Shown here piece after piece: positions 1 through 64,000 of a stretch of 64,000 nucleotides of DNA (the stretch's first letter is position 1; the number at the start of each line of letters is the position of its first letter). The stretch covers positions 372,001 through 436,000 of the forward strand of contig NZ_CP147243.1 of NCBI RefSeq assembly GCF_037198285.1, written 5' to 3'. Under the pieces are notes generated by a model that was given only the letters and a program-made list of their open reading frames with translations, searched no databases and was not told where the DNA came from. The position numbers and the translations under genes were made by a program. The DNA comes from Haladaptatus sp. DJG-WS-42 (lineage in GTDB: Archaea > Halobacteriota > Halobacteria > Halobacteriales > Halococcaceae).

Positions 1-203
1 CAAAGGCAGCGGGGGCGAGCCGTGTGGTTCTTGCGGTTCCCGTTGCGTCTGAATCGGGCGCAGAGCGGCTTATGAGCGAGGCGGATGAGGTGATTTGCGA
101 AATGACGCCAGCGTACTTCAGCGCCGTGGGACAGTTTTATGAAGATTTCGGTCAGGTGAGCGATGAGACGGTGATGGCGGCACTCGACGGTCGCGGGCGA
201 TAA
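1..203 (+). CDS. Phosphoribosyltransferase, C-terminal fragment
   Basis: The window opens inside this gene; codons start at base 3 and 66 residues are visible before TAA. The segment RVVLAVPVAS followed by an alternating acidic/hydrophobic stretch (ADEVIC, then AVGQFYEDFGQVSDE) matches the C-terminus of the COG1926-type predicted phosphoribosyltransferases that are common in haloarchaea. The PRPP-binding loop would lie upstream of the window and cannot be checked. The family call comes from remembered C-terminal pattern only. Confidence 0.75.
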   Translation, partial: KAAGASRVVLAVPVASESGAERLMSEADEVICEMTPAYFSAVGQFYEDFGQVSDETVMAALDGRGR

Positions 204-259
204 ATCCACTCTGTGTGGCCTCAGTCGCGTGGTTTTGGGCAGTACCATTTTGCGAAACA

Positions 260-267
260 TTTATAAA
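260..267 (+). promoter_or_regulatory. TATA box of the tfb gene
   Basis: An AT-rich octamer (TTTATAAA) is preceded at 253-258 by a purine-rich CGAAAC that fits the archaeal BRE. Transcription would begin near 290, giving a leader of roughly 70 nt, so this gene is not leaderless, unlike many neighbours. Confidence 0.7.
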
Positions 268-361
268 CTTTACGCACTAACTATACGTAAGGTCAACACC
301 CGGCTTTTTAGGGTTTCGTACCCCCGGCAGACACCCGCCCTGACCCAATGGAGAGACAGTA

Positions 362-1333
362 ATGAGTGACACAACAATCAGGACATACACCGGCGAACAG
401 CCGCAAAAAGAGAAGAAACGACTCGTCGATGAGACCGAAGTGTGCCCAGAGTGCAGCGGCCCCCTCATGTCGGACACCGAACACGGCGAGACGGTCTGTC
501 GCAACTGCGGGCTCGTCGTCGAGGAAGCCGAAATCGACCTCGGCCCGGAGTGGCGCGCGTTCAATGCGAGCGAGAAGGACTCGAAGTCCCGCGTCGGTGC
601 GCCAACGACGAAGATGATGCACGACAAGGGATTGTCGACGAATATTGACTGGCGAGACAAAGACGCCTACGGCAAGTCGCTCGGTGCCCGCCAGCGCGCG
701 AAGATGCAGCGGCTTCGCACGTGGAACGAGCGCTTTCGCACCCGTGACTCCAAAGAGCGCAATCTGAAGCAAGCGCTCGGCGAAATCGACCGCATGTCTT
801 CGGCGCTTGGCCTGCCAAGCACGGTCCGTGAGACAGCGTCGGTCATCTACCGCCGCGCGCTCTCTGAGAACCTGCTACCGGGTCGCTCCATCGAAGGCGT
901 CGCTACGGCGTCGGTGTACGCCGCCGCTCGGCAGGCGGGAATGCCGCGCAGTCTCGATGAGATTGCGACGGTGTCGCGAGTCGATAAGATGGAACTCACG
1001 CGCACGTACCGCTACATCGTCCGCCAGCTCAACTTAGAGATTAAACCCGCGGACCCAGAGAGCTACGTCCCACGGTTTGCCTCTGACTTAGACCTCTCCG
1101 ATGAGGCAGAGCGCGCCGCCCGTGACCTGCTTCGCAACGCAAAAGAGCAGGGCATCATCAGTGGCAAGTCGCCGGTCGGCCTCGCCGCCGCCGCCGTCTA
1201 CGCCGCTGCACTGCTCTCGAACGAGAAGGTCACTCAGAGTCAGGTCTCTGACGTGGCGAACATCAGCGAGGTTACCATCCGCAACCGCTACAAGGAACTG
1301 CTCGAAGCCAACGGGAACTACCTCCCCGTATAA
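362..1333 (+). CDS. tfb: Transcription initiation factor IIB (TFB)
   Basis: This general transcription factor bridges TBP at the TATA box and RNA polymerase. The 323 residues show the N-terminal zinc ribbon (CPEC at about 28-31 and CRNC at about 47-50), a B-finger/linker segment around 60-110, and two cyclin-like repeats (about 125-215 and 225-320). The second repeat ends in the BRE-recognising helix-turn-helix (SQVSDVANISEVTIRNRY). Length is normal for the family. Haloarchaea usually carry several tfb paralogues; a cyclin-only relative lies in this window at 38080-38388. A clear BRE/TATA pair sits about 100 bases upstream. Confidence 0.97.
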   Translation: MSDTTIRTYTGEQPQKEKKRLVDETEVCPECSGPLMSDTEHGETVCRNCGLVVEEAEIDLGPEWRAFNASEKDSKSRVGAPTTKMMHDKGLSTNIDWRDKDAYGKSLGARQRAKMQRLRTWNERFRTRDSKERNLKQALGEIDRMSSALGLPSTVRETASVIYRRALSENLLPGRSIEGVATASVYAAARQAGMPRSLDEIATVSRVDKMELTRTYRYIVRQLNLEIKPADPESYVPRFASDLDLSDEAERAARDLLRNAKEQGIISGKSPVGLAAAAVYAAALLSNEKVTQSQVSDVANISEVTIRNRYKELLEANGNYLPV

Positions 1334-1380
1334 GTCAGGCAACAAAGCTTTTCATTGCAGCCTGCGAACAGTGTGCACAC

Positions 1381-1560
1381 ATGGTGGAAGCATACGTTCG
1401 TCTACTCTGTCCTGAATGCGGCAAAGATTGGGAATCGACGCCGGGTGACCTTCCGCCCTTGAAAACCACCTTCCATTGTCCGAACTGTCACGCGAGTCGC
1501 ATGCTTTCTGAGTACATGCGAACCGAACACGACCTCGACACGCTCAAACAGTTCGAGTAA
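1381..1560 (+). CDS. Small zinc-ribbon protein (59 aa)
   Basis: Translation from the ATG gives 59 residues beginning MVEAYVRLLCPECGKDW. Two CxxC knuckles (CPEC near residue 10 and CPNC near residue 34) should bind one zinc. The C-terminus (MRTEHDLDTLKQFE) is helical and charged. The family is widespread in Halobacteria (I recall it as DUF7836), with no established function. It starts 47 bases after tfb on the same strand and could be cotranscribed with it. Haloarchaeal codon bias supports it as real despite its size. Confidence 0.85.
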   Translation: MVEAYVRLLCPECGKDWESTPGDLPPLKTTFHCPNCHASRMLSEYMRTEHDLDTLKQFE

Positions 1561-1761
1561 GCGCGTTGGCTGCGGTGCCGACTCGATTTTTCAGCCCCCA
1601 ACACCACTCTCGTCAGCGCCGCGCACCGTACTGTGAGCTATATAGTCAATGTATGCAGAATGGACTGTTCAACTGACAAAAGCGTTGGCGTGAAATTCCG
1701 GCGAATACTGTCGATACAGCCCTTCTAATCCGGTACGTATGCTAACGAGACTCAAGATAGT

Positions 1762-1769
1762 AATATAAC
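1762..1769 (+). promoter_or_regulatory. TATA box of the UPF0058 gene
   Basis: AATATAAC lies about 26-33 bases before the ATG at 1795, so the transcript is probably leaderless or nearly so. The rest of the 1561-1794 spacer shows no gene; a second AT-rich patch (CTATATAG, near 1640) has no gene placed correctly for it. Confidence 0.55.
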
Positions 1770-1794
1770 CCTCCGCTTGTAAGAGGCTGTTGTT

Positions 1795-2031
1795 ATGAAG
1801 AAGCAGGAGCTCATCCACCTACACGGCCTCCTCTCGGAGGTATGCAACCACTACGAAGCAGAGTACGAAATCACAATTGAACACGAGGCATACGAGGCAC
1901 TTGGAGTACGGCCGACCTCCATCCACAAATCCAAAACGGACCACAAAGCCGCAGTCTTTGCACTCGCAGACGGTATCACCGCAGAAATGACCGAGGCGGA
2001 ATCCGAGAAGATCTCCGCCACGGCCGATTAA
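1795..2031 (+). CDS. UPF0058 family protein
   Basis: A 78-residue protein with the conserved N-terminus KKQELIHLHGLL and the mid-segment EALGVRPTSIHKSKTDHKAAVF, which define UPF0058, a small helical family of euryarchaea with no assigned role. The C-terminal tail is acidic. It stands alone, with its own TATA box upstream and a minus-strand gene ending about 95 bases downstream. The family assignment is firm; the function is unknown. Confidence 0.88.
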   Translation: MKKQELIHLHGLLSEVCNHYEAEYEITIEHEAYEALGVRPTSIHKSKTDHKAAVFALADGITAEMTEAESEKISATAD

Positions 2032-2125
2032 TCGCGTCGCGACCGACGCAGTCTCTCTGACCTCAGAATCACCGAGTGGCGACGCTCGCTGAGACCGGAG
2101 TGCCTGAGAAAAATCGCAGCTGTCG

Positions 2126-2530
2126 TCAGTTATTATCGACGAGTTCCTCAACGTCAAGCGCATCCTCGTCTTCAGCTTCCGCATCGGCTACTTCATCGAG
2201 AATTCGCACCGTGAGAACATCGAGCGGGATGTTGTGGAGGCGCTGACCAATCTCTTTGCGCGCGATGCGCGAGGCGTGTTCTTCGCGTTCGACGTTGAAC
2301 ACGGTCATTTCGAGTTCGAGCGCGACGAGACTCTCGTCTGCGCTCAAGAATGCGGGGTCTAACTGCTCGTGGCAATGGGGGCAGACGCGCTCACCCATGT
2401 TGATTTCGACGTAGTTCAAGTCGGGATTGAGCATCTCGCCCGTTTTCGAGATGGCAATTCGAACCGCCTCGTCCGGCGTGCCGACGTCATACACCGGGAC
2501 TGCGGCTTCGACGACAACTCTGCAGTCCAT
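2126..2530 (-). CDS. DUF555 / UPF0212 family protein
   Basis: The 134-residue product starts MDCRVVVEAAVPVYDV and carries one CPHC knuckle near residue 50 (ERVCPHCHEQLDPAF), the hallmark of DUF555/UPF0212, an archaeal family of unknown function. The C-terminus from about residue 112 is an acidic tail (AEAEDEDALDVEE), a common haloarchaeal adaptation. The single CxxC motif suggests metal binding only as a dimer or with other ligands. It is transcribed opposite to its neighbours. Confidence 0.88.
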   Translation of the reverse strand: MDCRVVVEAAVPVYDVGTPDEAVRIAISKTGEMLNPDLNYVEINMGERVCPHCHEQLDPAFLSADESLVALELEMTVFNVEREEHASRIARKEIGQRLHNIPLDVLTVRILDEVADAEAEDEDALDVEELVDNN

Positions 2531-2651
2531 GAACTATTATTCACGGGCCTCTGGTAAGAAGGTTAGGACAAACCGACATGCGTCGCCTTTGTGACTTGTT
2601 TGTCATGTTGAAGGCGAAAGCACAAACCACACCCACTCCTCTACGGTGGTA

Positions 2652-3557
2652 ATGGAATCGGGTACCCTTGCACTTACCAATCTTACAGGAGAATTTGACC
2701 TCCAATCGACGGTCGAAAGCGGCCAGTCGTATCTCTGGCGGCGCGAAGACGGCCGAATGTACGAACAGACCCCGACCTACGGCGGCGATGCGTGGTACTA
2801 CACGGTCCTCCCGCGCGACGGCGACCCGGCTGTCGTGCGCGTTCGCCAAACCGATGGTCACCTCGAATGGGAATCCCAATTCGATGCGGAAGACACCCTC
2901 ATCCACCTCCTCCGATTGGACGACGACCTCCCCGCGATTTTCGAAGAAATACCAGACGACCCCCTCGTAACCGCCGCCTACGACGCCTACAAGGGGATGC
3001 GACTCGTCCGCGACCCGCCGTTTCAGACGCTCATCTCGTTTATCTGCTCCGCCCAAATGCGCGTCGCGCGCATCCACGACATGCAACTCGGCCTCGCACG
3101 CACTTACGGCGAGAAAATTGAGTTCGATGGGAAAACCTATCACGCCTTCCCCACGCCCAAGGCGCTCGCACAAGCCAGCGAAGCCGAACTCCGCGACCTG
3201 AATCTCGGCTATCGCGCACCCTACGTCAAGCGCTCGGCCGAACTCGTCGCAGATGGCGTCGCCGCCCCCGAAGACGCCGTTGGACTGGACCACGAAGCCG
3301 CCCGTGACGAACTGAAAACGTTCGTCGGCGTCGGTGACAAAGTCGCAGACTGCATCCTTCTCTTCTCGCTTGGCTACCTCGAAGCCGTCCCGCTCGACAC
3401 GTGGATTCAGTCGGCCATCGCAGACCACTACCCCGATTGCGAGAAGGGGAACTACCGGGACACATCACGGGCGATTCGCGCGCAGTTCGGCGGGAAATAC
3501 GCGGGATACGCCCAGACGTACGTGTTCCATTATCTGCGAACCGGCGGCGACGCATAG
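2652..3557 (+). CDS. 8-oxoguanine DNA glycosylase/AP lyase (OGG1/AlkA type)
   Basis: A base-excision repair enzyme of the HhH-GPD superfamily. The N-terminal AlkA/OGG1-type beta domain covers about residues 1-115. The helix-hairpin-helix reads FVGVGDKVADC with the expected Schiff-base lysine at about 230, followed by the catalytic aspartate in VPLDTW at about 249; this Lys plus Asp arrangement is that of OGG1 rather than AlkA. I chose ATG 2652 (301 aa) over the in-frame GTG at 2646. The substrate (8-oxoG versus alkylated bases) is inferred from the lysine. Confidence 0.9.
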   Translation: MESGTLALTNLTGEFDLQSTVESGQSYLWRREDGRMYEQTPTYGGDAWYYTVLPRDGDPAVVRVRQTDGHLEWESQFDAEDTLIHLLRLDDDLPAIFEEIPDDPLVTAAYDAYKGMRLVRDPPFQTLISFICSAQMRVARIHDMQLGLARTYGEKIEFDGKTYHAFPTPKALAQASEAELRDLNLGYRAPYVKRSAELVADGVAAPEDAVGLDHEAARDELKTFVGVGDKVADCILLFSLGYLEAVPLDTWIQSAIADHYPDCEKGNYRDTSRAIRAQFGGKYAGYAQTYVFHYLRTGGDA

Positions 3558-3594
3558 GGCGAACACTTATTGTCAAATTATTCAGAGTACGTGC

Positions 3595-4101
3595 ATGGAC
3601 TCGCTGACGCGACGAGGGTTTCTCGTAGGCGGCGCTGTGGGCCTCGTCGTTGGTGCAGTCATCTACGGCAATCGAACCCCTCCCGAACCGCAGAAGCGCA
3701 GGACTGATAGCGTACTCATAGAGAACGCAACCGCAGAACCCCACCGCCTCTCCGTGGGTATTACAGAAGAAGGCACAGAGTACGCAATCTTCGAAAAGGA
3801 GTATCTCATCCCGAAAAAAATCGGACTTAAAGCGCCCGACGTCGCGCCCGTGTTTGACCGTGGTGTGAAAAGCGACTATTCGCTGGACGTTTCGCTGACC
3901 CTCGACAAGTCGAGCCACCGAACCGGAACGTGGAGTTTGGACGACTGTGTGGCCGCGCCGGGCGGCACGGGAAACCAGAACCTCATCATCCGCCTCGAAG
4001 AAGCAGGCGCACAGCGACCCGTCACAATCGCGCAGAACGGGTGTGACGAAATCTATCAACAGTTCACCCACTTCGAACCGGCCACCGAGTACGAAGTGTA
4101 G
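3595..4101 (+). CDS. Hypothetical exported protein with Tat-like signal
   Basis: The 168-residue product starts MDSLTRRGFLVGGAVGLVVG, a twin-arginine motif followed by a hydrophobic stretch, so it is probably exported by Tat and may stay anchored. The mature part is beta-rich with two cysteines (DDCVA and NGCDE) that could form a disulfide. No family recognised. I chose ATG 3595 because it puts the Tat motif at the N-terminus; the open frame extends upstream only as a shadow of the glycosylase gene. It lies 37 bases after that gene. Confidence 0.75.
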   Translation: MDSLTRRGFLVGGAVGLVVGAVIYGNRTPPEPQKRRTDSVLIENATAEPHRLSVGITEEGTEYAIFEKEYLIPKKIGLKAPDVAPVFDRGVKSDYSLDVSLTLDKSSHRTGTWSLDDCVAAPGGTGNQNLIIRLEEAGAQRPVTIAQNGCDEIYQQFTHFEPATEYEV

Positions 4102-4149
4102 CCCCGGCCGTTCCCTGAACGTTTTCCACGTCCACAGCAAATCGTGTGT

Positions 4150-4428
4150 ATGGCCGAAAAAGTGCGCGCACACGTCTTCGTGAGTGGGACGGTACAGGGC
4201 GTCTACTACCGCGCGAACACCCGCGACAAGGCACAGGAACTCGGCGTCTCCGGCTGGGTGAAAAATCTGTCCGACGGGCGGGTTGAAGCCGTATTCGAAG
4301 GCGATGAAACCGTCGTAGAATCACTCATCGAGTGGTGTCACACTGGCAGCCCAGCCGCGGAGGTGACCGGTGTCGAAGCGGAGTACGAGCCCCCAGAGAA
4401 CGTGTCCGGATTCGAAATCAGACGCTAG
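4150..4428 (+). CDS. acyP: Acylphosphatase
   Basis: This small enzyme hydrolyses carboxyl-phosphate bonds of acylphosphates. Its 92 residues contain both family signatures: VSGTVQGVYYRANTRDKA (catalytic Arg in the phosphate-binding loop) and GWVKNLSDGRVEAVFEG (catalytic Asn in KNLSDG). Length is standard. ATG 4150 was chosen over GTG 4144 because family members start just before the first strand (RAHVFVSG). Confidence 0.95.
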   Translation: MAEKVRAHVFVSGTVQGVYYRANTRDKAQELGVSGWVKNLSDGRVEAVFEGDETVVESLIEWCHTGSPAAEVTGVEAEYEPPENVSGFEIRR

Positions 4429-4520
4429 GAGAAACTCACCTGACAGCCCTTCGACGTCTGTTCAGCAACTGATGCTACCGCCCCCGCACGTTTATCCTGC
4501 CCGAGCAACAACTCCCTGCC

Positions 4521-5957
4521 ATGATTTCGAGCGACCGGATGGCCGCCGTAGACGAGAACGCGGCGGCTCTCGGAGTGCCCCAAAAACAGTTGATGGAGTC
4601 GAGTGGCAACGCCGTCGCTCGCGTCGTCCGTGACCTCGCCTCCCCCGGTGCGTCCATCGCTATCGTCGCCGGACGCGGAAACAACGGCGGCGATGCCTTC
4701 GTCGCCGCTCGCTTTCTCGATGACTACGACGTGACCGTCAACCTACTCGGCCGCGAGGAGTCCATCGCAACCGACATCGCCCGTGAGAACTGGGACGCCC
4801 TCAAGAAGGCCGAGTACGACATCCGAGAAGTCCGCGACTCGACGGCGCTCGATCTTGGCGACCCCGACCTCATTGTCGATGGGATGCTCGGCACAGGCGT
4901 GACGGGCGAACTGCGTGAACCCGAGAAGTCCGCAGCCGAAGCCGTAAACGCCGCCGGAGCAACGGTCGTCTCCGTGGACGTCCCGACGGGAATGGACGCG
5001 GACACCGGTTCCTCCGCCGGAATCGCGGTCGGCGCAGACCACGTCGTCACGTTCCACGACATGAAACCCGGCCTCGAAAACTTCCCAAACGTCACCGTCG
5101 CAGACATCGGGATTCCCGCCACCGCAGAGCTGTTTGTCGGGCCGGGCGACCTCCGCACGCTCACCCGAGTGTCGGAGAGCCATAAGGGCGACCACGGCCG
5201 CGTACTCATCGTCGGCGGCGGCCCGTACACCGGCGCGCCGGCGCTCGCAGGGCAAGCCGCACTCCGGGCTGGCGCAGACCTCGTGCGGGTCGCGTGCCCA
5301 AACACTGTCGCCCGCGAAATACAAGGCTACAGCGAGAACCTGATTCTCCGCCCGTTCGACGGCGACCGGCTCGGCCCCGAACACGTCGAGTTTTTACTTG
5401 AAATCGCCGCAGACCACGATACGGTCGTGTTTGGCCCCGGCCTCGGGAGTGCAAACGAAACTCTCGACGCGGTCGGTCAGTTCCTCGAAGCCTTCGACGG
5501 AACCGCCGTCGTGGACGCCGATGCGCTTCAAGTGGTTCCCGAAATCGAGACAGACGCCACGCTCATCTGCACGCCCCATCAAGGAGAACTCGCGAAAATG
5601 GGCGGCGAAACCGACGCCGACTGGCGTACCCGAAAGGAGTTGGTCGAGCAATTTGCGGAAACCCTTGGCCACGCGCTGCTCGTGAAAGGAGCCTACGACG
5701 TGATTTCAGACGGTGAGACGACGCGCGTCAATCGCACGGGCAACCCCGGGATGACCGTTGGCGGAACCGGCGACGTGCTCGCTGGCGCGACCGGCGCGCT
5801 CGCGGCGACACAAGAACCGATGCATGCTGCCGCCATCGCCGCATACGCGACGGGACGCGCTGGTGATTTGGTCGTCGAGGAGAGAGGATATGGTATGATG
5901 GCAACCGATTTACTTTCGACCCTCCCGGTCGCGCTCTGGGGTGAGCGCCGTGAGTGA
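4521..5957 (+). CDS. nnrDE: Bifunctional NAD(P)HX epimerase/dehydratase
   Basis: Repairs hydrated NADH/NADPH. The N-terminal YjeF_N epimerase domain (about 1-210) has the nucleotide loop AGRGNNGGDAFVAARFL. The C-terminal ribokinase-like NAD(P)HX dehydratase (about 220-478) has GPGLG and the signature GNPGMTVGGTGDVLAGA near 405. The 478-residue fusion has the usual archaeal length and order. A T-rich box (CGTTTATCC, about 4489) 25-30 bases before the ATG suggests a leaderless transcript. The stop overlaps the moaC start by 8 bases, implying translational coupling. Confidence 0.95.
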   Translation: MISSDRMAAVDENAAALGVPQKQLMESSGNAVARVVRDLASPGASIAIVAGRGNNGGDAFVAARFLDDYDVTVNLLGREESIATDIARENWDALKKAEYDIREVRDSTALDLGDPDLIVDGMLGTGVTGELREPEKSAAEAVNAAGATVVSVDVPTGMDADTGSSAGIAVGADHVVTFHDMKPGLENFPNVTVADIGIPATAELFVGPGDLRTLTRVSESHKGDHGRVLIVGGGPYTGAPALAGQAALRAGADLVRVACPNTVAREIQGYSENLILRPFDGDRLGPEHVEFLLEIAADHDTVVFGPGLGSANETLDAVGQFLEAFDGTAVVDADALQVVPEIETDATLICTPHQGELAKMGGETDADWRTRKELVEQFAETLGHALLVKGAYDVISDGETTRVNRTGNPGMTVGGTGDVLAGATGALAATQEPMHAAAIAAYATGRAGDLVVEERGYGMMATDLLSTLPVALWGERRE

Positions 5958-6438
5958 CGACCTGACGCACACGACGGAGTCCGGTGACGTACAAATGGTC
6001 GATGTGGGCAAAAAGCCCGACACCGCCCGCCGCGCCGTTGCGCAGGGCGACATCCACCTCAAACCCACAACTATCGCCGCCATCCGCGAGAGCGAGATTG
6101 GCAAAGGCGACGTGCTCGCAACCGCCCGCGTCGGCGCGATTCAGGCAGTCAAGCACACGTGGGAGACCATCCCGATGTGCCACCAGATTCCGATTACGAA
6201 CGTGGACACCGAGTTCGAGGTCGGAGACGAGAAAATTACGCTGACTGTGGCCGTCGAAACCACCGGCAAGACGGGCTGTGAGATGGAAGCCTTAGAAGGC
6301 GTCACGACTGGCCTGAATGTCGTCTGGGACATGGTAAAAGCCGTCGAGAAGGACGAGAACGGGCAGTATCCGGCAACCCAGATTTCTGACGTTCGCGTGC
6401 TCGATAAAGAGAAGAAAACGCTCGAACACTCAGGCTGA
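5950..6438 (+). CDS. moaC: Cyclic pyranopterin monophosphate synthase (MoaC)
   Basis: Second step of molybdenum-cofactor synthesis: converts 3',8-cyclo-7,8-dihydro-GTP to cPMP. Recognised from MVDVGKKPDTARRAVA, the active-site segment KHTWETIPMCHQIPI (the family usually reads LIPLCHPLPL), TGKTGCEMEALEGVT and NVVWDMVKAVEKDE. The product is 162 residues from GTG 5950; an in-frame GTG at 5941 would add three residues. It overlaps the end of nnrDE, and its 3' end overlaps the convergent hflX gene by 9 bases. Confidence 0.95.
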   Translation: MSDDLTHTTESGDVQMVDVGKKPDTARRAVAQGDIHLKPTTIAAIRESEIGKGDVLATARVGAIQAVKHTWETIPMCHQIPITNVDTEFEVGDEKITLTVAVETTGKTGCEMEALEGVTTGLNVVWDMVKAVEKDENGQYPATQISDVRVLDKEKKTLEHSG

Positions 6439-7719
6439 TTCTGCGAGCGGCAACTCGCCCGCTTTCGACCGCGATTTCTCGACAATTGCAGGCCGAGCTT
6501 CGAAGTCCACGATGACTTGGTCGCCGTAGTCAACGTCGTTCACGCGGGCGTTGTCGTGAATCCACGAAACGAGGCTCATCGTCTCGTCGGTCATCGGGAG
6601 GACGAGCCGCTCGTGTTCGAACGGCGGGAGCGCGCGTTCGATGCGCTCACAGAGCAGGTCCATGTTCAGGTTCTCCTTTGCGCTGATGACCACAGGGTCA
6701 GGCGCGAGCGCGGAGAGCGCCTCGATTTTCTCCTGCACTTCGGCCGGTTCCACCGCATCAGCCTTGTTCAGGACGGTCACGATGGGCGCTTCGTTGCGCT
6801 CGTACAGCGTGTCGTGGCAGGTGACGAGTTTCTCGCGGATGTCCTCAATAGGCTCTGAAACGTCCACGACGAGGAGGACGAGGTCTGCGTGATACACCGC
6901 ATCGAGCGTGGATTTGAACGATTCGACCAGCCAGTGGGGCAGGTTGGTGATGAACCCGACCGTATCCGTGACGAGGACGTTTCGCTCCATGTCGGCGCGG
7001 CGAGTCGTCGTCCCGAGCGTGGTGAACAGGCGGTCTTCTGACTCGGCGGTCGCTTCGATGTCCGGGTGTAACGCCTCGTTTTCGTCGACGTCAACGTCTC
7101 GGGCGAGTTGCCGCAGGAGCGTGGATTTCCCGGCGTTCGTGTACCCGGCGAGCGCAACGAGGTCGAAGCCCGTTTCGCGGCGGTGTTCGCGGCGCTGTTC
7201 TTCGCGCCGTTCGATGCGCGTGAGTTCGTCACGGAGGCGCGAAATCTGGGATTTGATGTCGCGCTCGCGGTTCTGGTCGTACTCGCCAAGCCCCATGAAC
7301 CCCGGACGCTCGTCGCGCTTTGCGAGGCTGGCTTTGGCCTCAGCACGCGGGAGTTCGTAGCGAAGGTTTGCGAGTTCGACTTGGAGTTGTGCCTTTCGCG
7401 TACGGGCACGCTGGCCGAAGATTTCGAGGACGAGTTTGAAGCGGTCTACGACCTCGACGCCTTCTGGCAGGCGCTTGCCGAGGTTGAACACCTGATACGG
7501 CCCGAGTCGATTGTCGAAAATGACGATGCCTGCACCCGTCTCTGTGACGAGCGCGGCGAGTTCGTCTGCCTTTCCCTCCCCGATGTGGAGGGCTGAGTCT
7601 GCCTCACGCGTTTGCGTGAGCGTCTCAGCGACGGTGTAGCCCGCCGCTGCTGCGAGGTCGCAGATTTCCTTGACATCGGCACTCCCCCTGTCGACACGTT
7701 TGACGATAACGGCCTTCAT
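6430..7719 (-). CDS. hflX: GTPase HflX
   Basis: Ribosome-associated GTPase of the OBG-HflX family (429 aa). The N-terminal HflX domain covers about 1-180 and includes the coiled, very charged region 150-182 (RLRDELTRIERREEQRREHRR begins near 161). The G domain has the P-loop ALAGYTNAGKST at about 189-200, the G3 region DTVGFITNLPHWLVESF, and the NKAD base-recognition motif. Length is typical. It is divergent from the FUN14 gene across a spacer with two inverted repeats. Confidence 0.95.
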   Translation of the reverse strand: MKAVIVKRVDRGSADVKEICDLAAAAGYTVAETLTQTREADSALHIGEGKADELAALVTETGAGIVIFDNRLGPYQVFNLGKRLPEGVEVVDRFKLVLEIFGQRARTRKAQLQVELANLRYELPRAEAKASLAKRDERPGFMGLGEYDQNRERDIKSQISRLRDELTRIERREEQRREHRRETGFDLVALAGYTNAGKSTLLRQLARDVDVDENEALHPDIEATAESEDRLFTTLGTTTRRADMERNVLVTDTVGFITNLPHWLVESFKSTLDAVYHADLVLLVVDVSEPIEDIREKLVTCHDTLYERNEAPIVTVLNKADAVEPAEVQEKIEALSALAPDPVVISAKENLNMDLLCERIERALPPFEHERLVLPMTDETMSLVSWIHDNARVNDVDYGDQVIVDFEARPAIVEKSRSKAGELPLAESA

Positions 7720-7820
7720 AGCAGTTCCTCGCCAGCAGTGGGAAGTGAAACACCCATCTCGACACGGCGCGCCACCGTGTCGCTGTCGGTCTTATTGACG
7801 GCAGCCCACCTCCGCGAAGC

Positions 7821-7878
7821 TACTGACGTTCATGGCCGTCAGTATGCGCCCGCACATCTTCAATGTCACGGCGTGACA
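7821..7878. promoter_or_regulatory. Two inverted repeats in the hflX/FUN14 spacer
   Basis: TACTGACG (7821-7828) and its exact complement CGTCAGTA (7837-7844) are separated by 8 bases. Twenty bases on, TGTCAC (7864-7869) and GTGACA (7873-7878) are separated by 3 bases. Both repeats share a TGAC/GTCA core. The FUN14 gene's likely TATA (CTTAAC, about 7910) lies just downstream. Operator function is inference. Confidence 0.45.
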
Positions 7879-7938
7879 CTCTGGTTGGGCAGAGAGTTTA
7901 GGACAAAAGTCTTAACAGTTACGTGCGGAGTGTACCCT

Positions 7939-8256
7939 ATGGTGGATATTAACCTCCAACAACTCGGCATCGAAGCCGGGGGTGGGGCCCTCATCGGGGC
8001 GATTATTGGCTATGCGGCAAAGAAGATAGCCAAGATTATCGCCGTCATCATCGGTCTCCAACTAGCCTTGTTCAAGTTCTTAGAATCGCGCCAGATTCTC
8101 ACCGTCGATTGGGAGAAACTGACCGCCGGTTTCGTCAACGCAGGTGAGCAGGCGACGTCTGCAACCCCGCCGTCGTGGATTACGACGATTTTAGAAACGT
8201 TCGCCGTCGGTGCAAGCTTCACCGCGGGCTTCCTGCTTGGCTTCCGTAAAGGATAG
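7939..8256 (+). CDS. FUN14 domain membrane protein
   Basis: A 105-residue membrane protein. The glycine-rich segment GIEAGGGALIGAIIGYAAKKIAK at residues 9-31, followed by a hydrophobic helix (IIAVIIGLQLALFKFL) and a final glycine-rich helix ending FLLGFRKG, matches the FUN14 family. In eukaryotes this includes mitophagy receptors; archaeal roles are unknown. I chose ATG 7939 because it follows a TATA-like CTTAAC by about 28 bases; the open frame continues upstream without haloarchaeal character. The gene ends in a T-rich stretch shared with the convergent mscS. Confidence 0.88.
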   Translation: MVDINLQQLGIEAGGGALIGAIIGYAAKKIAKIIAVIIGLQLALFKFLESRQILTVDWEKLTAGFVNAGEQATSATPPSWITTILETFAVGASFTAGFLLGFRKG

Positions 8257-8288
8257 TTTTGGACTCGATTTTTCCGTGTGGTCTGCGA

Positions 8289-9152
8289 TTATAGCTCCTG
8301 CTCAACCCGGAGCGACCCCGAAAGGTGGTGGCCAGTCGGCGGCGAGAGCGTCAAGCCCGCCTCGACGAACCGTCGTTTCAACAGCCGTCTGAAATCAGAG
8401 CGTATCGTCGCAATGTTACTCCCGGCCGGGTCGTCAACCCAGAACTCGGCTTGCACGGTAATCGCATTCGGCCCGAGGTCCGTGATACGGGCGTTCGGCG
8501 CTGGCTCTGGCTCTGCTCGCTCCTGATTCGCCGCTACCTGTTGAATCTCGAGCAAGGCACGTTCTGTGTCCTCGTCGTAGGGCAAGTACACCTGCTCTGT
8601 CACCCGAAACGAATCGCGACCAAACGGGCGAGTGAGCGCGTTTGTCGTAAGCTCCGTGTTCGGGACGGTGATGGTCTCGTTGTTCGGCGTCCGAATCCGT
8701 GTGACCCTGAAATCGACGGCTTCGACGGTTCCCTGCCCGCCCGACCACGAAATCCAGTCGCCGACGTTGAAATCTGGGTCAGCAACGAGGAACATTCCGC
8801 TGATGAGCGACCCGAACACCTCCTGTCCGGAGATGCCAAGCAGAAACGTCAGCGCGGCGATGACGACCGCAGAACCGGTGAGGACGCTCCCGTAACCCGC
8901 GGCGATGATGCCCGCAAGCGTCGCCAACAGCGCAAATCCGACGCGGAGATACGTTTCTGCTGCTGTCTCTATCGTTGGATTGTTTCGATTGCGCGCTCGA
9001 ACCACCCGAAGCATGAGCGGGATGAACAGAAAGCGACCGACGAGATACACGGCGAGTGCCCCGGCGAGAAACCACGAAACCTCCGTGAGCACCTCACGAT
9101 AGGCAGAAAGCGACTCGGGGAGAGTCACCTGCAACACAATTTGTCCGACCAT
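8289..9152 (-). CDS. MscS-family mechanosensitive ion channel
   Basis: A 287-residue membrane channel, probably releasing solutes under osmotic downshock. Transmembrane helices are visible at about 25-50 and 70-95. The pore-lining TM3 region is GSAVVIAALTFLLGISGQEVFGSLISGMFL (broken here by the helix kink near GQEVF). The MscS beta domain begins FNVGDWISW and contains GTVEAVDFRVTRIRTPNNETITVPN. It lies 47 bases downstream of the SBDS gene on the same strand. A second, unrelated MscS-like gene is at 34913-35695. Confidence 0.92.
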   Translation of the reverse strand: MVGQIVLQVTLPESLSAYREVLTEVSWFLAGALAVYLVGRFLFIPLMLRVVRARNRNNPTIETAAETYLRVGFALLATLAGIIAAGYGSVLTGSAVVIAALTFLLGISGQEVFGSLISGMFLVADPDFNVGDWISWSGGQGTVEAVDFRVTRIRTPNNETITVPNTELTTNALTRPFGRDSFRVTEQVYLPYDEDTERALLEIQQVAANQERAEPEPAPNARITDLGPNAITVQAEFWVDDPAGSNIATIRSDFRRLLKRRFVEAGLTLSPPTGHHLSGSLRVEQEL

Positions 9153-9199
9153 GTCAGTGCATCGGGTTGGACGGGGAAAAAGCGACCGCCGAGAATCGG

Positions 9200-9925
9200 T
9201 TACCGTGTCTTGATGTCGTCTTCGTCTTTGATGATTTGCGTCTCCGCCTCACCGCTCGATTGCTCGTTTACGAGGCTGTAGAACTCGTTTTGCAGTCCGG
9301 CGGGGAAGGTGATGACGCCGACCCACGAGCCGTCGTTTTGCCACTCTTCGCGCTCTAAGTCACCGAACTTCCGGATGCGAGCCTGTGCACTGCCTGCGTA
9401 CTGGGCAGGAATTCTCGCGGCGATGGTCACCGTGTCGAAGCGAATCGGGATGACGGGGCGCAGCGCCTCAAGTGCGTCATCGACCTGTTCTTCTACGCGC
9501 TCCATCGGGTCAACTTTGAATCCGGCTTGTTCGAGCGCTGCTTCAATACGGTCTGGTGGGTGCGGGGCGTTGTCCATCTGCGGGTTGATGGCGTTTCGCG
9601 CGATGGTCGCCACCAACTGCTTTCGCTTCTGTTCTTGCATCTCGCGGCGCTGGTCTGCGGTAATCTGAATCTCACCGCGTTTGATGACCTCAGGGATAAT
9701 CTCCATCGGGTCTGTCGTCCCGAACACCGACTCTAAGTCCTCTTCTGCCGGTCGGTCGCCGCGTGAGGCGTCTTCGAACACGTCGTCTGCGGCGATGACG
9801 TCCTCTAAGTCGCCTTTGAACTCGTCTCGTTTGATGGCCAGTGCGGCGTCCGGGTCAACGAGAACCTCAAATCGCGCACCGTGTGATTCGAGTCGGGCCG
9901 TGACGGCCTCGTCAAGTGAAATCAT
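9200..9925 (-). CDS. Ribosome maturation protein SBDS/Sdo1
   Basis: Archaeal homologue of the Shwachman-Bodian-Diamond protein, which helps release aIF6 from the large ribosomal subunit. The 241 residues carry the three-domain SBDS layout: an FYSH domain (ARFEVLVDPDAALAIKR to about 95), a helical middle domain with ITADQRREMQEQKRKQLVATIARNAI in two parts near 98-123, and a C-terminal ferredoxin-like domain from about 170. Its position after psmA and the RNase P genes is the conserved archaeal RNA-processing/proteasome neighbourhood. Confidence 0.95.
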   Translation of the reverse strand: MISLDEAVTARLESHGARFEVLVDPDAALAIKRDEFKGDLEDVIAADDVFEDASRGDRPAEEDLESVFGTTDPMEIIPEVIKRGEIQITADQRREMQEQKRKQLVATIARNAINPQMDNAPHPPDRIEAALEQAGFKVDPMERVEEQVDDALEALRPVIPIRFDTVTIAARIPAQYAGSAQARIRKFGDLEREEWQNDGSWVGVITFPAGLQNEFYSLVNEQSSGEAETQIIKDEDDIKTR

Positions 9926-10028
9926 GGTACAAGATAGTACAGCACGGGTAAAGGGTGTTGTCCTCGAAAGCCCGAAAACGGGCAGAGTGCAACCGCTCGG
10001 CAGTGAGGAAAACGAAAGAACGGAACGA

Positions 10029-10775
10029 TTATTCGTCGTCCGACTCGGTGTCGAGCAGGTCGAGTTCCGTGAGGTAGGATTCGACGGACTCGTCGTCTAA
10101 TTCTGCGAAGTCTTCGTCGAGGGAAATGGTGGCGACACCGATGCCCTCTGGACGGAGTTTGCCGTCGTTGACCTCTGCGAGTGCGCGGAGGGCGAGACCG
10201 ACACCAGCATCGAGGTCAAGTTCCTCAGAGTAGTTCGCTTCGAGGTAGTCTTGAATCTCACCACGGTCTGCGCCGACGGCGAGCGCCTTCCACTCGTACG
10301 GCGTCCCGGATGGGTCCGTCTCGTAGAGGCGTGGGCGGCCGTTTTCGATGCCGCCGATGATGAGCGCGACGCCGAATGGGCGTGCGCCGCCGACCTGCGT
10401 GTACTGCTGGATGTGGTCGGTGACTTCCTTCGTGAGCGTTTCGACGCCGATTGGCTCGCCGTAGCGCAGTTGGTTGATCTGCGCCTGGCGGCGGGCGAAG
10501 TCGATGAGCTGACGGGCGTCTGCGACGTGCCCGGCGCTTGCGATGCCGATGTGGTCGTCGGCCTTGTGAATCTTTTCGACGCTAGTGCGCTCCATGAGCG
10601 GCGAGCGAATGCGCTTGTCAACTGCGAGCACGATGCCGTCCGTCGTCCGGACACCGATGCTCGCGGTTCCTCGCTTGACTGCCTCACGGGCGTACTCGAC
10701 CTGGTAGAGGCGTCCGTCCGGGGAGAAAATCGTAATTCCACGGTCGTAGGCCTGTTGTTGGGCTTGTCCCTGCAT
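10029..10775 (-). CDS. psmA: Proteasome subunit alpha
   Basis: Forms the gate rings of the 20S proteasome. The 248-residue product has the alpha signature YDRGITIFSPDGRLYQVEYA near residues 10-29, where the YDR motif is the gate residue set, and then KRGTASIGVRTTDGIVLAVDKR. No propeptide threonine is present, so it is an alpha rather than a beta subunit. The tail is acidic (LLDTESDDE). It starts six bases after the rnp2 stop, so the two are cotranscribed. Confidence 0.97.
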   Translation of the reverse strand: MQGQAQQQAYDRGITIFSPDGRLYQVEYAREAVKRGTASIGVRTTDGIVLAVDKRIRSPLMERTSVEKIHKADDHIGIASAGHVADARQLIDFARRQAQINQLRYGEPIGVETLTKEVTDHIQQYTQVGGARPFGVALIIGGIENGRPRLYETDPSGTPYEWKALAVGADRGEIQDYLEANYSEELDLDAGVGLALRALAEVNDGKLRPEGIGVATISLDEDFAELDDESVESYLTELDLLDTESDDE

Positions 10776-10781
10776 GTAGTA

Positions 10782-11261
10782 TCACTCGAGATCGAGTTCT
10801 GTCGCCCCGACAAACGCGCCATCATCGCGCACGTCGAACCGGGAACCCCGTTCGACGGCGGACACATCTGCGCCTGCAAAGACGACTTTTCTCTGTGTCG
10901 GTTTTACCCTTCGGCGACCTATATACTTTTCTTCACAAGCACGCACCGTCCCGCTGATTCCGGCGACGGAAACGCCCACGGTGTCGCCCTCGATTTCGTG
11001 GAGGCAGGCGAGCGCTGCACGAGCACGGTCTTCCTCGCCGCGGCGCGTCCGCACGATGGCGTGCCCGTCGCCGTCTGCGAACGAAAACCGGATGACCTTC
11101 ATGTCGAGGGTCGCCGCTCCCGGGTCGCCGTGGAGGTTCTGGGTGGCGTACCAGACGTGGCGCTGGAAGGTTCGGCGGTTGAAGCTCGTCTCTGGCCACG
11201 CCTCTATGTGGACGGCGAGATACCGCCACCGCGGGCGGATGTGTTTCGGGAGGTGTTTCAT
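10782..11261 (-). CDS. rnp2: Ribonuclease P protein component 2 (Pop5)
   Basis: Protein subunit of archaeal RNase P, which trims tRNA 5' leaders; it pairs with Rpp30. The 159-residue product begins MKHLPKHIRPRWRYLAVHIE, the classic Pop5 N-terminus, followed by MKVIRFSFADGDGHAIVRTRR and VSGT-like SGTVRACEEKYI. I used the ATG at 11261 rather than the longer open frame because it matches homologues and makes an ATGA overlap with the rnp3 stop. Confidence 0.95.
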   Translation of the reverse strand: MKHLPKHIRPRWRYLAVHIEAWPETSFNRRTFQRHVWYATQNLHGDPGAATLDMKVIRFSFADGDGHAIVRTRRGEEDRARAALACLHEIEGDTVGVSVAGISGTVRACEEKYIGRRRVKPTQRKVVFAGADVSAVERGSRFDVRDDGAFVGATELDLE

Positions 11262-11965
11262 TTTGAAACCTCCTCGTAGCGCCCGCGAGTAACGCCAGGT
11301 TCGATGAACGACTCGTCCATTACCTCGCGGTTGTGCGCCGCGATGGTGCCCCACTCTTCGAGCCCGGCTTGCATCTGCACTTTCGAAAAGCCAATCGTCT
11401 CTCCAAGCGCGATGAGGTCGCGCGGGGCGCGCAGCGCTAAGTGGCTCTGTGGGTCGGCGCTCACCACATACGGCACGTCGTAGTACTCGACGAGTTCCCG
11501 GAGTTTGCGCAGATTTTGGAGCGCCTGCACTCTCGGGCCGCCGTGGCGACGGAGTACGTCACCGAAGTTGAACTCGATGCGGACGTTATTGCGCGCTGCG
11601 GCTTTTGCGAGGACGTGGTTCAGGTCGCCACGCCCGGCCATCGGGTGGGCGAGTACGTCCACGCGCTCTTGTTCGCACGCAAAACGATTTACCTTCGTGC
11701 TCCCGCCGTGGACGACGAGCATCGTCTTTTTCGGGCGGTAGTTGCCGACGTGACCGCTCGCCTGTGCGGGGTTGTCGGCGCGAATCTCGATGGCGTCCAC
11801 GACATCGATGCCGGTTGCGTCGCTGAGTGACGCGCTGTCGAACTCGGCGGTGGCGTCCCCGTGATTCCGGACGACGATTCCGTCGTACCCATACGACTTC
11901 GCCGTCGCCGCGAATCTGGCCACGGTGCTGTCGCCGTCGGGGTGTGCGTGGACTGCTTCGTACAT
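11258..11965 (-). CDS. rnp3: Ribonuclease P protein component 3 (Rpp30)
   Basis: RNase P subunit of the PHP/TIM-barrel fold. The 235 residues from MYEAVHAHPDGDSTVARFA include GIVVRNHG, AIEIRADNP, VVHGGSTKVNRFACE and VDVLAHPMAGRGDLNHVLAKAA, all typical Rpp30 segments. An in-frame ATG two codons upstream (11971) is possible; I prefer 11965 because homologues start MYEAVHAH. The stop overlaps the rnp2 ATG by four bases. Confidence 0.95.
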   Translation of the reverse strand: MYEAVHAHPDGDSTVARFAATAKSYGYDGIVVRNHGDATAEFDSASLSDATGIDVVDAIEIRADNPAQASGHVGNYRPKKTMLVVHGGSTKVNRFACEQERVDVLAHPMAGRGDLNHVLAKAAARNNVRIEFNFGDVLRRHGGPRVQALQNLRKLRELVEYYDVPYVVSADPQSHLALRAPRDLIALGETIGFSKVQMQAGLEEWGTIAAHNREVMDESFIEPGVTRGRYEEVSK

Positions 11966-12033
11966 GTGCATCGAGCGGTGTCACTCTCGACTTTCCCGTC
12001 ACCGAAAATAAAAGGCGCGACCCGGCCGCCGAC

Positions 12034-12183
12034 TCAGTGTGTCGAATAGCCGTCGATGACGCCGCCACAATCCGGACACGAAACCATCTCAGAACCCGTC
12101 GTTTTTCGCCCACCGCCGGTTCTCGTCGATACACGGCTACCAGTCCCGTTCAATTCAGAGTTACAGTACGGACACGCTTGCAT
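12034..12183 (-). CDS. Zinc-ribbon mini-protein (49 aa)
   Basis: The frame from ATG 12183 gives 49 residues with CPYC at 4-7 and CPDCGG at 36-41, separated by a basic Gly/Thr/Ser-rich loop (GTGSRVSTRTGGGRKTTG). Four cysteines suggest one zinc site. It sits in the same orientation between the COG1325 gene and rnp3, 68 bases before the latter, inside the RNA-processing operon, so an RNA- or protein-binding role in that operon is plausible. No named family. Confidence 0.7.
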   Translation of the reverse strand: MQACPYCNSELNGTGSRVSTRTGGGRKTTGSEMVSCPDCGGVIDGYSTH

Positions 12184-12265
12184 TCAATTGACGCCTCTTT
12201 CTCACACACACGGGGTGCCCCCATAAGCATTGTCACTAGGTAACACAACACATGTTTTTTGGGCG

Positions 12266-12682
12266 TCAGATGGCCTCTCTGACAATTTCGACTGCCTTCG
12301 CTTTCTTTGCGGGATACGCTTCGACCTTCCCGCGCAATGAGAGTCCTTCGCCCAGCTTTGCGATGTCTTTGAACGCCGCTTGCTTGTCGAGGTGGATGAA
12401 AAACGAGCAGTTGTCGTCTACGCGCTGGTCGATTTCTGCGCGCACTTGGTCGATGTTTTCGAGCGCTGCGAGCTTGTCGAGCACCACTCGCACGTCGTCT
12501 GCCTTTTCGACGCGGGCAGAGAGGATGACGATGCGGTCGCCGTGGTGGCCCTTTGTCTCCATCCGTTCGAGTTCGAATTCGTCGGGGAGAAACGCTCGAA
12601 TCGCCTCTATGACGCGGTTTTCGTCCTCAGTTGCGTAGCAAAATGTGCGGAGGTCGATGTAGTGAAATGGAACCTTCGACAT
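12266..12682 (-). CDS. RNA-binding protein of the COG1325 family
   Basis: The 138-residue product from MSKVPFHYIDLRTFCYATED matches COG1325, an archaeal RNA-binding family encoded near RNase P, exosome and proteasome genes. Segments ETKGHHGDRIVILSARVEKAD and FFIHLDKQAAFKDI are characteristic. I used ATG 12682; the longer open frame upstream lacks family similarity and overlaps the DUF1918 gene. It is the first recognisable gene of the rnp3-rnp2-psmA-SBDS transcription unit. Confidence 0.88.
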   Translation of the reverse strand: MSKVPFHYIDLRTFCYATEDENRVIEAIRAFLPDEFELERMETKGHHGDRIVILSARVEKADDVRVVLDKLAALENIDQVRAEIDQRVDDNCSFFIHLDKQAAFKDIAKLGEGLSLRGKVEAYPAKKAKAVEIVREAI

Positions 12683-12716
12683 GGGCAGGCTTCGTGCCCG
12701 GTCGGTAAAAAGCGTC

Positions 12717-12902
12717 TTACTCGTCTTCGAGCCGTTCGAGTGAATCCTCGGAGAGCCCCTGCTCTTGCCCCTCGTCAAACATCACAGTGTACGTAGCGCC
12801 ACCGAACATGTTTTCGATGACCTGGCTGATGGTACCGGACTGGCCGTCGTACTCACTGTGCTTGTCGTGCAGGATAACTTGGTCTCCTTCGTCAAAGCTC
12901 AT
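12717..12902 (-). CDS. Small DUF1918-like protein (61 aa)
   Basis: From ATG 12902 the product is a 61-residue acidic protein, MSFDEGDQVILHDKHSEYDG onward, with an SH3-like barrel pattern (GDQVILHD, GQSGTISQVIENMFGGATYTV, EGQEQGLSEDSL). Haloarchaeal genomes commonly carry such a protein, annotated DUF1918; no function is known. It lies 34 bases upstream of the COG1325 gene on the same strand. An alternative ATG at 12908 adds two residues. Confidence 0.78.
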   Translation of the reverse strand: MSFDEGDQVILHDKHSEYDGQSGTISQVIENMFGGATYTVMFDEGQEQGLSEDSLERLEDE

Positions 12903-13219
12903 AGGCATCCTTACAGCGACCCAGCTAAAAGTGTCGTGGTTCAGGTCTGTTTTGATGCCTCTCGTTGTGGACCGGAGCCAGCAATCGCAGGTCACGACGG
13001 CACGTGACCACACGACCACTCACACCCGACAAGACGGACTCCAGTCATGGTGTTTGTCTTACTGAACTGAAGAAAAATTCGTCGCGTGTCACCCAGATAT
13101 GAAATAAAAATTGAAGCTCCCCACTCGAAAGATTGTCAAACTTCACTACTAACAGTTGGCCCGACCAAGAATATAAACAACTGTAGCAAAAAATCGAGAG
13201 TTGTGATGAGGAATACATC
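12903..13219. other. Intergenic region, no supported gene
   Basis: This 317-base divergent spacer is AT-rich in its right half (about 13060-13205). It holds a TATA box for the following pseudogene at 13171. A 36-codon ATG frame from 12956 has no coding character and I do not call it. No repeats or RNA signatures were seen. Confidence 0.6.
13171..13178 (+). promoter_or_regulatory. TATA box before the decayed regulator gene
   Basis: ATATAAAC in an AT-rich context lies about 45 bases before the GTG at 13220. It would give a short leader. Its retention suggests the locus may still be transcribed. Confidence 0.5.
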
Positions 13220-14001
13220 GTGAGCGACGACTGGGAGCATGTGCAATATGTCTCCAATTCAGCACACAGGACAGACGTTATGTGCCATCTTTTTGATAAG
13301 GGGCCAGCTTAACCGTCTGAAATTGCGACATCCGTCTCCCGGCCGCTCCCACACATCTCCCGCAGTATTGCCGAACTCAGAGACTGCGACCTCATCGACT
13401 TGCTCGTTCCTGAAGAGACACTGAAAGGCCGACTGTACGGACTTACCCCAACCGGGCAGGACGTCGTCTGGGACGTGTTCCGAAGCGGTGAAGCTGTCAG
13501 TTTCACAACCGTCACTCGCGAAGCATTTCCTTACGACGACCCGCTTTCGTTCCTCATCGACCACGCAGGGACTGCGCTCCGCGGCGTCGTCTCCTATACA
13601 CGCGAGGCGGTCACGATGTACGTCCATATTCCAGAGCAAGTGAACAGGGCAGAGTCAACGGTGGCTGAGACGCTCAGCGACGTGGCAACCGACGTTCTCG
13701 CAGAAACCCCCAACAGACTCGACGACAAGGTCGGCTCGCTCACCTACGCCGTCCAAAGGGTTCGACACACAGACCATCTTACAACTCCCCTTCACCGACA
13801 ACCAGCAAGTACTCGTGTCGTTCGATTCGTCCGTCGCGCTGTCGCTGCCGTCGATGGCACGCACCTGTCGCGCACGGCTCGCCTGAACTGGTCGAACATT
13901 TATTGCAGTGGCGACGCGAACAAACGGTAATGACTGACACGATTTGCGCTCTCTCCTCTGCGTTTCATGCGGTAACTACCCGGTTGACGTGGCGCACATG
14001 A
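13220..14001 (+). pseudogene. Winged-helix regulator, broken by a stop and two frame changes
   Basis: One protein is legible in three frames. From GTG 13220 it reads DDWEHVQYVSNSAHRTDVM to GPA, then TAA at 13310-13312, and continues in frame as PSEIATSVSRPLPHISRSIA with LIDLLVPEETLKGRLYGLTPTGQ, a classic winged helix. A C-terminal domain of unknown type follows. At about 13755-13761 the sense jumps to the next frame (FDTQTILQLPF, VLVSFDSSVALSLPSMARTCR). Near 13876-13882 it jumps again (SPELVEHLLQWRREQTV). The last frame ends TGA 13999-14001, overlapping the NUDIX ATG as an ATGA junction. Decay is my interpretation; sequencing error could explain individual lesions. Confidence 0.8.
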
Positions 14002-14561
14002 CGCCCGTAGACGACCTCTGGTTTCTCGCCTCAAAAGCAGACCAAGCCGCATCACAGGCCTATTACCAATTGTCTGAAGCCCACGACGAGTACACCGAAC
14101 ACACCCGAACCCACCGCGTCTCGCGCAACCGGTTTCGGACGCTCGCCCGGCGAATCAACGAGACAGGCGCACCCTACGGCGCACACACCATCGTCTACCA
14201 GCCGTGTGGGAAACTCCTGCTCTGTCGCCACGAAGGCGTCGACATGTGGGTGCTCCCCGGCGGCGGCGTCGACCCTGGTGAATCGTTCCACGAGGCCGCC
14301 CACCGCGAACTGGAAGAAGAAGCCGGTGTCGAAGCTACCTACGACGGGCTTGCGCTCTTGACCCGCATCCACCTTCGTTGTGGAAGCCACGGAACGTGGG
14401 GCGTCCTGCCCGTGTTCGCCGCGAGCGCGGACACGACAGCCCCGACGGTGAGCGACCCTGATAACGATATTTCGGCTGCAGAATGGTTCGACCACCTGCC
14501 CCCAGACACGCGCGACCGCGACGATCTCGTCAGCTGGCGCGAGCGATCACTGTCCGTGTGA
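13998..14561 (+). CDS. NUDIX hydrolase
   Basis: A 187-residue hydrolase of nucleoside-diphosphate-linked substrates. The NUDIX box reads GGGVDPGESFHEAAHRELEE followed by EAGVEA (about residues 87-112), with the REUxEExGU core intact. The helical N-terminal extension of about 60 residues (ASKADQAASQAYYQLSEAHDEY) is found in a haloarchaeal subgroup. I chose ATG 13998, which overlaps the last frame of the upstream pseudogene. The substrate is unknown. Its 3' end overlaps the convergent gene by 15 bases. Confidence 0.9.
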   Translation: MTPVDDLWFLASKADQAASQAYYQLSEAHDEYTEHTRTHRVSRNRFRTLARRINETGAPYGAHTIVYQPCGKLLLCRHEGVDMWVLPGGGVDPGESFHEAAHRELEEEAGVEATYDGLALLTRIHLRCGSHGTWGVLPVFAASADTTAPTVSDPDNDISAAEWFDHLPPDTRDRDDLVSWRERSLSV

Positions 14562-15371
14562 TACGCCGTCTCTGTCCTCTGCTTTCATCCGCCTGAGCGC
14601 CGCCACCGCGTTCGAGGCGTCGTAGCCGAAGTAGACGTTGTTCGCGTAGGCGTCTGCGACATCCGTCGCGTGGATGAGTTTGTCGATGTCCACGTCCACC
14701 GCGTACAGTTCGACGCTAAACGGCGTCGTGAGCAGGTCGAGAAAGCCAGTGACGATGATTTCGAGCCAGTAGGTCGTCGTGTACGCCATATCGTAGAGCG
14801 GGATGACGAACTCATCGACGTGTTCTTCGAGCGCGTCAAGGTCGAGCCCCGCCCGGCGGTAAAGATGACCGGGATACGGGTCAGGATACAACGTCAGATA
14901 CACCTTGCCCGGAATCCGTGCGGCGGCTTCGGCGACGAACTCGGTGATAACCGACGCGCGCCACTCGTTTCGGTCGTCGTAGTCACTTGCTTCGAACAGC
15001 CGGTTGCACCGGTCACAGCGGCAGTAGCCCTCGCGCGGGAAGCCAACGTCGTCTAAGCGCACGTCTCCGTTCTGCTCGACACAATCATCGATGATTTCGA
15101 GCAGTCCGGCGCGATACTGCTCGTTGGTCGGGCAGATGTACGCCCAGTCGAAATACGGTTGGTCGCGGGTGGCGAGGTCGCCCGCGTCATTCACCGGGAC
15201 GAGGTCGGGGTTGCCGTTTGCCGCGGCATTGTCGCCGAAACACGAGACCATGTTTATCGCGTTCGGGAGCGGGGCGGCGGCCCGGCCAGTCACGTCTTTC
15301 ACTTCGTAAAACCCGCGGTCGAACTCGGTCAACTCGACCTCTGATGCGTTGCGTGTGACGACGCCGAACAT
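14547..15371 (-). CDS. Conserved hypothetical protein, TIM-barrel hydrolase-like
   Basis: The 274-residue product has alternating strand/helix spacing and motifs such as YFDWAYICPTNEQYRAGLLEI, RLDDVGFPREGY and KVYLTLYPDPYPG that recall glycoside-hydrolase-like TIM barrels acting on an unknown substrate. A CRCDRCNRLF segment near residue 118 (three cysteines) may bind a metal, a feature I cannot place in a named family. No signal peptide is present, so it is cytoplasmic. Function is not assigned. Confidence 0.8.
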   Translation of the reverse strand: MFGVVTRNASEVELTEFDRGFYEVKDVTGRAAAPLPNAINMVSCFGDNAAANGNPDLVPVNDAGDLATRDQPYFDWAYICPTNEQYRAGLLEIIDDCVEQNGDVRLDDVGFPREGYCRCDRCNRLFEASDYDDRNEWRASVITEFVAEAAARIPGKVYLTLYPDPYPGHLYRRAGLDLDALEEHVDEFVIPLYDMAYTTTYWLEIIVTGFLDLLTTPFSVELYAVDVDIDKLIHATDVADAYANNVYFGYDASNAVAALRRMKAEDRDGVSHGQ

Positions 15372-15421
15372 ACCCGAGGGTAGGCGGGTAGCGGGGTAAG
15401 TGATTCGAAAACAGTGGGCGT

Positions 15422-15496
15422 CTACTTCTTCGAGACGAGTTTCACGAGCAGTACGACGGCGATGAGGGCGAGCAGGAATTTGAATTTTCGAGCCAT
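15422..15496 (-). CDS. Putative 24-residue membrane peptide
   Basis: ATG 15496 to TAG gives MARKFKFLLALIAVVLLVKL plus VSKK: a positively charged start, one hydrophobic helix of about 15 residues and a lysine-rich end. The layout is that of a single-pass membrane microprotein. It follows the pyrI terminator hairpin on the same strand. It is supported only by composition and placement. Confidence 0.5.
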   Translation of the reverse strand: MARKFKFLLALIAVVLLVKLVSKK

Positions 15497-15530
15497 ACCA
15501 CGATATTCGTGGAGATGACCTAAAATTGTT

Positions 15531-15547
15531 CGGGCGCCAGACGCCCG
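15531..15547 (-). terminator. Hairpin terminator after pyrI
   Basis: CGGGCG (15531-15536) pairs exactly with CGCCCG (15542-15547) across a five-base loop. On the minus strand it lies 8 bases after the pyrI stop and is followed by AACAATTTTAG, a weak T-run. Confidence 0.5.
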
Positions 15548-15554
15548 CGCCGCG

Positions 15555-16016
15555 TTAGTCGTCGCTGATGTGTGCGGCGATGTTGTCCCGGACGATGGTC
15601 TCGCAGTAGTCACAGCGAACTGCGTCGTCGAGGACGGTAAAGCGCGTGTTCACCGGTTCTCGCTCGTTAGTGATGCACGACGGGTTCGGACATTCGAGGA
15701 CGCCTTCAACGGAGTCCGGGCGCTCGACGCGGTGTTTGCGCTGGACTTCGTAGTCGCGGATGATGTTGATGCTCGCCATCGGCGCGATGAGCGAGATGAC
15801 GTCCACCTCGTCTTGGCTCAGTTCGCGGCTCTCGACTTTCACGATGTCCTTCCGGCCGAGGCGGTCAGAGGGGACGTTCATCCCGACGCTCACGGCCTCG
15901 CCCGTAGAGCCGTCGATGCCGAGGATGGCAAGCACGTTCAGCGCCTGCCCGCCGGGGATGTGGTCGATGACAGTGCCGCTCTTGATTTTGCTGACGCGAA
16001 GTTCGTGGTCACTCAT
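15555..16016 (-). CDS. pyrI: Aspartate carbamoyltransferase regulatory subunit
   Basis: Allosteric zinc-bearing subunit of ATCase in pyrimidine synthesis. The 153 residues show the N-terminal nucleotide-binding domain ([20 protein letters not shown]) and the C-terminal zinc domain with CPNPSC near residue 109 and CDYCET near 138. Length is normal. Its start overlaps the pyrB stop by 8 bases, the usual pyrBI order, and a hairpin terminator follows. Confidence 0.96.
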
Positions 16017-16920
16017 TGTCTAACATCATGTCGAGCAGCGCCATTCGGACGGGAATCCCGTTGTGAGCCTGCTCGAAGTAGTTTGCAAAGTCGGTCGCAT
16101 CGACGTCCGCAGAAATCTCATCAACCCGTGGGAGTGGGTGCATGACGATGAGGTCATCCTTGGCCGCTTCGAGGAGTTCTGCGTCGATTTGGTACTGGCC
16201 TGCGACGGCGCGGTACTCGCTCTCGTCGGGGAACCGCTCGCGCTGGATGCGCGTGACGTAGAGCACGTCGAGGCTCGGGAGAATCTTGTCTAGCTCGGTG
16301 TGCTCTTTGACGTTCGCTCCGGCTTCGTGGAGGTCGTAGCGCACCCGACGCGGGAGTTTCAGGCTGTCTGGGCTGATGAAGTGCTGGCTCGCATCGACCT
16401 GCGTGAGCGCGTTTGCGAGCGAGTGGACGGTTCGCCCGTATTTGAGGTCGCCCATGATGCCCACGGTGAGGTCGTCGAAGCCAACGTTTTTGCGGATGGT
16501 GTAGAGGTCGAGCAGCGTCTGGGTGGGGTGTTGGCCCGCGCCGTCTCCAGCGTTCACGAGTGGCACGTCTACGTACTCTGCGGCCATGGTCGCAGAGCCC
16601 TGACTCGGGTGGCGAAGCACGATGCCGTCGGCGTAGCCTTCGATGACGCGAACGGTGTCTGCGAGCGTTTCACCTTTTTTGACGCTTGAGGCTTCGATCG
16701 AGCCCATGTCGATAACGTCGCCCCCGAGGCGTTTCATCGCCGTCTCGAAACTGAGGCGCGTCCGGGTACTGGGTTCGTAAAAAAGCAGTGCGAGGAGTTT
16801 GTCGGTGTGTCGGTCGGCGAACGCCGCCGGGTTTTCATCGATTTCGGCGGCATGGTCGAGGACGGCGTCGATGTCCGCCCGCGACAGTTGTTTCGCGCTG
16901 ACGAGCTGGTCGGTCCACAT
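16009..16920 (-). CDS. pyrB: Aspartate carbamoyltransferase catalytic subunit
   Basis: Condenses carbamoyl phosphate with aspartate. The carbamoyl-phosphate motif [20 protein letters not shown] is at about residues 48-67; [25 protein letters not shown] and MHPLPRV follow in the expected order. About 303 residues. Two adjacent ATG codons (16923 and 16920) are possible starts. First gene of the pyrBI pair, divergent from the MinD-like gene. Confidence 0.96.
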
Positions 16921-16975
16921 CATCTAGAGGGCGAACGCCAGCACTCTTGAAACTCCCGACACCTCCCGAAGCTTC

Positions 16976-17632
16976 ATGTCCGATGGCGGGGCCACCGACG
17001 CCATGCTCGCCGTTGCCGGAGGCAAAGGAGGCTGTGGAAAAACAACGACAACACTCGGACTCGCGGGTGCGCTCGCCCGCGCTGGACGCGACGTGGTCGC
17101 CGTGGACGCAGACTGTGCGATGCCAAATCTCCACGAACTGGCAGGCGTCCCCCGCAATCCCGGCCTTCCGGCGCTCGAAACCGATTCAGTGGAAGCGGCG
17201 AGCCACAGCTATCCTGAGAACCCTCGCGTCAGAATCGTCCCCGCTGGACCACCGAAGAGTGACTGTTCGCTCACTCGTGCGCTCATGAACCTTCCTGCCT
17301 CCCACGAAACGCTCCTCGACTGTCCGGCTGGAGCGGGGCCTGCTGCCGCTGGGCCGCTCCGCGTCGCAGACCGGACGCTGCTCGTCTCGACGCCGAATCC
17401 CGCGAGTCTCTGTGCTGCCGTGAAAACCGCGGCGATGGCCCGCGCGCTTTCGGCCCCGCCGATTGGCGTCCTCCTCACACGTTGTGAGACACCGCCCGCA
17501 GGCATCGGACGGCTCTTTGACTGCCCGGTACTCGGCTGTATCAGTCTCCCTGCTGACAGTATTTTCGAGAATCGGCAGACTGTAACGGAATTTGATACAC
17601 TCCTCGGGCGAGGAGTTCTGGGGAACATTTAA
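16976..17632 (+). CDS. MinD/ParA-like ATPase
   Basis: A 218-residue SIMIBI-class ATPase with the deviant Walker A AVAGGKGGCGKTTTTLGLAG at about 12-31, including the signature lysine, and a switch segment VVAVDADCAMPNLHELAG. It is shorter than MinD and lacks an obvious C-terminal amphipathic membrane helix, so it is better called MinD-like. It lies 25 bases before the KaiC-like gene in the same orientation and probably shares its transcript. The cargo or partner is unknown; the neighbour is the best guess. Confidence 0.88.
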   Translation: MSDGGATDAMLAVAGGKGGCGKTTTTLGLAGALARAGRDVVAVDADCAMPNLHELAGVPRNPGLPALETDSVEAASHSYPENPRVRIVPAGPPKSDCSLTRALMNLPASHETLLDCPAGAGPAAAGPLRVADRTLLVSTPNPASLCAAVKTAAMARALSAPPIGVLLTRCETPPAGIGRLFDCPVLGCISLPADSIFENRQTVTEFDTLLGRGVLGNI

Positions 17633-17657
17633 TTCGATACGGTCGCTACACGAACGT

Positions 17658-18284
17658 ATGTCGAAGCGTCTGCCAACAGGAATCGACGTGCTCGACCGGA
17701 AGCTCGGCGGAGGCATTCCGGCAGGGAGCATCGTCGCGCTGACCGCACCGCCTGCGAGTCAGGCAGAGCTGTTCCTGTACGAGCTGACCGCCGGACGGCG
17801 GACGCTGTATCTCACCCTCGACCGAACCGAGCAGTCGGTCGCAGACAGCATCGTGGGGAGTTCTGCGCGCACCGGCAAGCCCACGATTCGCTACGTCTCG
17901 GGCGACGCACCGCTCGACCGGGCTGGTCAGATGGTGAAAAGCCTGCCCGACGAGTCGAACCTCATCATCGACCCGATAAACATCTTAGAAGAACAGGAAG
18001 CCCCGCGCTACCGGAACTTCCTGAACGAGTTGCAAAACCACATCTACAACACTGGCGGCCTCGCCGTCGTCCACGGGCTTGAAGGGCGAAACGTCCCAGC
18101 CCTGCGGGATACGACCGAGCACATGGTGGACGTGATTTTCCAACTCGAAACGAAAATTCAGGGCGACCAAATCGTCAACAAACTCGCCGTGCCGAAGTTC
18201 CGTGGCGGGGCCGCGCTCCCCGAAACCATCAAGCTGCAGCTTTCAGAGCGTGTCGCTATCGACACCAGCCGCGACATCGCATAG
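17658..18284 (+). CDS. KaiC/RadA-like protein without a canonical P-loop
   Basis: The 208-residue product has the RecA/KaiC start GIDVLDRKLGGGIPAGSIVAL, but where the Walker A GxxxxGK(S/T) should follow it reads TAPPASQAELFLYEL, with no lysine. A Walker B-like strand, NLIIDPINI, remains at about 110-118. The family is annotated in haloarchaea as HTR-like or RAD55-family. ATP binding is doubtful from this sequence. ATG 17658 was chosen to match the family start; the longer frame overlaps the MinD-like gene. Confidence 0.85.
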   Translation: MSKRLPTGIDVLDRKLGGGIPAGSIVALTAPPASQAELFLYELTAGRRTLYLTLDRTEQSVADSIVGSSARTGKPTIRYVSGDAPLDRAGQMVKSLPDESNLIIDPINILEEQEAPRYRNFLNELQNHIYNTGGLAVVHGLEGRNVPALRDTTEHMVDVIFQLETKIQGDQIVNKLAVPKFRGGAALPETIKLQLSERVAIDTSRDIA

Positions 18285-18358
18285 GGCCGGTTTCTCAGTT
18301 CCTTGCTTGCTGACACAGCCGCGGCTCACCGGCTAGAAAATGGAAAAACGGGAGCGAC

Positions 18359-19324
18359 TTATTCTTCGTCTAAGTCTTCGACGAGTTCTTCTGCGTCGAT
18401 GTCGGCGTCTTCGAGCGCGTCTTCTAAGTCAGCGCCGCCTGCGCCGCCCATGCCGCCCATCATACCGCCCATGCCGCCCATCATGCCGCCGGAGCCGTCG
18501 ATGGTCTCCTGGATGATGACGCGGTCTAAGTCGAGACGGTCCATGATCTGCTGGGCAATCTGCTGTTTCTGGAACATCCACTGCTGGTTGAACGCGAGCT
18601 GTGGCGTGGACTCGATGTAGAGGGTCTCCTTCTCGACGGTTTCGAGTTCCGTCTCAGGCTCTGCGTCCTCGTCGTCGTCATCAGACTCGACGACAACTTC
18701 CTCTTCGACCTCGTCCGTCTGAATCCAGAGTTCTAAGTCAGCGTCGAGGTACATCCCGAGCAGCCCTTCTGCCTGCTCCTCGCGGTCTTCGACGACGCCG
18801 AGCACTTCAAACTCGTACTCGATGGCTTCGCCTGCGAGTGGGTGGTTGAAGTCAACGCGAGCGCGCCCGCCGATGATGGTCTCGACGTGGCCGTGCTGGC
18901 CGTCGATGTCGACGTGGCCGCCTGGGTAGCGGTCGTCTTCGGGGATTTTCGAGGCGGCGACGGTGCGGACTTCGGACTCGTCGTACTCGCCGAACGCTTC
19001 TGCGGCGGGGACGGTCACGGTGCCGGTGTCACCGACTTCGCCGCCGATGATTGCCTCTTCGACTGCGGCGAAGATGTGGCCTGCGCCGAGGACGATGGTG
19101 CGTGGGGCGAACTCGCCCTGGTCTGCGACGCCCTCTTCCTCTGCGATTTCTTCGTCCGTCGTGTCGACGAGTTGGCCGTCTTCGACGGTTCGGGCGGTGT
19201 AGGCGAGTTTGATGAAATCTCCGTCTTGGAGTCCGCCTTCCTCAGCCTCAGCCTCCTCCGCTTCGACTTCTTCTTCGACGTCTTCCGGTTGCTCGGCCTC
19301 CTCGGCCTGAGGTTCTTCACTCAT
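18359..19324 (-). CDS. FKBP-type peptidyl-prolyl isomerase with long C-terminal extension
   Basis: A prolyl isomerase/chaperone of the SlyD-like group. An acidic N-tail (1-29, Glu-rich) precedes the FKBP core (GDFIKLAYTARTVEDGQLVD to about 190), which includes the insert-in-flap region (AFGEYDESEVRTV to GHVETIIGG) and FNHPLAGEAIEYEFEVLGV. Residues about 190-290 form an extra domain, and the tail has a Gly/Met repeat (GGMMGGMGGMMGGMGGAGG) before a final acidic stretch. The Gly/Met tail recalls group I and II chaperonins. At 321 residues it is longer than bacterial SlyD. Confidence 0.93.
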   Translation of the reverse strand: MSEEPQAEEAEQPEDVEEEVEAEEAEAEEGGLQDGDFIKLAYTARTVEDGQLVDTTDEEIAEEEGVADQGEFAPRTIVLGAGHIFAAVEEAIIGGEVGDTGTVTVPAAEAFGEYDESEVRTVAASKIPEDDRYPGGHVDIDGQHGHVETIIGGRARVDFNHPLAGEAIEYEFEVLGVVEDREEQAEGLLGMYLDADLELWIQTDEVEEEVVVESDDDDEDAEPETELETVEKETLYIESTPQLAFNQQWMFQKQQIAQQIMDRLDLDRVIIQETIDGSGGMMGGMGGMMGGMGGAGGADLEDALEDADIDAEELVEDLDEE

Positions 19325-19417
19325 ACGTCAACGGACAGTCGTTGCACCCTTAAGAATCACGTTTCTCGCGCCCGAGAGATACCCACGCTTTTTGGCGGGG
19401 AACTCCTGTCTCAGCCC

Positions 19418-19963
19418 ATGTACGAGGTTGAAGTCAAAGTTCGGGCAGCCCACGACGCCGTGCGCGATAAACTCGCCGCGCTTGGCGCGACGGAAGTTCG
19501 CACCGTCACGCAAGCGGACACGTACTACAACGCGCCCGACCGGGACTTTGCTGAAACCGACGAGGCGCTGCGCATCCGCCGAGAGCAGACCGACGACAAC
19601 ACCGTGTCGAAAGTGACCTACAAAGGCCCGCTCGTCGAAGAACACTCGAAGACACGCAAAGAAGCGGAAACGGTCGTCGAAGACGGCGAAACGATGGACC
19701 GCATCCTCACTGGGCTCGGCTACGACGCGACCGCGACCGTCGAAAAGCGCCGCCAGTTCTTCTGCGTCGATGGCTACACGGTCACCTTAGACGACGTAAC
19801 CGGTCTCGGAGAGTACGTCGAAGTCGAGACAGAAGTTGCAGAAAATATCGAACCGGCCCGCGAAGGTGTCTACGAACTGCTCAGAACCCTCGATCTCGAC
19901 CCAGACGCACAGATTCGCACGTCGTACCTCGGTTTGTTGCTCGAAGCGAATAACCACGAGTAA
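19418..19963 (+). CDS. CYTH-domain protein (class IV adenylate cyclase/ThTPase-like)
   Basis: A 181-residue triphosphate-tunnel enzyme. The N-terminus MYEVEVKVRAAHDAVRDKL contains the ExExK signature (EVEVK), followed by ADTYYNAPDRDFAETDEALRIRR, VTYKGP and VEKRRQFF. This is the CyaB class IV subgroup; archaeal members may act on inorganic triphosphate or thiamine triphosphate instead of making cAMP. The family is clear and the substrate is not. I used ATG 19418, since the upstream frame is a shadow of the FKBP gene. Confidence 0.92.
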   Translation: MYEVEVKVRAAHDAVRDKLAALGATEVRTVTQADTYYNAPDRDFAETDEALRIRREQTDDNTVSKVTYKGPLVEEHSKTRKEAETVVEDGETMDRILTGLGYDATATVEKRRQFFCVDGYTVTLDDVTGLGEYVEVETEVAENIEPAREGVYELLRTLDLDPDAQIRTSYLGLLLEANNHE

Positions 19964-19990
19964 TTATTCACCCGCCTGAGGTTTTCGGAA

Positions 19991-19999
19991 GTTATAGAA
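19991..19999 (+). promoter_or_regulatory. TATA box of the S-adenosylmethionine synthetase gene
   Basis: GTTATAGAA lies 24-32 bases before ATG 20023, consistent with a leaderless transcript. Confidence 0.5.
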
Positions 20000-20022
20000 A
20001 CGCCCGAACTGAAAGAAGTCCA

Positions 20023-21255
20023 ATGACAGTACGCAATATTCGCGTCGAGCCAATCGACCGGCGCGCGGTCGAAGACCAGGAGGTCGAGATTGTCGAGCGA
20101 AAGGGCATCGGTCACCCAGATTCTATCTGCGACGGCGTCGCCGAGGCAGTGTGTCAGGCACTCGCAAACGAGTACTTAGAACGCGTTGGAAAGGTGCTCC
20201 ACTACAACACCGACGAGACTCAACTGGTCGCCGGAAACTCGGAGCCAAAATACGAGGGTGGCGAGGTTATGAACCCCATCTATCTGCTGATTGTGGGCCG
20301 TGCGACCAAGGAGTACAAGTACAAGGACGACGAGGGCAAAAAGCAGACGATTCACATCCCAACTGAGAAAATTGCCCTCGGCGCGGCCCGCGACTATCTC
20401 TCTGCGCACTTCCCCGAAATCGACGTTGGAACGGACATCATCGTTGACGTGAAACTCGGTGAAGGCTCGGGCGACCTCCAATCCGTATTCGGTGAAGAGG
20501 ACGCGACCATCCCGATGGCCAACGACACCTCCTTCGGCGTCGGTCACGCGCCGCTCTCCGAGACCGAAACCATCGTTCTCGAAACCGAACGACACCTGAA
20601 CGGCGTCTACGGCGCAGACCACCCTGAACTCGGGCAAGACATCAAGGTGATGGGCAAGCGCGAGGACGACCACATCGACATCACCGTCGCCGCCGCGATG
20701 GTGGACAAGTATCTCTCAGACTTAGACGACTACATCGAGGCAGTCGAGAACGTCCGCGAGTACGTCACTGAACTCGCAAGTGAGTACACAGACCGCTCGG
20801 TAGAGGTGTACGTGAACACCGCCGACGACTACGAGAAAAAGTCAGTCTACCTCACCGTCACCGGCACGTCCGCAGAGATGGGCGACGATGGCTCGGTCGG
20901 CCGCGGCAACCGCGCGAACGGCCTCATCACCCCGAACCGCTCGATGTCGATGGAAGCGACCTCCGGGAAGAACCCCGTCAACCACATCGGGAAAATCTAC
21001 AACCTCCTCAGCACGCAGATTGCAGAGGCTGTCGTCGCAGAGGTTCCCGGCATCCGCGATATGCGCATCCGCCTGCTTTCACAGATTGGCCAGCCAATCG
21101 ACCAGCCACACGTCGCAGACGCCCGCCTCGTCACCGAGGAAGGTGTGGAACTCGAATCCATCGAGGACGACGTGAGCGAAATCATCGACCAACACCTCGC
21201 AAACGTCACCGACATCACGCGACGGGTCATCGACGGCGAGCTTTCGACGTTCTGA
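20023..21255 (+). CDS. mat: S-adenosylmethionine synthetase, archaeal type
   Basis: Makes S-adenosylmethionine from methionine and ATP. The 410 residues match the archaeal MAT family (COG1812), which is very divergent from bacterial MetK. Landmarks are [19 protein letters not shown] near residue 28, [10 protein letters not shown] near 65, [20 protein letters not shown] near 297 and [14 protein letters not shown]. Length is standard. It has its own promoter and is followed by thiI with its own TATA box. Confidence 0.97.
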
Positions 21256-21302
21256 GTTTCGAAGGCGATAGGCGTTTATTCGCCCACCAATCACGTTCTT
21301 TT

Positions 21303-22496
21303 ATGAATCCACCGGGAGCGGACACGGTTCTCGTCAGGTACGGCGACATGGGGGTGAAAAGTCCGCAGGTGCTCGGCCGCATGGAGCAGATGCTCTGTGA
21401 CAACATTCAAGCGTTGCTCGACGACCGAGCAATTGCGGGCACAGTACGAAAAGAGCACTCCCGACTGTTTATCGACACCACCGAATCCTCCGTGGACGAC
21501 GCCACCAACGCCGCGTGTGACGCTTTTGGCGTGGTGTCTGCAAGCCCCGTCACCATCACCGAACCGACGATGGACGCGATGGAAGCGGCTGTCGTGGAAG
21601 CCTCGCGTGAAGTCTACACTGGCGGTGCATTCGCCGTGAGCGCCCGCCGCGCAGGTGAGAAAGACGAACATCCGTTTTCTTCTGAAGACATCGAACGACA
21701 GGTCGGGGCGGCCGTCTGGGACGCCACCGAAGCCCGCTTCGAGCCGGAAGTTGACTTAGAACAGCCCGATTGCGAGTTGTTCGTGGAGTGTCGCGCAGAC
21801 CACGCCTACGTCTACGTCGAAAAGCGCGCCGGGCCGGGCGGCCTGCCCCTCGGAACCCAAGACCCCGTCGTCGCGCTCATCTCCGGCGGCATCGACTCGC
21901 CCGTCGCGGCGTGGGAACTCATGAAACGCGGGTGTCCCATCATCCCCGTCTACTTCGACTTCGAGGAGTTCGGTGGGGTTGACCACCAAGCCCGCGTCGT
22001 AGAGGCTGTCGAGACGCTCTCGCGCTACGCCCCGAATCAGGACATGCGCCTGCGGATGGTTCCCGCCGGGAAGGTCGCCCGCCTGCTCGTCGACGAACTC
22101 GACAACACGCGGATGCTCTCGCTTCGCCGCTTCATGTTCATGGTCGCAGAGCACGTCGCCCGCGAGGAACACGCCGTCGGCATCGTCACGGGTGAGGCAA
22201 TCGGCCAGAAATCGAGCCAAACAGGCGCGAACCTCATGACCACGACGGCGGCGACGAGCCTCCCGGTCTATCGCCCGCTCGTCACGATGGACAAGCCAGT
22301 GATTGTCGAACGCGCAAAGGAATTGGGCACGTTCCACACCGCGAACATCCAAGCCGGGTGCAATCGCGTCGCGCCGAACCGCCCGGAGACCCGCGCCAGC
22401 CTCGCACAGGTCGAATCTGCAGAGCCAGCAAACCTTCCGGAACTGGCCGTCGAAGCCGCGAAGTCGGCAACGCGCGTCTATCCGCAAACAACGTAA
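21303..22496 (+). CDS. thiI: tRNA 4-thiouridine sulfurtransferase (ThiI)
   Basis: Adenylates U8 of tRNA for sulfur insertion; it also contributes to thiazole synthesis in some organisms. The 397 residues show an N-terminal ferredoxin-like plus THUMP region (about 1-175) and the PP-loop VALISGGIDSPVAAWELMKRG at about 195-215. There is no C-terminal rhodanese domain, as in other archaeal ThiI, so the sulfur carrier must be separate. A TATA-like GTTTATTC at 21274 suggests a leaderless message. Confidence 0.95.
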   Translation: MNPPGADTVLVRYGDMGVKSPQVLGRMEQMLCDNIQALLDDRAIAGTVRKEHSRLFIDTTESSVDDATNAACDAFGVVSASPVTITEPTMDAMEAAVVEASREVYTGGAFAVSARRAGEKDEHPFSSEDIERQVGAAVWDATEARFEPEVDLEQPDCELFVECRADHAYVYVEKRAGPGGLPLGTQDPVVALISGGIDSPVAAWELMKRGCPIIPVYFDFEEFGGVDHQARVVEAVETLSRYAPNQDMRLRMVPAGKVARLLVDELDNTRMLSLRRFMFMVAEHVAREEHAVGIVTGEAIGQKSSQTGANLMTTTAATSLPVYRPLVTMDKPVIVERAKELGTFHTANIQAGCNRVAPNRPETRASLAQVESAEPANLPELAVEAAKSATRVYPQTT

Positions 22497-22528
22497 TCGC
22501 TTTACGACGCCGTCAATTCGGTTTCACT

Positions 22529-22972
22529 ATGACGCAGGTGTGTATCGTCGGGTCGCCGGAGGTTGAGCTTCGGTACGAACTGCTGTCGCGGGACACCGCC
22601 CGCGAGGCGCTCTCGACGTACCGACTGCACCAGCCCTACGCCAACTCGATTGCCGTCGATACGATTTCTCTCGGCGCAGCCGTCTCGTTGATGAACGACC
22701 TGAACTGGTATCTCGTCCGCTTCGCCCAGTTGACGCTCGTAACCGAACCGAGCGTCGCCGAAGACGAGTGGCTCTCACGGAAACTCGCCCGTGCCATCCG
22801 AGACGGGAGCATAACGCGCGAGCAGTCGGCCGAGTTCGTCCACATCTACGGGGTGAAAGACGGCGAACTCGTCGAACCGCTTGCTGTCGAACGCGACGGG
22901 GAACTGCCAGACTACGACAACACTGCGGTTGACGATACCGTCGTGGTACGGGTCACAGAAGCCGAATTTTAA
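22529..22972 (+). CDS. DUF5804 family protein
   Basis: A 147-residue haloarchaeal protein starting MTQVCIVGSPEVELRYELLS, with LHQPYANSIAVDTISLGAAVS and VDDTVVVRVTEAEF. I recognise it as DUF5804, which has no known function. ATG 22529 is the first start after the thiI stop; upstream reading is a shadow of thiI. The 3' end overlaps the convergent esterase gene by four bases. Confidence 0.8.
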   Translation: MTQVCIVGSPEVELRYELLSRDTAREALSTYRLHQPYANSIAVDTISLGAAVSLMNDLNWYLVRFAQLTLVTEPSVAEDEWLSRKLARAIRDGSITREQSAEFVHIYGVKDGELVEPLAVERDGELPDYDNTAVDDTVVVRVTEAEF

Positions 22973-23913
22973 GTCAATTTCTCTCGAATCGACGCCGAAA
23001 CCGCTTCGAATGCGGTGGCTGCGCAGTCTACGTCGTCAGCGAGACTCAAAAATCCGTGACAGAGCGACGGCTCATGATGGTGGCGGACGTCAACTTCGGC
23101 CGCGGTCAATTGGGCTGCGTAGTCGAAGCCGTCGTCACGAAGCGGGTCGTGACCAGCCGTGACGATGACGGACGGGGCGAGTCGTTCGAACTCGGAGGCG
23201 GCAAGCGGCGCGACGAACGGATGCAATGCGTCAACGGGGCTTCGCACGTAGTGGTCGAAGTAGTGGCGCACGTCTTCGGTTTTGAGCAACGGTCCGTCTG
23301 CGTTTTCCACGTACGAGCCAGCATCGAACTGTGCGTTGAGAATCGGGTAGAGTAGGGCGTGGACGGCGAGGTCGTGTCCATCCTCGCGGGCCCAGCGCGC
23401 GACGGCCGCGGCGAGGTTGCCACCAGAACTCGAACCGACAATTCCCACGCGACTGGCATCACCGCCGAGCGCGTCGCCGAACTCCGTTGCCCATTCGAAC
23501 GCGGCGTAGGCGTCTTCTAACCCGGCAGGGAACGGGTGTTCGGGCGCGAGGCGGTAGTCCACGGAAATGACGAGCGCGCCGACGCGCGCGGCGAGATTTC
23601 GACACAAGTCGTCGGCTGAATCGAGCGTCCCCATCGCCCAGAGGCCGCCGTGGTAGAAGACGAGAATCGGTGGCGTTTCGGCGGACGTGTTCGGGTGGTA
23701 GGTGCGAATGGGAATCGTGCCACTTCCCGCTCGCCGGTCGATGCCGAACGCTTCGATACGCGCGACTTCCGGGCCGCCGCCCGCAGAGAATAGGTCGTCT
23801 TCGAGCCGGCGGGCAGCCTCGGCCGAGAGGGCGTGCCACGGCGGAATCCCCATCGCTTCGATGTCTGCGAGGACATCGGCCAGTTGAGAATCGAGAGCGG
23901 TTCGTCTGGACAT
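22969..23913 (-). CDS. Alpha/beta hydrolase of the hormone-sensitive-lipase family
   Basis: A 314-residue carboxylesterase-like enzyme. It has the HSL oxyanion motif FYHGGLWAMG near residue 79, nucleophile elbow GSSSGGNLAAA near 151, acid HDPLRDDGFDYA near 264, and histidine in SLCHGFLSL near 293, so the triad is complete. ATG 23913 was preferred to an upstream TTG. The natural substrate cannot be read from sequence. Confidence 0.92.
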   Translation of the reverse strand: MSRRTALDSQLADVLADIEAMGIPPWHALSAEAARRLEDDLFSAGGGPEVARIEAFGIDRRAGSGTIPIRTYHPNTSAETPPILVFYHGGLWAMGTLDSADDLCRNLAARVGALVISVDYRLAPEHPFPAGLEDAYAAFEWATEFGDALGGDASRVGIVGSSSGGNLAAAVARWAREDGHDLAVHALLYPILNAQFDAGSYVENADGPLLKTEDVRHYFDHYVRSPVDALHPFVAPLAASEFERLAPSVIVTAGHDPLRDDGFDYAAQLTAAEVDVRHHHEPSLCHGFLSLADDVDCAATAFEAVSASIREKLT

Positions 23914-23961
23914 GAGCAAACCGACAAAGAGTGACAGTGTAAACGTGACGGCAGAACGGGG

Positions 23962-24906
<945 letters not shown>

Positions 24907-25328
24907 TGTACCCACCTACGGAACGGGCGCTTATACCGATGATGGACTCGGCCAACATGACTGACCGTTCGTGACGGAGCGTGGTCGTCCATGCACAGCT
25001 GCTCTCGTCGAACACCAGCCGTAATTCGGTAATAACCACCGTCGACCAGCCGTTTATTCCCCAGATAATAATGGCAGGGTACCGAATAGACAGACGTGTC
25101 CCCGTTAGTTGGCGACAACCGCTCACCGGTCGGCTAACGGGACGTAGCAGACGGCACAGAGACAAATCGGCTTCGCCACAGGGAGTTCCCTGTCGCGTGG
25201 CAAGGGATGGTGGTGCACCCACATCGTCATCACATCCGTGCCACCACCTTTCCTGCAAACGGTGTCGCTCCTGAAGCGCCGAGTCTCATCCGTCTCTTTT
25301 CGCGCCACTCATCGTCGGATTCGACCGC
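24907..25328. other. Intergenic region, no supported gene
   Basis: A 422-base stretch between two minus-strand genes. It contains a possible long hairpin (arms about 25207-25216 and 25239-25249, GTGGTG/CACCAC core) downstream of the ATP-grasp gene, and AT-rich patches near 25030 and 25060. A 61-codon minus-strand frame at 25123-25308 uses rare AGG codons and is not convincing. Confidence 0.5.
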
Positions 25329-26111
25329 TCAATCGAGTGACACCGCCGCCTGCGCTTCCGACTGGGGAACCACGCGGCGAAGCTGTGACAAAAGGAACGC
25401 AAGATACACGCGCTCTGCATCTGCCACGCCATTGAGACTGACGACGGGATTCACGTCAACGACCATCGGGACTGGCCCATCGAGTACGTCAACTTCGAAC
25501 AGGGAAAGCCCCGTGAGCGCCGCAATACGGTCGGTGAGCGCGATGAGCGGCGCCGTTGCGTTGAGTTCGCGCGCTACCACGCCGCGCCCGGTTCCGAGTT
25601 CGACCACCCGTATCGCCGACCCAACACGATACACCTTCAGGTGGCGCGCCTTCGGGAGATACTGCTGGATGAGTCGTGTGCCGGCGAACGTGGGTGATTC
25701 CTCGAAGAACACGTCGTGGTCGTGGGCGGCCGCATCCGTTTCGTGGAGCGTTTTGACAATGACCGGCGGTGGGAGCGTCACCTCGCTTGCGGGTCCATAC
25801 TGGTACGTCGGAACCGGAACTCCACCCTGACTGAGCACGTCAAGTGTCGCCACGCGGTCGCTCGTGAGCGCGACGCTGAACGGTGGATTCAGGGTTGGAA
25901 TGCCTGCGTGAGCCGCGCGGTGTAAGTCACGAAGTGAGGCGTCTCGTCGCTTTGCAAGGTGGTAGAAGTCGAAGCCGCACGTGTCAAGGTCGGTGTGGTC
26001 GGTGGTTGGGTCGAGGAGGGTGACCGTGACGCTGTCCGCAAGGCTCCGGAACACCCGCTGTTTCGTCTGGTCTCCACCCGTTTTCCAGTACGAAATTCCC
26101 ACATGCGTCAC
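25329..26111 (-). CDS. ATP-grasp family protein (RimK-like)
   Basis: A 260-residue carboxylate-amine ligase-like protein. Visible ATP-grasp elements are SDRVATLDVLSQGGVPVPTY (the substrate-domain/ATP-grasp junction), PPPVIVKTLH (ATP-binding lysine), the adenine-binding region TRLIQQYLPKARHLKVYRVG, and the metal-binding FEVDVLDGPVPMVVDVNP. No ATG is available near the N-terminus; the start is probably GTG 26111. The ligase substrate is unknown and the neighbours give no clue. Confidence 0.83.
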   Translation of the reverse strand: MTHVGISYWKTGGDQTKQRVFRSLADSVTVTLLDPTTDHTDLDTCGFDFYHLAKRRDASLRDLHRAAHAGIPTLNPPFSVALTSDRVATLDVLSQGGVPVPTYQYGPASEVTLPPPVIVKTLHETDAAAHDHDVFFEESPTFAGTRLIQQYLPKARHLKVYRVGSAIRVVELGTGRGVVARELNATAPLIALTDRIAALTGLSLFEVDVLDGPVPMVVDVNPVVSLNGVADAERVYLAFLLSQLRRVVPQSEAQAAVSLD

Positions 26112-26333
26112 AACGCTCTCAGTAATACGGTGAGTGGCTTAGCGTTTTTCTGAGCGCACACTGACTGTCCAGAATCGAGATACATACAGCTATTGTGCCA
26201 ACAATAGATTTTAGTGAAATCCCGGAGGAGACCGACCGCATGGCAGTCGTGAGTGGGGAAAAACCGCCAAGGGCGCCACAGGTATCATCGATTCAGAGGA
26301 AGACTTGTGCTATCAATCGACACGATAGGAACG

Positions 26334-26341
26334 CTTATTCT
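26334..26341 (+). promoter_or_regulatory. TATA-like box of the metallophosphoesterase gene
   Basis: CTTATTCT lies about 30 bases before ATG 26370. The rest of the 26112-26369 spacer holds only a short frame starting VPTIDFSEIPEETD (about 26192) that ends without a recognisable domain. Confidence 0.4.
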
Positions 26342-26369
26342 CCCCGCATCTAACTCACGGGCAAGCCGC

Positions 26370-27350
26370 ATGACCAGCCGGGAACTCCCCCAGCACACCA
26401 GTCGGCAGCCGCCCGCCCACACCCTCGACGACGCAGGCCCGCTGTTCGCCCGTTTCGCCCGTCCACGTACCGACACACAGACCACGCTTGCGATTATATC
26501 TGACGTCCACCTCTCGACTCGTGAGTCCGGGAGTTGGAAGGTGTATCATCGCACCGAACAACGCCTGCAAACCGCCATTGTGGACATCAACGCCCGCGAC
26601 GTAGACGGCGTCGTGTTCACTGGCGACCTGACCGAAGATGGTGAGATAGGGGATTTCGAGCGCGTCGCAGCGCTGTTCGCAGACATCGACGCGCCCGCCG
26701 TCGCCGTCCCCGGGAACCACGACGTGCCAAAGGACTTCGACCAACACGACGTTGCCACCCTCGACTGGTTCGAGGAGACGTTCACGCCCGGTGGCCTCCC
26801 CTTCCGGACGCGCATCGGTGGCGTAGATGTGATTGGCCTTGACTCTGCTTCTGGCCCGAACGAGTCGCTTTCTGACACCCACCAGGGACAGATTTCAGCC
26901 ACGCAGCTTGCGTGGCTCGATGAGGTACTCGATGAAGCGATTTGCCCGCTCGTGGTGATGCACCACAACCTCCCTGGGATGCTCGACCTGACCGGCGGCG
27001 TCTCGTGGCGCTCGTCGTTCCCGATGCTTGAGTACGACCCGCTCGTCGACGTGCTCGAAGCCCACGACGTGTCGCTCACGCTCTCCGGCCACCTCCACAT
27101 TCCCGCAGTCGCACAGACTGCGCGCATCAACGAACTCATCTGCCCCGCCCTCTCCTCGTTTCCACAAGGCTACCTGTTGCTCACCGTCGATGAGATGGGA
27201 ACCACCGTCCGGTACGTGCCCGTCGCAGACGGCGAAGGCGCGTCAGAGGCGTACATGCTCGCCCAAGACTACTCAGACCGCAGTAAGGCAGTCGCAGAGC
27301 TCACCCAGTTCCACCTCGAATCGCTTCCCTTGCACGACGAGTTCGCCTGA
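26370..27350 (+). CDS. Calcineurin-like metallophosphoesterase
   Basis: A 326-residue dinuclear-metal phosphoesterase, probably cytoplasmic. All five metal-binding blocks are present in order: SDVHLS near 47, FTGDLTEDG near 87, VPGNHDVPK near 117, VMHHNLP near 199 and LSGHLHIP near 242. The pattern is close to the class III phosphodiesterases (CpdA-like), which act on cyclic nucleotides or other phosphodiesters. ATG 26370 was chosen for its position after a TATA-like element. The substrate is unknown. Confidence 0.9.
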   Translation: MTSRELPQHTSRQPPAHTLDDAGPLFARFARPRTDTQTTLAIISDVHLSTRESGSWKVYHRTEQRLQTAIVDINARDVDGVVFTGDLTEDGEIGDFERVAALFADIDAPAVAVPGNHDVPKDFDQHDVATLDWFEETFTPGGLPFRTRIGGVDVIGLDSASGPNESLSDTHQGQISATQLAWLDEVLDEAICPLVVMHHNLPGMLDLTGGVSWRSSFPMLEYDPLVDVLEAHDVSLTLSGHLHIPAVAQTARINELICPALSSFPQGYLLLTVDEMGTTVRYVPVADGEGASEAYMLAQDYSDRSKAVAELTQFHLESLPLHDEFA

Positions 27351-27399
27351 ATTTGCACTGAGCGCGTTTGTTAAGTGAATCCACTTCGTAGCCGGGCCC

Positions 27400-27762
27400 A
27401 TGGAAACGATGTCACCGAATCCCGTCTGGGACGCAGAGTCCTATCCCTCGACCGTCGAGACGTTCGCTGCGCTCGGCGACGAACTCACGATTCGCGTCTG
27501 GGGCGGCGATTGGTGTGGCGACTGCCGCAATCAACTCCCCGACTTCGCCGCTGCGATGGACGCCGCGGGCGTCCCCGAGGAGAACATCCACGAGTACCCA
27601 GTCGATAACGACAAAAACGGCGAGCTCACCGAGGAGTACGGCATCGAGTACATTCCAACCATCGTCATCGAACGCGATGGCGAAGAAATTGCCCGCTTCG
27701 TCGAACGAGAACCACAGCCTGCGGCCGTCTACCTCGCAGACCGCCTGCAAGAGACGCTTTAA
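27400..27762 (+). CDS. Thioredoxin-family protein
   Basis: A 120-residue thioredoxin-fold protein with the active site GGDWCGDCRNQLPDF near residues 34-48 (WCGDC instead of WCGPC) and the cis-proline in IEYIPTIVIERDGEE near 85. The Asp in the redox motif should raise the reduction potential relative to thioredoxin. It overlaps the convergent universal-stress gene by four bases. A DUF255 thioredoxin-domain protein is encoded nearby. Confidence 0.92.
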   Translation: METMSPNPVWDAESYPSTVETFAALGDELTIRVWGGDWCGDCRNQLPDFAAAMDAAGVPEENIHEYPVDNDKNGELTEEYGIEYIPTIVIERDGEEIARFVEREPQPAAVYLADRLQETL

Positions 27763-28247
27763 TCCACCTGATAGAAGTTCGATTTCTCTCTGTGTCGCTC
27801 GACTTTTGACGGCTCCCGCGTTCTCACGATCACAACATCATACAGTTGGTCTGCAGAGACCATGCTCCCAACGCTCGTCAGACTTGAGACGAGTCGTCCG
27901 GCGTTTTCGCTCCCGATGAACACCATCGACGCCTTCTCGTTTTTCGCAATGCGGCGCAGGGCAAGCGCAATCGTCCCCGACGTGGCAAAGCGGCCAACGG
28001 TCTCGTGGCGGAAATCCGCACTCGGCGCAATCTTGGTGACCTGTTTGTGCAGTTGAGAGACTATCGTCTCTACGTCGAACTCCTCGCCTGGCTCAACCCA
28101 CCCGTGTGTGTTGGCGTACGAGAAATCATCCTGCGGGATGATGCTCACCGCAACGACGCGCTCGTTCAAAACCTTCCCAAACTCCGCTGCTCGAATCAAT
28201 GCGGCCTCTGCAAGCTTCGAGCCGTCAAACGGCACGACAAACGTCAT
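27759..28247 (-). CDS. Universal stress protein (UspA) family
   Basis: The 162-residue product starts MTFVVPFDGSKLAEAALIRA, the typical Usp first strand and helix, and continues with VVAVSIIPQDD and a C-terminal SMVFIGSENAGRLVSSLTSV where the ATP-binding GxxGx9G(S/T) motif lies. The motif is degenerate here, so ATP binding is uncertain. ATG 28247 was chosen over an upstream start because it matches the family N-terminus. Confidence 0.88.
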   Translation of the reverse strand: MTFVVPFDGSKLAEAALIRAAEFGKVLNERVVAVSIIPQDDFSYANTHGWVEPGEEFDVETIVSQLHKQVTKIAPSADFRHETVGRFATSGTIALALRRIAKNEKASMVFIGSENAGRLVSSLTSVGSMVSADQLYDVVIVRTREPSKVERHREKSNFYQVD

Positions 28248-28289
28248 TGGTGACACGTTAGGTCGAACCAACAAAACTCCATGGGGGCG

Positions 28290-30401
28290 TTAGGTATCCG
28301 GTCGAAGCTGTTCTGCCCACGAAAGCGCTTCTTCGATGTCCGTCTGCGGCGGCGAGCAAGTGAACGACCGACAGACGTAGACGGTCGGTTTTTCCGCTTT
28401 CTGGGTGCGCTCTGCCCAGATTGGCGGCACTTCTTCGAGGCTTAATTCGCCCAACCACGCCTCCAAAGCAGTCTCCGTTGCGGGGCGACGCGAGAGCAGC
28501 AGACTCGGAACGTACGTGCCAGCAATGTGCTCACGCCACGTTTCTGGAAGCACATCCGCCACGACGGTCACTTCAAGGTCGCCCGTCGCGAGACGGTCTG
28601 CGGCGAGCGCGAGCGTGCCGTACTGGAGCGGATTCGCCTGAATCTTCGCAGAATGAGTTTCGACGACGCGCTCTGCCTTCTCGGCAAAGTTCTCCGCAGG
28701 GGCGAAGTGCGCAAGCGACTGGAACAGGTCGAGGGCGACGCCCACACTCGATGGCGTTGACTGGTCGCCGAGTTCCTGTGGCCGGGTGACGAGGGCTTCG
28801 CCGGATTCGGGGGTGAAATAGAGCGTGCCGCGCTCGTCGTCCCAGAACTCACGGTCGATGGCGCGAGCCAGTTGCAGGGCGAATGCGAGATGCGCCACAT
28901 CGCCCGTTGCCTGATAGAGGGAAACCGCACCGCGTCCGAGGAAGGCGTAATCTTCGAGATAGCCATCGCCTTTCACGTCGCCGTCTTTGTACCGACGAGA
29001 AAGAGTCTGGGTTTCCTCGTCCCACAGATGGCGACGGACGAACGCGAGAGCGCGTTCTGCGGTGTCCGTGTACTGGTCTTCGAGGATGAAGCCACCCTCT
29101 GCGAACGCGGAAATCATCATCCCGTTCCAGCTTGCGAGCACCTTCTCGTCGCGTGCCGGACGGACGCGCTCGGAACGGGCTTCGAACACTTGCTCGCGGG
29201 CGAGGTCGATTTGTTCTTCGACTTCGGCTTCGCTCAGGTCGTACTTTTCTGCGATAGCTTCGATGCTCTTTGCGAGGCCGAGGACGGTCGTTCCCTCGAA
29301 GTTGCCGCGCTTCGTGACGCCAAAGCGGTCGATGAAAATGTTCGCCGCTTGCTCGTCTGAAACGGCGTCTCTGACCTGCGCGCGCGTCCAGACGTAGAAC
29401 TTGCCTTCCTCGCCCTCGCTTTGGGCGTCTAACGTGCTGAAAAAGCCACCCTCGTCGTGGGTGAGTTCGCGCGAAACGAATTCGAACGTCTCGCGTACGA
29501 CGTCGGCGTAGCGCTCGTTGCCGGTCACCTGATAGCCAGCAAGGAGGGCGCGGGAAATCTCGGCGTTGTCGTAGAGCATCTTCTCGAAGTGGGGAACCGT
29601 CCACGTCTGGTCGACGACGTAACGGTGGAAACCGCCGCCAGCGTGGTCGTACAGCCCACCCGAAATCATCGCATCCAGATTTTCGAGTGCGACTTCACGG
29701 TAGGCGTCGCGGCCGGTGCGCTCTGCGGCGCGAAACAGCAAGTCGAGGCGCGTGGTTTGGGGGAACTTCGGGCCGCTGCTGCCGAAGCCGCCGTACTCGC
29801 GGTCGGCACCCCGGAGCGCGGCGTTCGCGGCCGATTCGAGGTGGTCGGAGCCGGGAGCCTCGCCGGGTTGGTCGGGGACGGATTCGAGTTCGTCGGTGAG
29901 CGCCGCCGTCCACTGGGTCGCTCGGTTCTCCATTTCTTCGCGGTCGTGTTCCCACGAATGAGAGATGTTGTCGAGCAAGTCGAGAAAGCCCGGCATCTGG
30001 CCGCGCGGCTCTTTCGGGAAGTAGGTTCCCACGTAGAACGGTTTGCCCTGCGGGGTGAGCCAGACAGAAAGCGGCCACCCGCCGTGGGCGGTCACGAGCT
30101 GCCCGATGGTCTGGTAGATGCGGTCTAAGTCCGGTCGCTCCTCGCGGTCAACTTTGATGGGCACGAACTGCTCGTTCATCAACTCGGCCACCTGCTCGTC
30201 CTCGAAGCTCTCTTCTTCCATGACGTGACACCAGTGACACGCCGAGTAGCCAATCGAGAGGAAGATGGGCACGTCGCGCTCGCGGGCGGCGGAAAGGGCG
30301 TCGTCGTCCCACGGCTGCCAGTTCACGGGGTTGTCCGCGTGCTGTCGGAGATACGGGCTTTCCTCTTCCGACAACCGATTGCGTCCGGTGGGGTCGTCCA
30401 T
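28290..30401 (-). CDS. Thioredoxin-domain DUF255 protein (YyaL/SPATA20 family)
   Basis: A 703-residue cytosolic protein. The N-terminal DUF255 thioredoxin-like domain (about 10-170) has LSEEESPYLRQHADNPVNW and the CxxC motif YSACHWCHVMEEESF. The remainder is an (alpha/alpha)6 barrel related to N-acylglucosamine 2-epimerases (GGLYDHAGGGFHRYVVD near 205; VLASWNGMMISAFAEGG near 400). The family is conserved from bacteria to humans, with no firmly assigned reaction. I used ATG 30401. Confidence 0.93.
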   Translation of the reverse strand: MDDPTGRNRLSEEESPYLRQHADNPVNWQPWDDDALSAARERDVPIFLSIGYSACHWCHVMEEESFEDEQVAELMNEQFVPIKVDREERPDLDRIYQTIGQLVTAHGGWPLSVWLTPQGKPFYVGTYFPKEPRGQMPGFLDLLDNISHSWEHDREEMENRATQWTAALTDELESVPDQPGEAPGSDHLESAANAALRGADREYGGFGSSGPKFPQTTRLDLLFRAAERTGRDAYREVALENLDAMISGGLYDHAGGGFHRYVVDQTWTVPHFEKMLYDNAEISRALLAGYQVTGNERYADVVRETFEFVSRELTHDEGGFFSTLDAQSEGEEGKFYVWTRAQVRDAVSDEQAANIFIDRFGVTKRGNFEGTTVLGLAKSIEAIAEKYDLSEAEVEEQIDLAREQVFEARSERVRPARDEKVLASWNGMMISAFAEGGFILEDQYTDTAERALAFVRRHLWDEETQTLSRRYKDGDVKGDGYLEDYAFLGRGAVSLYQATGDVAHLAFALQLARAIDREFWDDERGTLYFTPESGEALVTRPQELGDQSTPSSVGVALDLFQSLAHFAPAENFAEKAERVVETHSAKIQANPLQYGTLALAADRLATGDLEVTVVADVLPETWREHIAGTYVPSLLLSRRPATETALEAWLGELSLEEVPPIWAERTQKAEKPTVYVCRSFTCSPPQTDIEEALSWAEQLRPDT

Positions 30402-30476
30402 ATCTGACGTACTGACTCCGGACACGTAAAAGGTCGAAGTTAGGTGCGATTCACTGTGGAAAGGGTACGAAATTAG

Positions 30477-30647
30477 CTACGCGGTTTCAGTATGGTGTTC
30501 CCCGCTTGCCTGCGCTTTCCCGCGATAGTAGAGCCAGAACAGGACGGCGAGCGTTATCGGAAAGAAAACGATGGCGACGAGCGCCAGTCCCGGAACCAGC
30601 AAGAAGAGCGCGAACCACTTCCACGAGATGAACGTGTCACGAGACAT
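30477..30647 (-). CDS. Small membrane protein (56 aa)
   Basis: ATG 30647 gives MSRDTFISWKWFALFLLVPG, then a hydrophobic stretch of about 31 residues interrupted by FFP, ending in a polar tail (YYRGKAQASGEHHTETA). It probably forms one long helix or a two-helix hairpin in the membrane. No family recognised. It lies 75 bases before the DUF255 gene on the same strand and could share its transcript. Confidence 0.65.
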   Translation of the reverse strand: MSRDTFISWKWFALFLLVPGLALVAIVFFPITLAVLFWLYYRGKAQASGEHHTETA

Positions 30648-30737
30648 ACAATCCAGTTCAGTTACTGGCCGTGAGTAGTTTGTGGTGACTGTTCTGAAAT
30701 CTGATACAGTTATCTCTCTGAAGCGTTTTGGATACGT

Positions 30738-30962
30738 ATGCGCCGGAATGCACAACCAAACGTCAGTTGGCTTCTCACACACGCCAAATACATCGCCGCC
30801 ATCATCTTCGTCGGCTATTTTGCCGCACTCATCGTCGGGGAACTGTTCTCGATTATCCCACCGCTTCGTGGCCTTGGCTCCACGCTCGCGGGGACGCTTC
30901 AGTACACGGGTGTCGTCACCGCCGTCCTCTACGTCCTCTCGGTGAATCGGACGGGAAGATAA
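30738..30962 (+). CDS. Small two-helix membrane protein (74 aa)
   Basis: The product begins MRRNAQPNVSWLLTHAKYIA and has hydrophobic segments at about 18-40 (AAIIFVGYFAALIVGELFS) and 50-68 (LAGTLQYTGVVTAVLYVLS), with positively charged ends. It is likely an integral membrane protein of unknown function, divergent from the previous gene and 70 bases before purD. Confidence 0.68.
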   Translation: MRRNAQPNVSWLLTHAKYIAAIIFVGYFAALIVGELFSIIPPLRGLGSTLAGTLQYTGVVTAVLYVLSVNRTGR

Positions 30963-31032
30963 TACACGTTCGTGGATAGTTTTCGTGTCCTGAAGAGCAA
31001 CCTTTACACTCCTATGCGCAGGGTATTCGGAT

Positions 31033-32319
31033 ATGACCGAGACTATCCTGCTGGTCGGTGGCGGCGGCCGCGAACACGCCATCGCCCGCGCCCTCGCGCC
31101 CGACGTGAATCTGTACGCCTGTGCGAGCAACCGCAATCCCGGCATCGCGCGCCTCGCAGACGGGTTCGAGTCGCTCTCTGAGACCGACCCGGAGGCTATC
31201 GTCGCCTACGCTGAGGAGGTTGGCGCGACTGTCGCCGTTGTCGGTCCCGAGGCTCCGCTCGCGGCGGGCGTCGCAGACGCGCTTGATGAGGCGGGCATCT
31301 ACGCTTTCGGCCCGCACGCCGAGGAAGCACGCATCGAGACGGACAAAGCGTTCCAGCGCCGGTTCATGCGCGATGCAGGCATTCCCGGCTGTCCCGACTT
31401 CGAGACGTTTGACGACGACGAGGAAGCCTGTGCGTTTATCGACGACTACGACGGCGACCTCGTGGTGAAACCGGCTGGCCTCACCGGCGGCAAAGGCGTC
31501 GTCGTCATGGGCGACCAAGTCGATGCGGAGGGCGCAAAGGAGTACATCCGCGAGAACGACTACGACCGCATTGTTTTGGAAGAGCGCCTCATCGGCGAGG
31601 AGTTCACGGTGCAAGCGTTCGTGGCGAACGGCGAGTTCCGCGCCACGCCCGCCGTCCAAGACCACAAGCGCGCTTACGAGGGCGACGAGGGGCCGAACAC
31701 CGGCGGCATGGGGAGCTACTCGGACGCAACGTGGGCACTTCCGTTCATGACAGAGGGCGACTACGACGCGGCGCTCGATATTCTCGACGCGACGGTGTCC
31801 GCACTGGATGGGTACAAGGGCATCCTCTACGGCCAGTTCATGCTCACGACGGAAGGGCCGAAAGTCATCGAGTTCAACGCCCGGTTTGGCGACCCCGAGG
31901 CGATGAACACCCTGCCCGTCCTCGAAACCAAGTTCGTGGACATTCTCACCGCCGCCCGCGACGGCGAGGACCTGCCGGAACTCGCCTTCGCCGCACAGGC
32001 AACGGTGTGCAAATACGCAGTTCCCGACGGCTACCCCGAGAATCCGACGGCGGGAACCAAAGTCGAGGTTGACGAAGAGAGCGCCGGAGACGCCCTGCTC
32101 TACTACGCAAGCGTAGACGAGCGCGACGACGGCATCTACACGACCACGTCGCGTTCGTTCGCGCTCGTCGGCGTCGCGGATACGATTGCTGAGGCCGAAG
32201 AAATCGCCGAGGATGCGCTCGCCGTCGCTGGCGAAGACGGCCTCCACATCCGTCATGACATCGGGAAGGCAGACTTAGTACAACGAAGAATCGACCACAT
32301 GGAAGAACTCCGCAGGTAG
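31033..32319 (+). CDS. purD: Phosphoribosylamine-glycine ligase
   Basis: GARS, the second step of purine biosynthesis. The 428 residues contain the N-terminal ILLVGGGGREHAIARALA, the ATP-grasp core (VVKPAGLTGGKGVVVMGD near 148), and the signature RFGDPEAMNTLPVL near 281. It is a stand-alone enzyme, not fused to PurM/PurN. A strong hairpin follows the stop. Confidence 0.97.
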   Translation: MTETILLVGGGGREHAIARALAPDVNLYACASNRNPGIARLADGFESLSETDPEAIVAYAEEVGATVAVVGPEAPLAAGVADALDEAGIYAFGPHAEEARIETDKAFQRRFMRDAGIPGCPDFETFDDDEEACAFIDDYDGDLVVKPAGLTGGKGVVVMGDQVDAEGAKEYIRENDYDRIVLEERLIGEEFTVQAFVANGEFRATPAVQDHKRAYEGDEGPNTGGMGSYSDATWALPFMTEGDYDAALDILDATVSALDGYKGILYGQFMLTTEGPKVIEFNARFGDPEAMNTLPVLETKFVDILTAARDGEDLPELAFAAQATVCKYAVPDGYPENPTAGTKVEVDEESAGDALLYYASVDERDDGIYTTTSRSFALVGVADTIAEAEEIAEDALAVAGEDGLHIRHDIGKADLVQRRIDHMEELRR

Positions 32320-32320
32320 T

Positions 32321-32383
32321 CCAACCCGCCACAGCACACGGGCCGGGAAGCGCGTCTCGTCGCGCGACCCGGGGAAGGGTTGG
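32321..32383 (+). other. Two-tier hairpin downstream of purD (possible structured RNA)
   Basis: CCAACCC (32321-32327) pairs perfectly with GGGTTGG (32377-32383). Inside, CCGGG (32343-32347) pairs with CCCGG (32368-32372), and after an AA/GA internal loop GCGCG (32350-32354) pairs with CGCGC (32361-32365) around a six-base loop. It starts one base after the purD stop and lies well before the helicase promoter. It may be a 3'-UTR stabiliser, terminator or small RNA; no known RNA family was matched. Confidence 0.5.
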
Positions 32384-32494
32384 CGTGCAAGCATTCACCG
32401 TGGCTCGTGATTCGTGCGGTCTTGGTAACCCAACAAACACACCGTTCTCCGTAAACGCGGTTCCTTTTAGCGCCACGCCGCCTACACGACTCCA

Positions 32495-34369
32495 GTGACT
32501 GATTCAGAGGTACCCGAAGACCCCCCTGAACCCGAACATGCGTCCGAAACCACAGCAGACGAGACGCCCGACGCCCTCGATATAGACGAGTTCTACGACG
32601 TACTCGAAGACCGGGGCCGCCCCATCGTCACCGCGAGCGAAGTCGCCCGGTGGCTGAACACCTCCCAAGCCGAGGCCAGCGACGCCCTCGCCGCGCTCAC
32701 CGGAGATGGCCGCGTCGAATCGCTCGACGTGGAAACTGACCCGGTCGTCTGGTATCCCCGCGATTGGAAGGAGACGACGAACCGCGAGCGTGTCGTCCTG
32801 TTCCCGAAACGCCGTGAGGTGGTCGTAGACCATCCCTCGCAGTTCACCCGCGCCCAGCTCACGCAGTTCGCCCACCTCGTCGAAACCAACCGAACCGGCG
32901 GCTACGTGTACAAACTCCGCGAAGAGGACATCTGGCAGGCCCCCTACGACAGTTTAGACGACCTCTTGCGCACGATGCGCCAAGCGTTTGGCGAGCGCTC
33001 GCCCCATCTCGAAGAGTGGGTCGAAAGCCAGTGGGAGCGGGCCCGGAAGTTCCGCCTCTACACCCACGAAGACGGCTACGTCGTCCTCGAAGCAGGCAGC
33101 GCAGACTTACTCGGCAACGTCGCCCTCCCGAAACTCACGAACGGGGAGATTCGCGCCCGCATCTCTGACGAGGAGGCGTGGGTTGCGAGCGAAGCGACCG
33201 CCTCAGTCAAACGCACCCTCTACGAGGCGGGTTATCCCGTACAGGACGAACGCACCTTAGAGGAGGGTGCCGCCCTGCCCCACGACCTGCACCTGCAATT
33301 GCGCGACTACCAGCAAACCTGGGTGACGCGCTTTCTCGAAGCCAAATCCGGCGTGCTCGTCGGGCCACCGGGAAGCGGGAAAACCGTCGCTGCGCTTGGC
33401 GTGATGGCCGCCGTCGGCGGCGAGACGCTGATTCTCGTTCCGGGTCGGGAACTCGCCGCCCAGTGGCGCGACGAAATCCTGCTCCACACCACCTTAGAAC
33501 CGGACCAAGTCGGCGAGTATCACGGCGGAAAGAAAGAAATCAGACCCGTCACCATCGCCACCTATCAGACGGCGGGGATGGACCGCCACCGAATGCTATT
33601 CGACGAACGACGCTGGGGGCTTATCGTTTATGACGAAGTCCACCACATCCCGAGTCCAATCCACCGCCGGAGTGCAGATTTACAGACGCGACACCGCCTC
33701 GGCCTCTCTGCGACGCCCATCCGCGAAGACGACAAGCAACAGGAGATTTTCACGCTCATCGGGCCGCCAATCGGCACCGACTGGGGGGCGCTGTTCGAGG
33801 CGGGCTACGTCGCAGAACCGGAGGTGGAAATCCGCTACGTGCCGTTCGTGGACGACCTCGGCGTGAACGAGTACGGCAGCGCCGATGGCCACGAAAAGCG
33901 CATGATTGCCGCCTCTAACCCGGCGAAGGTTGCGGAAGTGCGGGCGATTCTCGGCGAACACCCCGGCGAGAAGGCGCTCATCTTTGTCGAGTACTTAGAC
34001 CAAGGCAAGCAGTTGAGCGAAGAACTCAACATCCCGTTCGTGAGCGGCGAAACCCCGCACGCAGAGCGCAGACGGCTGTTCTCACAGTTCAATACCGGCC
34101 CGCGTGACGCGCTCATCGTCTCGCGGATTGGCGACGAGGGAATCGACCTGCCCGAAGCGTCGGTGGCCATCGCCGCCTCCGGCCTCGGCGGGTCGCGGCG
34201 GCAGGGCGCACAGCGTGCTGGACGAACCATGCGACCGATGGGCAACTCCCGGATGTACGTGCTGGCGACACGCGGAACTGCGGAGGAAGATTTCGCCCGC
34301 CAGCGCATGCGCCATCTCGCGGCGAAAGGCGTCCGCATCGTCGAAGCCGAATCGAGCGCGTGGGAGTAG
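32495..34369 (+). CDS. XPB/Rad25-type SF2 helicase
   Basis: A 624-residue DNA repair/transcription helicase. After an acidic tail, a winged-helix-like domain (about 28-90) and a damage-recognition-like region lead to the helicase core. Core motifs are LRDYQQTWVTRFLE near 268, Walker A VGPPGSGKTVAALG near 289, DEVHHIP (DExH), LSATPIREDD, and motif VI as SRRQGAQRAGRTMRP, the XPB signature. The start is GTG 32495, preceded by a TTTTAG TATA-like box at about 32465. Archaeal XPB usually partners the nuclease Bax1, which is not next to it here. Confidence 0.93.
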   Translation: MTDSEVPEDPPEPEHASETTADETPDALDIDEFYDVLEDRGRPIVTASEVARWLNTSQAEASDALAALTGDGRVESLDVETDPVVWYPRDWKETTNRERVVLFPKRREVVVDHPSQFTRAQLTQFAHLVETNRTGGYVYKLREEDIWQAPYDSLDDLLRTMRQAFGERSPHLEEWVESQWERARKFRLYTHEDGYVVLEAGSADLLGNVALPKLTNGEIRARISDEEAWVASEATASVKRTLYEAGYPVQDERTLEEGAALPHDLHLQLRDYQQTWVTRFLEAKSGVLVGPPGSGKTVAALGVMAAVGGETLILVPGRELAAQWRDEILLHTTLEPDQVGEYHGGKKEIRPVTIATYQTAGMDRHRMLFDERRWGLIVYDEVHHIPSPIHRRSADLQTRHRLGLSATPIREDDKQQEIFTLIGPPIGTDWGALFEAGYVAEPEVEIRYVPFVDDLGVNEYGSADGHEKRMIAASNPAKVAEVRAILGEHPGEKALIFVEYLDQGKQLSEELNIPFVSGETPHAERRRLFSQFNTGPRDALIVSRIGDEGIDLPEASVAIAASGLGGSRRQGAQRAGRTMRPMGNSRMYVLATRGTAEEDFARQRMRHLAAKGVRIVEAESSAWE

Positions 34370-34400
34370 GTTCAAATCCCTCACGGGCGAACTGTTCTGC

Positions 34401-34916
34401 GTGACTGACGACGCCCCCACCTCGCGCCACGACCGTATCACGCGCCACCCAACGCCGGGGACGCAAAACTCGCTTCGCCACTGGACGAGCGCCCGCAATC
34501 CGCTTCGGGTGATGCTCAACTACACCTTCATCGTCCTCGCTCGCATCTCGCCGAGCCTGCGGCTCAAAAATCTGCTCTTGCGGGCGATTGGCGTGACCAT
34601 CGGGACGGGCGTCTCGTGGGGCCTCGAATCGACGCCGGACGTGTTCTGGCCCGACCTGATTACGGTCGATGACCACGCAATCATTGGCTACAACGCGACG
34701 ATTCTCTGTCACGAATTTCTCCAACACGAGTACCGAACCGGCGAGGTACACATCGGCAAACGCGCGATGATTGGCGCGGGCGCAATCGTCCTGCCGGGCG
34801 TGACCATCGGCGACGGCGCGCAGGTAGCGGCGAACTCGCTCGTGACGCGCGACGTGCCTGCCGGGGTGACGGTTGCGGGTGTCCCGGCAACAGAAATGGA
34901 CGCAGACGACAGCTAG
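34401..34916 (+). CDS. Left-handed beta-helix acyltransferase
   Basis: A 171-residue hexapeptide-repeat acetyl/acyltransferase. Repeats of the [LIV]GxxxxI type run from about residue 65 (AIGVTIGTGVSWG) through IGYNATI, IGKRAMIGAGAIVLPGVTIG and ANSLVTRDVPAGVTVAGVPA, the standard C-terminal cap. The N-terminal 55 residues are helical and may bind membrane or substrate. The start is GTG 34401. It overlaps the convergent channel gene by four bases. Confidence 0.9.
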   Translation: MTDDAPTSRHDRITRHPTPGTQNSLRHWTSARNPLRVMLNYTFIVLARISPSLRLKNLLLRAIGVTIGTGVSWGLESTPDVFWPDLITVDDHAIIGYNATILCHEFLQHEYRTGEVHIGKRAMIGAGAIVLPGVTIGDGAQVAANSLVTRDVPAGVTVAGVPATEMDADDS

Positions 34917-35695
34917 GTTCGAATCCGAACGATACCCGAGTCGAAGACGTGGGCGTTCGGGATGATGTACTCTTCACCGTCGCTTTCGATGTGCGTGACG
35001 AACACGTCTACTTCTTGGACGATGCCCCGACGCTCGCCAATCGCAATCTCGTCGCCGATGCCGTAGGGCTGGTTAAGCAGGAGGTAGATGCCCGCCGCAC
35101 TCGACGTGAGCAGGTCGCGGAAGGCAAGCCCGCCGAGGAACACGACGCCGAACACGTACACACCGAGCAAAATGAGCAGCGCGCCCGTCGCCACACCAAT
35201 CTGACCGAGTGCGATGAGGACAGCGATGTAGATGATGCTATAGCGAACGATTTTCGGGATGATGTTCACTTCGGGGAGTTTGATGCTCCGAAGCCGCTCG
35301 CTCACGACGAGTTCTGCCTTATCCGAGATGATGAGCCCAAGAATGATGGCGAGCGCGGCGACGAACAGCCGCGGCATGAACGCCGTGAGTTGCCCGAAAA
35401 AGAACTCCGTGCTCAGCCCCGCGATGCGAAGCGCGAGCAACGCCGCGAGCAGGGCGATGAACAGCGCGGTGAGCTGCGCGAGTAAGGAAACCGTGGACGT
35501 TCCGAGGCCGCGAGCGGTTCGCTCGAACGGTGTCCCTTCGACCGCTTCTGGTACGCCAGACGAGACGAGCACCCGGCGCAAGCCACGGCTCACCACGTAC
35601 CCAAGCACCAACCCGCCAATCAGGACGAGCAGCGCGACGAAGAAGCGAAACTCGTCGGTGAGCAACTGTTCGAGTTGCGAGATGATCTCCACCAT
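34913..35695 (-). CDS. Small MscS-like channel, in operon with dacZ
   Basis: A 260-residue membrane protein with helices at about 18-40, 72-92, 105-125 and 148-190, ending in a short MscS-type beta domain (YGIGDEIAIGERRGIVQEVDVF and EYIIPNAHVFDSGIVRI). It lacks the larger cytoplasmic vestibule of classical MscS. It begins three bases after the dacZ stop, so the pair is translationally linked. Since c-di-AMP is tied to osmotic and ion balance in other organisms, gating or expression linked to c-di-AMP is a reasonable inference. Confidence 0.88.
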   Translation of the reverse strand: MVEIISQLEQLLTDEFRFFVALLVLIGGLVLGYVVSRGLRRVLVSSGVPEAVEGTPFERTARGLGTSTVSLLAQLTALFIALLAALLALRIAGLSTEFFFGQLTAFMPRLFVAALAIILGLIISDKAELVVSERLRSIKLPEVNIIPKIVRYSIIYIAVLIALGQIGVATGALLILLGVYVFGVVFLGGLAFRDLLTSSAAGIYLLLNQPYGIGDEIAIGERRGIVQEVDVFVTHIESDGEEYIIPNAHVFDSGIVRIRT

Positions 35696-35698
35696 GGC

Positions 35699-36511
35699 TC
35701 AGTACTCCTCAGGGTCGAGTTCTAAGATGAGTTCGCCGCCTTTGAACGCCCGAACCAGCCCGTCGCTCTCGCTCAACACGATGCAGATGGCGTTGGTGTC
35801 GCGGGTGGTCGCCGCCGCCGCCATGTGGCGCGCCCCAAGCCCTTTGGGGATGTCAACGCCCTCCGCAGACGGTTCGAGATAGCGGTAGGCAGAGACGATT
35901 TTGCCCGCATCGGAGATGACGAACGCACCGTCGAGCCGGGAGAACTCTTTGAGCATGACGTTCACGATAGGGTCGCCGACGTGGACGTGCGATTTCTCGA
36001 ACGGGTTGTACGAGAGCGGACGGGATTTGTTCATGACCTTTCCCGCGTCGCCAACGACGAACAGCGCGCCCACTGGCTTGCCCTTCTGGCCTTTCTTCCC
36101 GAGTTCGATGGCGACTTCGAGGACGTCGCGGATGACCGCCGGTTCCGCCCGCGAGTTCATGAAGAGGTCGTAGATGCCCGTGTGGGTGAATTCGCTCGCC
36201 CGAACCCGCGTGAGCGAGTCGATGTCCTCGTCGAACATCTTCGTCGCACAGAGGAGGTCATCGCCGTCGTCGATGAGGTCGTTTTCGATGGCGCCCTCGA
36301 TGCCGTAGCGAATGCGTGCGGCAACGTCATCGAACTCAAGCGGAAGTTCCACAAAATCGGGCGCTGAGACGGTGTTTTCGGGGGAAATGACCACGACCTC
36401 AATGTCATCAACCTCTGCGAACCGCCCGTAGTACGACGCGCTTGGGGAGAACAGCAAGATTGCATCAACATCGGACACAATCGGCCCAAGGAGGTCGTGG
36501 ATTTCACTCAT
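35699..36511 (-). CDS. dacZ: Diadenylate cyclase DacZ
   Basis: Makes c-di-AMP from two ATP. The 270-residue product has an N-terminal pyruvate-kinase-like domain (about 1-110) and a C-terminal DisA_N/DAC domain. The catalytic motifs are LDGAFVISDAGKIVSAYRYL (DGA) near 213 and GLGARHMAAAATTRDT near 242, which has RHM in place of the bacterial RHR. Haloferax DacZ has been shown to synthesise c-di-AMP, and this sequence closely fits that family. I used ATG 36511 instead of the longer frame. Confidence 0.94.
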   Translation of the reverse strand: MSEIHDLLGPIVSDVDAILLFSPSASYYGRFAEVDDIEVVVISPENTVSAPDFVELPLEFDDVAARIRYGIEGAIENDLIDDGDDLLCATKMFDEDIDSLTRVRASEFTHTGIYDLFMNSRAEPAVIRDVLEVAIELGKKGQKGKPVGALFVVGDAGKVMNKSRPLSYNPFEKSHVHVGDPIVNVMLKEFSRLDGAFVISDAGKIVSAYRYLEPSAEGVDIPKGLGARHMAAAATTRDTNAICIVLSESDGLVRAFKGGELILELDPEEY

Positions 36512-36731
36512 TAGTTCTATCAACTCGTGAAGCCGACAAAAAGGTTTGTGGCGCCCGGATGCGATTTCGCGACACAACCTGCATTACAGTTAGCACTCCG
36601 TGCCGTGAAACGAACACACAGCCCACTCGCACAGTCGACCGCCACGGCCACGTCGTGTCAGCACCTCACCCAAATCCCGCGATTTTGCGTGTGACCGAAC
36701 ACTTAACCCTGCGACCGCCTATTACCGGGCA

Positions 36732-37040
36732 ATGCGAACAACCCACACAGCAACGCCCTGGTGGGGACTGCGAGTCGCGCTCGTAGCCCTCATCCCAATC
36801 GCAGCCCTCGTCTGGTATTTCGCCGGGCTGCAAACCCTGTTCTGGTGGGTTCTCGTCCCCTTTTTCCTCGGCGTCGCGGGCATCCGCATCGGTACTGCAC
36901 TCCAACGAAGCCGCGCCCCGGCCCGCGCGGTCGATGGAACCGGCAAAGAACACCTCCGATTTTCAAAAACGAATCAGGCAGAGCCAATCGCGGAGGTCGA
37001 GACGGAGCGAATTACGGACGGCGGGAGACGGAAAGAGTGA
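36732..37040 (+). CDS. Small membrane protein (102 aa)
   Basis: The protein has two hydrophobic helices, about 12-32 (GLRVALVALIPIAALVWYF) and 35-55 (FWWVLVPFFLGVAGIRIG), followed by a polar cytoplasmic tail (RFSKTNQAEPIAEVETERI). It is divergent from dacZ across 220 bases. No family recognised. Haloarchaeal codon usage makes it likely real. Confidence 0.65.
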   Translation: MRTTHTATPWWGLRVALVALIPIAALVWYFAGLQTLFWWVLVPFFLGVAGIRIGTALQRSRAPARAVDGTGKEHLRFSKTNQAEPIAEVETERITDGGRRKE

Positions 37041-37086
37041 ATTTGGTATCTCACACTGTACCAATTGACTATCAAAAAGAAATTAA

Positions 37087-37665
37087 CTATTGTTCAAATT
37101 GTCCCACAGGTTCTTGAAGTTCTTCTTTTAAGATGTCCACTGCATTATAGTACACCTCATAATAATTGGATAAGTCAACTTCTTCATCAATATGCTTTGA
37201 GTCCTGTTCTGCTTGGTGCAGAAATTTTTCAATTTCACTATCGTCAGTAAGATGTTTTCCACCAACCCGTGCTAAAGCATGATTCATCCCCATTAATGCC
37301 AGCATCAATTCTTTTTTCTGCTGAGGGTCTGTCAGATATAATTGTGATTTGATAATTAACCCGCGAATTTCGCGAGTTAATTCATTTACCTTAGAAGCTT
37401 GCTCTTGTGTGATACCAGAAGTTTGGATTTCCCTATACAGATCTCTGTGAGGGACATAAGCCATTAAGATAGAATGTGCTTCTGCCATCCGATCGTGTAA
37501 AGAATATAGTATTTCAACCTTATGTTCTGTGTATAACTCTGCACGGCGGCGACGATCTTCGCTATCTTGTTGGAGTTTGGTTTGATAAAGCCCAAACGCT
37601 CCGCCGACAAGCGAGCCTAGTAGCGTTCCTCCGACAGCAAAAGCGACGCTTGAAACCATATTCAA
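37087..37665 (-). CDS. AT-rich gene of unknown function, probably acquired
   Basis: The 192-residue product starts MNMVSSVAFAVGGTLLGSLV, a glycine-rich membrane helix, followed by a long charged helical region (QTKLQQDSEDRRRRAELYTEHKVE in two parts near 28-51) and helices to the end. It looks like a membrane-anchored coiled-coil protein. Base composition is markedly AT-rich and codon use (AAT, TTA, ATA, AAA) is unlike all neighbours. It lies on the 3' side of a tRNA-Leu, a usual integration site. No family recognised; foreign origin is inferred from composition and position. Confidence 0.72.
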   Translation of the reverse strand: MNMVSSVAFAVGGTLLGSLVGGAFGLYQTKLQQDSEDRRRRAELYTEHKVEILYSLHDRMAEAHSILMAYVPHRDLYREIQTSGITQEQASKVNELTREIRGLIIKSQLYLTDPQQKKELMLALMGMNHALARVGGKHLTDDSEIEKFLHQAEQDSKHIDEEVDLSNYYEVYYNAVDILKEELQEPVGQFEQ

Positions 37666-37781
37666 TTGATCTTCATCGTAAGTGAAGAGAGTTGCCTATC
37701 GCCAACTATCTGTCAATTCCCCCTACCTACTCAGTTTACGAGCAACTTTTCCCCAACAGAGCGAGGGTTGCGAGAAGTACC

Positions 37782-37801
37782 TGGAACCCAATTTGAACCG
37801 G
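37782..37801 (-). repeat. Imperfect copy of the tRNA-Leu 3' end (possible old att site)
   Basis: These 20 bases match the 3' end of the tRNA-Leu gene (37914-37933) at 17 positions, including an unbroken ATTTGAACCGG. The copy lies between the tRNA and the AT-rich gene. No second copy was seen beyond that gene. The surrounding 37666-37909 stretch holds no gene. Confidence 0.45.
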
Positions 37802-37909
37802 AGCGAGACGTTCCTGCTCGGGCCTGCGGCCCAGCGCGGGCTGCGACTTGCAGGACTCAAATCGTTCCGTTCGAGTTTCGTCGCTCGCCAGTTTGCTCGC
37901 GACAGAAAA

Positions 37910-37993
37910 TGCGTGGGACCGGATTTGAACCGGCGGACCTCTACAGGACAGCGTCCTAAGCGCTGCGCCGTTTCCTGGCTTGGCTACCCACGC
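37910..37993 (-). tRNA. tRNA-Leu (UAG anticodon)
   Basis: Read on the minus strand, the acceptor arms GCGTGGG and CCCACGC pair perfectly. The anticodon stem CAGCG/CGCTG holds the loop CTTAGGA (anticodon UAG), a long variable arm of class II type follows, and the T arm is GCCGGTTCAAATCCGGT. No intron is visible and CCA is not encoded; the discriminator base is A. The length of 84 bases fits a leucine tRNA. Confidence 0.95.
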
Positions 37994-38017
37994 GCGTCTC
38001 GTGATTTCCCGCATTCA

Positions 38018-38027
38018 ACAAAATACC
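38018..38027 (-). promoter_or_regulatory. Promoter element of the tRNA-Leu gene
   Basis: On the minus strand GGTATTTTGT lies about 25-34 bases before the mature 5' end of the tRNA, the expected TATA position for a short-leader tRNA transcript. Confidence 0.45.
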
Positions 38028-38079
38028 TGTCGCTCTCCGGTGGCGAGGGCTTATCACCGATGGCGGCCAAGCCTGCTGC

Positions 38080-38388
38080 GTGTATCGAGCCCGCGACCAA
38101 GTCGAAAACGAGGCGTGGCTGGCCAAACTCGAACAGGCCGCAGACCGGCTCTCGCTCGGGACGGAGGCGCGCTCGCGTGCCAAAGACCTTTTTCTCTCGA
38201 CGGTTCCGGAAAAAGACCGCTCGAAGCCTGCGGTCATCGCGGCGAGTCTCTATGCAGGTGCGCTCATCGCGGGCGACGAACGCTCACAGGGCGACGTGGC
38301 AGACGCCGTCGGGGTCGCACGGCTCACGATTCAACAGCGGTGGAAGTCGTTGTTAGAAGAAGCGGGACTCAGGCCGCCGGGCTGGTAG
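38080..38388 (+). CDS. TFIIB-like cyclin-fold mini-protein (102 aa)
   Basis: The product has a single cyclin-like repeat (AADRLSLGTEARSRAKDLFL, KPAVIAASLYAGALIAGDER) and ends in a helix-turn-helix (SQGDVADAVGVARLTIQQRW) like the BRE-reading end of TFB. There is no zinc ribbon, B-finger or second repeat, so it cannot recruit polymerase the way full TFB does. It may modulate initiation or act as a DNA-binding regulator. The likely start is GTG 38080. Confidence 0.8.
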   Translation: MYRARDQVENEAWLAKLEQAADRLSLGTEARSRAKDLFLSTVPEKDRSKPAVIAASLYAGALIAGDERSQGDVADAVGVARLTIQQRWKSLLEEAGLRPPGW

Positions 38389-38389
38389 C

Positions 38390-38884
38390 TTACTGTTCGC
38401 GCTCTGCGGGTCGGCCGTCGCGTTCTGGGGTCAGGTTGCCGTGCTGGTCGATTTCGCCGCGAACGATGCGTGTACTCGAAATCACGTCCTCGTCTGTCGC
38501 GTAGACGCGGTCGACGACTTCGATTCTGAGTGGGTCGAGGCCGCGTTCTTCGCGGATTTCGTTGACGAGTTCGCCCCCGCGCTGGGTTTCGGTGGAGACG
38601 ATGAGCACGTCGAACTGGGGTTCGGTGGCGATGCCGGTTGGCTCTTCGAGCGTGCGGATTTCCCACTCGCGGTCGTACTCTGTGGCGAAGCGTCGCAACT
38701 CGGCTTCGAGGTCGGCTTTGCGCTCCTCGTAGGGCCGTACGTACCGGTCTTCCTTGCGCGTTTGTGGTGCAAGCGCGTCGCTCGTGAGGCCAACAGTCAC
38801 GTCACCCAGTTCGAAGGCTCGTTTGAGCAGCTTCCGGTGCCCATCGTGAACCGGATCGAACGTCCCGCCCAGCGCGACTTTCAT
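38390..38884 (-). CDS. coaD: Phosphopantetheine adenylyltransferase, archaeal type
   Basis: Penultimate step of coenzyme A synthesis. The 164 residues begin MKVALGGTFDPVHDGHRKLL, with the nucleotidyltransferase GxFDPxHxGH motif, and include the adenylylation segment DVISSTRIVRGEID (the ISSTxIR motif). Length fits the archaeal PPAT family, which is only distantly related to bacterial CoaD. Its 3' end is one base from the convergent TFB-like gene. Confidence 0.93.
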   Translation of the reverse strand: MKVALGGTFDPVHDGHRKLLKRAFELGDVTVGLTSDALAPQTRKEDRYVRPYEERKADLEAELRRFATEYDREWEIRTLEEPTGIATEPQFDVLIVSTETQRGGELVNEIREERGLDPLRIEVVDRVYATDEDVISSTRIVRGEIDQHGNLTPERDGRPAEREQ

Positions 38885-38933
38885 AGTGCACTCATCGGCC
38901 GCCGCTGGCTTAGTGGCTTCGACTCAATGTATG

Positions 38934-39470
38934 TCACTCGTCGTCTGCTTCCTCGACGGTGATGGTGACGGGCTCTGTTGCCGTGGTCAAGTCGCGCTTC
39001 CCGAGGTAGCAATCGAGGTTGAACACCGTGTTGAGTTCGTCCTGCACCTGCTCTGCGAGCGTGGTGACGAGGTCGCTCGGGGGCATGGCCGTGTACTCGT
39101 AGGGGTTGTTTCCGGCCCCGGAGTTCTTGCGCTTTCTGCGGTCTAAAATGCCTTCGGCGTGGAGTTCTGCGAGTGCTTCGCGAACCGTGCTCGGATAGAG
39201 GCCAGTTCCCTCTGCAATCTCGTCGCTCGTGCCCCACGGGCGTTGGCGAAGATGTACGTAAATGCGCGCCCGGGTTTCCGTATCGAGCACCCACGAGAGG
39301 AGCTCGACGATGCGCTCATCGAACTGGTCTACGGCGCGGTCAGCTTCGTCTTCGAGCCGTGCCCGGTGTTGTTCGAGTTTCTCTCGTGGCCGCCTCCGAC
39401 CACCGGCCGACGCAGAATCCTGGTCGGCCTCACCCTCCTTTGAACTATCTGGTGAGTTATCAGCAGCCAT
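38934..39470 (-). CDS. Winged helix-turn-helix transcriptional regulator
   Basis: A 178-residue protein with a charged, possibly coiled N-terminus (EKLEQHRARLEDEADRAVDQF), a DNA-binding winged helix (TRARIYVHLRQRPWGTSDEIAEG with YPSTVREALAELHAEGILDR) at about 70-125, and a C-terminal domain (LVTTLAEQVQDELNTVFNLD) that may dimerise. I used ATG 39470. The target is unknown; gshA lies immediately upstream on the same strand. Confidence 0.83.
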   Translation of the reverse strand: MAADNSPDSSKEGEADQDSASAGGRRRPREKLEQHRARLEDEADRAVDQFDERIVELLSWVLDTETRARIYVHLRQRPWGTSDEIAEGTGLYPSTVREALAELHAEGILDRRKRKNSGAGNNPYEYTAMPPSDLVTTLAEQVQDELNTVFNLDCYLGKRDLTTATEPVTITVEEADDE

Positions 39471-39517
39471 ACGTCCTCTTACGCGGGACAAAAGCGATTG
39501 CCGGGTAAAAACCTTGG

Positions 39518-40591
39518 CTACAGCCGAAGCGCGTTACACAGGGCGTCCATCCCCTCTTCTGCGAGCACTCTGCGCTGGAAGTCTGCGCCGCTTTCGCCGT
39601 CGTACAGCTCTTTGATGCCTGCGATGTCGAGGCGGTCGCACTCTCTATCTACAATCTCGCCGAGCGTGCTCGTCCCCTGCCGGTCTTTGTCGATGAAGGA
39701 GGCGTCGTGGCCGTAGCGAAGCGCCCGCCACTTGTTCTCATCGAGGAGTTCGCGACGGTGTCTGAACCCGGCTTCGCCGTCGTCGTAGCGTTCGCCCAAG
39801 TCTTCGACCAGCGCCGCCGTGTACTCGACGAAGGCGAGCACGCGGTCTGGGTCTCGCTGCCCGTCAGGCGTCCGCACTTCGAGCGTGCCGTAGGCCGTGT
39901 GCGGGCGCACGTCGTACCAGAGTTCGCCGCGGTCGTTTATCGACCCTTGATTCACCATCATGTGCTCGAAGCTGAGGAAGTCCTCGTAGTCCTCGAAGTC
40001 GGTCGGCATCCCCGTGTTCGGAAGGTTTTCGAAAATCTTTGCCCGGGCAGACGAAAGTCCCGTGTCGAAGCCGTTCCAAAACGGCGAGTTCGCAGAGAGC
40101 GCGAGCATGACCGGGAGATGCCAGCGAATCTCGTTTGCAATCCAGACGGCTTTGTCCGCGTCGTCAACGCCGACGTGGACGTGCAACCCCGCCGTCGTGT
40201 TACGGTGTTGTGGGTACTGGATGCGGTCGAGTTGCGCTTTGTAGCGTGATTTTTCTGCGTGTTCGAGTTCGCGCCATTTCGCCGCCGGGTGGAGGCCCGC
40301 AGCCGCGATGCCGAAGCCGTGGGTCTCTGCGTGGCTGGTGAGTGCCTCGCGGATAGCAAGCAGATTCTCGCGGGCGTCAGAGAGGCGTTCGATTATCGGC
40401 GTCTGTGTCTCGATAGTGCACTTAAACAGTTCGTGGTCGATGCGGTTTTGGAGAAGCTCAGGTGGCGTAGACTCGTAGACGAGTTCGTCAGTGCCCGAGG
40501 TCGGACGGCCTGCGTCATCGATGACGAAAAACTCCTCTTCGATTCCGAGCGTCCCGGTCTGCGTGAAATTCTCGGCAGAGCCCGTATCCAT
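39518..40591 (-). CDS. gshA: Glutamate-cysteine ligase
   Basis: Makes gamma-glutamylcysteine, the main low-molecular-weight thiol of haloarchaea. The 357 residues match the GCS2/YbdK-like family: [19 protein letters not shown] near residue 13, [20 protein letters not shown] near 130, and [11 protein letters not shown] near 240. Haloferax GshA of this type has been shown biochemically to have this activity. No glutathione synthetase lies beside it, as expected. Confidence 0.93.
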
Positions 40592-40678
40592 CGTTATCCG
40601 GGATAGGGCCGCCGTAACTTAAACAGTTCTGGCTTTCGCCACCGTGGTTACGCGCTGGTAACGTGGGCAGGGGTTCGT

Positions 40679-41515
40679 TCAGTCGTCGTCTTCGTCGTGG
40701 TCGTCGCGTTCCTTATCATCTCGGTCGTCATCGTCCTTCCTGTCGCTCTGATACCGACGGAGCCACCGGCGAGCCGGGCGACGACGTGGGCGGCGCGCGT
40801 CGCGGTCGACGGCCACCACGAGGTCAAACGGATTGGCTGCCGGTTCGTCGTCCGGCGTCAGGTACCCCATCGCGAACACGGTGTAGATGTCGCCACGGTC
40901 GAGCGTCACGGGGAACGTCCCGACGACAGGGCCGTCGTTTCCGGCAGTATCTCCGCGTATTTGCACATCGTAGCTTCCGGCTGGAACCTCGATGTACTCG
41001 GCTACATCGCCGAACGCAGGCCCGTCGAAGAGGGTGACCGCACCGTCTACCACCGTCACGTCGACGGCAGGTGCGTCAGGCGAGGCGTGAACCACGCGAA
41101 TCCGGGCGTTCTTCCCGCGAACACGGCGCAGGGTATCGACGAGGACGAGTGGGCGGAACGTCCCTTCTGTGAGTTCACCGATTGCGGCGATGGTGTAGAC
41201 GTTCCGTTCGACCGTCACGTCGCCGTTGAACGCCACCGTATCTTCGTCACCGGCAGCCGTGATTTTCACCGTGTACGTCCCGACCGGGAGGGGGAGGTAG
41301 TCACTGACGGCTTTGAAGGGCACGTCAGCGAGGACACGCTGCTCGTTTACGTACACATCGACGTTTGGTGCGTCGGGCGATGCGTGGGCGACACGGACGA
41401 GCGCCCACTGCGTGCGTTCTGCGGCGGCGGTTCCGGCGAAGGCAGCGCTACCGAGAGTGGCTGTGGTTCCGACAAGGGCGAGCGATTTCAGGACTGAGCG
41501 TCGAGAGGTTTGCAT
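40679..41515 (-). CDS. Tat-exported protein with two DUF4397 domains
   Basis: The 278-residue product starts MQTSRRSVLKSLALVG, a twin-arginine signal ending near AFAGTAAAE. Two DUF4397 repeats follow, each opening with R(V)xHASPDAPxVDVxV (at about 40 and 140), a fold often found in cell-surface adhesion-like proteins. The C-terminus is extremely charged, with a basic stretch (RRPRRRPARRW) and then an Asp/Arg tail (DDDDRDDKERDDHDEDDD). Likely secreted or surface-associated. ATG 41515 is set by the Tat motif. Confidence 0.88.
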   Translation of the reverse strand: MQTSRRSVLKSLALVGTTATLGSAAFAGTAAAERTQWALVRVAHASPDAPNVDVYVNEQRVLADVPFKAVSDYLPLPVGTYTVKITAAGDEDTVAFNGDVTVERNVYTIAAIGELTEGTFRPLVLVDTLRRVRGKNARIRVVHASPDAPAVDVTVVDGAVTLFDGPAFGDVAEYIEVPAGSYDVQIRGDTAGNDGPVVGTFPVTLDRGDIYTVFAMGYLTPDDEPAANPFDLVVAVDRDARRPRRRPARRWLRRYQSDRKDDDDRDDKERDDHDEDDD

Positions 41516-41607
41516 GGAACGATTCCTCACCGTACAGAACGCCTGCAGAACAAATAGCGAGAATCCCGAACCAGTTCGGGAGCGGGTTTCGGGTTGCGGT
41601 TTCTGCC

Positions 41608-42234
41608 TCAGCGTGGGGTCGCAACGACACCGAGATGGTCTTCGTGGAATGGTTTGAGCCGCGCCGTCTCCACGATATCGTAGCCCTCTGCCAACTCCGC
41701 GAGGACGTCATCGAACACGCCGCCGGGGTCGCGCGTCACGTCCTCGCTCCGCGCTTTGATGGCGATGAGCGCCCGCCCGTCGTCAGCGAGGAACTGCTTG
41801 TTTCGAAGTGCGACCGTCGCCTGCCCGCGGGTCGCCACGTCCTGAATGAGGACGTCGAGATTCGATTCGACGACGTGGGCGTAGGTTTCTGGTTTTCGGG
41901 CGTCTTTGAGCAACGGAAACAGGTTCTCGCGGTCGCGAGCGACGCCCACGAGGTCGCGGACCGGGCGTGGCGCAAACTCCACGGCGTAGGTCGGCCCCGA
42001 GAAGTCGGCGACGTGGCTCACGGTCGTCCCGCTCGCCGCGCCGAGATAGAGCACTTTCTCGCCGCCAGATAGGCCAACGTCCATCTCCGTTTCGAGCATC
42101 GCACCGAGCTTCGAACGGTTTGCGTCCCACAACCGCCAGCCTTCGCTCACTGGTTCGCCGTACACCGCCTGCCCTTGCGTCGCAAGCCGCTCTTGTCCGT
42201 CGAATGTGCGCCGGGAAACACCGTCTGGCAACAT
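41608..42234 (-). CDS. flpA: Fibrillarin-like rRNA/tRNA 2'-O-methyltransferase
   Basis: Catalytic subunit of archaeal C/D-box RNPs, which methylate ribose 2'-OH guided by sRNAs. The 208 residues show the fibrillarin SAM site KVLYLGAASGTTVSHVADF near 61, YAVEFAPRPVRDL near 83, and KARSEDVTRDPGGVFDDV. It overlaps nop5 by three bases, the conserved archaeal arrangement. Confidence 0.96.
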   Translation of the reverse strand: MLPDGVSRRTFDGQERLATQGQAVYGEPVSEGWRLWDANRSKLGAMLETEMDVGLSGGEKVLYLGAASGTTVSHVADFSGPTYAVEFAPRPVRDLVGVARDRENLFPLLKDARKPETYAHVVESNLDVLIQDVATRGQATVALRNKQFLADDGRALIAIKARSEDVTRDPGGVFDDVLAELAEGYDIVETARLKPFHEDHLGVVATPR

Positions 42235-43067
42235 CAGTTGTCACCTCGTGCTTGGATGGTCGCAATGCGTTCGTCCAGTTCGTTCTTTAACTCGGGGCGC
42301 AGGTCGCCCGCGTAGTGGTCGATACGCGCCGCAATCGAGAGCTTCCCAGCGAGCGCACGGGACGCAGACCCTCTATCCTCCCGGCGGGTGTGACGAATCG
42401 CCGGGTGCATGAAGATGATGCCGTGTTTCGGCGAGGAGGCTTGGCCCTTCAAGTGCGCGAACAGGGCGTCTTCTGCGCCGAGCACCTGCACCGTCCCGCT
42501 CGGCTTCTTTGCGAGCGTGTCGAGCCCACCGGCGAGGGCGATGAGTCGGGCGGCAAGCACCGGCTCTGCCAGATTCGAGAGGTTGGGGGCAATGAGCGGC
42601 GTCGTCTCCTCGACGAAGCGCTTGAGCGCGTCGGCTTCGTCGTCGAGGTCTGCACACCGCGACGCAAGCGAGATGAGTTGTTCGTCCGCAGCATCCTCCG
42701 GTTCACGGTCTGCGAGGTCGCGGGCGTAGTCCACACCCGTACCGGCGTCGGCAAACCGGCTCCCGGCCCACTCCGCGACGCGCTCTGCGAGTTCGTTTGC
42801 CATCCGCCGGGCGTCGTCCATCGCCCGGACGGCGTGAATCAACTGCTTGTCGGTCGCCCGCTCTTTCTCGACGACTTCCCGACGGGCCGCCTCGACGGTT
42901 GCCGCGTGGAGTTGGTCGTAATATGCGTCCTCATCAGCAGCAAACCCGGCAGAGACGGCCGCGGTGGGCCAGTCGGCAGGCGCGTCGGCTGCCCCCTCGA
43001 TAATCCGCGCGACGGCCGCGGCGGTGTCGTCGGGTGCGAGGCCGACGAACCATCCGTTTTCAGTCAT
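42234..43067 (-). CDS. nop5: Nop5/Nop56-family C/D RNP scaffold protein
   Basis: Bridges L7Ae and fibrillarin on C/D-box guide RNAs. The 277-residue product has an N-terminal fibrillarin-binding region (1-110), the coiled-coil, and the NOP domain (IAPNLSNLAEPVLAARLIALAGG, AEDALFAHLKGQASSPKHGIIFMH in two parts), followed by AGKLSIAARIDHYAGDL. The long lysine tail of eukaryotic Nop56/58 is absent. It is cotranscribed with flpA. Confidence 0.96.
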   Translation of the reverse strand: MTENGWFVGLAPDDTAAAVARIIEGAADAPADWPTAAVSAGFAADEDAYYDQLHAATVEAARREVVEKERATDKQLIHAVRAMDDARRMANELAERVAEWAGSRFADAGTGVDYARDLADREPEDAADEQLISLASRCADLDDEADALKRFVEETTPLIAPNLSNLAEPVLAARLIALAGGLDTLAKKPSGTVQVLGAEDALFAHLKGQASSPKHGIIFMHPAIRHTRREDRGSASRALAGKLSIAARIDHYAGDLRPELKNELDERIATIQARGDN

Positions 43068-43118
43068 ACCTGTCGGTAGCGAGTGGGATGTGGTTAAAAG
43101 GCGCGCTCTGGTAGTCGT

Positions 43119-43286
43119 CTACCCGAACTTCTCGAACGGCTGGTCACAGCCGTTGCAGTAGTGCATCGACCGGCAGAGCCCCGGCCCCTTCGGGTGGTCG
43201 CGCACCGTGTCGTCAGAGCCGCAGTACGGGCAAACGGCGGGGGACTCGTCCTCGGACGTCGTAACGCTCGGGTCGTTAAATCGCAT
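43119..43286 (-). CDS. Stand-alone PaaD-type zinc ribbon (55 aa)
   Basis: The frame from ATG 43286 has CPYCGSDDTVRDHPKGPGLC near 19-38 and YCNGCDQPFEKFG at the end, four cysteines forming a zinc ribbon. This matches the C-terminal ribbon that is fused to the DUF59 domain in bacterial PaaD, split off here as its own gene. It starts three bases after the paaD stop, closing the paaABCD oxygenase operon. Confidence 0.82.
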   Translation of the reverse strand: MRFNDPSVTTSEDESPAVCPYCGSDDTVRDHPKGPGLCRSMHYCNGCDQPFEKFG

Positions 43287-43289
43287 GGG

Positions 43290-43703
43290 TTAGATGGACA
43301 GCCCGAACTCGCGCAGGGCCTCCTTCCCCGGTTCGGTGACCATCTCGACCGTCCACGGCGGACTCCAGACGAGGTCGAGGTCCATGCTCTCGACGCCCTC
43401 CACGGCGGCGACAGCGTCTTCGATGTCCGTCGTGAGCATCTCGCGGGCCGGACACCCGGTGTAAGTGAGCGTCATCTTCACGTCAGCGTGGCCGTCTTCG
43501 ACGGTGACGCCGTAGATGAGCCCCAAGTCAACGATGCTGACCGGCATCTCCGGGTCTTCGATTGCGTAAAGGGTGTCCCAGACGCGGCGTTCGACACCCG
43601 TTGTGCCCTCGCCGGTTGCGGGCAGTCCCTCGCGTTCCGGACCGTGGACGTAGTCGGTGTGCGAACACGGGGTGGCAGTGTTTTCGGTTGGGTTACTTGA
43701 CAT
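43290..43703 (-). CDS. paaD: PaaD-like iron-sulfur assembly protein (DUF59/MIP18 family)
   Basis: The 137-residue product carries the DUF59 core: IEDPEMPVSIVDLGLIYGVTVED, then MTLTYTGCPAREMLTTDIEDAV with the conserved cysteine near 93, and DLVWSPPWTVEMVTEPGKEAL. In the phenylacetyl-CoA epoxidase operon PaaD is thought to help load or mature metal centres. The zinc ribbon usually fused at its C-terminus is a separate downstream gene. It overlaps paaC by 11 bases. Confidence 0.92.
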   Translation of the reverse strand: MSSNPTENTATPCSHTDYVHGPEREGLPATGEGTTGVERRVWDTLYAIEDPEMPVSIVDLGLIYGVTVEDGHADVKMTLTYTGCPAREMLTTDIEDAVAAVEGVESMDLDLVWSPPWTVEMVTEPGKEALREFGLSI

Positions 43704-44535
43704 CGTCAGGGTCCTTGAGCAGCTTCGTCGGGGTGCTCAGCCCGAGCGTACGGTAGGTGTGCGTGAAGTCCTCGTAGAGTGGCTCCCAGTCTGCGGTGTG
43801 GTCGCCGTGACGACCGGTTTCCGCGGGCAATTCCAGCAGGTCACTTTCTGCTTCCGGCACGGAGAGGCCGAGCGACGAGAGGAACGGCAAGGTGATTTCG
43901 AGCCACTGCGCGCGGAGGTCGGCGAGTGGTTCGGTGCGGATGCCGAGTTCCACGATGTCGGCTTCGTGTTCGCTTGGTTCGAACAGCGTGAGCGCGTAGG
44001 GGAACAGGCGGTCGAACGCCTGCTGGACCTTCTCGCGACCCGGTTCGTCGTCACAGAGACGTTCGAGCCAGTTCTGGCCGTGTTCTAGGTGGTAGCGTTC
44101 CTCCATCTGCACCTTCTCGACGCGGTCACGCAGCCGTGGGTACGCAGAGCCCTGAATCGATTCGAGGTGGAGTTTCTCGTAGGTGTCGAACAGATACCCA
44201 CGAAGGATGGAATCCGCCCAGTCGCCTTCGATAATCGGCAGCTCGACCAGCGTCGAGTGGCGGAAGTCGCCCGGAGGTCGCTCCCAGATGAGTTCCGGTT
44301 CTTCTACGCCAAAATCTTCTAAGAGGTCGTACCAGAGGCGGGCGTGGCCGTACTCGTCCTGTGCGATATTCGCAATCGCGAGGTCGGATTCGAGTGTCGG
44401 CGCGCGAACCTGCCACTCGGTGTAGCGCTCTGCGAGGACGAACTCGTCGTCAGCCATCCGGAAGATGACCTCGGAGACGGCCTGCTGCTGCGTGTCGTCT
44501 AACTCTGCCGGGCCGGGGAGTTCGGAGAGCGCCAT
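43693..44535 (-). CDS. paaC: Phenylacetyl-CoA epoxidase subunit PaaC
   Basis: Structural partner of PaaA in the multicomponent oxygenase that epoxidises phenylacetyl-CoA. The 280 residues follow the ferritin-like PaaC fold. Unlike E. coli PaaC, where the metal motifs are lost, both helices here keep carboxylate/histidine patterns: IAQDEYGHARLWYDLLED near 56 and MEERYHLEHGQNWLERL near 139. This suggests a retained di-iron site. One-base overlap with paaB. Confidence 0.93.
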   Translation of the reverse strand: MALSELPGPAELDDTQQQAVSEVIFRMADDEFVLAERYTEWQVRAPTLESDLAIANIAQDEYGHARLWYDLLEDFGVEEPELIWERPPGDFRHSTLVELPIIEGDWADSILRGYLFDTYEKLHLESIQGSAYPRLRDRVEKVQMEERYHLEHGQNWLERLCDDEPGREKVQQAFDRLFPYALTLFEPSEHEADIVELGIRTEPLADLRAQWLEITLPFLSSLGLSVPEAESDLLELPAETGRHGDHTADWEPLYEDFTHTYRTLGLSTPTKLLKDPDDVK

Positions 44536-44852
44536 TAGTGCTCCCTCCGCTGGCGTTCGGCTTCGATTTGCTCCTTCTCCGAATCCTCGATTTCCTTTGC
44601 GAAACTCGCGTCCGTGTTGAACGTCATCGCCCAGCGGTACAGCTTGTCCGTCGTGCCGCCAAAGGAGGCTTCCTCTGCGTCAACCTCACCGATTTCGTCT
44701 TTCGGGACGACCCACAGGCTGTGGGTCGGGCGACGGCGGGCGTGTTGGACCTGTGCGAACATGAGTGCCATGTCGCGGTCTGGCGCGTGGACGTTGCCAC
44801 AGTGGGTGTGGTAGCCGCCCTGCTTTTCCTGTCTGAAAACTTCCCAAATCAT
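44535..44852 (-). CDS. paaB: Phenylacetyl-CoA epoxidase subunit PaaB
   Basis: Small bridging subunit of the epoxidase (105 aa). MIWEVFRQEKQGGYHTHCGN near the start, then HAPDRDMALMFAQVQHARRR and SLWVVPKDEI, are the family landmarks; the charged tail (KEIEDSEKEQIEAERQRREH) is a local extension. ATG 44852 lies one base after the paaA stop. The longer open frame is a shadow of paaA. Confidence 0.93.
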   Translation of the reverse strand: MIWEVFRQEKQGGYHTHCGNVHAPDRDMALMFAQVQHARRRPTHSLWVVPKDEIGEVDAEEASFGGTTDKLYRWAMTFNTDASFAKEIEDSEKEQIEAERQRREH

Positions 44853-44853
44853 G

Positions 44854-45783
44854 TTAGTCAGCCGCCTGTGGGGTTGGGCCGGTGTTTTCGAGCGATTCGG
44901 TGACCCATTCGACGGCGTCTTGGGCCGCCTTGCGGGTGTTGATTTGGCCGAGGCCGGGTTCGTACTCGTTTTTCGCAATCTGGAAGAACTCGTCCCAGTC
45001 TAAGTCTTCCTCTACGACTTCGTAGTTGCCCGTCTCTTCGTCGAAGTTGATGCGCGGGTATTCGGGGATTTCGAGGCCGTAGCGCTCTGCTTTCGGGATG
45101 TAGACGGTGAGGAACTCGTTTCTGAGTTCGTCGTTCGACTTACGTTTTAAGCCCACCTTCGACGCGAAGTCGTGGTGGACGCTCTTGTCGTTGGTCGGGC
45201 CGAAGAACTGGATGATGCGCGGCCACCATTCCTCGAACGCTTCCTGCACCAACTCTTGGTGCTTTTTCGGCCCCGTGCCGAGTTCGCGGAGGATGTGCTC
45301 GCCGTGTTTGATGTGGAAGCCTTCCTCGAAGCAAATCTTGTCCATCGCGTGGGCGTACGGCTCCCAGCTCGTGTCCTTGAGCGTCGCCTGTCGGCGCATC
45401 GCGGCTCCGTCAACGAAAAAGCCAATCATCGGCACTTCCCACCAGTGTTCCATCGGGTAGTGGAAACAGTTCAGGAACTTGCCCTTCCCGTTGGCGAGTT
45501 CGTCAAGCATCTGCTCGCGCGTTTTCACGCCGAGGGACTCTGCGGCGCGGTAGAGCAGTTGACCGTGACCGATTTCGTCTTGCACCTTCGCACTGAAGGC
45601 GAGTTTGCGGTCGAGGCTCGGCGCTTGGCGGATGAACGGGCGTTCTAAATACGCGCCCATAATCTCCGAGTTCGCGTGGAACTGAATCATCCGCGTCGCC
45701 GCCTCGCGGTACTCTTGGGGCAGGTCATCTTTCGGGCTGAACGCCCGCGGACCTGCTCGCTCGAACACGGTATCGAGATCCAT
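44854..45783 (-). CDS. paaA: Phenylacetyl-CoA epoxidase catalytic subunit PaaA
   Basis: Di-iron catalytic subunit (309 aa). The iron-binding pattern is complete: SEIMGAYLERPFIRQAPSL near 40, VQDEIGHGQLLYRAAESLG near 67, and EEGFHIKHGEHILRELG near 150. ATG 45783 (MDLDTVFERAG) matches the family start. It heads the paaABCD operon and is divergent from the Bat-type regulator 86 bases away. Confidence 0.95.
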   Translation of the reverse strand: MDLDTVFERAGPRAFSPKDDLPQEYREAATRMIQFHANSEIMGAYLERPFIRQAPSLDRKLAFSAKVQDEIGHGQLLYRAAESLGVKTREQMLDELANGKGKFLNCFHYPMEHWWEVPMIGFFVDGAAMRRQATLKDTSWEPYAHAMDKICFEEGFHIKHGEHILRELGTGPKKHQELVQEAFEEWWPRIIQFFGPTNDKSVHHDFASKVGLKRKSNDELRNEFLTVYIPKAERYGLEIPEYPRINFDEETGNYEVVEEDLDWDEFFQIAKNEYEPGLGQINTRKAAQDAVEWVTESLENTGPTPQAAD

Positions 45784-45839
45784 GATGGAAAATAATAACA
45801 GACGATACCGGATACTCGTTACCCCGTTCATGACAGGGC

Positions 45840-45850
45840 TTTAAATATTA
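45840..45850 (+). promoter_or_regulatory. TATA box of the paa-linked regulator
   Basis: TTTAAATATTA is centred about 25 bases before ATG 45870, so the transcript should be leaderless. On the other strand the paaA promoter must share the same 86-base spacer; an obvious TATA for paaA at the right distance is not visible. Confidence 0.65.
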
Positions 45851-45869
45851 TGGCGGCCAATATCTCCGC

Positions 45870-46526
45870 ATGATTGCCGAGTGCCTCGTCGTGGAGTTTC
45901 GCGTGACGGGGGACAACTGCCCACTCGCAGATGCCTCCCAAGAGGCCGGGACGACGGTCGTCGCCCGCCCGCCCCAACTCAGAGCAGACGGGAACGTCCT
46001 GCTCCGATTCAGCGCGCCAACCGACGACGTCGCCCCGATTCTCGACGCAGACGAGCGGGTGCGCTACCTCCACATGTCCCAGACGGAAGGCCGGTTCAAC
46101 TTTCGGTGTCTCGCAAAACAGCGGTGTGTCGTCCACGATCTGACGAACGCGGGCCTGCTCGTTGAGTCGCTCCAATACCACCGCGGAACCGAACGTCACA
46201 CCGGCGCGGTCGTCGGCCGTGACGTGCTCCAGGGCGTCCTCGATACGGTGGCTGCACGGAATGCGGAGGCCGGGGCAGACGCCGTTGGCGTCACATTAGA
46301 ACGCATCTACCCACTTGGCACAGACGACGAGACGACCGTTGCCCAGCAATGGGACATCACGCCTGCCCAAGAAGAAGCGCTCAGAACGGCCGTAGAGATG
46401 GGATATTTTGAAGTTCCCCGAAAAGTCGATGCGTCGGCGGTTGCGGCGGCGCTCGACATCAGTAAATCGTCGTTCTTAGAACGCTTACACCGCGGCGAGC
46501 GCGGCCTGTTCTCGCAGGTGTTTTAG
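45870..46526 (+). CDS. Bat-type helix-turn-helix regulator, likely controls paa genes
   Basis: The 218-residue product has an N-terminal sensory/beta domain (1-150) and the C-terminal HTH_10 (bacterio-opsin activator) domain: WDITPAQEEALRTAVEMGYF at about 163-182 and VDASAVAAALDISKSSFLER near 188. It is divergent from paaA and convergent with paaI (four-base overlap), in the middle of the catabolic island, so it is the natural candidate regulator of both arms. The ligand and target sites are unknown. Confidence 0.88.
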   Translation: MIAECLVVEFRVTGDNCPLADASQEAGTTVVARPPQLRADGNVLLRFSAPTDDVAPILDADERVRYLHMSQTEGRFNFRCLAKQRCVVHDLTNAGLLVESLQYHRGTERHTGAVVGRDVLQGVLDTVAARNAEAGADAVGVTLERIYPLGTDDETTVAQQWDITPAQEEALRTAVEMGYFEVPRKVDASAVAAALDISKSSFLERLHRGERGLFSQVF

Positions 46527-46906
46527 CCCGTTTTGTACACGCCACGAACGCTCGCGACTTCGTTTTCGCTTTCGTCCGTAACCATGACGTCTACCACGCC
46601 GACAGAGGAGCCACAGCGCACCACGTTGGCTTCGGCGTAGAGGTCGCCGGTTCCGGCTTTCAGGTAGTCGATGCGCATGTCGATGGTCGGGACGGGTTGG
46701 TCGACGAGCGAGACAAGCGCCGCGCCGCCAACCGTGTCTGCGAGCGTGAACGCCACGCCGCCGTGAGCCATAAGTTTGTCAGAATTCCACGAGAGTTCCT
46801 GGCGCATCTCGATGTGGCCTTCGGCGTGGCCGTCTTCGGCAGCGGTAACCTCGACGCCGAGAAAATCAGCAAACGGCATCCCTTCGAAGAAGGCTTCTAC
46901 GTCCAT
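46523..46906 (-). CDS. paaI: PaaI-type acyl-CoA thioesterase
   Basis: Hotdog-fold thioesterase (127 aa) that hydrolyses stalled (hydroxy)phenylacetyl-CoA and frees CoA. FLGVEVTAAEDGHAEGHIEM near 17, the active-site region LMAHGGVAFTLADTVGGAAL near 46, and TIDMRIDYLKAG near 73 are diagnostic. I used ATG 46906; the upstream frame is a shadow. Last gene of the minus-strand catabolic arm. Confidence 0.9.
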   Translation of the reverse strand: MDVEAFFEGMPFADFLGVEVTAAEDGHAEGHIEMRQELSWNSDKLMAHGGVAFTLADTVGGAALVSLVDQPVPTIDMRIDYLKAGTGDLYAEANVVRCGSSVGVVDVMVTDESENEVASVRGVYKTG

Positions 46907-46931
46907 GTCGCGGGAGACGCTCGCGGGGTGG

Positions 46932-47729
46932 TTAAAACTGTGCCCCGCGCCCGAGAAAACAGTTGATTGGCTCGTCGAACGCCGCGGCGTGATGGATGAC
47001 CGCCTCATGGCCAATCCCCAGAAGAATTTCTCCTTCGCCGCCGAGTCGCTCGGCCGTCTCGCGGAAGTCTCGCTCTGCGAAAAAGGGGTCTGCCGTCCCG
47101 CCAACCGTGAGCGTCGGCACCTCGATTTCGGGAAGCAACTCGGTCGCATCGTGGGCGAGACACGCCTCCGCCGCGCCAATGAAATCGGCGGGTGTCCTCG
47201 GCCCGCGCGTGACGAAGTCGTAACCCCGCGCCCCGAGCGAGAAGCCGCGTCTGAGCAGCCCCGTCGCCACGGCATCGACGGCCTCACAGTAGATGGAGTT
47301 CCACTGATTCGCTCGCCCCCAGTCGCGCCACCGGGCGATGGTCTCGTGCCCGGCATCGCTGAGTTTCGCCGCAGACAGGCCGAGTATCGCGCCGGTCACG
47401 AGGTCGGGGCGGGCGGCAGCGAGGTGTTGGACGATGAACCCGCCCATCGAGAGGCCCATGACTGCCGCTGGGCCTGTTTCTTCGAGGACGGCTGCGTAGC
47501 CGTCTGCCATCTCTTCCGTCGATTGGGTTTCGACACCCACCGGCCGAGAGACCATCGAGACAGTGTGGTTGGCGGCGTAGCGATTGCAGTAGGCGGCGAC
47601 GATGCGTGCAAACCAGAACGTCTCGGTCACACGCATGAGTGGGTCGTTCAAACCCGGAATGATGAGAAGCCTGTTTGGGCCGTTTCCAACCGTGACCGTC
47701 GGGTGTCCGGCGAGCGTTTCTTTTCTCAC
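46932..47729 (-). CDS. Alpha/beta hydrolase in the paa island
   Basis: A 265-residue hydrolase with nucleophile elbow MGLSMGGFIVQHLAAARP near 91, acid VGGTADPFFAERD near 208 and histidine in GIGHEAVIHHAAAFDEP near 236, a complete triad. It resembles the MhpC/PcaD-like group that cleaves ring-fission products or lactones. It overlaps the amidohydrolase gene by four bases and precedes paaI. A role in hydrolysing the opened ring or a by-product is inferred from context only. Confidence 0.88.
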   Translation of the reverse strand: MRKETLAGHPTVTVGNGPNRLLIIPGLNDPLMRVTETFWFARIVAAYCNRYAANHTVSMVSRPVGVETQSTEEMADGYAAVLEETGPAAVMGLSMGGFIVQHLAAARPDLVTGAILGLSAAKLSDAGHETIARWRDWGRANQWNSIYCEAVDAVATGLLRRGFSLGARGYDFVTRGPRTPADFIGAAEACLAHDATELLPEIEVPTLTVGGTADPFFAERDFRETAERLGGEGEILLGIGHEAVIHHAAAFDEPINCFLGRGAQF

Positions 47730-48601
47730 AGGCCAAGGAACACTTCAGCGTTTTCCCAGAGCAGTTTTCGCTGAACGTCCTCGGGGTAGTCCGTGTACTC
47801 TCTGAAGTTGTCGAGCCACTTTTTCGGGCCAATCATCGGGTAGTCGGTGCCGAACATCGTCTTGTCTTTGAGCAGGGTGCCAGCGTAGTGGAGCCACTCG
47901 TCGTCGATGTACTTCGGCAACCACCCCGAGAAATCCATGTGGACGTTGCCCTTCTGCTGGCAGATGGCGAGCTGTTCGCGCTCCCACGGGAACGCCGGAT
48001 GTGCGATGAGAATCTGGAGGTCGGGATGCGTCGCGGCCACGTCGTCGATGAGCATCGGGTTGCCGTACTTGATTCTGAGCCCTCGGCCGCCCGGACTGCC
48101 CGCGCCGAGCGTGGAGTTGCCGCCGTGAAAGATGACGGGCACGCCGAGGTCTTCGATGGTGTCCCAGAGCGGTTCGTGTTCCGGGTCGCTCGGGTCGAAC
48201 CCCTGGGCGATTTGCTGGAACTTGAACCCCGAAAGGCCGAGGTCGTTTACGGCGCGCGCTGCTTCCTCGACGCAGTCGTCTTTGAGCGGGTCGATGCTTC
48301 CGAAGCCGATGATAAAATCCGAGAATTCGTCGCGGACGCCTGCGACGTAGTCGTTCGTCACGGGCGGGTTGCCCGTGTTCGTCTCCGCGTCCCACCCGAC
48401 GAGGACGACCTGTTTGACGCCGGCGGCGTAGTACTCCTCGCGCATTCCGTCGTAGGTGTCGAACTCCATCTCCGCGCCAAATTTTTTGGCGGCGTCGCGC
48501 ATCATCTCGCCGCCAGCGTCCTCCAAGAACTCCTTGGTTGGCTGGTGAGCGTGCATGTCGATGGCGCGTGGTTCACCGTCTGCGAGGACATCTACAGGCA
48601 T
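47726..48601 (-). CDS. Amidohydrolase 2 family metal-dependent hydrolase
   Basis: A TIM-barrel hydrolase (291 aa) of the ACMSD-like amidohydrolase-2 family. Metal-binding elements are IDMHAHQP near 14, GFKFQQIAQG, VIFHGGNS near 156, ILIAHPAFPWERE near 197 and FGTDYPMIGP near 250. Family members include decarboxylases and hydrolases of ring-cleavage products. It is translationally coupled to the alpha/beta hydrolase. The specific reaction is unknown; it is not part of the classical paa set. Confidence 0.9.
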   Translation of the reverse strand: MPVDVLADGEPRAIDMHAHQPTKEFLEDAGGEMMRDAAKKFGAEMEFDTYDGMREEYYAAGVKQVVLVGWDAETNTGNPPVTNDYVAGVRDEFSDFIIGFGSIDPLKDDCVEEAARAVNDLGLSGFKFQQIAQGFDPSDPEHEPLWDTIEDLGVPVIFHGGNSTLGAGSPGGRGLRIKYGNPMLIDDVAATHPDLQILIAHPAFPWEREQLAICQQKGNVHMDFSGWLPKYIDDEWLHYAGTLLKDKTMFGTDYPMIGPKKWLDNFREYTDYPEDVQRKLLWENAEVFLGL

Positions 48602-48641
48602 ACCTCGTTAATTAGTCCCACACGGTGAAAAAGTGATGCCG

Positions 48642-49085
48642 TCAGTCAGCAGGTTGGTCTGGGATGGCCCCGACCTGGCGCATCAGGCCGAGCATGTCCC
48701 ACTGCGGGAACCCCTCGACGATTTTGCCGTTTTTGATGCGGTGTTCGACGATGCCTTCGATGCTCACGGACTTACCCGTCGCCTCGAGCTCACCGAACGG
48801 CCCCGTCTGCGTGCCGGTCATGGTGAGTCGCGTCACGACGTGGTCGTCGTCTGCGAGCTGGTCGTGGATGGTCATTTTCACGTCCGGGAACGCCGTCGTG
48901 AATTTGGTGAGCAGCTTTCTGAACTCTCTGCGTCCGTGGAGTTCGCGTCCGCTTTCTGCGTCGTGGTGCGTGTACGTTTCTGCGAACAGGTCGTCGATTT
49001 TGTCGAAGTTCTTCTCGCTCAGTACCTCTTCGAAAAATCGGCGTGCAAGCTCTTTGTTCTCAACTGTTGGTGATTGGATTGCCAT
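48642..49085 (-). CDS. SnoaL/ester cyclase-like NTF2-fold protein (copy 1)
   Basis: A 147-residue NTF2-like protein: ARRFFEEVLSEKNFDKIDDL near 13, HGRREFRKLLTKFTTAFPDV near 50, GTQTGPF near 92 and IKNGKIVEGFPQWDMLGLMR near 118. It belongs to the SnoaL ester-cyclase group, whose members catalyse aldol ring closures or act as small-molecule binding or isomerising pockets. First of three tandem paralogues in the paa island; it is the most diverged of the three. Confidence 0.88.
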   Translation of the reverse strand: MAIQSPTVENKELARRFFEEVLSEKNFDKIDDLFAETYTHHDAESGRELHGRREFRKLLTKFTTAFPDVKMTIHDQLADDDHVVTRLTMTGTQTGPFGELEATGKSVSIEGIVEHRIKNGKIVEGFPQWDMLGLMRQVGAIPDQPAD

Positions 49086-49163
49086 GAGTGCTACCCAGTA
49101 GAGGTAGGGCGTCTGTGAGCAAGTCCCTTGCTTGAATGTCAGAAAAGTTAGCGTGATTCGGGT

Positions 49164-49601
49164 TTATTCGCCGGGTTTCGGTGCAACACCGAGTTGTTGC
49201 ATCAGCCCAAGCAGGTCTGAGTGGACCCACGACTCGGCAATCTTCCCATCTTCCATGCGGTACATGGTCATCCCCTCGATTTGGCCCTTCTTGTTCGTTG
49301 GCGGGATGCCGAGGAACTCGCCCTCGTGGGTGCCCTTATACGTGAAATTCGCACAGATTTTGTCACCCTCAGCGACGACGCGATTCAGGTCTGCGCTGAA
49401 GTTCGGGAAGCCCGCGAACACGTCTCCCCAGCTTTCCCGAAGTTCATCGAGACCCGTCGCGTCAGGGCGAGCGTCCGCGTAGTGGGTGACACAGTCGGCT
49501 GTATAATATTTCGAAATGTCATCCAGCTTCTTGTCGTTCATCACATCGACAGCCATGCTCAGAACGAGGTCTTTCATCTGTTTTACATCTTGGACGGCCA
49601 T
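49164..49601 (-). CDS. SnoaL/ester cyclase-like NTF2-fold protein (copy 2)
   Basis: The 145-residue product from MAVQDVKQMKDLVLS shares with copy 3 the segments NFTYKGTHEGEFLGIPPTNK and MEDGKIAESWVHSDLLGLMQ. The catalytic residues of SnoaL proper (His/Asp in the pocket) cannot be assigned with confidence. ATG 49601 was preferred to an upstream TTG. Separated by 62 bases from copy 3 and 78 from copy 1 on one strand. Confidence 0.88.
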   Translation of the reverse strand: MAVQDVKQMKDLVLSMAVDVMNDKKLDDISKYYTADCVTHYADARPDATGLDELRESWGDVFAGFPNFSADLNRVVAEGDKICANFTYKGTHEGEFLGIPPTNKKGQIEGMTMYRMEDGKIAESWVHSDLLGLMQQLGVAPKPGE

Positions 49602-49689
49602 TTTCAATCCCTCACTACTGTATCGTCGGAATAGGAGAAATCTGTATGTAGAATGGCTGGAAACGGGGAATTTCCGGGAAATAAGACGA

Positions 49690-50124
49690 CTATTCTTGGC
49701 TTGGGATGAGTTCGAGCTGTTGCATCAGGCCGAGGAAGTCGGCGCTCGCCCATGTCTCTGCGACTTTGTCTCCCTCCATCCGGTTGATGACGATGCCCGA
49801 GATTTTGGCCGTGCGGTTGGTCGCGGGCATTCCCATGAACTCGCCGTCGTGAGTTCCGTTGTAAGTGTAGCGCGTGACGACTTTGTCCCCCTCTACGATT
49901 TGGTCTTCGATGGTCGCTTTGAGGTCAGAGAATGACTCGTGAAACAGCTGTAAATACGCTTTGAACGCCTCACGTCCCTTGATTTCGTCCGGTAACGATG
50001 TCTCGTGGACGACGATGTCGTCGGTCATGAGTTCATCCAGGAGGTCGTAATTGCGCCCGTTGAACACTTCGTCGTTAAATCGAACGACGCGTGACTTCGC
50101 ATCTCGTGGTGATAGTTCTGCCAT
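49690..50124 (-). CDS. SnoaL/ester cyclase-like NTF2-fold protein (copy 3)
   Basis: A 144-residue protein with the NTF2-like pattern VVRFNDEVFNGRNYDLLDEL near 13, HETSLPDEIKGREAFKAYLQ, RYTYNGTHDGEFMGMPATNR and DKVAETWASADFLGLMQQLE. It is closest to copy 2. The AT-rich stretch upstream (CCATATATCAC near 50138) may hold a promoter. As for its paralogues, the function is not known; the genomic position suggests processing of phenylacetate-derived intermediates. Confidence 0.88.
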   Translation of the reverse strand: MAELSPRDAKSRVVRFNDEVFNGRNYDLLDELMTDDIVVHETSLPDEIKGREAFKAYLQLFHESFSDLKATIEDQIVEGDKVVTRYTYNGTHDGEFMGMPATNRTAKISGIVINRMEGDKVAETWASADFLGLMQQLELIPSQE

Positions 50125-50213
50125 GGATTTGCACCATATATCACTACGATGATGGCGGAGAAAGCATTACCCTAACGGGCTTTTTTAGGAGAGTAACAGA
50201 AATATGTGACAGT

Positions 50214-50675
50214 TCAGTCGCGGCGTTTGAACATGAACTTCATGTCGCCTTGGAAGACGACCGTTCCGTCTTGATTCGTCGTCGTCGCGTCGATGACCAC
50301 GAGGCCCGCGTCGTCGCGGCTCTCGAACTCGCGTTTCTCGGTGACTTCGAACTCAGCAGAGAGCGTGTCGCCGATGAACACGGGGTTCGGGACGTCCATG
50401 TAATTCATTCCGAGGAAGGCGATGACGGTGCGCTCTACGAAGCCACACCGCTGGACCAATCCCGTGGTCACGATGAACGTCATCGGACCGTGACCGATGC
50501 GCTTGCCGAACGGACCGTCTTTCGAATATTCTTTGTTCGTGTGGAGTTCCGTCCAATCGCCCGCAAACGCGGAGTGGTTGACGAAGTCCGTTTCGGTGAT
50601 GGTTCGCCCGACGCTCTCGAAGGTTTTGCCCACTTCCATGTCCTCGAAGAAGTGTGGTTCGTAGCTGTATGGCAC
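50214..50675 (-). CDS. MaoC-family enoyl-CoA hydratase-like protein
   Basis: A hotdog-fold (R)-hydratase-like protein (153 aa). The catalytic D/H pair is recognisable in FAGDWTELHTNKEYSKDGPF near 38 and FGKRIGHGPMTFIVTTGLVQ near 57. In bacterial phenylacetate degradation the hydrolytic ring-opening of oxepin-CoA is done by the MaoC-like domain of PaaZ, so this free-standing MaoC protein may supply that function without its aldehyde dehydrogenase partner. It lies 40 bases after the ligase gene. Confidence 0.88.
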   Translation of the reverse strand: MPYSYEPHFFEDMEVGKTFESVGRTITETDFVNHSAFAGDWTELHTNKEYSKDGPFGKRIGHGPMTFIVTTGLVQRCGFVERTVIAFLGMNYMDVPNPVFIGDTLSAEFEVTEKREFESRDDAGLVVIDATTTNQDGTVVFQGDMKFMFKRRD

Positions 50676-50715
50676 ATGCTGCCTTCACCGAAAGATGAGA
50701 AAAAATTACCGGGAA

Positions 50716-51996
50716 TTACGCGCGGTGGTCAAACACGCGCTGTACCTTCCCGACCGTCGTCCGCTCGATAGTGTTCGGTTCGACGACGTGCAGTTCGGAG
50801 AGTTTCACGCCCAGTTTCGAGTTTAACTTCTTGCGAATCCGTTCTGCGAGGCCCGCGACGTCCGCCACGTCCGCGTGGTGCTCGACCGTCAACTCCATCG
50901 TGTCGAGCGCCCCCTCGCGGCGCAGGTCGATGCGGTAGTGAGGTGCGACTTCCGCAAATTCGAGCATGGCTTGCTCGATTTGACTCGGGTAGACGTTCAC
51001 CCCGCGGACGATGAGCAGGTCGTCGACGCGCCCGGTGACGTTGTCCATCCGGACGTGGGTGCGCCCGCAGTCGCACTCGTCGTAGTTGAGCGACGTGATG
51101 TCGCCTGTTCGGTACCGAAGCACGGGCATCGCGTCTTTCGCAAGCGTCGTGAGCACGAGTTCGCCCTCTTCGCCCTCGGACAGCACCTCGCCGGTGTCGG
51201 GGTCGATGACTTCGGGATAGAAGAAGTCCTCCCAGATGTGGAGGCCGTCTTGGGCTTCTGCACACTCGATGGAGACGCCCGGCCCGACGATTTCAGAGAG
51301 TCCGTACACGTCGATTGCGGTCACGTCAAGCGCCTCTTCGATTTCTTCGCGCATCGGGTCAGTAAAGGGTTCTGCGCCGATGATGACCGTCGAAAGCGGG
51401 AGGTCGTGGGGGTCTACGCCGCGCGCTTCGATGGCCTCTGCGAGGTAGAGACAGTACGACGGTGTACACGAGAGCACGGTGCTCCCCAAGTCTTCGAGGA
51501 AGTCGATTTGTCGGTCGGTGTTCCCGCCGCCGATGGGGATGACCGTCGCACCGAGTTCTTCTGCGCCGTCGTGAAAGCCGAGCCCGCCAGTGAACAGACC
51601 GTATCCGTAGGCGTTCTGGACGGTATCGGAAGCCGAAACGCCCGCGGCGACGAGCGACCGGGCCATCGCCTCGCGCCACACCGCGAGGTCTTCGCGGGTG
51701 TACGCCACGATTTTCGGCTTGCCTGTGGTTCCAGACGACGCGTGGAGTCGGACGATGTCCTCGCGCGGGACGGCAAACAGCTTGTCTGGGTAGTTGTCGC
51801 GCAGGTCTTCTTTCGTGGTGAACGGCAGCTTCTCGATGTCGTCAATGGACTCGATTGTATCCGGGGAGACGCCCGCCTCCTCGAACGTCTGTGCGTAGTA
51901 CGGGACGGCGGCCGCCTGCTGGACCATCCGTTTCAGTCGGTCGGTTTGCACCGTTCGAAGCTCTTCCCGAGTCGCCGCCTCCACATCGCCATGCAT
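50716..51996 (-). CDS. paaK: Phenylacetate-CoA ligase
   Basis: Activates phenylacetate to its CoA thioester, entering the pathway. The 426 residues have the AMP-binding P-loop LHASSGTTGKPKIVAYTRED near 84, YGLSEIVGPGVSIEC near 231, YRTGDITSLNYDECDCGRTH near 296 and the catalytic lysine region ERTTVGKVQRVF at the C-terminus. ATG 51996 fits the family start (REELRTVQTDRLKRMVQ). It heads the minus-strand arm and is divergent from the thiolase gene. Confidence 0.94.
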   Translation of the reverse strand: MHGDVEAATREELRTVQTDRLKRMVQQAAAVPYYAQTFEEAGVSPDTIESIDDIEKLPFTTKEDLRDNYPDKLFAVPREDIVRLHASSGTTGKPKIVAYTREDLAVWREAMARSLVAAGVSASDTVQNAYGYGLFTGGLGFHDGAEELGATVIPIGGGNTDRQIDFLEDLGSTVLSCTPSYCLYLAEAIEARGVDPHDLPLSTVIIGAEPFTDPMREEIEEALDVTAIDVYGLSEIVGPGVSIECAEAQDGLHIWEDFFYPEVIDPDTGEVLSEGEEGELVLTTLAKDAMPVLRYRTGDITSLNYDECDCGRTHVRMDNVTGRVDDLLIVRGVNVYPSQIEQAMLEFAEVAPHYRIDLRREGALDTMELTVEHHADVADVAGLAERIRKKLNSKLGVKLSELHVVEPNTIERTTVGKVQRVFDHRA

Positions 51997-52075
51997 ACGT
52001 TCTGAGGTTTGACACCACTCCACAAATCTATTCTGTCGGACAATCCCACACGTTTCTGCACGCCAAAGCCAACAG

Positions 52076-52085
52076 AGTATATTTT
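52076..52085 (+). promoter_or_regulatory. TATA box of the thiolase operon
   Basis: AGTATATTTT lies 22-31 bases before ATG 52107, so the beta-oxidation operon mRNA is probably leaderless. The 110-base spacer is shared with the divergent paaK. Confidence 0.6.
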
Positions 52086-52106
52086 CCAGCCCCCGAACGG
52101 GGCAGT

Positions 52107-53279
52107 ATGCGCGACGTGTATCTCGTGGGCGCGGCCCAGTCCGATTTCGGGTCGTTCCCAAACGAATCCTATCGGTCACTGTTCGAGCAGGCGTACACCG
52201 CGGCGCTTTCGAGCGTTCCCGACGGCATGGATGCAGCAGACATCGACGAAGCCGTCATCGGCACGCTCGGCGTTGGCGGCCGCCAGATTGGGCTCCCCGG
52301 CCCGGCGGTCACCGAACACGTCGGGCTGTCGGGGATTCCCTGCACCCGCGTCGAAAACGCGTGTGCGGCCTCCGGCTACGCCGTCCGACAGGCCGTCCAA
52401 GCCGTGAAAAGCGGGATGGCAGACGTGGTTCTCGCGGGCGGCGTTGAAATCATGACCGACCTCTCAGGTGACGCCACCCGCTGGTGGCTCGGCGTCTCTG
52501 GAGAGACGGAATGGGAACGCCTCTCTGGAACCACCTTCGCGGGTGTCTACGCCCAGATGGCGAGTTCGCACATGAAGAAATACGGGACGACCACAGAGCA
52601 CCTTTCGCACGTTGCTGTCAAGAACCACCGAAACGGGGCGAAAAATCCCCACGCACAACTCAGATTCGAATGTTCGCTCGAAGACGCGATGAACGCCCCA
52701 ACCGTCGCAGACCCGCTCACGCTGTATCACTGCTGTCCGACGACCGACGGCGCGGCCTGTGCGCTCATCGTGAGCGAAGACGTGGTAGACGAGTACACCG
52801 ACGACCCCATCCGCGTCGCGGGCGTGGGCGCTGGCTCCGACAAAATCGGCCTGTTCCAGCGCGACACGTACTCGGGCGTCCCGGCCTCACAGCGCGCCGC
52901 TGAGCAGGCCTACGAGATGGCGGAGGTCGGCCCCGAAGACATCGACTTCGCAGAAGTTCACGACTGTTTTTCGATTGCCGAACTCATGGCCTACGAAGAC
53001 CTCGGCTTTTGCGAACCGGGTGAGGCTGGCCCCTACGTCGCTTCGGGGGCGACCGACTACGGCGGCGACGTGGTCGTAAACGCTTCGGGTGGCCTCAAGA
53101 GCAAAGGCCACCCAATCGGCGCGACCGGCGCGGGACAGGTCGCAGAGGCGTTCACACAACTCTCTGAGAATGCAGGTGACCGACAGGTCGACCACGCCCG
53201 CTACGGGCTGACGCACAACGTCGGCGGGAGCGGTGGCGCGGCCGTCGTTCACATCTTCGAAAAGGAGGCGGGCCAATGA
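52107..53279 (+). CDS. SCP2-type thiolase (beta-ketoadipyl-CoA thiolase candidate)
   Basis: A 390-residue thiolase of the archaeal SCPx/SCP2 class. The nucleophile is in VENACAASGYAVRQAV (Cys near 86), and the other catalytic elements are AEVHDCFSIAEL and SKGHPIGATGAGQV, all intact. In phenylacetate degradation the last step is thiolysis of 3-oxoadipyl-CoA (PaaJ), which this enzyme may catalyse. It overlaps the HMGS-like/DUF35 gene by four bases, an arrangement known for archaeal thiolase complexes. Confidence 0.92.
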   Translation: MRDVYLVGAAQSDFGSFPNESYRSLFEQAYTAALSSVPDGMDAADIDEAVIGTLGVGGRQIGLPGPAVTEHVGLSGIPCTRVENACAASGYAVRQAVQAVKSGMADVVLAGGVEIMTDLSGDATRWWLGVSGETEWERLSGTTFAGVYAQMASSHMKKYGTTTEHLSHVAVKNHRNGAKNPHAQLRFECSLEDAMNAPTVADPLTLYHCCPTTDGAACALIVSEDVVDEYTDDPIRVAGVGAGSDKIGLFQRDTYSGVPASQRAAEQAYEMAEVGPEDIDFAEVHDCFSIAELMAYEDLGFCEPGEAGPYVASGATDYGGDVVVNASGGLKSKGHPIGATGAGQVAEAFTQLSENAGDRQVDHARYGLTHNVGGSGGAAVVHIFEKEAGQ

Positions 53280-54691
53280 GCGACCCACGAATCACCGCTG
53301 TCGGCGCGTACGCGCCGCGCTTTCGGATTGCTGGCAGCGAATTTGCACAAGAGTGGAGTCGCGGGCCCGCCGGAATTACCGAGAAATCGGTGCTCGACGC
53401 GGACGAGGATGCGTTGACGATGGCCGTCGAAGCCGGGAAACGCGCGCTTGCTGCCGCAGACTGCTCGGGTGCGGATGTCGCCCACCTCTCGTTCGCTTCC
53501 TCGACGCCACCTGCCGAAGAAGAAGACCTGACCGCGCGACTCGGGTCGATGCTCGGCGTGGCAGAAGCCACACCGCGCCAGCAGTTCGGCGGGAGTACGA
53601 GAGCGGGCGTGCAAGCGCTCCTCGCCGGACTTGAAGCGGGGCCGTGGAACGACAGCGTTGGCCTCGTCATCGCAAGCGACTGTCCGCGAGGGCAGCCTTC
53701 TGATGCCCACGAACACGCCGCCGGTGCGGGAGCCGCGGCGTTCGTCCTTGGTGAGAAAGGCGCGGAAGTCGTGAGTCAAGGCGAGTTCACGACGCCCTAT
53801 CCCGGAACTAGATTCCGCGAGCACGGAAGCGAGTCCGTAGACGGCCTCGGCGTGACGGGCTACGACCGTGAGGCGTTCACGGAGACGATTCGTGGCGCGG
53901 TCGAACAGGTGTACGTCGGAGACATCGAAGCGGCGTGCTTGCAGGCTCCGGACGGAAAGGTGCCCTATCGGGCCGCCAACGCACTCGATATCGACACAGC
54001 ACTCGTGCAAGCCGGAACCACCGTCCACGACCACGGCGACACGGGCGCGGCGAGCGTGCCACTCGGCCTCGCAAAAGCCCTCGCCGCGGGCGGTGAGCGC
54101 GTCCTCGGCGTGGGCTACGGCGCAGGGGGCGGTGCGTCCGCCTTTGTCGTAGACGCCGGGCGCGACGTGGCGACGAACCTCGCGCTCTCAGGCGACAAAG
54201 CACTCACGTATGCCGAGTATCTCCGTCGCCGGGGCGATTTGACCGGCGACTCGCCTGCAGGCGGTGGCGCGTACGTTTCGATGCCCGCGTGGCACCAGTC
54301 GCTCCCACAGCGCCACCGACTCGTCGCGGGCGAGTGTGTCGAGTGCGGCGCGCTTGCGTTCCCGCCGGAAGGTGCGTGCGACGAGTGTGGCAGTTTGGGA
54401 ACGTTTGAAGACGTGCAGTTACCGGGTACGGGCACCGTCGAAGCCGTGACGAGAATCGGACAGGGTGGCGCGCCCCCTGAGTTCGCCGTCCAGCAAGCCC
54501 AGAGCGGCGACTTCGGCATCACGATTGTCGCCTTCGAGTACGACGGCAAGGCGGTGAGCGCCCCGGCGCAGGTGGCCTACGGCGACCTGTCGGTCGGTGA
54601 CGAAGTGACGGCAATTATTCGCCGCATCTACACCCAAGAGGGCGTCACCCGCTACGGGTTTAAGGTGCGGCCGGCAGACGATAACGATTAA
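53276..54691 (+). CDS. HMG-CoA synthase-like protein fused to DUF35 zinc-ribbon/OB domain
   Basis: A 471-residue fusion. Residues 1-340 have the HMGS/KASIII thiolase fold. Residues 345-471 are a DUF35 module with zinc ribbon C354/C357/C368/C371 and an OB fold. Where active HMGS enzymes have Glu (SES), Cys (FACK) and His (HQPNG), this reads ASSTPP near 75, FGGST at 104-108 and LQAPDGKVP at 222-230, so all three catalytic residues seem lost. In archaea DUF35 links thiolase to HMGS and shares a CoA pocket. Here the protein is more likely a scaffold for the upstream thiolase than an enzyme. Confidence 0.87.
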   Translation: MSDPRITAVGAYAPRFRIAGSEFAQEWSRGPAGITEKSVLDADEDALTMAVEAGKRALAAADCSGADVAHLSFASSTPPAEEEDLTARLGSMLGVAEATPRQQFGGSTRAGVQALLAGLEAGPWNDSVGLVIASDCPRGQPSDAHEHAAGAGAAAFVLGEKGAEVVSQGEFTTPYPGTRFREHGSESVDGLGVTGYDREAFTETIRGAVEQVYVGDIEAACLQAPDGKVPYRAANALDIDTALVQAGTTVHDHGDTGAASVPLGLAKALAAGGERVLGVGYGAGGGASAFVVDAGRDVATNLALSGDKALTYAEYLRRRGDLTGDSPAGGGAYVSMPAWHQSLPQRHRLVAGECVECGALAFPPEGACDECGSLGTFEDVQLPGTGTVEAVTRIGQGGAPPEFAVQQAQSGDFGITIVAFEYDGKAVSAPAQVAYGDLSVGDEVTAIIRRIYTQEGVTRYGFKVRPADDND

Positions 54692-54715
54692 CTCGGTTCG
54701 CGTTCGCGTGTCGAT

Positions 54716-55588
54716 ATGCACGTCACTGTACTTGGTGCAGGAACCATGGGTCACGGCATCGCGCAAGTCAGCGCGATGGCCGGTCACGACGTATTTCTTC
54801 GAGATATAGACGAGAGCGTACTGAGCGAAGCGCGCGGCGCAGTGGAGCGCAATCTCCAGGGCGGCGTCGAGCGCGAGAAGCTCACCGAAGCCGAGATGGA
54901 CGCTGCGCTCTCACGGCTCACGACGACCACCGACCTCCGAGAGGCCGCAGGCGAGGCTGACCTCATCGTGGAAGCCGTCCCCGAACGCCTCGACCTCAAA
55001 CAGCAAGTGTTCGCGGACGCCGAAGCCGTCGCCCCTGAAGACGCCATCCTCGCCACCAACACCTCCTCGCTTTCCGTGACGGAGATTGCGAGCGAACTCA
55101 GTTCGCCACACCGGGCCATCGGGCTTCACTTTTTCAACCCGGTTCACATCATGGCGCTCGTGGAAGTCGTCCTCGCAGAGCAGACCGACGACGCCACCGA
55201 AGCGGCGGCCGTCGAGTTCGTCGAGGGTATCGAAAAGACGCCAATCGTCGTCACGGATTCGCCCGGCTTCGCCTCCTCCCGACTCGGCGTCACCATCGGC
55301 GTCGAAGCCATGCGAATGTACGAAGAAGGCGTCGCAAGCGCGTCGGACATTGACGAGGCGATGACGCTCGGCTACAACCACCCGATGGGGCCACTCGAAC
55401 TCACCGACTTGGTGGGTCTCGATGTGCGTCTCGATATTCTCGAATATTTGCGAGAAGAGTTGGGCGAGCGGTTCCGCCCGCCACAGGTGCTCAAGCGCAA
55501 GGTTCGCGCCGGGCATCTCGGTCGGAAATCCGGGCAGGGCTTCTACGAATGGGACGAGGGTGAAAATGTGGGGGAAGTCGAGCGATGA
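54716..55588 (+). CDS. paaH: 3-hydroxyacyl-CoA dehydrogenase
   Basis: NAD-dependent oxidation of 3-hydroxyacyl-CoA (290 aa). The Rossmann motif VLGAGTMGHGIAQVSAMAG is near residue 5; NTSSLSVTEIAS near 115, catalytic GLHFFNPVHIMALVEVV near 138 and GYNHPMGPLELTDLVGLDV near 222 are all present. It overlaps the enoyl-CoA hydratase gene by four bases. In context it should oxidise 3-hydroxyadipyl-CoA, though generic beta-oxidation cannot be excluded. Confidence 0.92.
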   Translation: MHVTVLGAGTMGHGIAQVSAMAGHDVFLRDIDESVLSEARGAVERNLQGGVEREKLTEAEMDAALSRLTTTTDLREAAGEADLIVEAVPERLDLKQQVFADAEAVAPEDAILATNTSSLSVTEIASELSSPHRAIGLHFFNPVHIMALVEVVLAEQTDDATEAAAVEFVEGIEKTPIVVTDSPGFASSRLGVTIGVEAMRMYEEGVASASDIDEAMTLGYNHPMGPLELTDLVGLDVRLDILEYLREELGERFRPPQVLKRKVRAGHLGRKSGQGFYEWDEGENVGEVER

Positions 55589-56400
55589 GTGACCTCGAAT
55601 CTGTCGCCGCAGACTGCTCGCTCGTTCACCTCGACGTGGGAAGCGAACACGAGTACGTCGCCACCGTCACCATCGACCGTCCTGACGCGCGAAACGCACT
55701 CAACTCACAGGTTCGCACCGAGTTGAAACGCATCTTTGCTGCGCTCGAAGACGCAGCCGAAGTTCGCGTCGTCGTCCTCACGGGCGCAGACGAGGCGAAG
55801 GCGTTCGTCGCGGGCGCAGACGTGGGCGAACTGCGCGAGCGGACGACGCTCGAACAACGAACCGTCAGCCGACGCCCGCGCATCTACGAAGTGGTCGATG
55901 ACCTCCCGAAACCGGTCATCGCGCGCATCAACGGCCACGCGCTCGGCGGCGGCTGTGAACTCGCACAGGCCTGTGACGTGCGCATCGCCTACGAGAAGGC
56001 GAAATTGGGACAACCAGAAATCAACCTCGGCATCATCCCCGGCGGTGGCGGCACCCAGCGCTTGACGCGACTCGTGGGTGAGGGCCACGCCATGCGCCTG
56101 ATTCTCTCTGGAGAGCTGATTTCGGCTACGGAAGCACAGGATATCGGCCTCGTCGACGAGGTGTACGGCGACGACGGATTCGACGAACGCGTCTACGACC
56201 TCGCGGGAAAGATGGCCGACAAAAGTCCTGTCGCGCTCGAATTCGCCAAAGACGCGGTCAAGGCTGCCTCGCGCATGGAGTTAGAACAGGGCATCGAGTA
56301 CGAAGCAGAGCTGTTCACCCAGCTGTTTGCGACCGAGGACAAACAAGAGGGCATGGACGCCTTCTTCGAGAAGCGCGACCCCGAGTGGACGGGGAAATAA
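55585..56400 (+). CDS. paaF: Enoyl-CoA hydratase/isomerase (crotonase family)
   Basis: A 271-residue crotonase. VTIDRPDARNALNSQV near 29, the oxyanion-hole segment FVAGADVGEL near 73, INGHALGGGCELAQACDVRI near 112 (catalytic Glu) and GQPEINLGIIPGGGGTQRLTR near 138 (second Glu) show an active hydratase. As the only crotonase in the island it may serve as PaaF and possibly also as the PaaG isomerase. The stop abuts the stop of the convergent DUF2270 gene. Confidence 0.92.
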   Translation: MSDLESVAADCSLVHLDVGSEHEYVATVTIDRPDARNALNSQVRTELKRIFAALEDAAEVRVVVLTGADEAKAFVAGADVGELRERTTLEQRTVSRRPRIYEVVDDLPKPVIARINGHALGGGCELAQACDVRIAYEKAKLGQPEINLGIIPGGGGTQRLTRLVGEGHAMRLILSGELISATEAQDIGLVDEVYGDDGFDERVYDLAGKMADKSPVALEFAKDAVKAASRMELEQGIEYEAELFTQLFATEDKQEGMDAFFEKRDPEWTGK

Positions 56401-57114
56401 TCAGGCCTTCCAGTCGTCTTGGGCCTGTTCGTTCGACTGTAGTTCACCTTTTGCGTGGCGTTCGCGCGGCCAGAACGTGATGCCAGCGATTGTCGCATAG
56501 AAGAGGCTGACAGCTCCCGACACGGCGACGCCGGGCAGACGGCCGATGCTCGCCCGTTGGAGTAAACCCGCGTCGGTCGCGTCGAACACGGCGAGGTGGA
56601 TAATCCACGCGAGCAACAGAACAATGAACAGCGGAAAGTAGATACGGCGGCTTCTGCGGGCGAGCGCCTCTGCGAGCGGCGTTTTGACCGTCGGCGTCCG
56701 GAGGTCGTGGCTCAAGAGCTTGCGCCACCCGCGCTGTTCTGCACCCTCCGGGTCGAGGGCGTTTGCGAACACGTTCTCCTCTAACAGCCGCACCCGCGAG
56801 CGCCACACGTCGTAGATGCGGTAGCGCCTCGCCTCGAAGACGAGAAACAGCGCCACCATCACCATCCCGACGAGGATGACGTAGTGGGGGCGGGTGTCTG
56901 CAGAAAAGGCCCACGTGAGCAACGTCGCCGTGAGCACGACCGCCCAGTTTGTGGTGCGGTCGAGGCGCGTGCGCCACGCATTCGCCCGCCCAACCTCGCC
57001 CCGGTAGACGTGCCCCATCAACGCGAGAAAGTCGCTGCGGTCGGTCGCCGCCTCACCTGCGACCTCTCTCCCTTCGCGCGCCTCGGGGTCGAAGTGGTCG
57101 TCCGAACTGGTCAT
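56401..57114 (-). CDS. DUF2270 membrane protein
   Basis: A 237-residue integral membrane protein with HVYRGEVGRANAWRTRLDRT near 35, then helices at about 57-70 (WAVVLTATLLTWAFS), 76-92, 160-178 (FPLFIVLLLAWIIHLAVF) and 195-215. The ARRYRIYDVWRSRVRLLEEN segment is the DUF2270 signature. The family is found in archaea and some bacteria; the role is unknown. Not obviously connected with the neighbouring catabolic genes. Confidence 0.88.
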   Translation of the reverse strand: MTSSDDHFDPEAREGREVAGEAATDRSDFLALMGHVYRGEVGRANAWRTRLDRTTNWAVVLTATLLTWAFSADTRPHYVILVGMVMVALFLVFEARRYRIYDVWRSRVRLLEENVFANALDPEGAEQRGWRKLLSHDLRTPTVKTPLAEALARRSRRIYFPLFIVLLLAWIIHLAVFDATDAGLLQRASIGRLPGVAVSGAVSLFYATIAGITFWPRERHAKGELQSNEQAQDDWKA

Positions 57115-57148
57115 TCAGAGACGATGTTCGTATTTCTTGATAAACCCA

Positions 57149-58264
57149 CTAGCCCACGAGCGTCACACCGATGAGCGTCCCGACGCCGTAGGTGAGTGCC
57201 GCGGCGGCGAGACCAATCAACACCTGTCTGCCTCCAGAGTAGAGCAGGCTGCGGCCGGTGAGGAGGGTGATGGCCGCACCAATGCCGAACAGCGCGATGG
57301 CGCTGAGCCCGAGGCTCGTGAGGACGGCGTTCGTCCCCGAGAAGAACGCAAACGGCGCGACGGGCACGAGCGCCCCGAGTGCGAAGAGAACGAACGACGT
57401 TCCCGCAGCCTCCCACGCCGAACCGCCGAGTTCCTCGGGGTTGATGCCAAGCTCTTCGCGCGCAAGGGTGTCGAGTGCCGTCTGTTCGTCCGCGAGGAGG
57501 CGCGCAGCCAATTCACGGGACTGCGTTTCTGTCAGTCCTTTCGCTTGATAGATGAGTGCGAGTTCTTCTGCCTCCTCTGCTGGAGTCTCGCTGAGTTCTT
57601 CGGCTTCGATGTCTATCTGCCGTTGATAGAGTTCTCTCGAACTCTGTACCGAGAGCCACTCACCCATCGCCATCGACCCGGCTCCGGCGAGCAGTCCGGC
57701 GAGGCCGGTGATGAGGATGGCAGACCCTGAGAGTGCGGCCCCCGCAACGCCCATCACGAGACTCAGATTCGAGACGAGGCCGTCGTTCGCGCCGAGCACC
57801 GCCGCTCTCAGTGCGTTCCCGCTCGCAGCGCGGTGGCGGCCTTCGAGGCGAGCGAGGACGCTTCCCTCGACACCCGTCGTCGAATCGATGGTGCGGAGCA
57901 ACGTGGCGTGCGACCGCTCGTCTGCCGGTAGCGACGTGCCGGTCACCTCCGGTTGGCCGAGATAGCCCGCGTGCCCGGCGCGCTCTGCTGCGGTGAGCGT
58001 GGGGAGAATCGTCTGTGCGCCAAATTGCCGGGCCAGCCACGAGAGTGCGCGTGCGCGCCACGACGGCCGTGCGTCGGGGAGCGAACCACCTGCTTCGCGG
58101 AGCCTGTCGGCCCAAAACTCGGCGTGTTTCGTTTCCGTCTCTGCGAGTTTCGCGTACACCGCTGCGAGCTGCGGTTGCGATTCGGTTTCAGCGAGCGTCC
58201 GATAGAGCGACGCGCTGTCGATTTCATCCTGCCAGTTCGCCTGATACCGGGCGGTGTCTGCCAT
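57149..58264 (-). CDS. Rubrerythrin-VIT1/CCC1 fusion (MbfA-like iron transporter)
   Basis: Residues 1-140 form an erythrin (ferritin-like) domain with ExxH pairs (ETETKHAEFW near 44 and DERSHATLLRTI near 105). Residues 150-371 are a VIT1/CCC1-type membrane domain: LRAAVLGANDGLVSNLSLVM near 147, GSMAMGEWLSVQSSRELYQ near 190, and three C-terminal helices. Such fusions (bacterial MbfA) export or sequester iron and reduce oxidative damage. ATG 58264 (MADTARYQANWQDEID) fits the erythrin start. Confidence 0.9.
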   Translation of the reverse strand: MADTARYQANWQDEIDSASLYRTLAETESQPQLAAVYAKLAETETKHAEFWADRLREAGGSLPDARPSWRARALSWLARQFGAQTILPTLTAAERAGHAGYLGQPEVTGTSLPADERSHATLLRTIDSTTGVEGSVLARLEGRHRAASGNALRAAVLGANDGLVSNLSLVMGVAGAALSGSAILITGLAGLLAGAGSMAMGEWLSVQSSRELYQRQIDIEAEELSETPAEEAEELALIYQAKGLTETQSRELAARLLADEQTALDTLAREELGINPEELGGSAWEAAGTSFVLFALGALVPVAPFAFFSGTNAVLTSLGLSAIALFGIGAAITLLTGRSLLYSGGRQVLIGLAAAALTYGVGTLIGVTLVG

Positions 58265-58351
58265 CCCCACCATACGAAGCTGTACGGTTGCTGTCGGCTT
58301 AGCCCACACCCTCACGGGCAGAGTTTTACGCCCGGCGTGGGACGAAAGGCT

Positions 58352-58927
58352 ATGGATAGCCGCGCAAACGGGTCGCGTGACGACCGCGCTTCGTTCGCAG
58401 ACCTGGTCCAGCAGTTCGACCGCCTCGAATCGACGGTCGATGGTGAGGCCCGCGAACAGGTGCGAGAGGCGCGAGCGATTGCCATAGAGGCGAGCCAAAC
58501 CACCTCCTCGGTGTTCGGCAACACCATCAAGGGGTTTGACCGCGCAGACGCCGCAGAGGCGTTCGTCGGGGCGATTATCTTCGGGATTCCGATGTTCGTA
58601 GAGAGTGGCACGCTCGAAGCGGGCGCGTTCATCGCGACGCATCCGGGCTACCTGCTTGCGACGATTGGGATTGCGATCTCCATCGTGATTGGCCTCCTCT
58701 ACGTCGCAGACATCCAAGACGTGCGGATTACGAACCCGATTTTAGGCGTGTTTCCCCGGCGGCTCGTCGGCGTCGTCGCCATCTCGTTCGGGGCGGCCGT
58801 GTTGATGATGAGCGCGTGGGGGCGCGTCTCGTGGGACGACCCGTGGCTCGCGCTCTGTCAGGTGAGCGTCGCGTTCGTCCCGATGGCAATCGGTGCGGCG
58901 CTTGGTGACATTCTCCCGGGGAGTTGA
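58352..58927 (+). CDS. DUF2391 family membrane protein
   Basis: The 191-residue product has a soluble helical N-terminus (SFADLVQQFDRLESTVDGEAR in two parts, 14-34), then membrane helices at about 68-85 (AEAFVGAIIFGIPMFVESG), 93-115 (YLLATIGIAISIVIGLLYV), 128-150 and 160-185. This is the TIGR02587/DUF2391 type of putative integral membrane protein. It is divergent from the iron transporter gene 87 bases away. Function unknown. Confidence 0.78.
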   Translation: MDSRANGSRDDRASFADLVQQFDRLESTVDGEAREQVREARAIAIEASQTTSSVFGNTIKGFDRADAAEAFVGAIIFGIPMFVESGTLEAGAFIATHPGYLLATIGIAISIVIGLLYVADIQDVRITNPILGVFPRRLVGVVAISFGAAVLMMSAWGRVSWDDPWLALCQVSVAFVPMAIGAALGDILPGS

Positions 58928-58977
58928 GTCCAACTCCGTTTGATAACGGTTAAAAGCCGCGAGACGGAAGAGGGGGT

Positions 58978-59157
58978 ATGAGCGGGAGTAACCAAATTTC
59001 TGCACGGAAGTGCGTTTCGTGCGGAATCAACATTTCCGGCACCAACGCCGCCGCATTCGACTGTCCAGACTGCGGCCAGCAGATTTACCGCTGTGCGAAG
59101 TGCCGAAAGCAGAGCAACCTCTATGAGTGTCCTGACTGCGGATTCACCGGTCCATAA
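58978..59157 (+). CDS. Double zinc-finger mini-protein (59 aa, HVO_2753-like)
   Basis: The frame has four CxxC knuckles: CVSC near 12, CPDC near 29, CAKC near 39 and CPDC near 51, enough for two zinc ions. It is very close in pattern ([12 protein letters not shown] and [14 protein letters not shown]) to the Haloferax HVO_2753 mini-protein, which is structurally characterised. It lies two bases before aEF1-beta, as in other euryarchaea, so it is probably linked to translation. Confidence 0.92.
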
Positions 59158-59159
59158 CC

Positions 59160-59426
59160 ATGGGAAAAGTAGCCGCCAAGATGAAAGTCATGCCGAACAG
59201 CCCTGAAATCGACCTGGACGACCTCCAGGACCGCCTTGAGCAGTCCCTGCCAGAAGGCGCAAAAATCAACGGCTTCGAGCGCGACAACGTCGCATTCGGC
59301 CTCATCGCACTCCTGCCAACCGTCATCGTCCCAGACGGTGCTGGTGGCACGGAAGCGGTCGAAGAAGCCTTCATCGAAGTCGATGGCGTCGAGTCCGTCG
59401 CCGTCGAGAACGTCGGCCGCATTTAA
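59160..59426 (+). CDS. ef1b: Translation elongation factor 1-beta (aEF1B)
   Basis: Guanine-nucleotide exchange factor for EF-1alpha. The 88-residue protein [20 protein letters not shown] onward, with [20 protein letters not shown] and [19 protein letters not shown], is the ferredoxin-like archaeal aEF1B. Full length, cotranscribed with the zinc-finger mini-protein. Confidence 0.95.
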
Positions 59427-59473
59427 GCCGACATCCTTTCTGTTGCACGCTACCCCGTGAGCCACGCGGCCAT

Positions 59474-60139
59474 TCAGCGAAGCGACGCGAGAATCTCTTT
59501 GATGCGCATCGTGCCTTCGGGCACGGTGCCGCCGTGATAGCAGTGCGTCGTCGTCACGTCGAACGTGGCGAGTTTTTCGACCGACTCCGTGGCCGTCTCC
59601 ATGTCCGGGGTGAACGCCGGTCTCGGCCCGATGAGTCCGTCTGCGACGTTGAGCGCGTCACCCGCGATGAGCGTATACGTGGTGGGGAAATACAGCGAGC
59701 AGTGGCCCGGCGAGTGGCCCGGCGTCGAGACAACCTGCATCGGCCCAGCCTCGGTTCTGAAGCTGACGCCATCGACGAGTTGGACGTCAACGGGAACTGG
59801 GTCGGGAACCCAGTTGCCCTTCGCTGGTGGTTTTTTGCCTTCGAGATAGGGGACTTCCCGGCCGTGCGTGCAGACGAGCGCGTGGGTTCTACTGACGAGG
59901 CGCGCCAGTCCAGCGGCGTGGTCTGCGTCGTGGTGCGTGATGATGATGGCACTGATGTCTTCGATGCCGTACCCAAGCGTTCTGAGGTGGGCGTCGATGT
60001 CGCCGTGGGCGTCCGGAACCGCCGTGTCAACGAGGATGAGGCCATGGTCGGTTTCGACCGCAACGGGATGAATCTCGATGTCGTGGTCGCCAAACGGCAC
60101 GGAAAGGGGAATGGGGTGTATCGCGTCGGGGAGTACCAT
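59474..60139 (-). CDS. Metallo-beta-lactamase-fold hydrolase
   Basis: A 221-residue dinuclear zinc hydrolase. The HxHxDH motif appears as ITHHDADHAAG near 67, preceded by LILVDTAVPDAHGDI. Further ligands are in STPGHSPGHCSLYF near 136 and IAGDALNV near 154. The THHDADH form (His-His-Asp-Ala-Asp-His) is the usual THxHxDH class with a shifted first residue. The substrate is unknown; glyoxalase II-like or lactonase activity is possible. Confidence 0.88.
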   Translation of the reverse strand: MVLPDAIHPIPLSVPFGDHDIEIHPVAVETDHGLILVDTAVPDAHGDIDAHLRTLGYGIEDISAIIITHHDADHAAGLARLVSRTHALVCTHGREVPYLEGKKPPAKGNWVPDPVPVDVQLVDGVSFRTEAGPMQVVSTPGHSPGHCSLYFPTTYTLIAGDALNVADGLIGPRPAFTPDMETATESVEKLATFDVTTTHCYHGGTVPEGTMRIKEILASLR

Positions 60140-60169
60140 ACCCCCGGTACGTCGGCAGATGAGGTAAAG

Positions 60170-61321
60170 TTACAGCGCGGCGTCGAACGCCTGCTGGAGG
60201 TCTGCTTTCAGGTCGTCTACGTGCTCGATGCCAACGCTCACGCGGATGAGGCCATCGGTGAGCCCTGCCGCGAGGCGCTCCTCTTTCGGGATGGCCGCGT
60301 GAGTCATCGCCGCCGGTTGCTCGATGAGGCTCTCGACGCCGCCGAGGCTCTCTGCGAGCGTGAACACTTCCGTCTCTTTTACGACCGTGCTCGCCTGTTC
60401 TAACGTGCCGTCGAACTCGAACGAAAGCATCCCCCCGAAGTCGTCCATCTGTTCTGCGGCGAGGTCGTGTTGTGGGTGTGATTCGAGGCCGGGGTAGTAC
60501 ACTTTCGAGACGGCGTCGTGCGTGTCGAGCCACTCGGCGAGGTCACGGGCGTTGTCGCAATGGCGGTCCATGCGGACGGGGAGCGTCTTCGTGCCCCGGA
60601 GCACGAGGAAGCAGCCGAACGGGCCGGGCGTCGCACCAACCGAATTCTGGTAGAACCCAATCTCCTCGTCCAAGTCCGCATCGTCGGTGATGAGCGCGCC
60701 GCCGATGACGTCAGAGTGGCCACCGAGGTACTTTGTCAAGGAGTGAGCCACGATGTCAGCGCCGTGGTCAAGCGGGCGCTGGAGGTACGGCGTGGCGAAG
60801 GTGTTGTCCACGGTACACAGCGCGTCGTGTTCGTGGGCGATGTCCGCGAGCGCACCGATGTCGTTTACGTTCATCAGCGGGTTGGTCGGCGTTTCGACCC
60901 AGACGAGTGCCGTCTCCTCGCGCATGGCGTCGCGGACGGCGTCGTGATCGGTGGTGTCCACGAAGTCGAAGTCGAGGCCATACTTCTCGTACACCTGCGT
61001 GAAGATGCGGTGAGTGCCGCCGTAGACGTCGTTTCCGGCGACGACGTGGTCGCCCGAGTCGAGGAGGTTGAGGACGGTGTTGATTGCGCCCATTCCCGAG
61101 GAGAAACAGCGACCGAAGTCGCCGTTTTCGAGCGCGGCGAGGTTTGCTTCTAAGTCCGTGCGGGTGGGGTTGCCCGTGCGCGAGTACTCGTAGCCGCGGT
61201 GGTCGCCGGGGCCGTCTTGGACGTAGGTCGAATTTGCGTGAATCGGCGTCATCAGCGCGCCGGTCTCCTCGTCGGGTTCCTGGCCGGCGTGGATGGCGCG
61301 GGTCTCTATGTGTTCGTCCAT
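60170..61321 (-). CDS. Cystathionine gamma-synthase/lyase family PLP enzyme
   Basis: Trans-sulfuration enzyme of the Cys/Met metabolism PLP family (383 aa). HAGQEPDEETGALMTPIHAN near residue 11, YEYSRTGNPTRTDLEANLA near 43, and the PLP lysine in VAHSLTKYLGGHSDVIGG near 196 are all present. Sequence alone does not separate synthase (MetB) from lyase (MetC/CTH) or O-acetylhomoserine sulfhydrylase. ATG 61321 was chosen over an upstream GTG. Together with the cysteine synthase homologue at 23962-24906 it suggests active sulfur amino acid interconversion. Confidence 0.92.
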   Translation of the reverse strand: MDEHIETRAIHAGQEPDEETGALMTPIHANSTYVQDGPGDHRGYEYSRTGNPTRTDLEANLAALENGDFGRCFSSGMGAINTVLNLLDSGDHVVAGNDVYGGTHRIFTQVYEKYGLDFDFVDTTDHDAVRDAMREETALVWVETPTNPLMNVNDIGALADIAHEHDALCTVDNTFATPYLQRPLDHGADIVAHSLTKYLGGHSDVIGGALITDDADLDEEIGFYQNSVGATPGPFGCFLVLRGTKTLPVRMDRHCDNARDLAEWLDTHDAVSKVYYPGLESHPQHDLAAEQMDDFGGMLSFEFDGTLEQASTVVKETEVFTLAESLGGVESLIEQPAAMTHAAIPKEERLAAGLTDGLIRVSVGIEHVDDLKADLQQAFDAAL

Positions 61322-61439
61322 GCGCGCCACGTGGGGAGCCTGCGGGTTACGTCTACCGTTCTCGTGTGCAACCTATTTGTGGGGATGAGATTCACCACGC
61401 TTAAGTTCGGGAACTGGCTGGTGTCGAAGGGTTCAACCA

Positions 61440-62510
61440 ATGGAAATCAGAACGGGACTCTCTTACGGCGACGTGCTCCTCGTGCCACAGCGGTCTCCAG
61501 TGGCCAGTCGGAGCGACGTCGATCTCTCGACGCACCTCACGCCGACTCTCGAACTCGACACGCCGCTCGTGAGCGCGGCGATGGACACCGTGACCGAAGC
61601 CAAAATGGCAATCGCCCTCTCCGAACTCGGCGGCCTCGGCACCATCCACCGCTTCCTGAGCATCGAAGAACAGGCCGCGCAGGTGCGCGCTGTCAAAGAT
61701 GCAGGCGAGCGCGTGGCCGTCGCCGTTGGCATCAACGAAGACTTTCTCGAACGCACTGAGGCGTGTCTCATGGCGGGCGCAGACTGCATCATGATGGACG
61801 TCGCCCACGGCCACATGGAGGCGTGTCTCGACGCCGCCGCGCGCATCGACTGGGAGTACGACGCCGAACTCGTCGTTGGCAACATTGTGACCGCAGAGGC
61901 GGTGCGCGATCTCTACGAAGCGGGTGCAGACGGCGTGAAAGTTGGCGTTGGGCCGGGCTCGCACTGCACGACGCGAAAGGTTGCGGGCGCGGGCAAGCCA
62001 CAGCTCACGGCCATCGACGACTGTGCCGAGGTTGGCTCGGAGTTGGGCGTCCCCATCTGTGCGGACGGCGGCGTGCGCACCTCCGGCGATGCTGCGAAGG
62101 CGCTCATGGCCGGGGCTGACACCGTCATGATGGGCAGTTTCTTCGCCGGAACCGACGAATCGCCGGGCGCGATTGTCACCCACGGAACCCAGCAGTTCAA
62201 GCGCACCCGTGGGATGGCGAGTTCGGCCGCTGCGGACGCGCGGACGGACAAAGAAAGCAACCCGAGCGCAGACGAGGGCGTCGATGGACTGACGCCGTAC
62301 AAAGGGCCGGTTGCGCCGCTCGTCAAAGAGTTCCTCGCGGGCGTTCGCTCTGGCGTGAGCTACTGTGGTGGGCACACCCTCACAGAGGCGCGCAAAAACG
62401 CGGAGTTCATCCGCGTCGCCCAGAGCGCCCACGAGCGCGAGGGGGCACACGGGGTTGCACTCGACGTAGAACCGGCAGACGAACAGGCTCCCGTCCCGCC
62501 ACTGCAGTAG
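61440..62510 (+). CDS. IMP dehydrogenase/GMP reductase family enzyme without CBS domains
   Basis: A 356-residue TIM barrel. The catalytic loop reads [20 protein letters not shown] near 176-195, with the nucleophilic cysteine; TTRK and PQLTA resemble GMP reductase more than IMPDH (TTRxVTGVG). [20 protein letters not shown] near 206 binds the purine phosphate. No CBS pair interrupts the barrel. I favour GMP reductase (GMP to IMP) but cannot exclude a CBS-less IMPDH. Confidence 0.85.
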
Positions 62511-62574
62511 CGCCGCCGGACGGAACGGGAACGCACGTTTTATTAGTCCGACCGGATAAGATTGGCCCACGACT

Positions 62575-62865
62575 ATGCCGAACTCACACGGGCCTCTCAG
62601 TCACACCCGGCACAAACTTTCGAACAAACCACGAGAGCGCGGTACGTCGCCGCCACAGCGCTCGGTCCAGCAGTTCGAAGCTGGCGAGAAGGTGCACATG
62701 CACATCGACCCATCCGTCCCGAAAGGACGCTTCCACCCACGCTTCAACGGCCACACTGGCGAAATCATCGAACAGCAGGGCCGCGCGTACAAGATCGAAA
62801 TCAATGACGGTGGAAAGCGGAAAACCATCATCGCGAAGCCCGCTCACCTCCGCCGTCAGAAATGA
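62575..62865 (+). CDS. rpl21e: 50S ribosomal protein L21e
   Basis: A 96-residue archaeal/eukaryotic ribosomal protein; MPNSHGPLSHTRHKLSNKPR and GEKVHMHIDPSVPKGRFHPR followed by FNGHTGEIIEQQGRAYKIEI are invariant-type blocks. It heads the conserved archaeal rpl21e-rpo4-DUF655-ksgA cluster and overlaps the rpo4 start by four bases. Confidence 0.97.
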   Translation: MPNSHGPLSHTRHKLSNKPRERGTSPPQRSVQQFEAGEKVHMHIDPSVPKGRFHPRFNGHTGEIIEQQGRAYKIEINDGGKRKTIIAKPAHLRRQK

Positions 62866-63218
62866 CCATCTTCAAAGAAAAGCTCGACGAGGAGTATCTC
62901 ACCATCTCCGAGGCGAAAGAACTCCTCGCCGACATCGAGATGGAGCGCGCCGCGGACGAAGAGCGTGAGATGCGCTACGAACTCGCGCGTGCAATCGAGC
63001 ACGTAAACCGCTTTGCCGTCCTCTCCGCCGAGGACGCAAACGAGCTCGTCGCAGAGCTTGAGGAGCTCGAGAAGGTCGCAGAGCCAACCGCGTACAAAAT
63101 CGCAGACCTCCTGCCACGCGACCGCGACGAACTGCGCGCCATCTACGCCCAAGAACGCTATGCGCTTTCGGGCGACGAACTCGACGAGATCCTCAACATC
63201 GTCTCGAAATACGTCTAA
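62862..63218 (+). CDS. rpoF: DNA-directed RNA polymerase subunit Rpo4 (RpoF)
   Basis: Archaeal counterpart of Rpb4, which forms the stalk with Rpo7. The 118 residues start MTIFKEKLDEEYLTISEAKE and show AVLSAEDANELVAELEEL and DLLPRDRDELRAIYAQERYA with a C-terminal HRDC-like helical bundle. ATGA overlap with rpl21e; the conserved gene order supports the call. Confidence 0.95.
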   Translation: MTIFKEKLDEEYLTISEAKELLADIEMERAADEEREMRYELARAIEHVNRFAVLSAEDANELVAELEELEKVAEPTAYKIADLLPRDRDELRAIYAQERYALSGDELDEILNIVSKYV

Positions 63219-63260
63219 GTGGCGACTATTTAAGTTCGCCACCGTCGTACGGTTTTTCAT

Positions 63261-63830
63261 ATGAGCGATACCGAGAGCGGTGATGTCACGACAGCCGTTA
63301 TCCTCGACTACCTCCCCCACGGAAAGAGTGGCGACGACCGGCCGAGCTATCAGAAGCCGGCTATCGCGTACGCGCTCACCGAGGCGACGTTCGACCTCGT
63401 TGAATGTACACTCACTGAGGGTGCAGACCTGAACATCGGTGACCGCGTCACAATCAAGCCACAGGACGAGCAGGTGGAGTCGGTAACGCACGTCGAGTAC
63501 GACGACCTGACGGGCGCGTCGCGCGCAGAACTCGAATACGTCGTCCGCGACATCGTCGAAAACAACGAACAGCGGTTCGTGGATTTCTACAACGACGCCC
63601 AGCCAATCTCGCTGCGCCTCCACCAACTCAACTTGCTTCCTGGCATCGGGAAGAAACTGCGCAACAATATCTTAGAGCAACGCAAACGCGGCCCCTTCGA
63701 GAGCTTCGAAGAGCTAGAAGAGCGCGTAAAGGGCCTGCATAAGCCAAAAGAGGTGCTCGTCGAACGCATCTTAGAAGAACTCCACGACGACGACCTGAAG
63801 TACAAGGCGTTCGTCCGCCGAGAGAACTGA
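63261..63830 (+). CDS. DUF655 family RNA/DNA-binding protein
   Basis: The 189-residue product has a nucleic-acid-binding OB-like N-terminal half (AVILDYLPHGKSGDDRPSYQ, then VECTLTEGADLNIGDRVTIK) and a helix-hairpin-helix in LRLHQLNLLPGIGKKLRNNI near 133-152. It belongs to DUF655 (COG1491), which is always next to rpoF and ksgA in euryarchaea. A role in rRNA or ribosome assembly is inferred from that context. Confidence 0.92.
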   Translation: MSDTESGDVTTAVILDYLPHGKSGDDRPSYQKPAIAYALTEATFDLVECTLTEGADLNIGDRVTIKPQDEQVESVTHVEYDDLTGASRAELEYVVRDIVENNEQRFVDFYNDAQPISLRLHQLNLLPGIGKKLRNNILEQRKRGPFESFEELEERVKGLHKPKEVLVERILEELHDDDLKYKAFVRREN

Positions 63831-63870
63831 AGGCTTTAGATACGGGCGGCCGCCTACTCGCCTACAACCA

Positions 63871-64000
63871 ATGACGAACGCAGATGAGAACTCGACGCGC
63901 GCCGAACAGACCGGCCATCGACAGGCACGCGCACTCATCAAGCGGGCAGGCGTCCGCGCGGACACGAACCAAGACCAGCACTTTCTCGTAGACGACAGGG
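63871..64000 (+). CDS. ksgA: 16S rRNA dimethyladenosine transferase KsgA, N-terminal fragment
   Basis: Only the first 43 residues lie in the window. After a haloarchaeal N-terminal tail, RALIKRAGVRADTNQDQHFL followed by VDDR matches the KsgA/Dim1 start (xQHFLxD), the first part of the SAM-binding region. Gene order after DUF655 confirms it. Confidence 0.9.
   Translation, partial: MTNADENSTRAEQTGHRQARALIKRAGVRADTNQDQHFLVDDR

Follow-up and report, generated by a model that had tools for sequence, protein, structure and literature searches.

The closest described relatives of the proteins studied here are the subunits of the phenylacetyl-CoA epoxidase of enteric bacteria. In the purified E. coli enzyme PaaE is required, and the six irons of the complex have been assigned to PaaA and PaaE only (PMC4498308; PMC9493321). 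Six residues of PaaA (E42, E72, H75, D126, E155 and H158) have been given as the iron ligands, PaaA crystals soaked with iron bound the metal where expected, and a lysine bridge in the same subunit has been suggested to participate in electron transfer (PMC4498308). Furthermore, substrate binding in E. coli occurs on PaaA only (PMC9493321). The PaaC proteins of E. coli and Klebsiella (PDB 1otk, 3pvr and 4iit) share sequence family, fold and operon position after paaB with the haloarchaeal PaaC described below, but E. coli PaaC has just two of the six ligands, D101 and H133.

We analysed a window of 64,000 nucleotides from the haloarchaeon Haladaptatus sp. DJG-WS-42 (contig NZ_CP147243.1, positions 372,001 to 436,000), in which paaA, paaB, paaC and paaD form one cluster on the minus strand (45783-43290), with start/stop overlaps at paaB/paaC and at paaC/paaD (Table 1). 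The paaC product scores 171.5 bits against the PaaC model TIGR02158, above the equivalog cut-off of 133.35 set for this NCBI model, and 81.3 bits against the PaaA model TIGR02156, far below its cut-off of 280; a mislabelled PaaA is ruled out by these scores. This protein and the neighbouring PaaA are the only two PF05138 proteins in the genome. Elsewhere in the window, three tandem NTF2/SnoaL-like genes (48642-50124, minus strand; 144-147 aa) adjoin an amidohydrolase, and in Haloferax (L005) an amidohydrolase is likewise close to the paa genes.

Table 1. Phenylacetate-related and neighbouring features of the window, in window coordinates.
Feature	Position	Strand	Description	Basis
55-aa zinc-ribbon protein, catalogued haloarchaeal 'PaaE'	43119..43286	-		NF041869 108.8 bits; TIGR02159 (PaaD) positions 96-143
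paaD N-terminal part, FeS_assembly_P domain	43290..43703	-	start overlaps paaC end	NF041868 212.2 bits; positions 1-89 of 146-position PaaD model TIGR02159
paaC	43693..44535	-	280 aa, ligand-bearing type; E31, E61, H64, D117, E146, H149	TIGR02158; ligand columns; AlphaFold2 model
paaB	44535..44852	-	bridging subunit; stop codon and paaC start codon have one base in common	NF041867 190.9 bits vs 150
paaA	44854..45783	-	309 aa, catalytic subunit; E40, E70, H73, D125, E154, H157	TIGR02156 289.2 bits vs cut-off 280; ligand columns
HTH_10 regulator, divergent, adjoining paaA	45870..46526	+		PF04967
Hotdog thioesterase, PaaI-like	46523..46909	-		TIGR00369; weak TIGR02286
paaK, phenylacetate-CoA ligase	50716..51993	-	start approximate, matched part only; residues 63-486 of ORF 50716-52179	NF041878 732.6 bits vs 700
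3-Hydroxyacyl-CoA dehydrogenase, PaaH-like	54716..55588	+	lower pathway	NF006722 345 bits, under cut-off; TIGR02279 partial
Enoyl-CoA hydratase, PaaF-like	55585..56400	+	lower pathway	NF004475 273 bits and NF007239 (PaaF) 270 bits, both under cut-off

The original prediction had placed two motifs in the paaC reading frame, DEYGHAR and EERYHLEHG, at positions like those of the metal-binding motifs of the adjacent PaaA. Both motifs are there (D60-R66 and E145-G153), and alignment puts them in the PaaA ligand columns. Between them they hold four ligands; the helix-1 glutamate and the helix-3 aspartate are also present, so that the set is complete at six. In the order listed in Table 1, the six PaaC residues align with those of the neighbouring PaaA and with the six iron ligands of E. 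coli PaaA. An alignment artefact is excluded, as four separate alignments give the same columns, in helices with hardly any gaps. The same columns in E. coli PaaC read C15, L45, Q48, D101, A130 and H133, in line with the expectation that the metal ligands of that subunit have been lost. The Haladaptatus protein, with all six present, is by its sequence a PaaC by descent that falls outside the metal-free type. The beta subunits of bacterial multicomponent monooxygenases are metal-free homologues paired with a diiron catalytic subunit. They represent an end state like that of E. coli PaaC, whereas the PaaC of the window still has its ligands.

An AlphaFold2 single-chain model of this PaaC, from an alignment in which plasmid-record rows were left out, has a pLDDT of 93.7 and a pTM of 0.91. 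The ligands sit on four helices (14-40, 48-73, 106-128 and 133-160), and the model combines a four-helix bundle with the E, ExxH, D/E, ExxH pattern of ferritin-like diiron proteins. The geometry of the site itself would follow that of PaaA, to which it is homologous. The best PDB match found by Foldseek was E. coli PaaC (3pvr_C; TM 0.81/0.91), and further matches included PaaA, Sulfolobus SSO1313, aldehyde-deformylating oxygenase, R2-like oxidase, a ribonucleotide reductase subunit and BoxB. SSO1313 (PDB 4mud), also archaeal, is a PaaA/PaaC-like protein of a single domain that shares this fold, at 24% identity.

PaaC sequences were taken from genomes of haloarchaea and from plasmid records, and were also collected by a genome-wide scan and by searching the phyla Deinococcota and Chloroflexota. 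The main set held 84 PaaC with EEHDEH or EEHEEH at the ligand columns and 90 without, frequencies that are not unbiased because sequences were picked by similarity and phylum, with Bacillota and most Actinomycetota outside the sample. Later additions from Halobacteria and Deinococcota all carried EEHDEH (16 of 16). The full set of six was found in all 39 PaaC from Halobacteria, all 40 from Deinococcota and 22 of the 33 from Chloroflexota, and in none of the 79 from Pseudomonadota, Bacteroidota, Gemmatimonadota, Actinomycetota, Acidobacteriota, Balneolota and Ignavibacteriota. A site specific to archaea is thus refuted, and the contrast drawn at the outset between archaeal and bacterial PaaC gives way to one that places Deinococcota and about two thirds of the sampled Chloroflexota beside the haloarchaea. 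Across the sampled sequences the split is nearly all-or-none. The sole intermediate is the PaaC of a Chloroflexota genome without PaaE (L187, G634), which reads AEHDKH and has two of the six ligands changed. Degenerate PaaC always retain H149 and mostly D117, have lost E31, E61 and E146, and usually have Q for H64. In three Deinococcota genomes paaC is present as two overlapping or adjacent frames (G448:C1:609897-610603, G457:C1:1053904-1054610 and G466:C14:23377-24161), which may reflect a frameshift, a pseudogene or an assembly error.

In a tree rooted on PaaA, for which the six ligand columns had been removed, degenerate (metal-free) PaaC formed one clade (SH-aLRT 100, and 100/100 on a thinned, careful tree) within a ligand-bearing background that comprises Halobacteria, Deinococcota and two groups of Chloroflexota. 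Two losses account for all PaaC, one on the branch to the degenerate clade and one in L187. The thinned, careful tree rejected a topology that unites ligand-bearing PaaC and L187 in a single clade (AU p 0.011), but on a fuller quick tree of 108 rows a clade of ligand-bearing PaaC narrowly escaped rejection (AU p 0.062). Under either topology the ancestral state is ligand-bearing by parsimony, because PaaA has the same six ligands. The proposal that this PaaC is the more ancestral form therefore gains support from the nesting of metal-free PaaC, as a single clade, among ligand-bearing ones. The ligand-free Chloroflexota PaaC group with Actinomycetota inside the degenerate clade, a placement that suggests transfer.

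Conservation within the ligand-bearing group is consistent with a site under selection. With 35 effective sequences, conservation reaches 97% or more in 26 of 248 columns. Five of the six ligand columns belong to this group (p 4.9e-5), and the remaining one holds either D or E in every case. Ligand-bearing PaaC retain 15 of the 57 PaaA-invariant columns, all six ligands included (chance p 1.4e-4), and the near shell is retained at A28, Q59, D60, G63 and E145. In degenerate PaaC, Q59 and Y69 are altered together with the ligands, and so the site is retained or lost as a whole. Judged from these columns, the conservation of the ligands is purifying and not a matter of chance. Together with the full ligand set, this bears out the prediction of an apparent di-iron site in PaaC, and ligand-bearing PaaC very probably bind metal.

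The surroundings of the site differ from those of PaaA. In our PaaA set K68 is found in 100% of sequences and E49 in 93%; we take these two to be the lysine-bridge residues, from the title of PDB entry 4ii4. The PaaC of the window has I57 and Y38 at these positions, and V97 at that of PaaA F108. Thus, the six ligands and near-shell residues of PaaA (PDB 3pvr_A and 4iit_A) have equivalents in the same columns of this PaaC, but the lysine bridge and F108 do not. A subunit that copies the metal shell without the bridge or F108 most likely has another job, either in auxiliary redox chemistry or in structure.

We are fairly confident that the haloarchaeal PaaC is best explained as the ancestral form of this epoxidase subunit, with a complete carboxylate-bridged dimetal ligand set that serves as a non-epoxidising second site. 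PaaA and PaaC would descend from a metal-binding ancestor, whose site would persist in both subunits in Halobacteria, Deinococcota and some Chloroflexota; in PaaC it would have decayed once, on the branch leading to the PaaC of most other bacteria. The two subunits would pair as in E. coli, with phenylacetyl-CoA epoxidised by PaaA. PaaC would contribute another dinuclear metal centre. Having neither the lysine-bridge residues of PaaA nor F108, this centre would leave the substrate of PaaA unconverted, and it would most likely be an auxiliary redox or a structural metal site. Taken together, these two roles are likely, a judgement reached by elimination. As a guess, electrons would come from a general ferredoxin in place of a dedicated PaaE.

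That the site is purely structural is a credible possibility, although we would place it short of probable. One or two metals, not necessarily iron, would here stabilize the fold in hot or salty cells, and other lineages would have swapped the site for a hydrophobic core or a charged residue. The site is indeed found in halophiles and in many thermophiles among the Deinococcota, and the changes of E61 to L and H64 to Q in degenerate PaaC are core-like replacements. Furthermore, arginine occupies the position of the helix-1 glutamate (31) in 21 of the 90 degenerate PaaC, concentrated in early branches and mostly in Gemmatimonadota, Balneolota and Ignavibacteriota without PaaE (for example L019, L021, L027, L045 and L083), where it may stand in for the charge of the lost metal. 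However, the site is also kept by mesophilic Deinococcus and by Chloroflexota of varied habitats, and so are the near-shell residues Q59 and Y69, which it has in common with the redox site of PaaA. A redox-active PaaC centre is a possible but rather doubtful reading. The enzyme of Halobacteria, Deinococcota and some Chloroflexota would then work without PaaE and have two dimetal centres in each PaaA-PaaC pair. The PaaC centre would help to activate oxygen, pass on electrons or carry out a second oxidation, and the bacterial enzyme with one centre would descend functionally from this form.

It is improbable that the PaaC site handles electrons or oxygen as a relay in place of the PaaE reductase step, which would make ligand-bearing PaaC and PaaE alternatives. 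The distribution of PaaE first appears to favour such an exchange. No PaaE (TIGR02160) was found in the 58 ligand-bearing genomes (18 haloarchaeal, 18 Chloroflexota and 22 Deinococcota), where no match exceeds 112 bits (cut-off 420.8); in the genome of the window the best match is a ferredoxin-domain fragment of 50 bits. Full-length PaaE is present in nine of ten ligand-free Chloroflexota (376-473 bits), and the tenth has it as two fragments beside paaC (G729:C118:18922-19409). However, PaaE is also missing from 21 of 32 further ligand-free genomes, mostly of Gemmatimonadota, Balneolota and part of the Bacteroidota, which weakens a strict swap of PaaC ligands for PaaE. As these lineages branch early, ligand loss did not wait for PaaE, and the simplest order of events is loss of the ligands with PaaE afterwards. 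A dimetal site would, moreover, be unable to provide NADPH electrons without some reductase. A ligand-bearing PaaC goes with the absence of PaaE, but the rule is one-way only, and since few independent events underlie it we claim no causal link.

The haloarchaeal protein catalogued as 'PaaE' (NF041869) was considered as a reductase and rejected, its profile being the C-terminal third of PaaD. It and the adjoining PaaD fit complementary parts of the PaaD model (Table 1). Haloarchaeal PaaD thus looks split, the 55-aa part being its detached C-terminal zinc ribbon, and the reductase name given in NCBIfam looks wrong.

A doubly active oxygenase, as first proposed for this locus, is quite improbable. 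PaaA and PaaC would both epoxidise CoA-bound aromatics, perhaps of different kinds, and the complete ligand set, the near shell in common with PaaA and the homology of PaaC to active diiron oxygenases in the Foldseek search would all suit such an enzyme. The proposal is not supported, and against it stand the replacement of K68, E49 and F108 in this PaaC, the 42 of 57 PaaA-invariant columns that PaaC does not share, and the confinement of substrate to PaaA in E. coli (PMC9493321). Finally, a neutral relic, in which inherited residues bind nothing, is scarcely credible, as all six persist in three phyla, across sequences only 30-60% identical, and their columns rank with the best conserved in the family.

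In the open-access papers searched we found neither a report of a ligand-bearing PaaC nor a metal analysis of one. If our preferred explanation of an ancestral, non-epoxidising second site holds, the account given in reviews, which treats PaaC as structural and places the iron of the complex on PaaA and PaaE alone, would be incorrect or incomplete for three deep lineages. Present-day species would retain the condition that came before one of the two sister diiron subunits turned into a pseudo-metalloenzyme. With degeneration placed on one branch, and with L187 as an intermediate, the way in which a paired diiron enzyme tolerates the loss of a centre becomes testable. In addition, as no PaaE was found in the haloarchaeal and Deinococcota genomes with ligand-bearing PaaC, their epoxidase would draw on another electron donor.

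Related proteins occur in other settings. Haloarchaeal and Thermus plasmids carry a second PaaA/PaaC-like operon type (L007:2938-5231 and L009:4944-7347), which includes small PaaB- and PaaD-like genes. Its PaaC-like partner (L007:4464-5231 and L009:6568-7344) resembles the PaaC of the window in having five of the six ligands and in being paired with a full-ligand PaaA-like protein, but has lysine for the helix-1 glutamate (KEHDEH) and scores well under the PaaC cut-off. Proteobacterial paa clusters encode a third PaaA/PaaC-like protein, with EKHGEH at the ligand columns (L006:5342, L031, L033, L040, L051, L058, L064 and L080) or, in L037, EKNGEH. Lysine replaces the second glutamate here, and the aspartate of helix 3 has given way to glycine.
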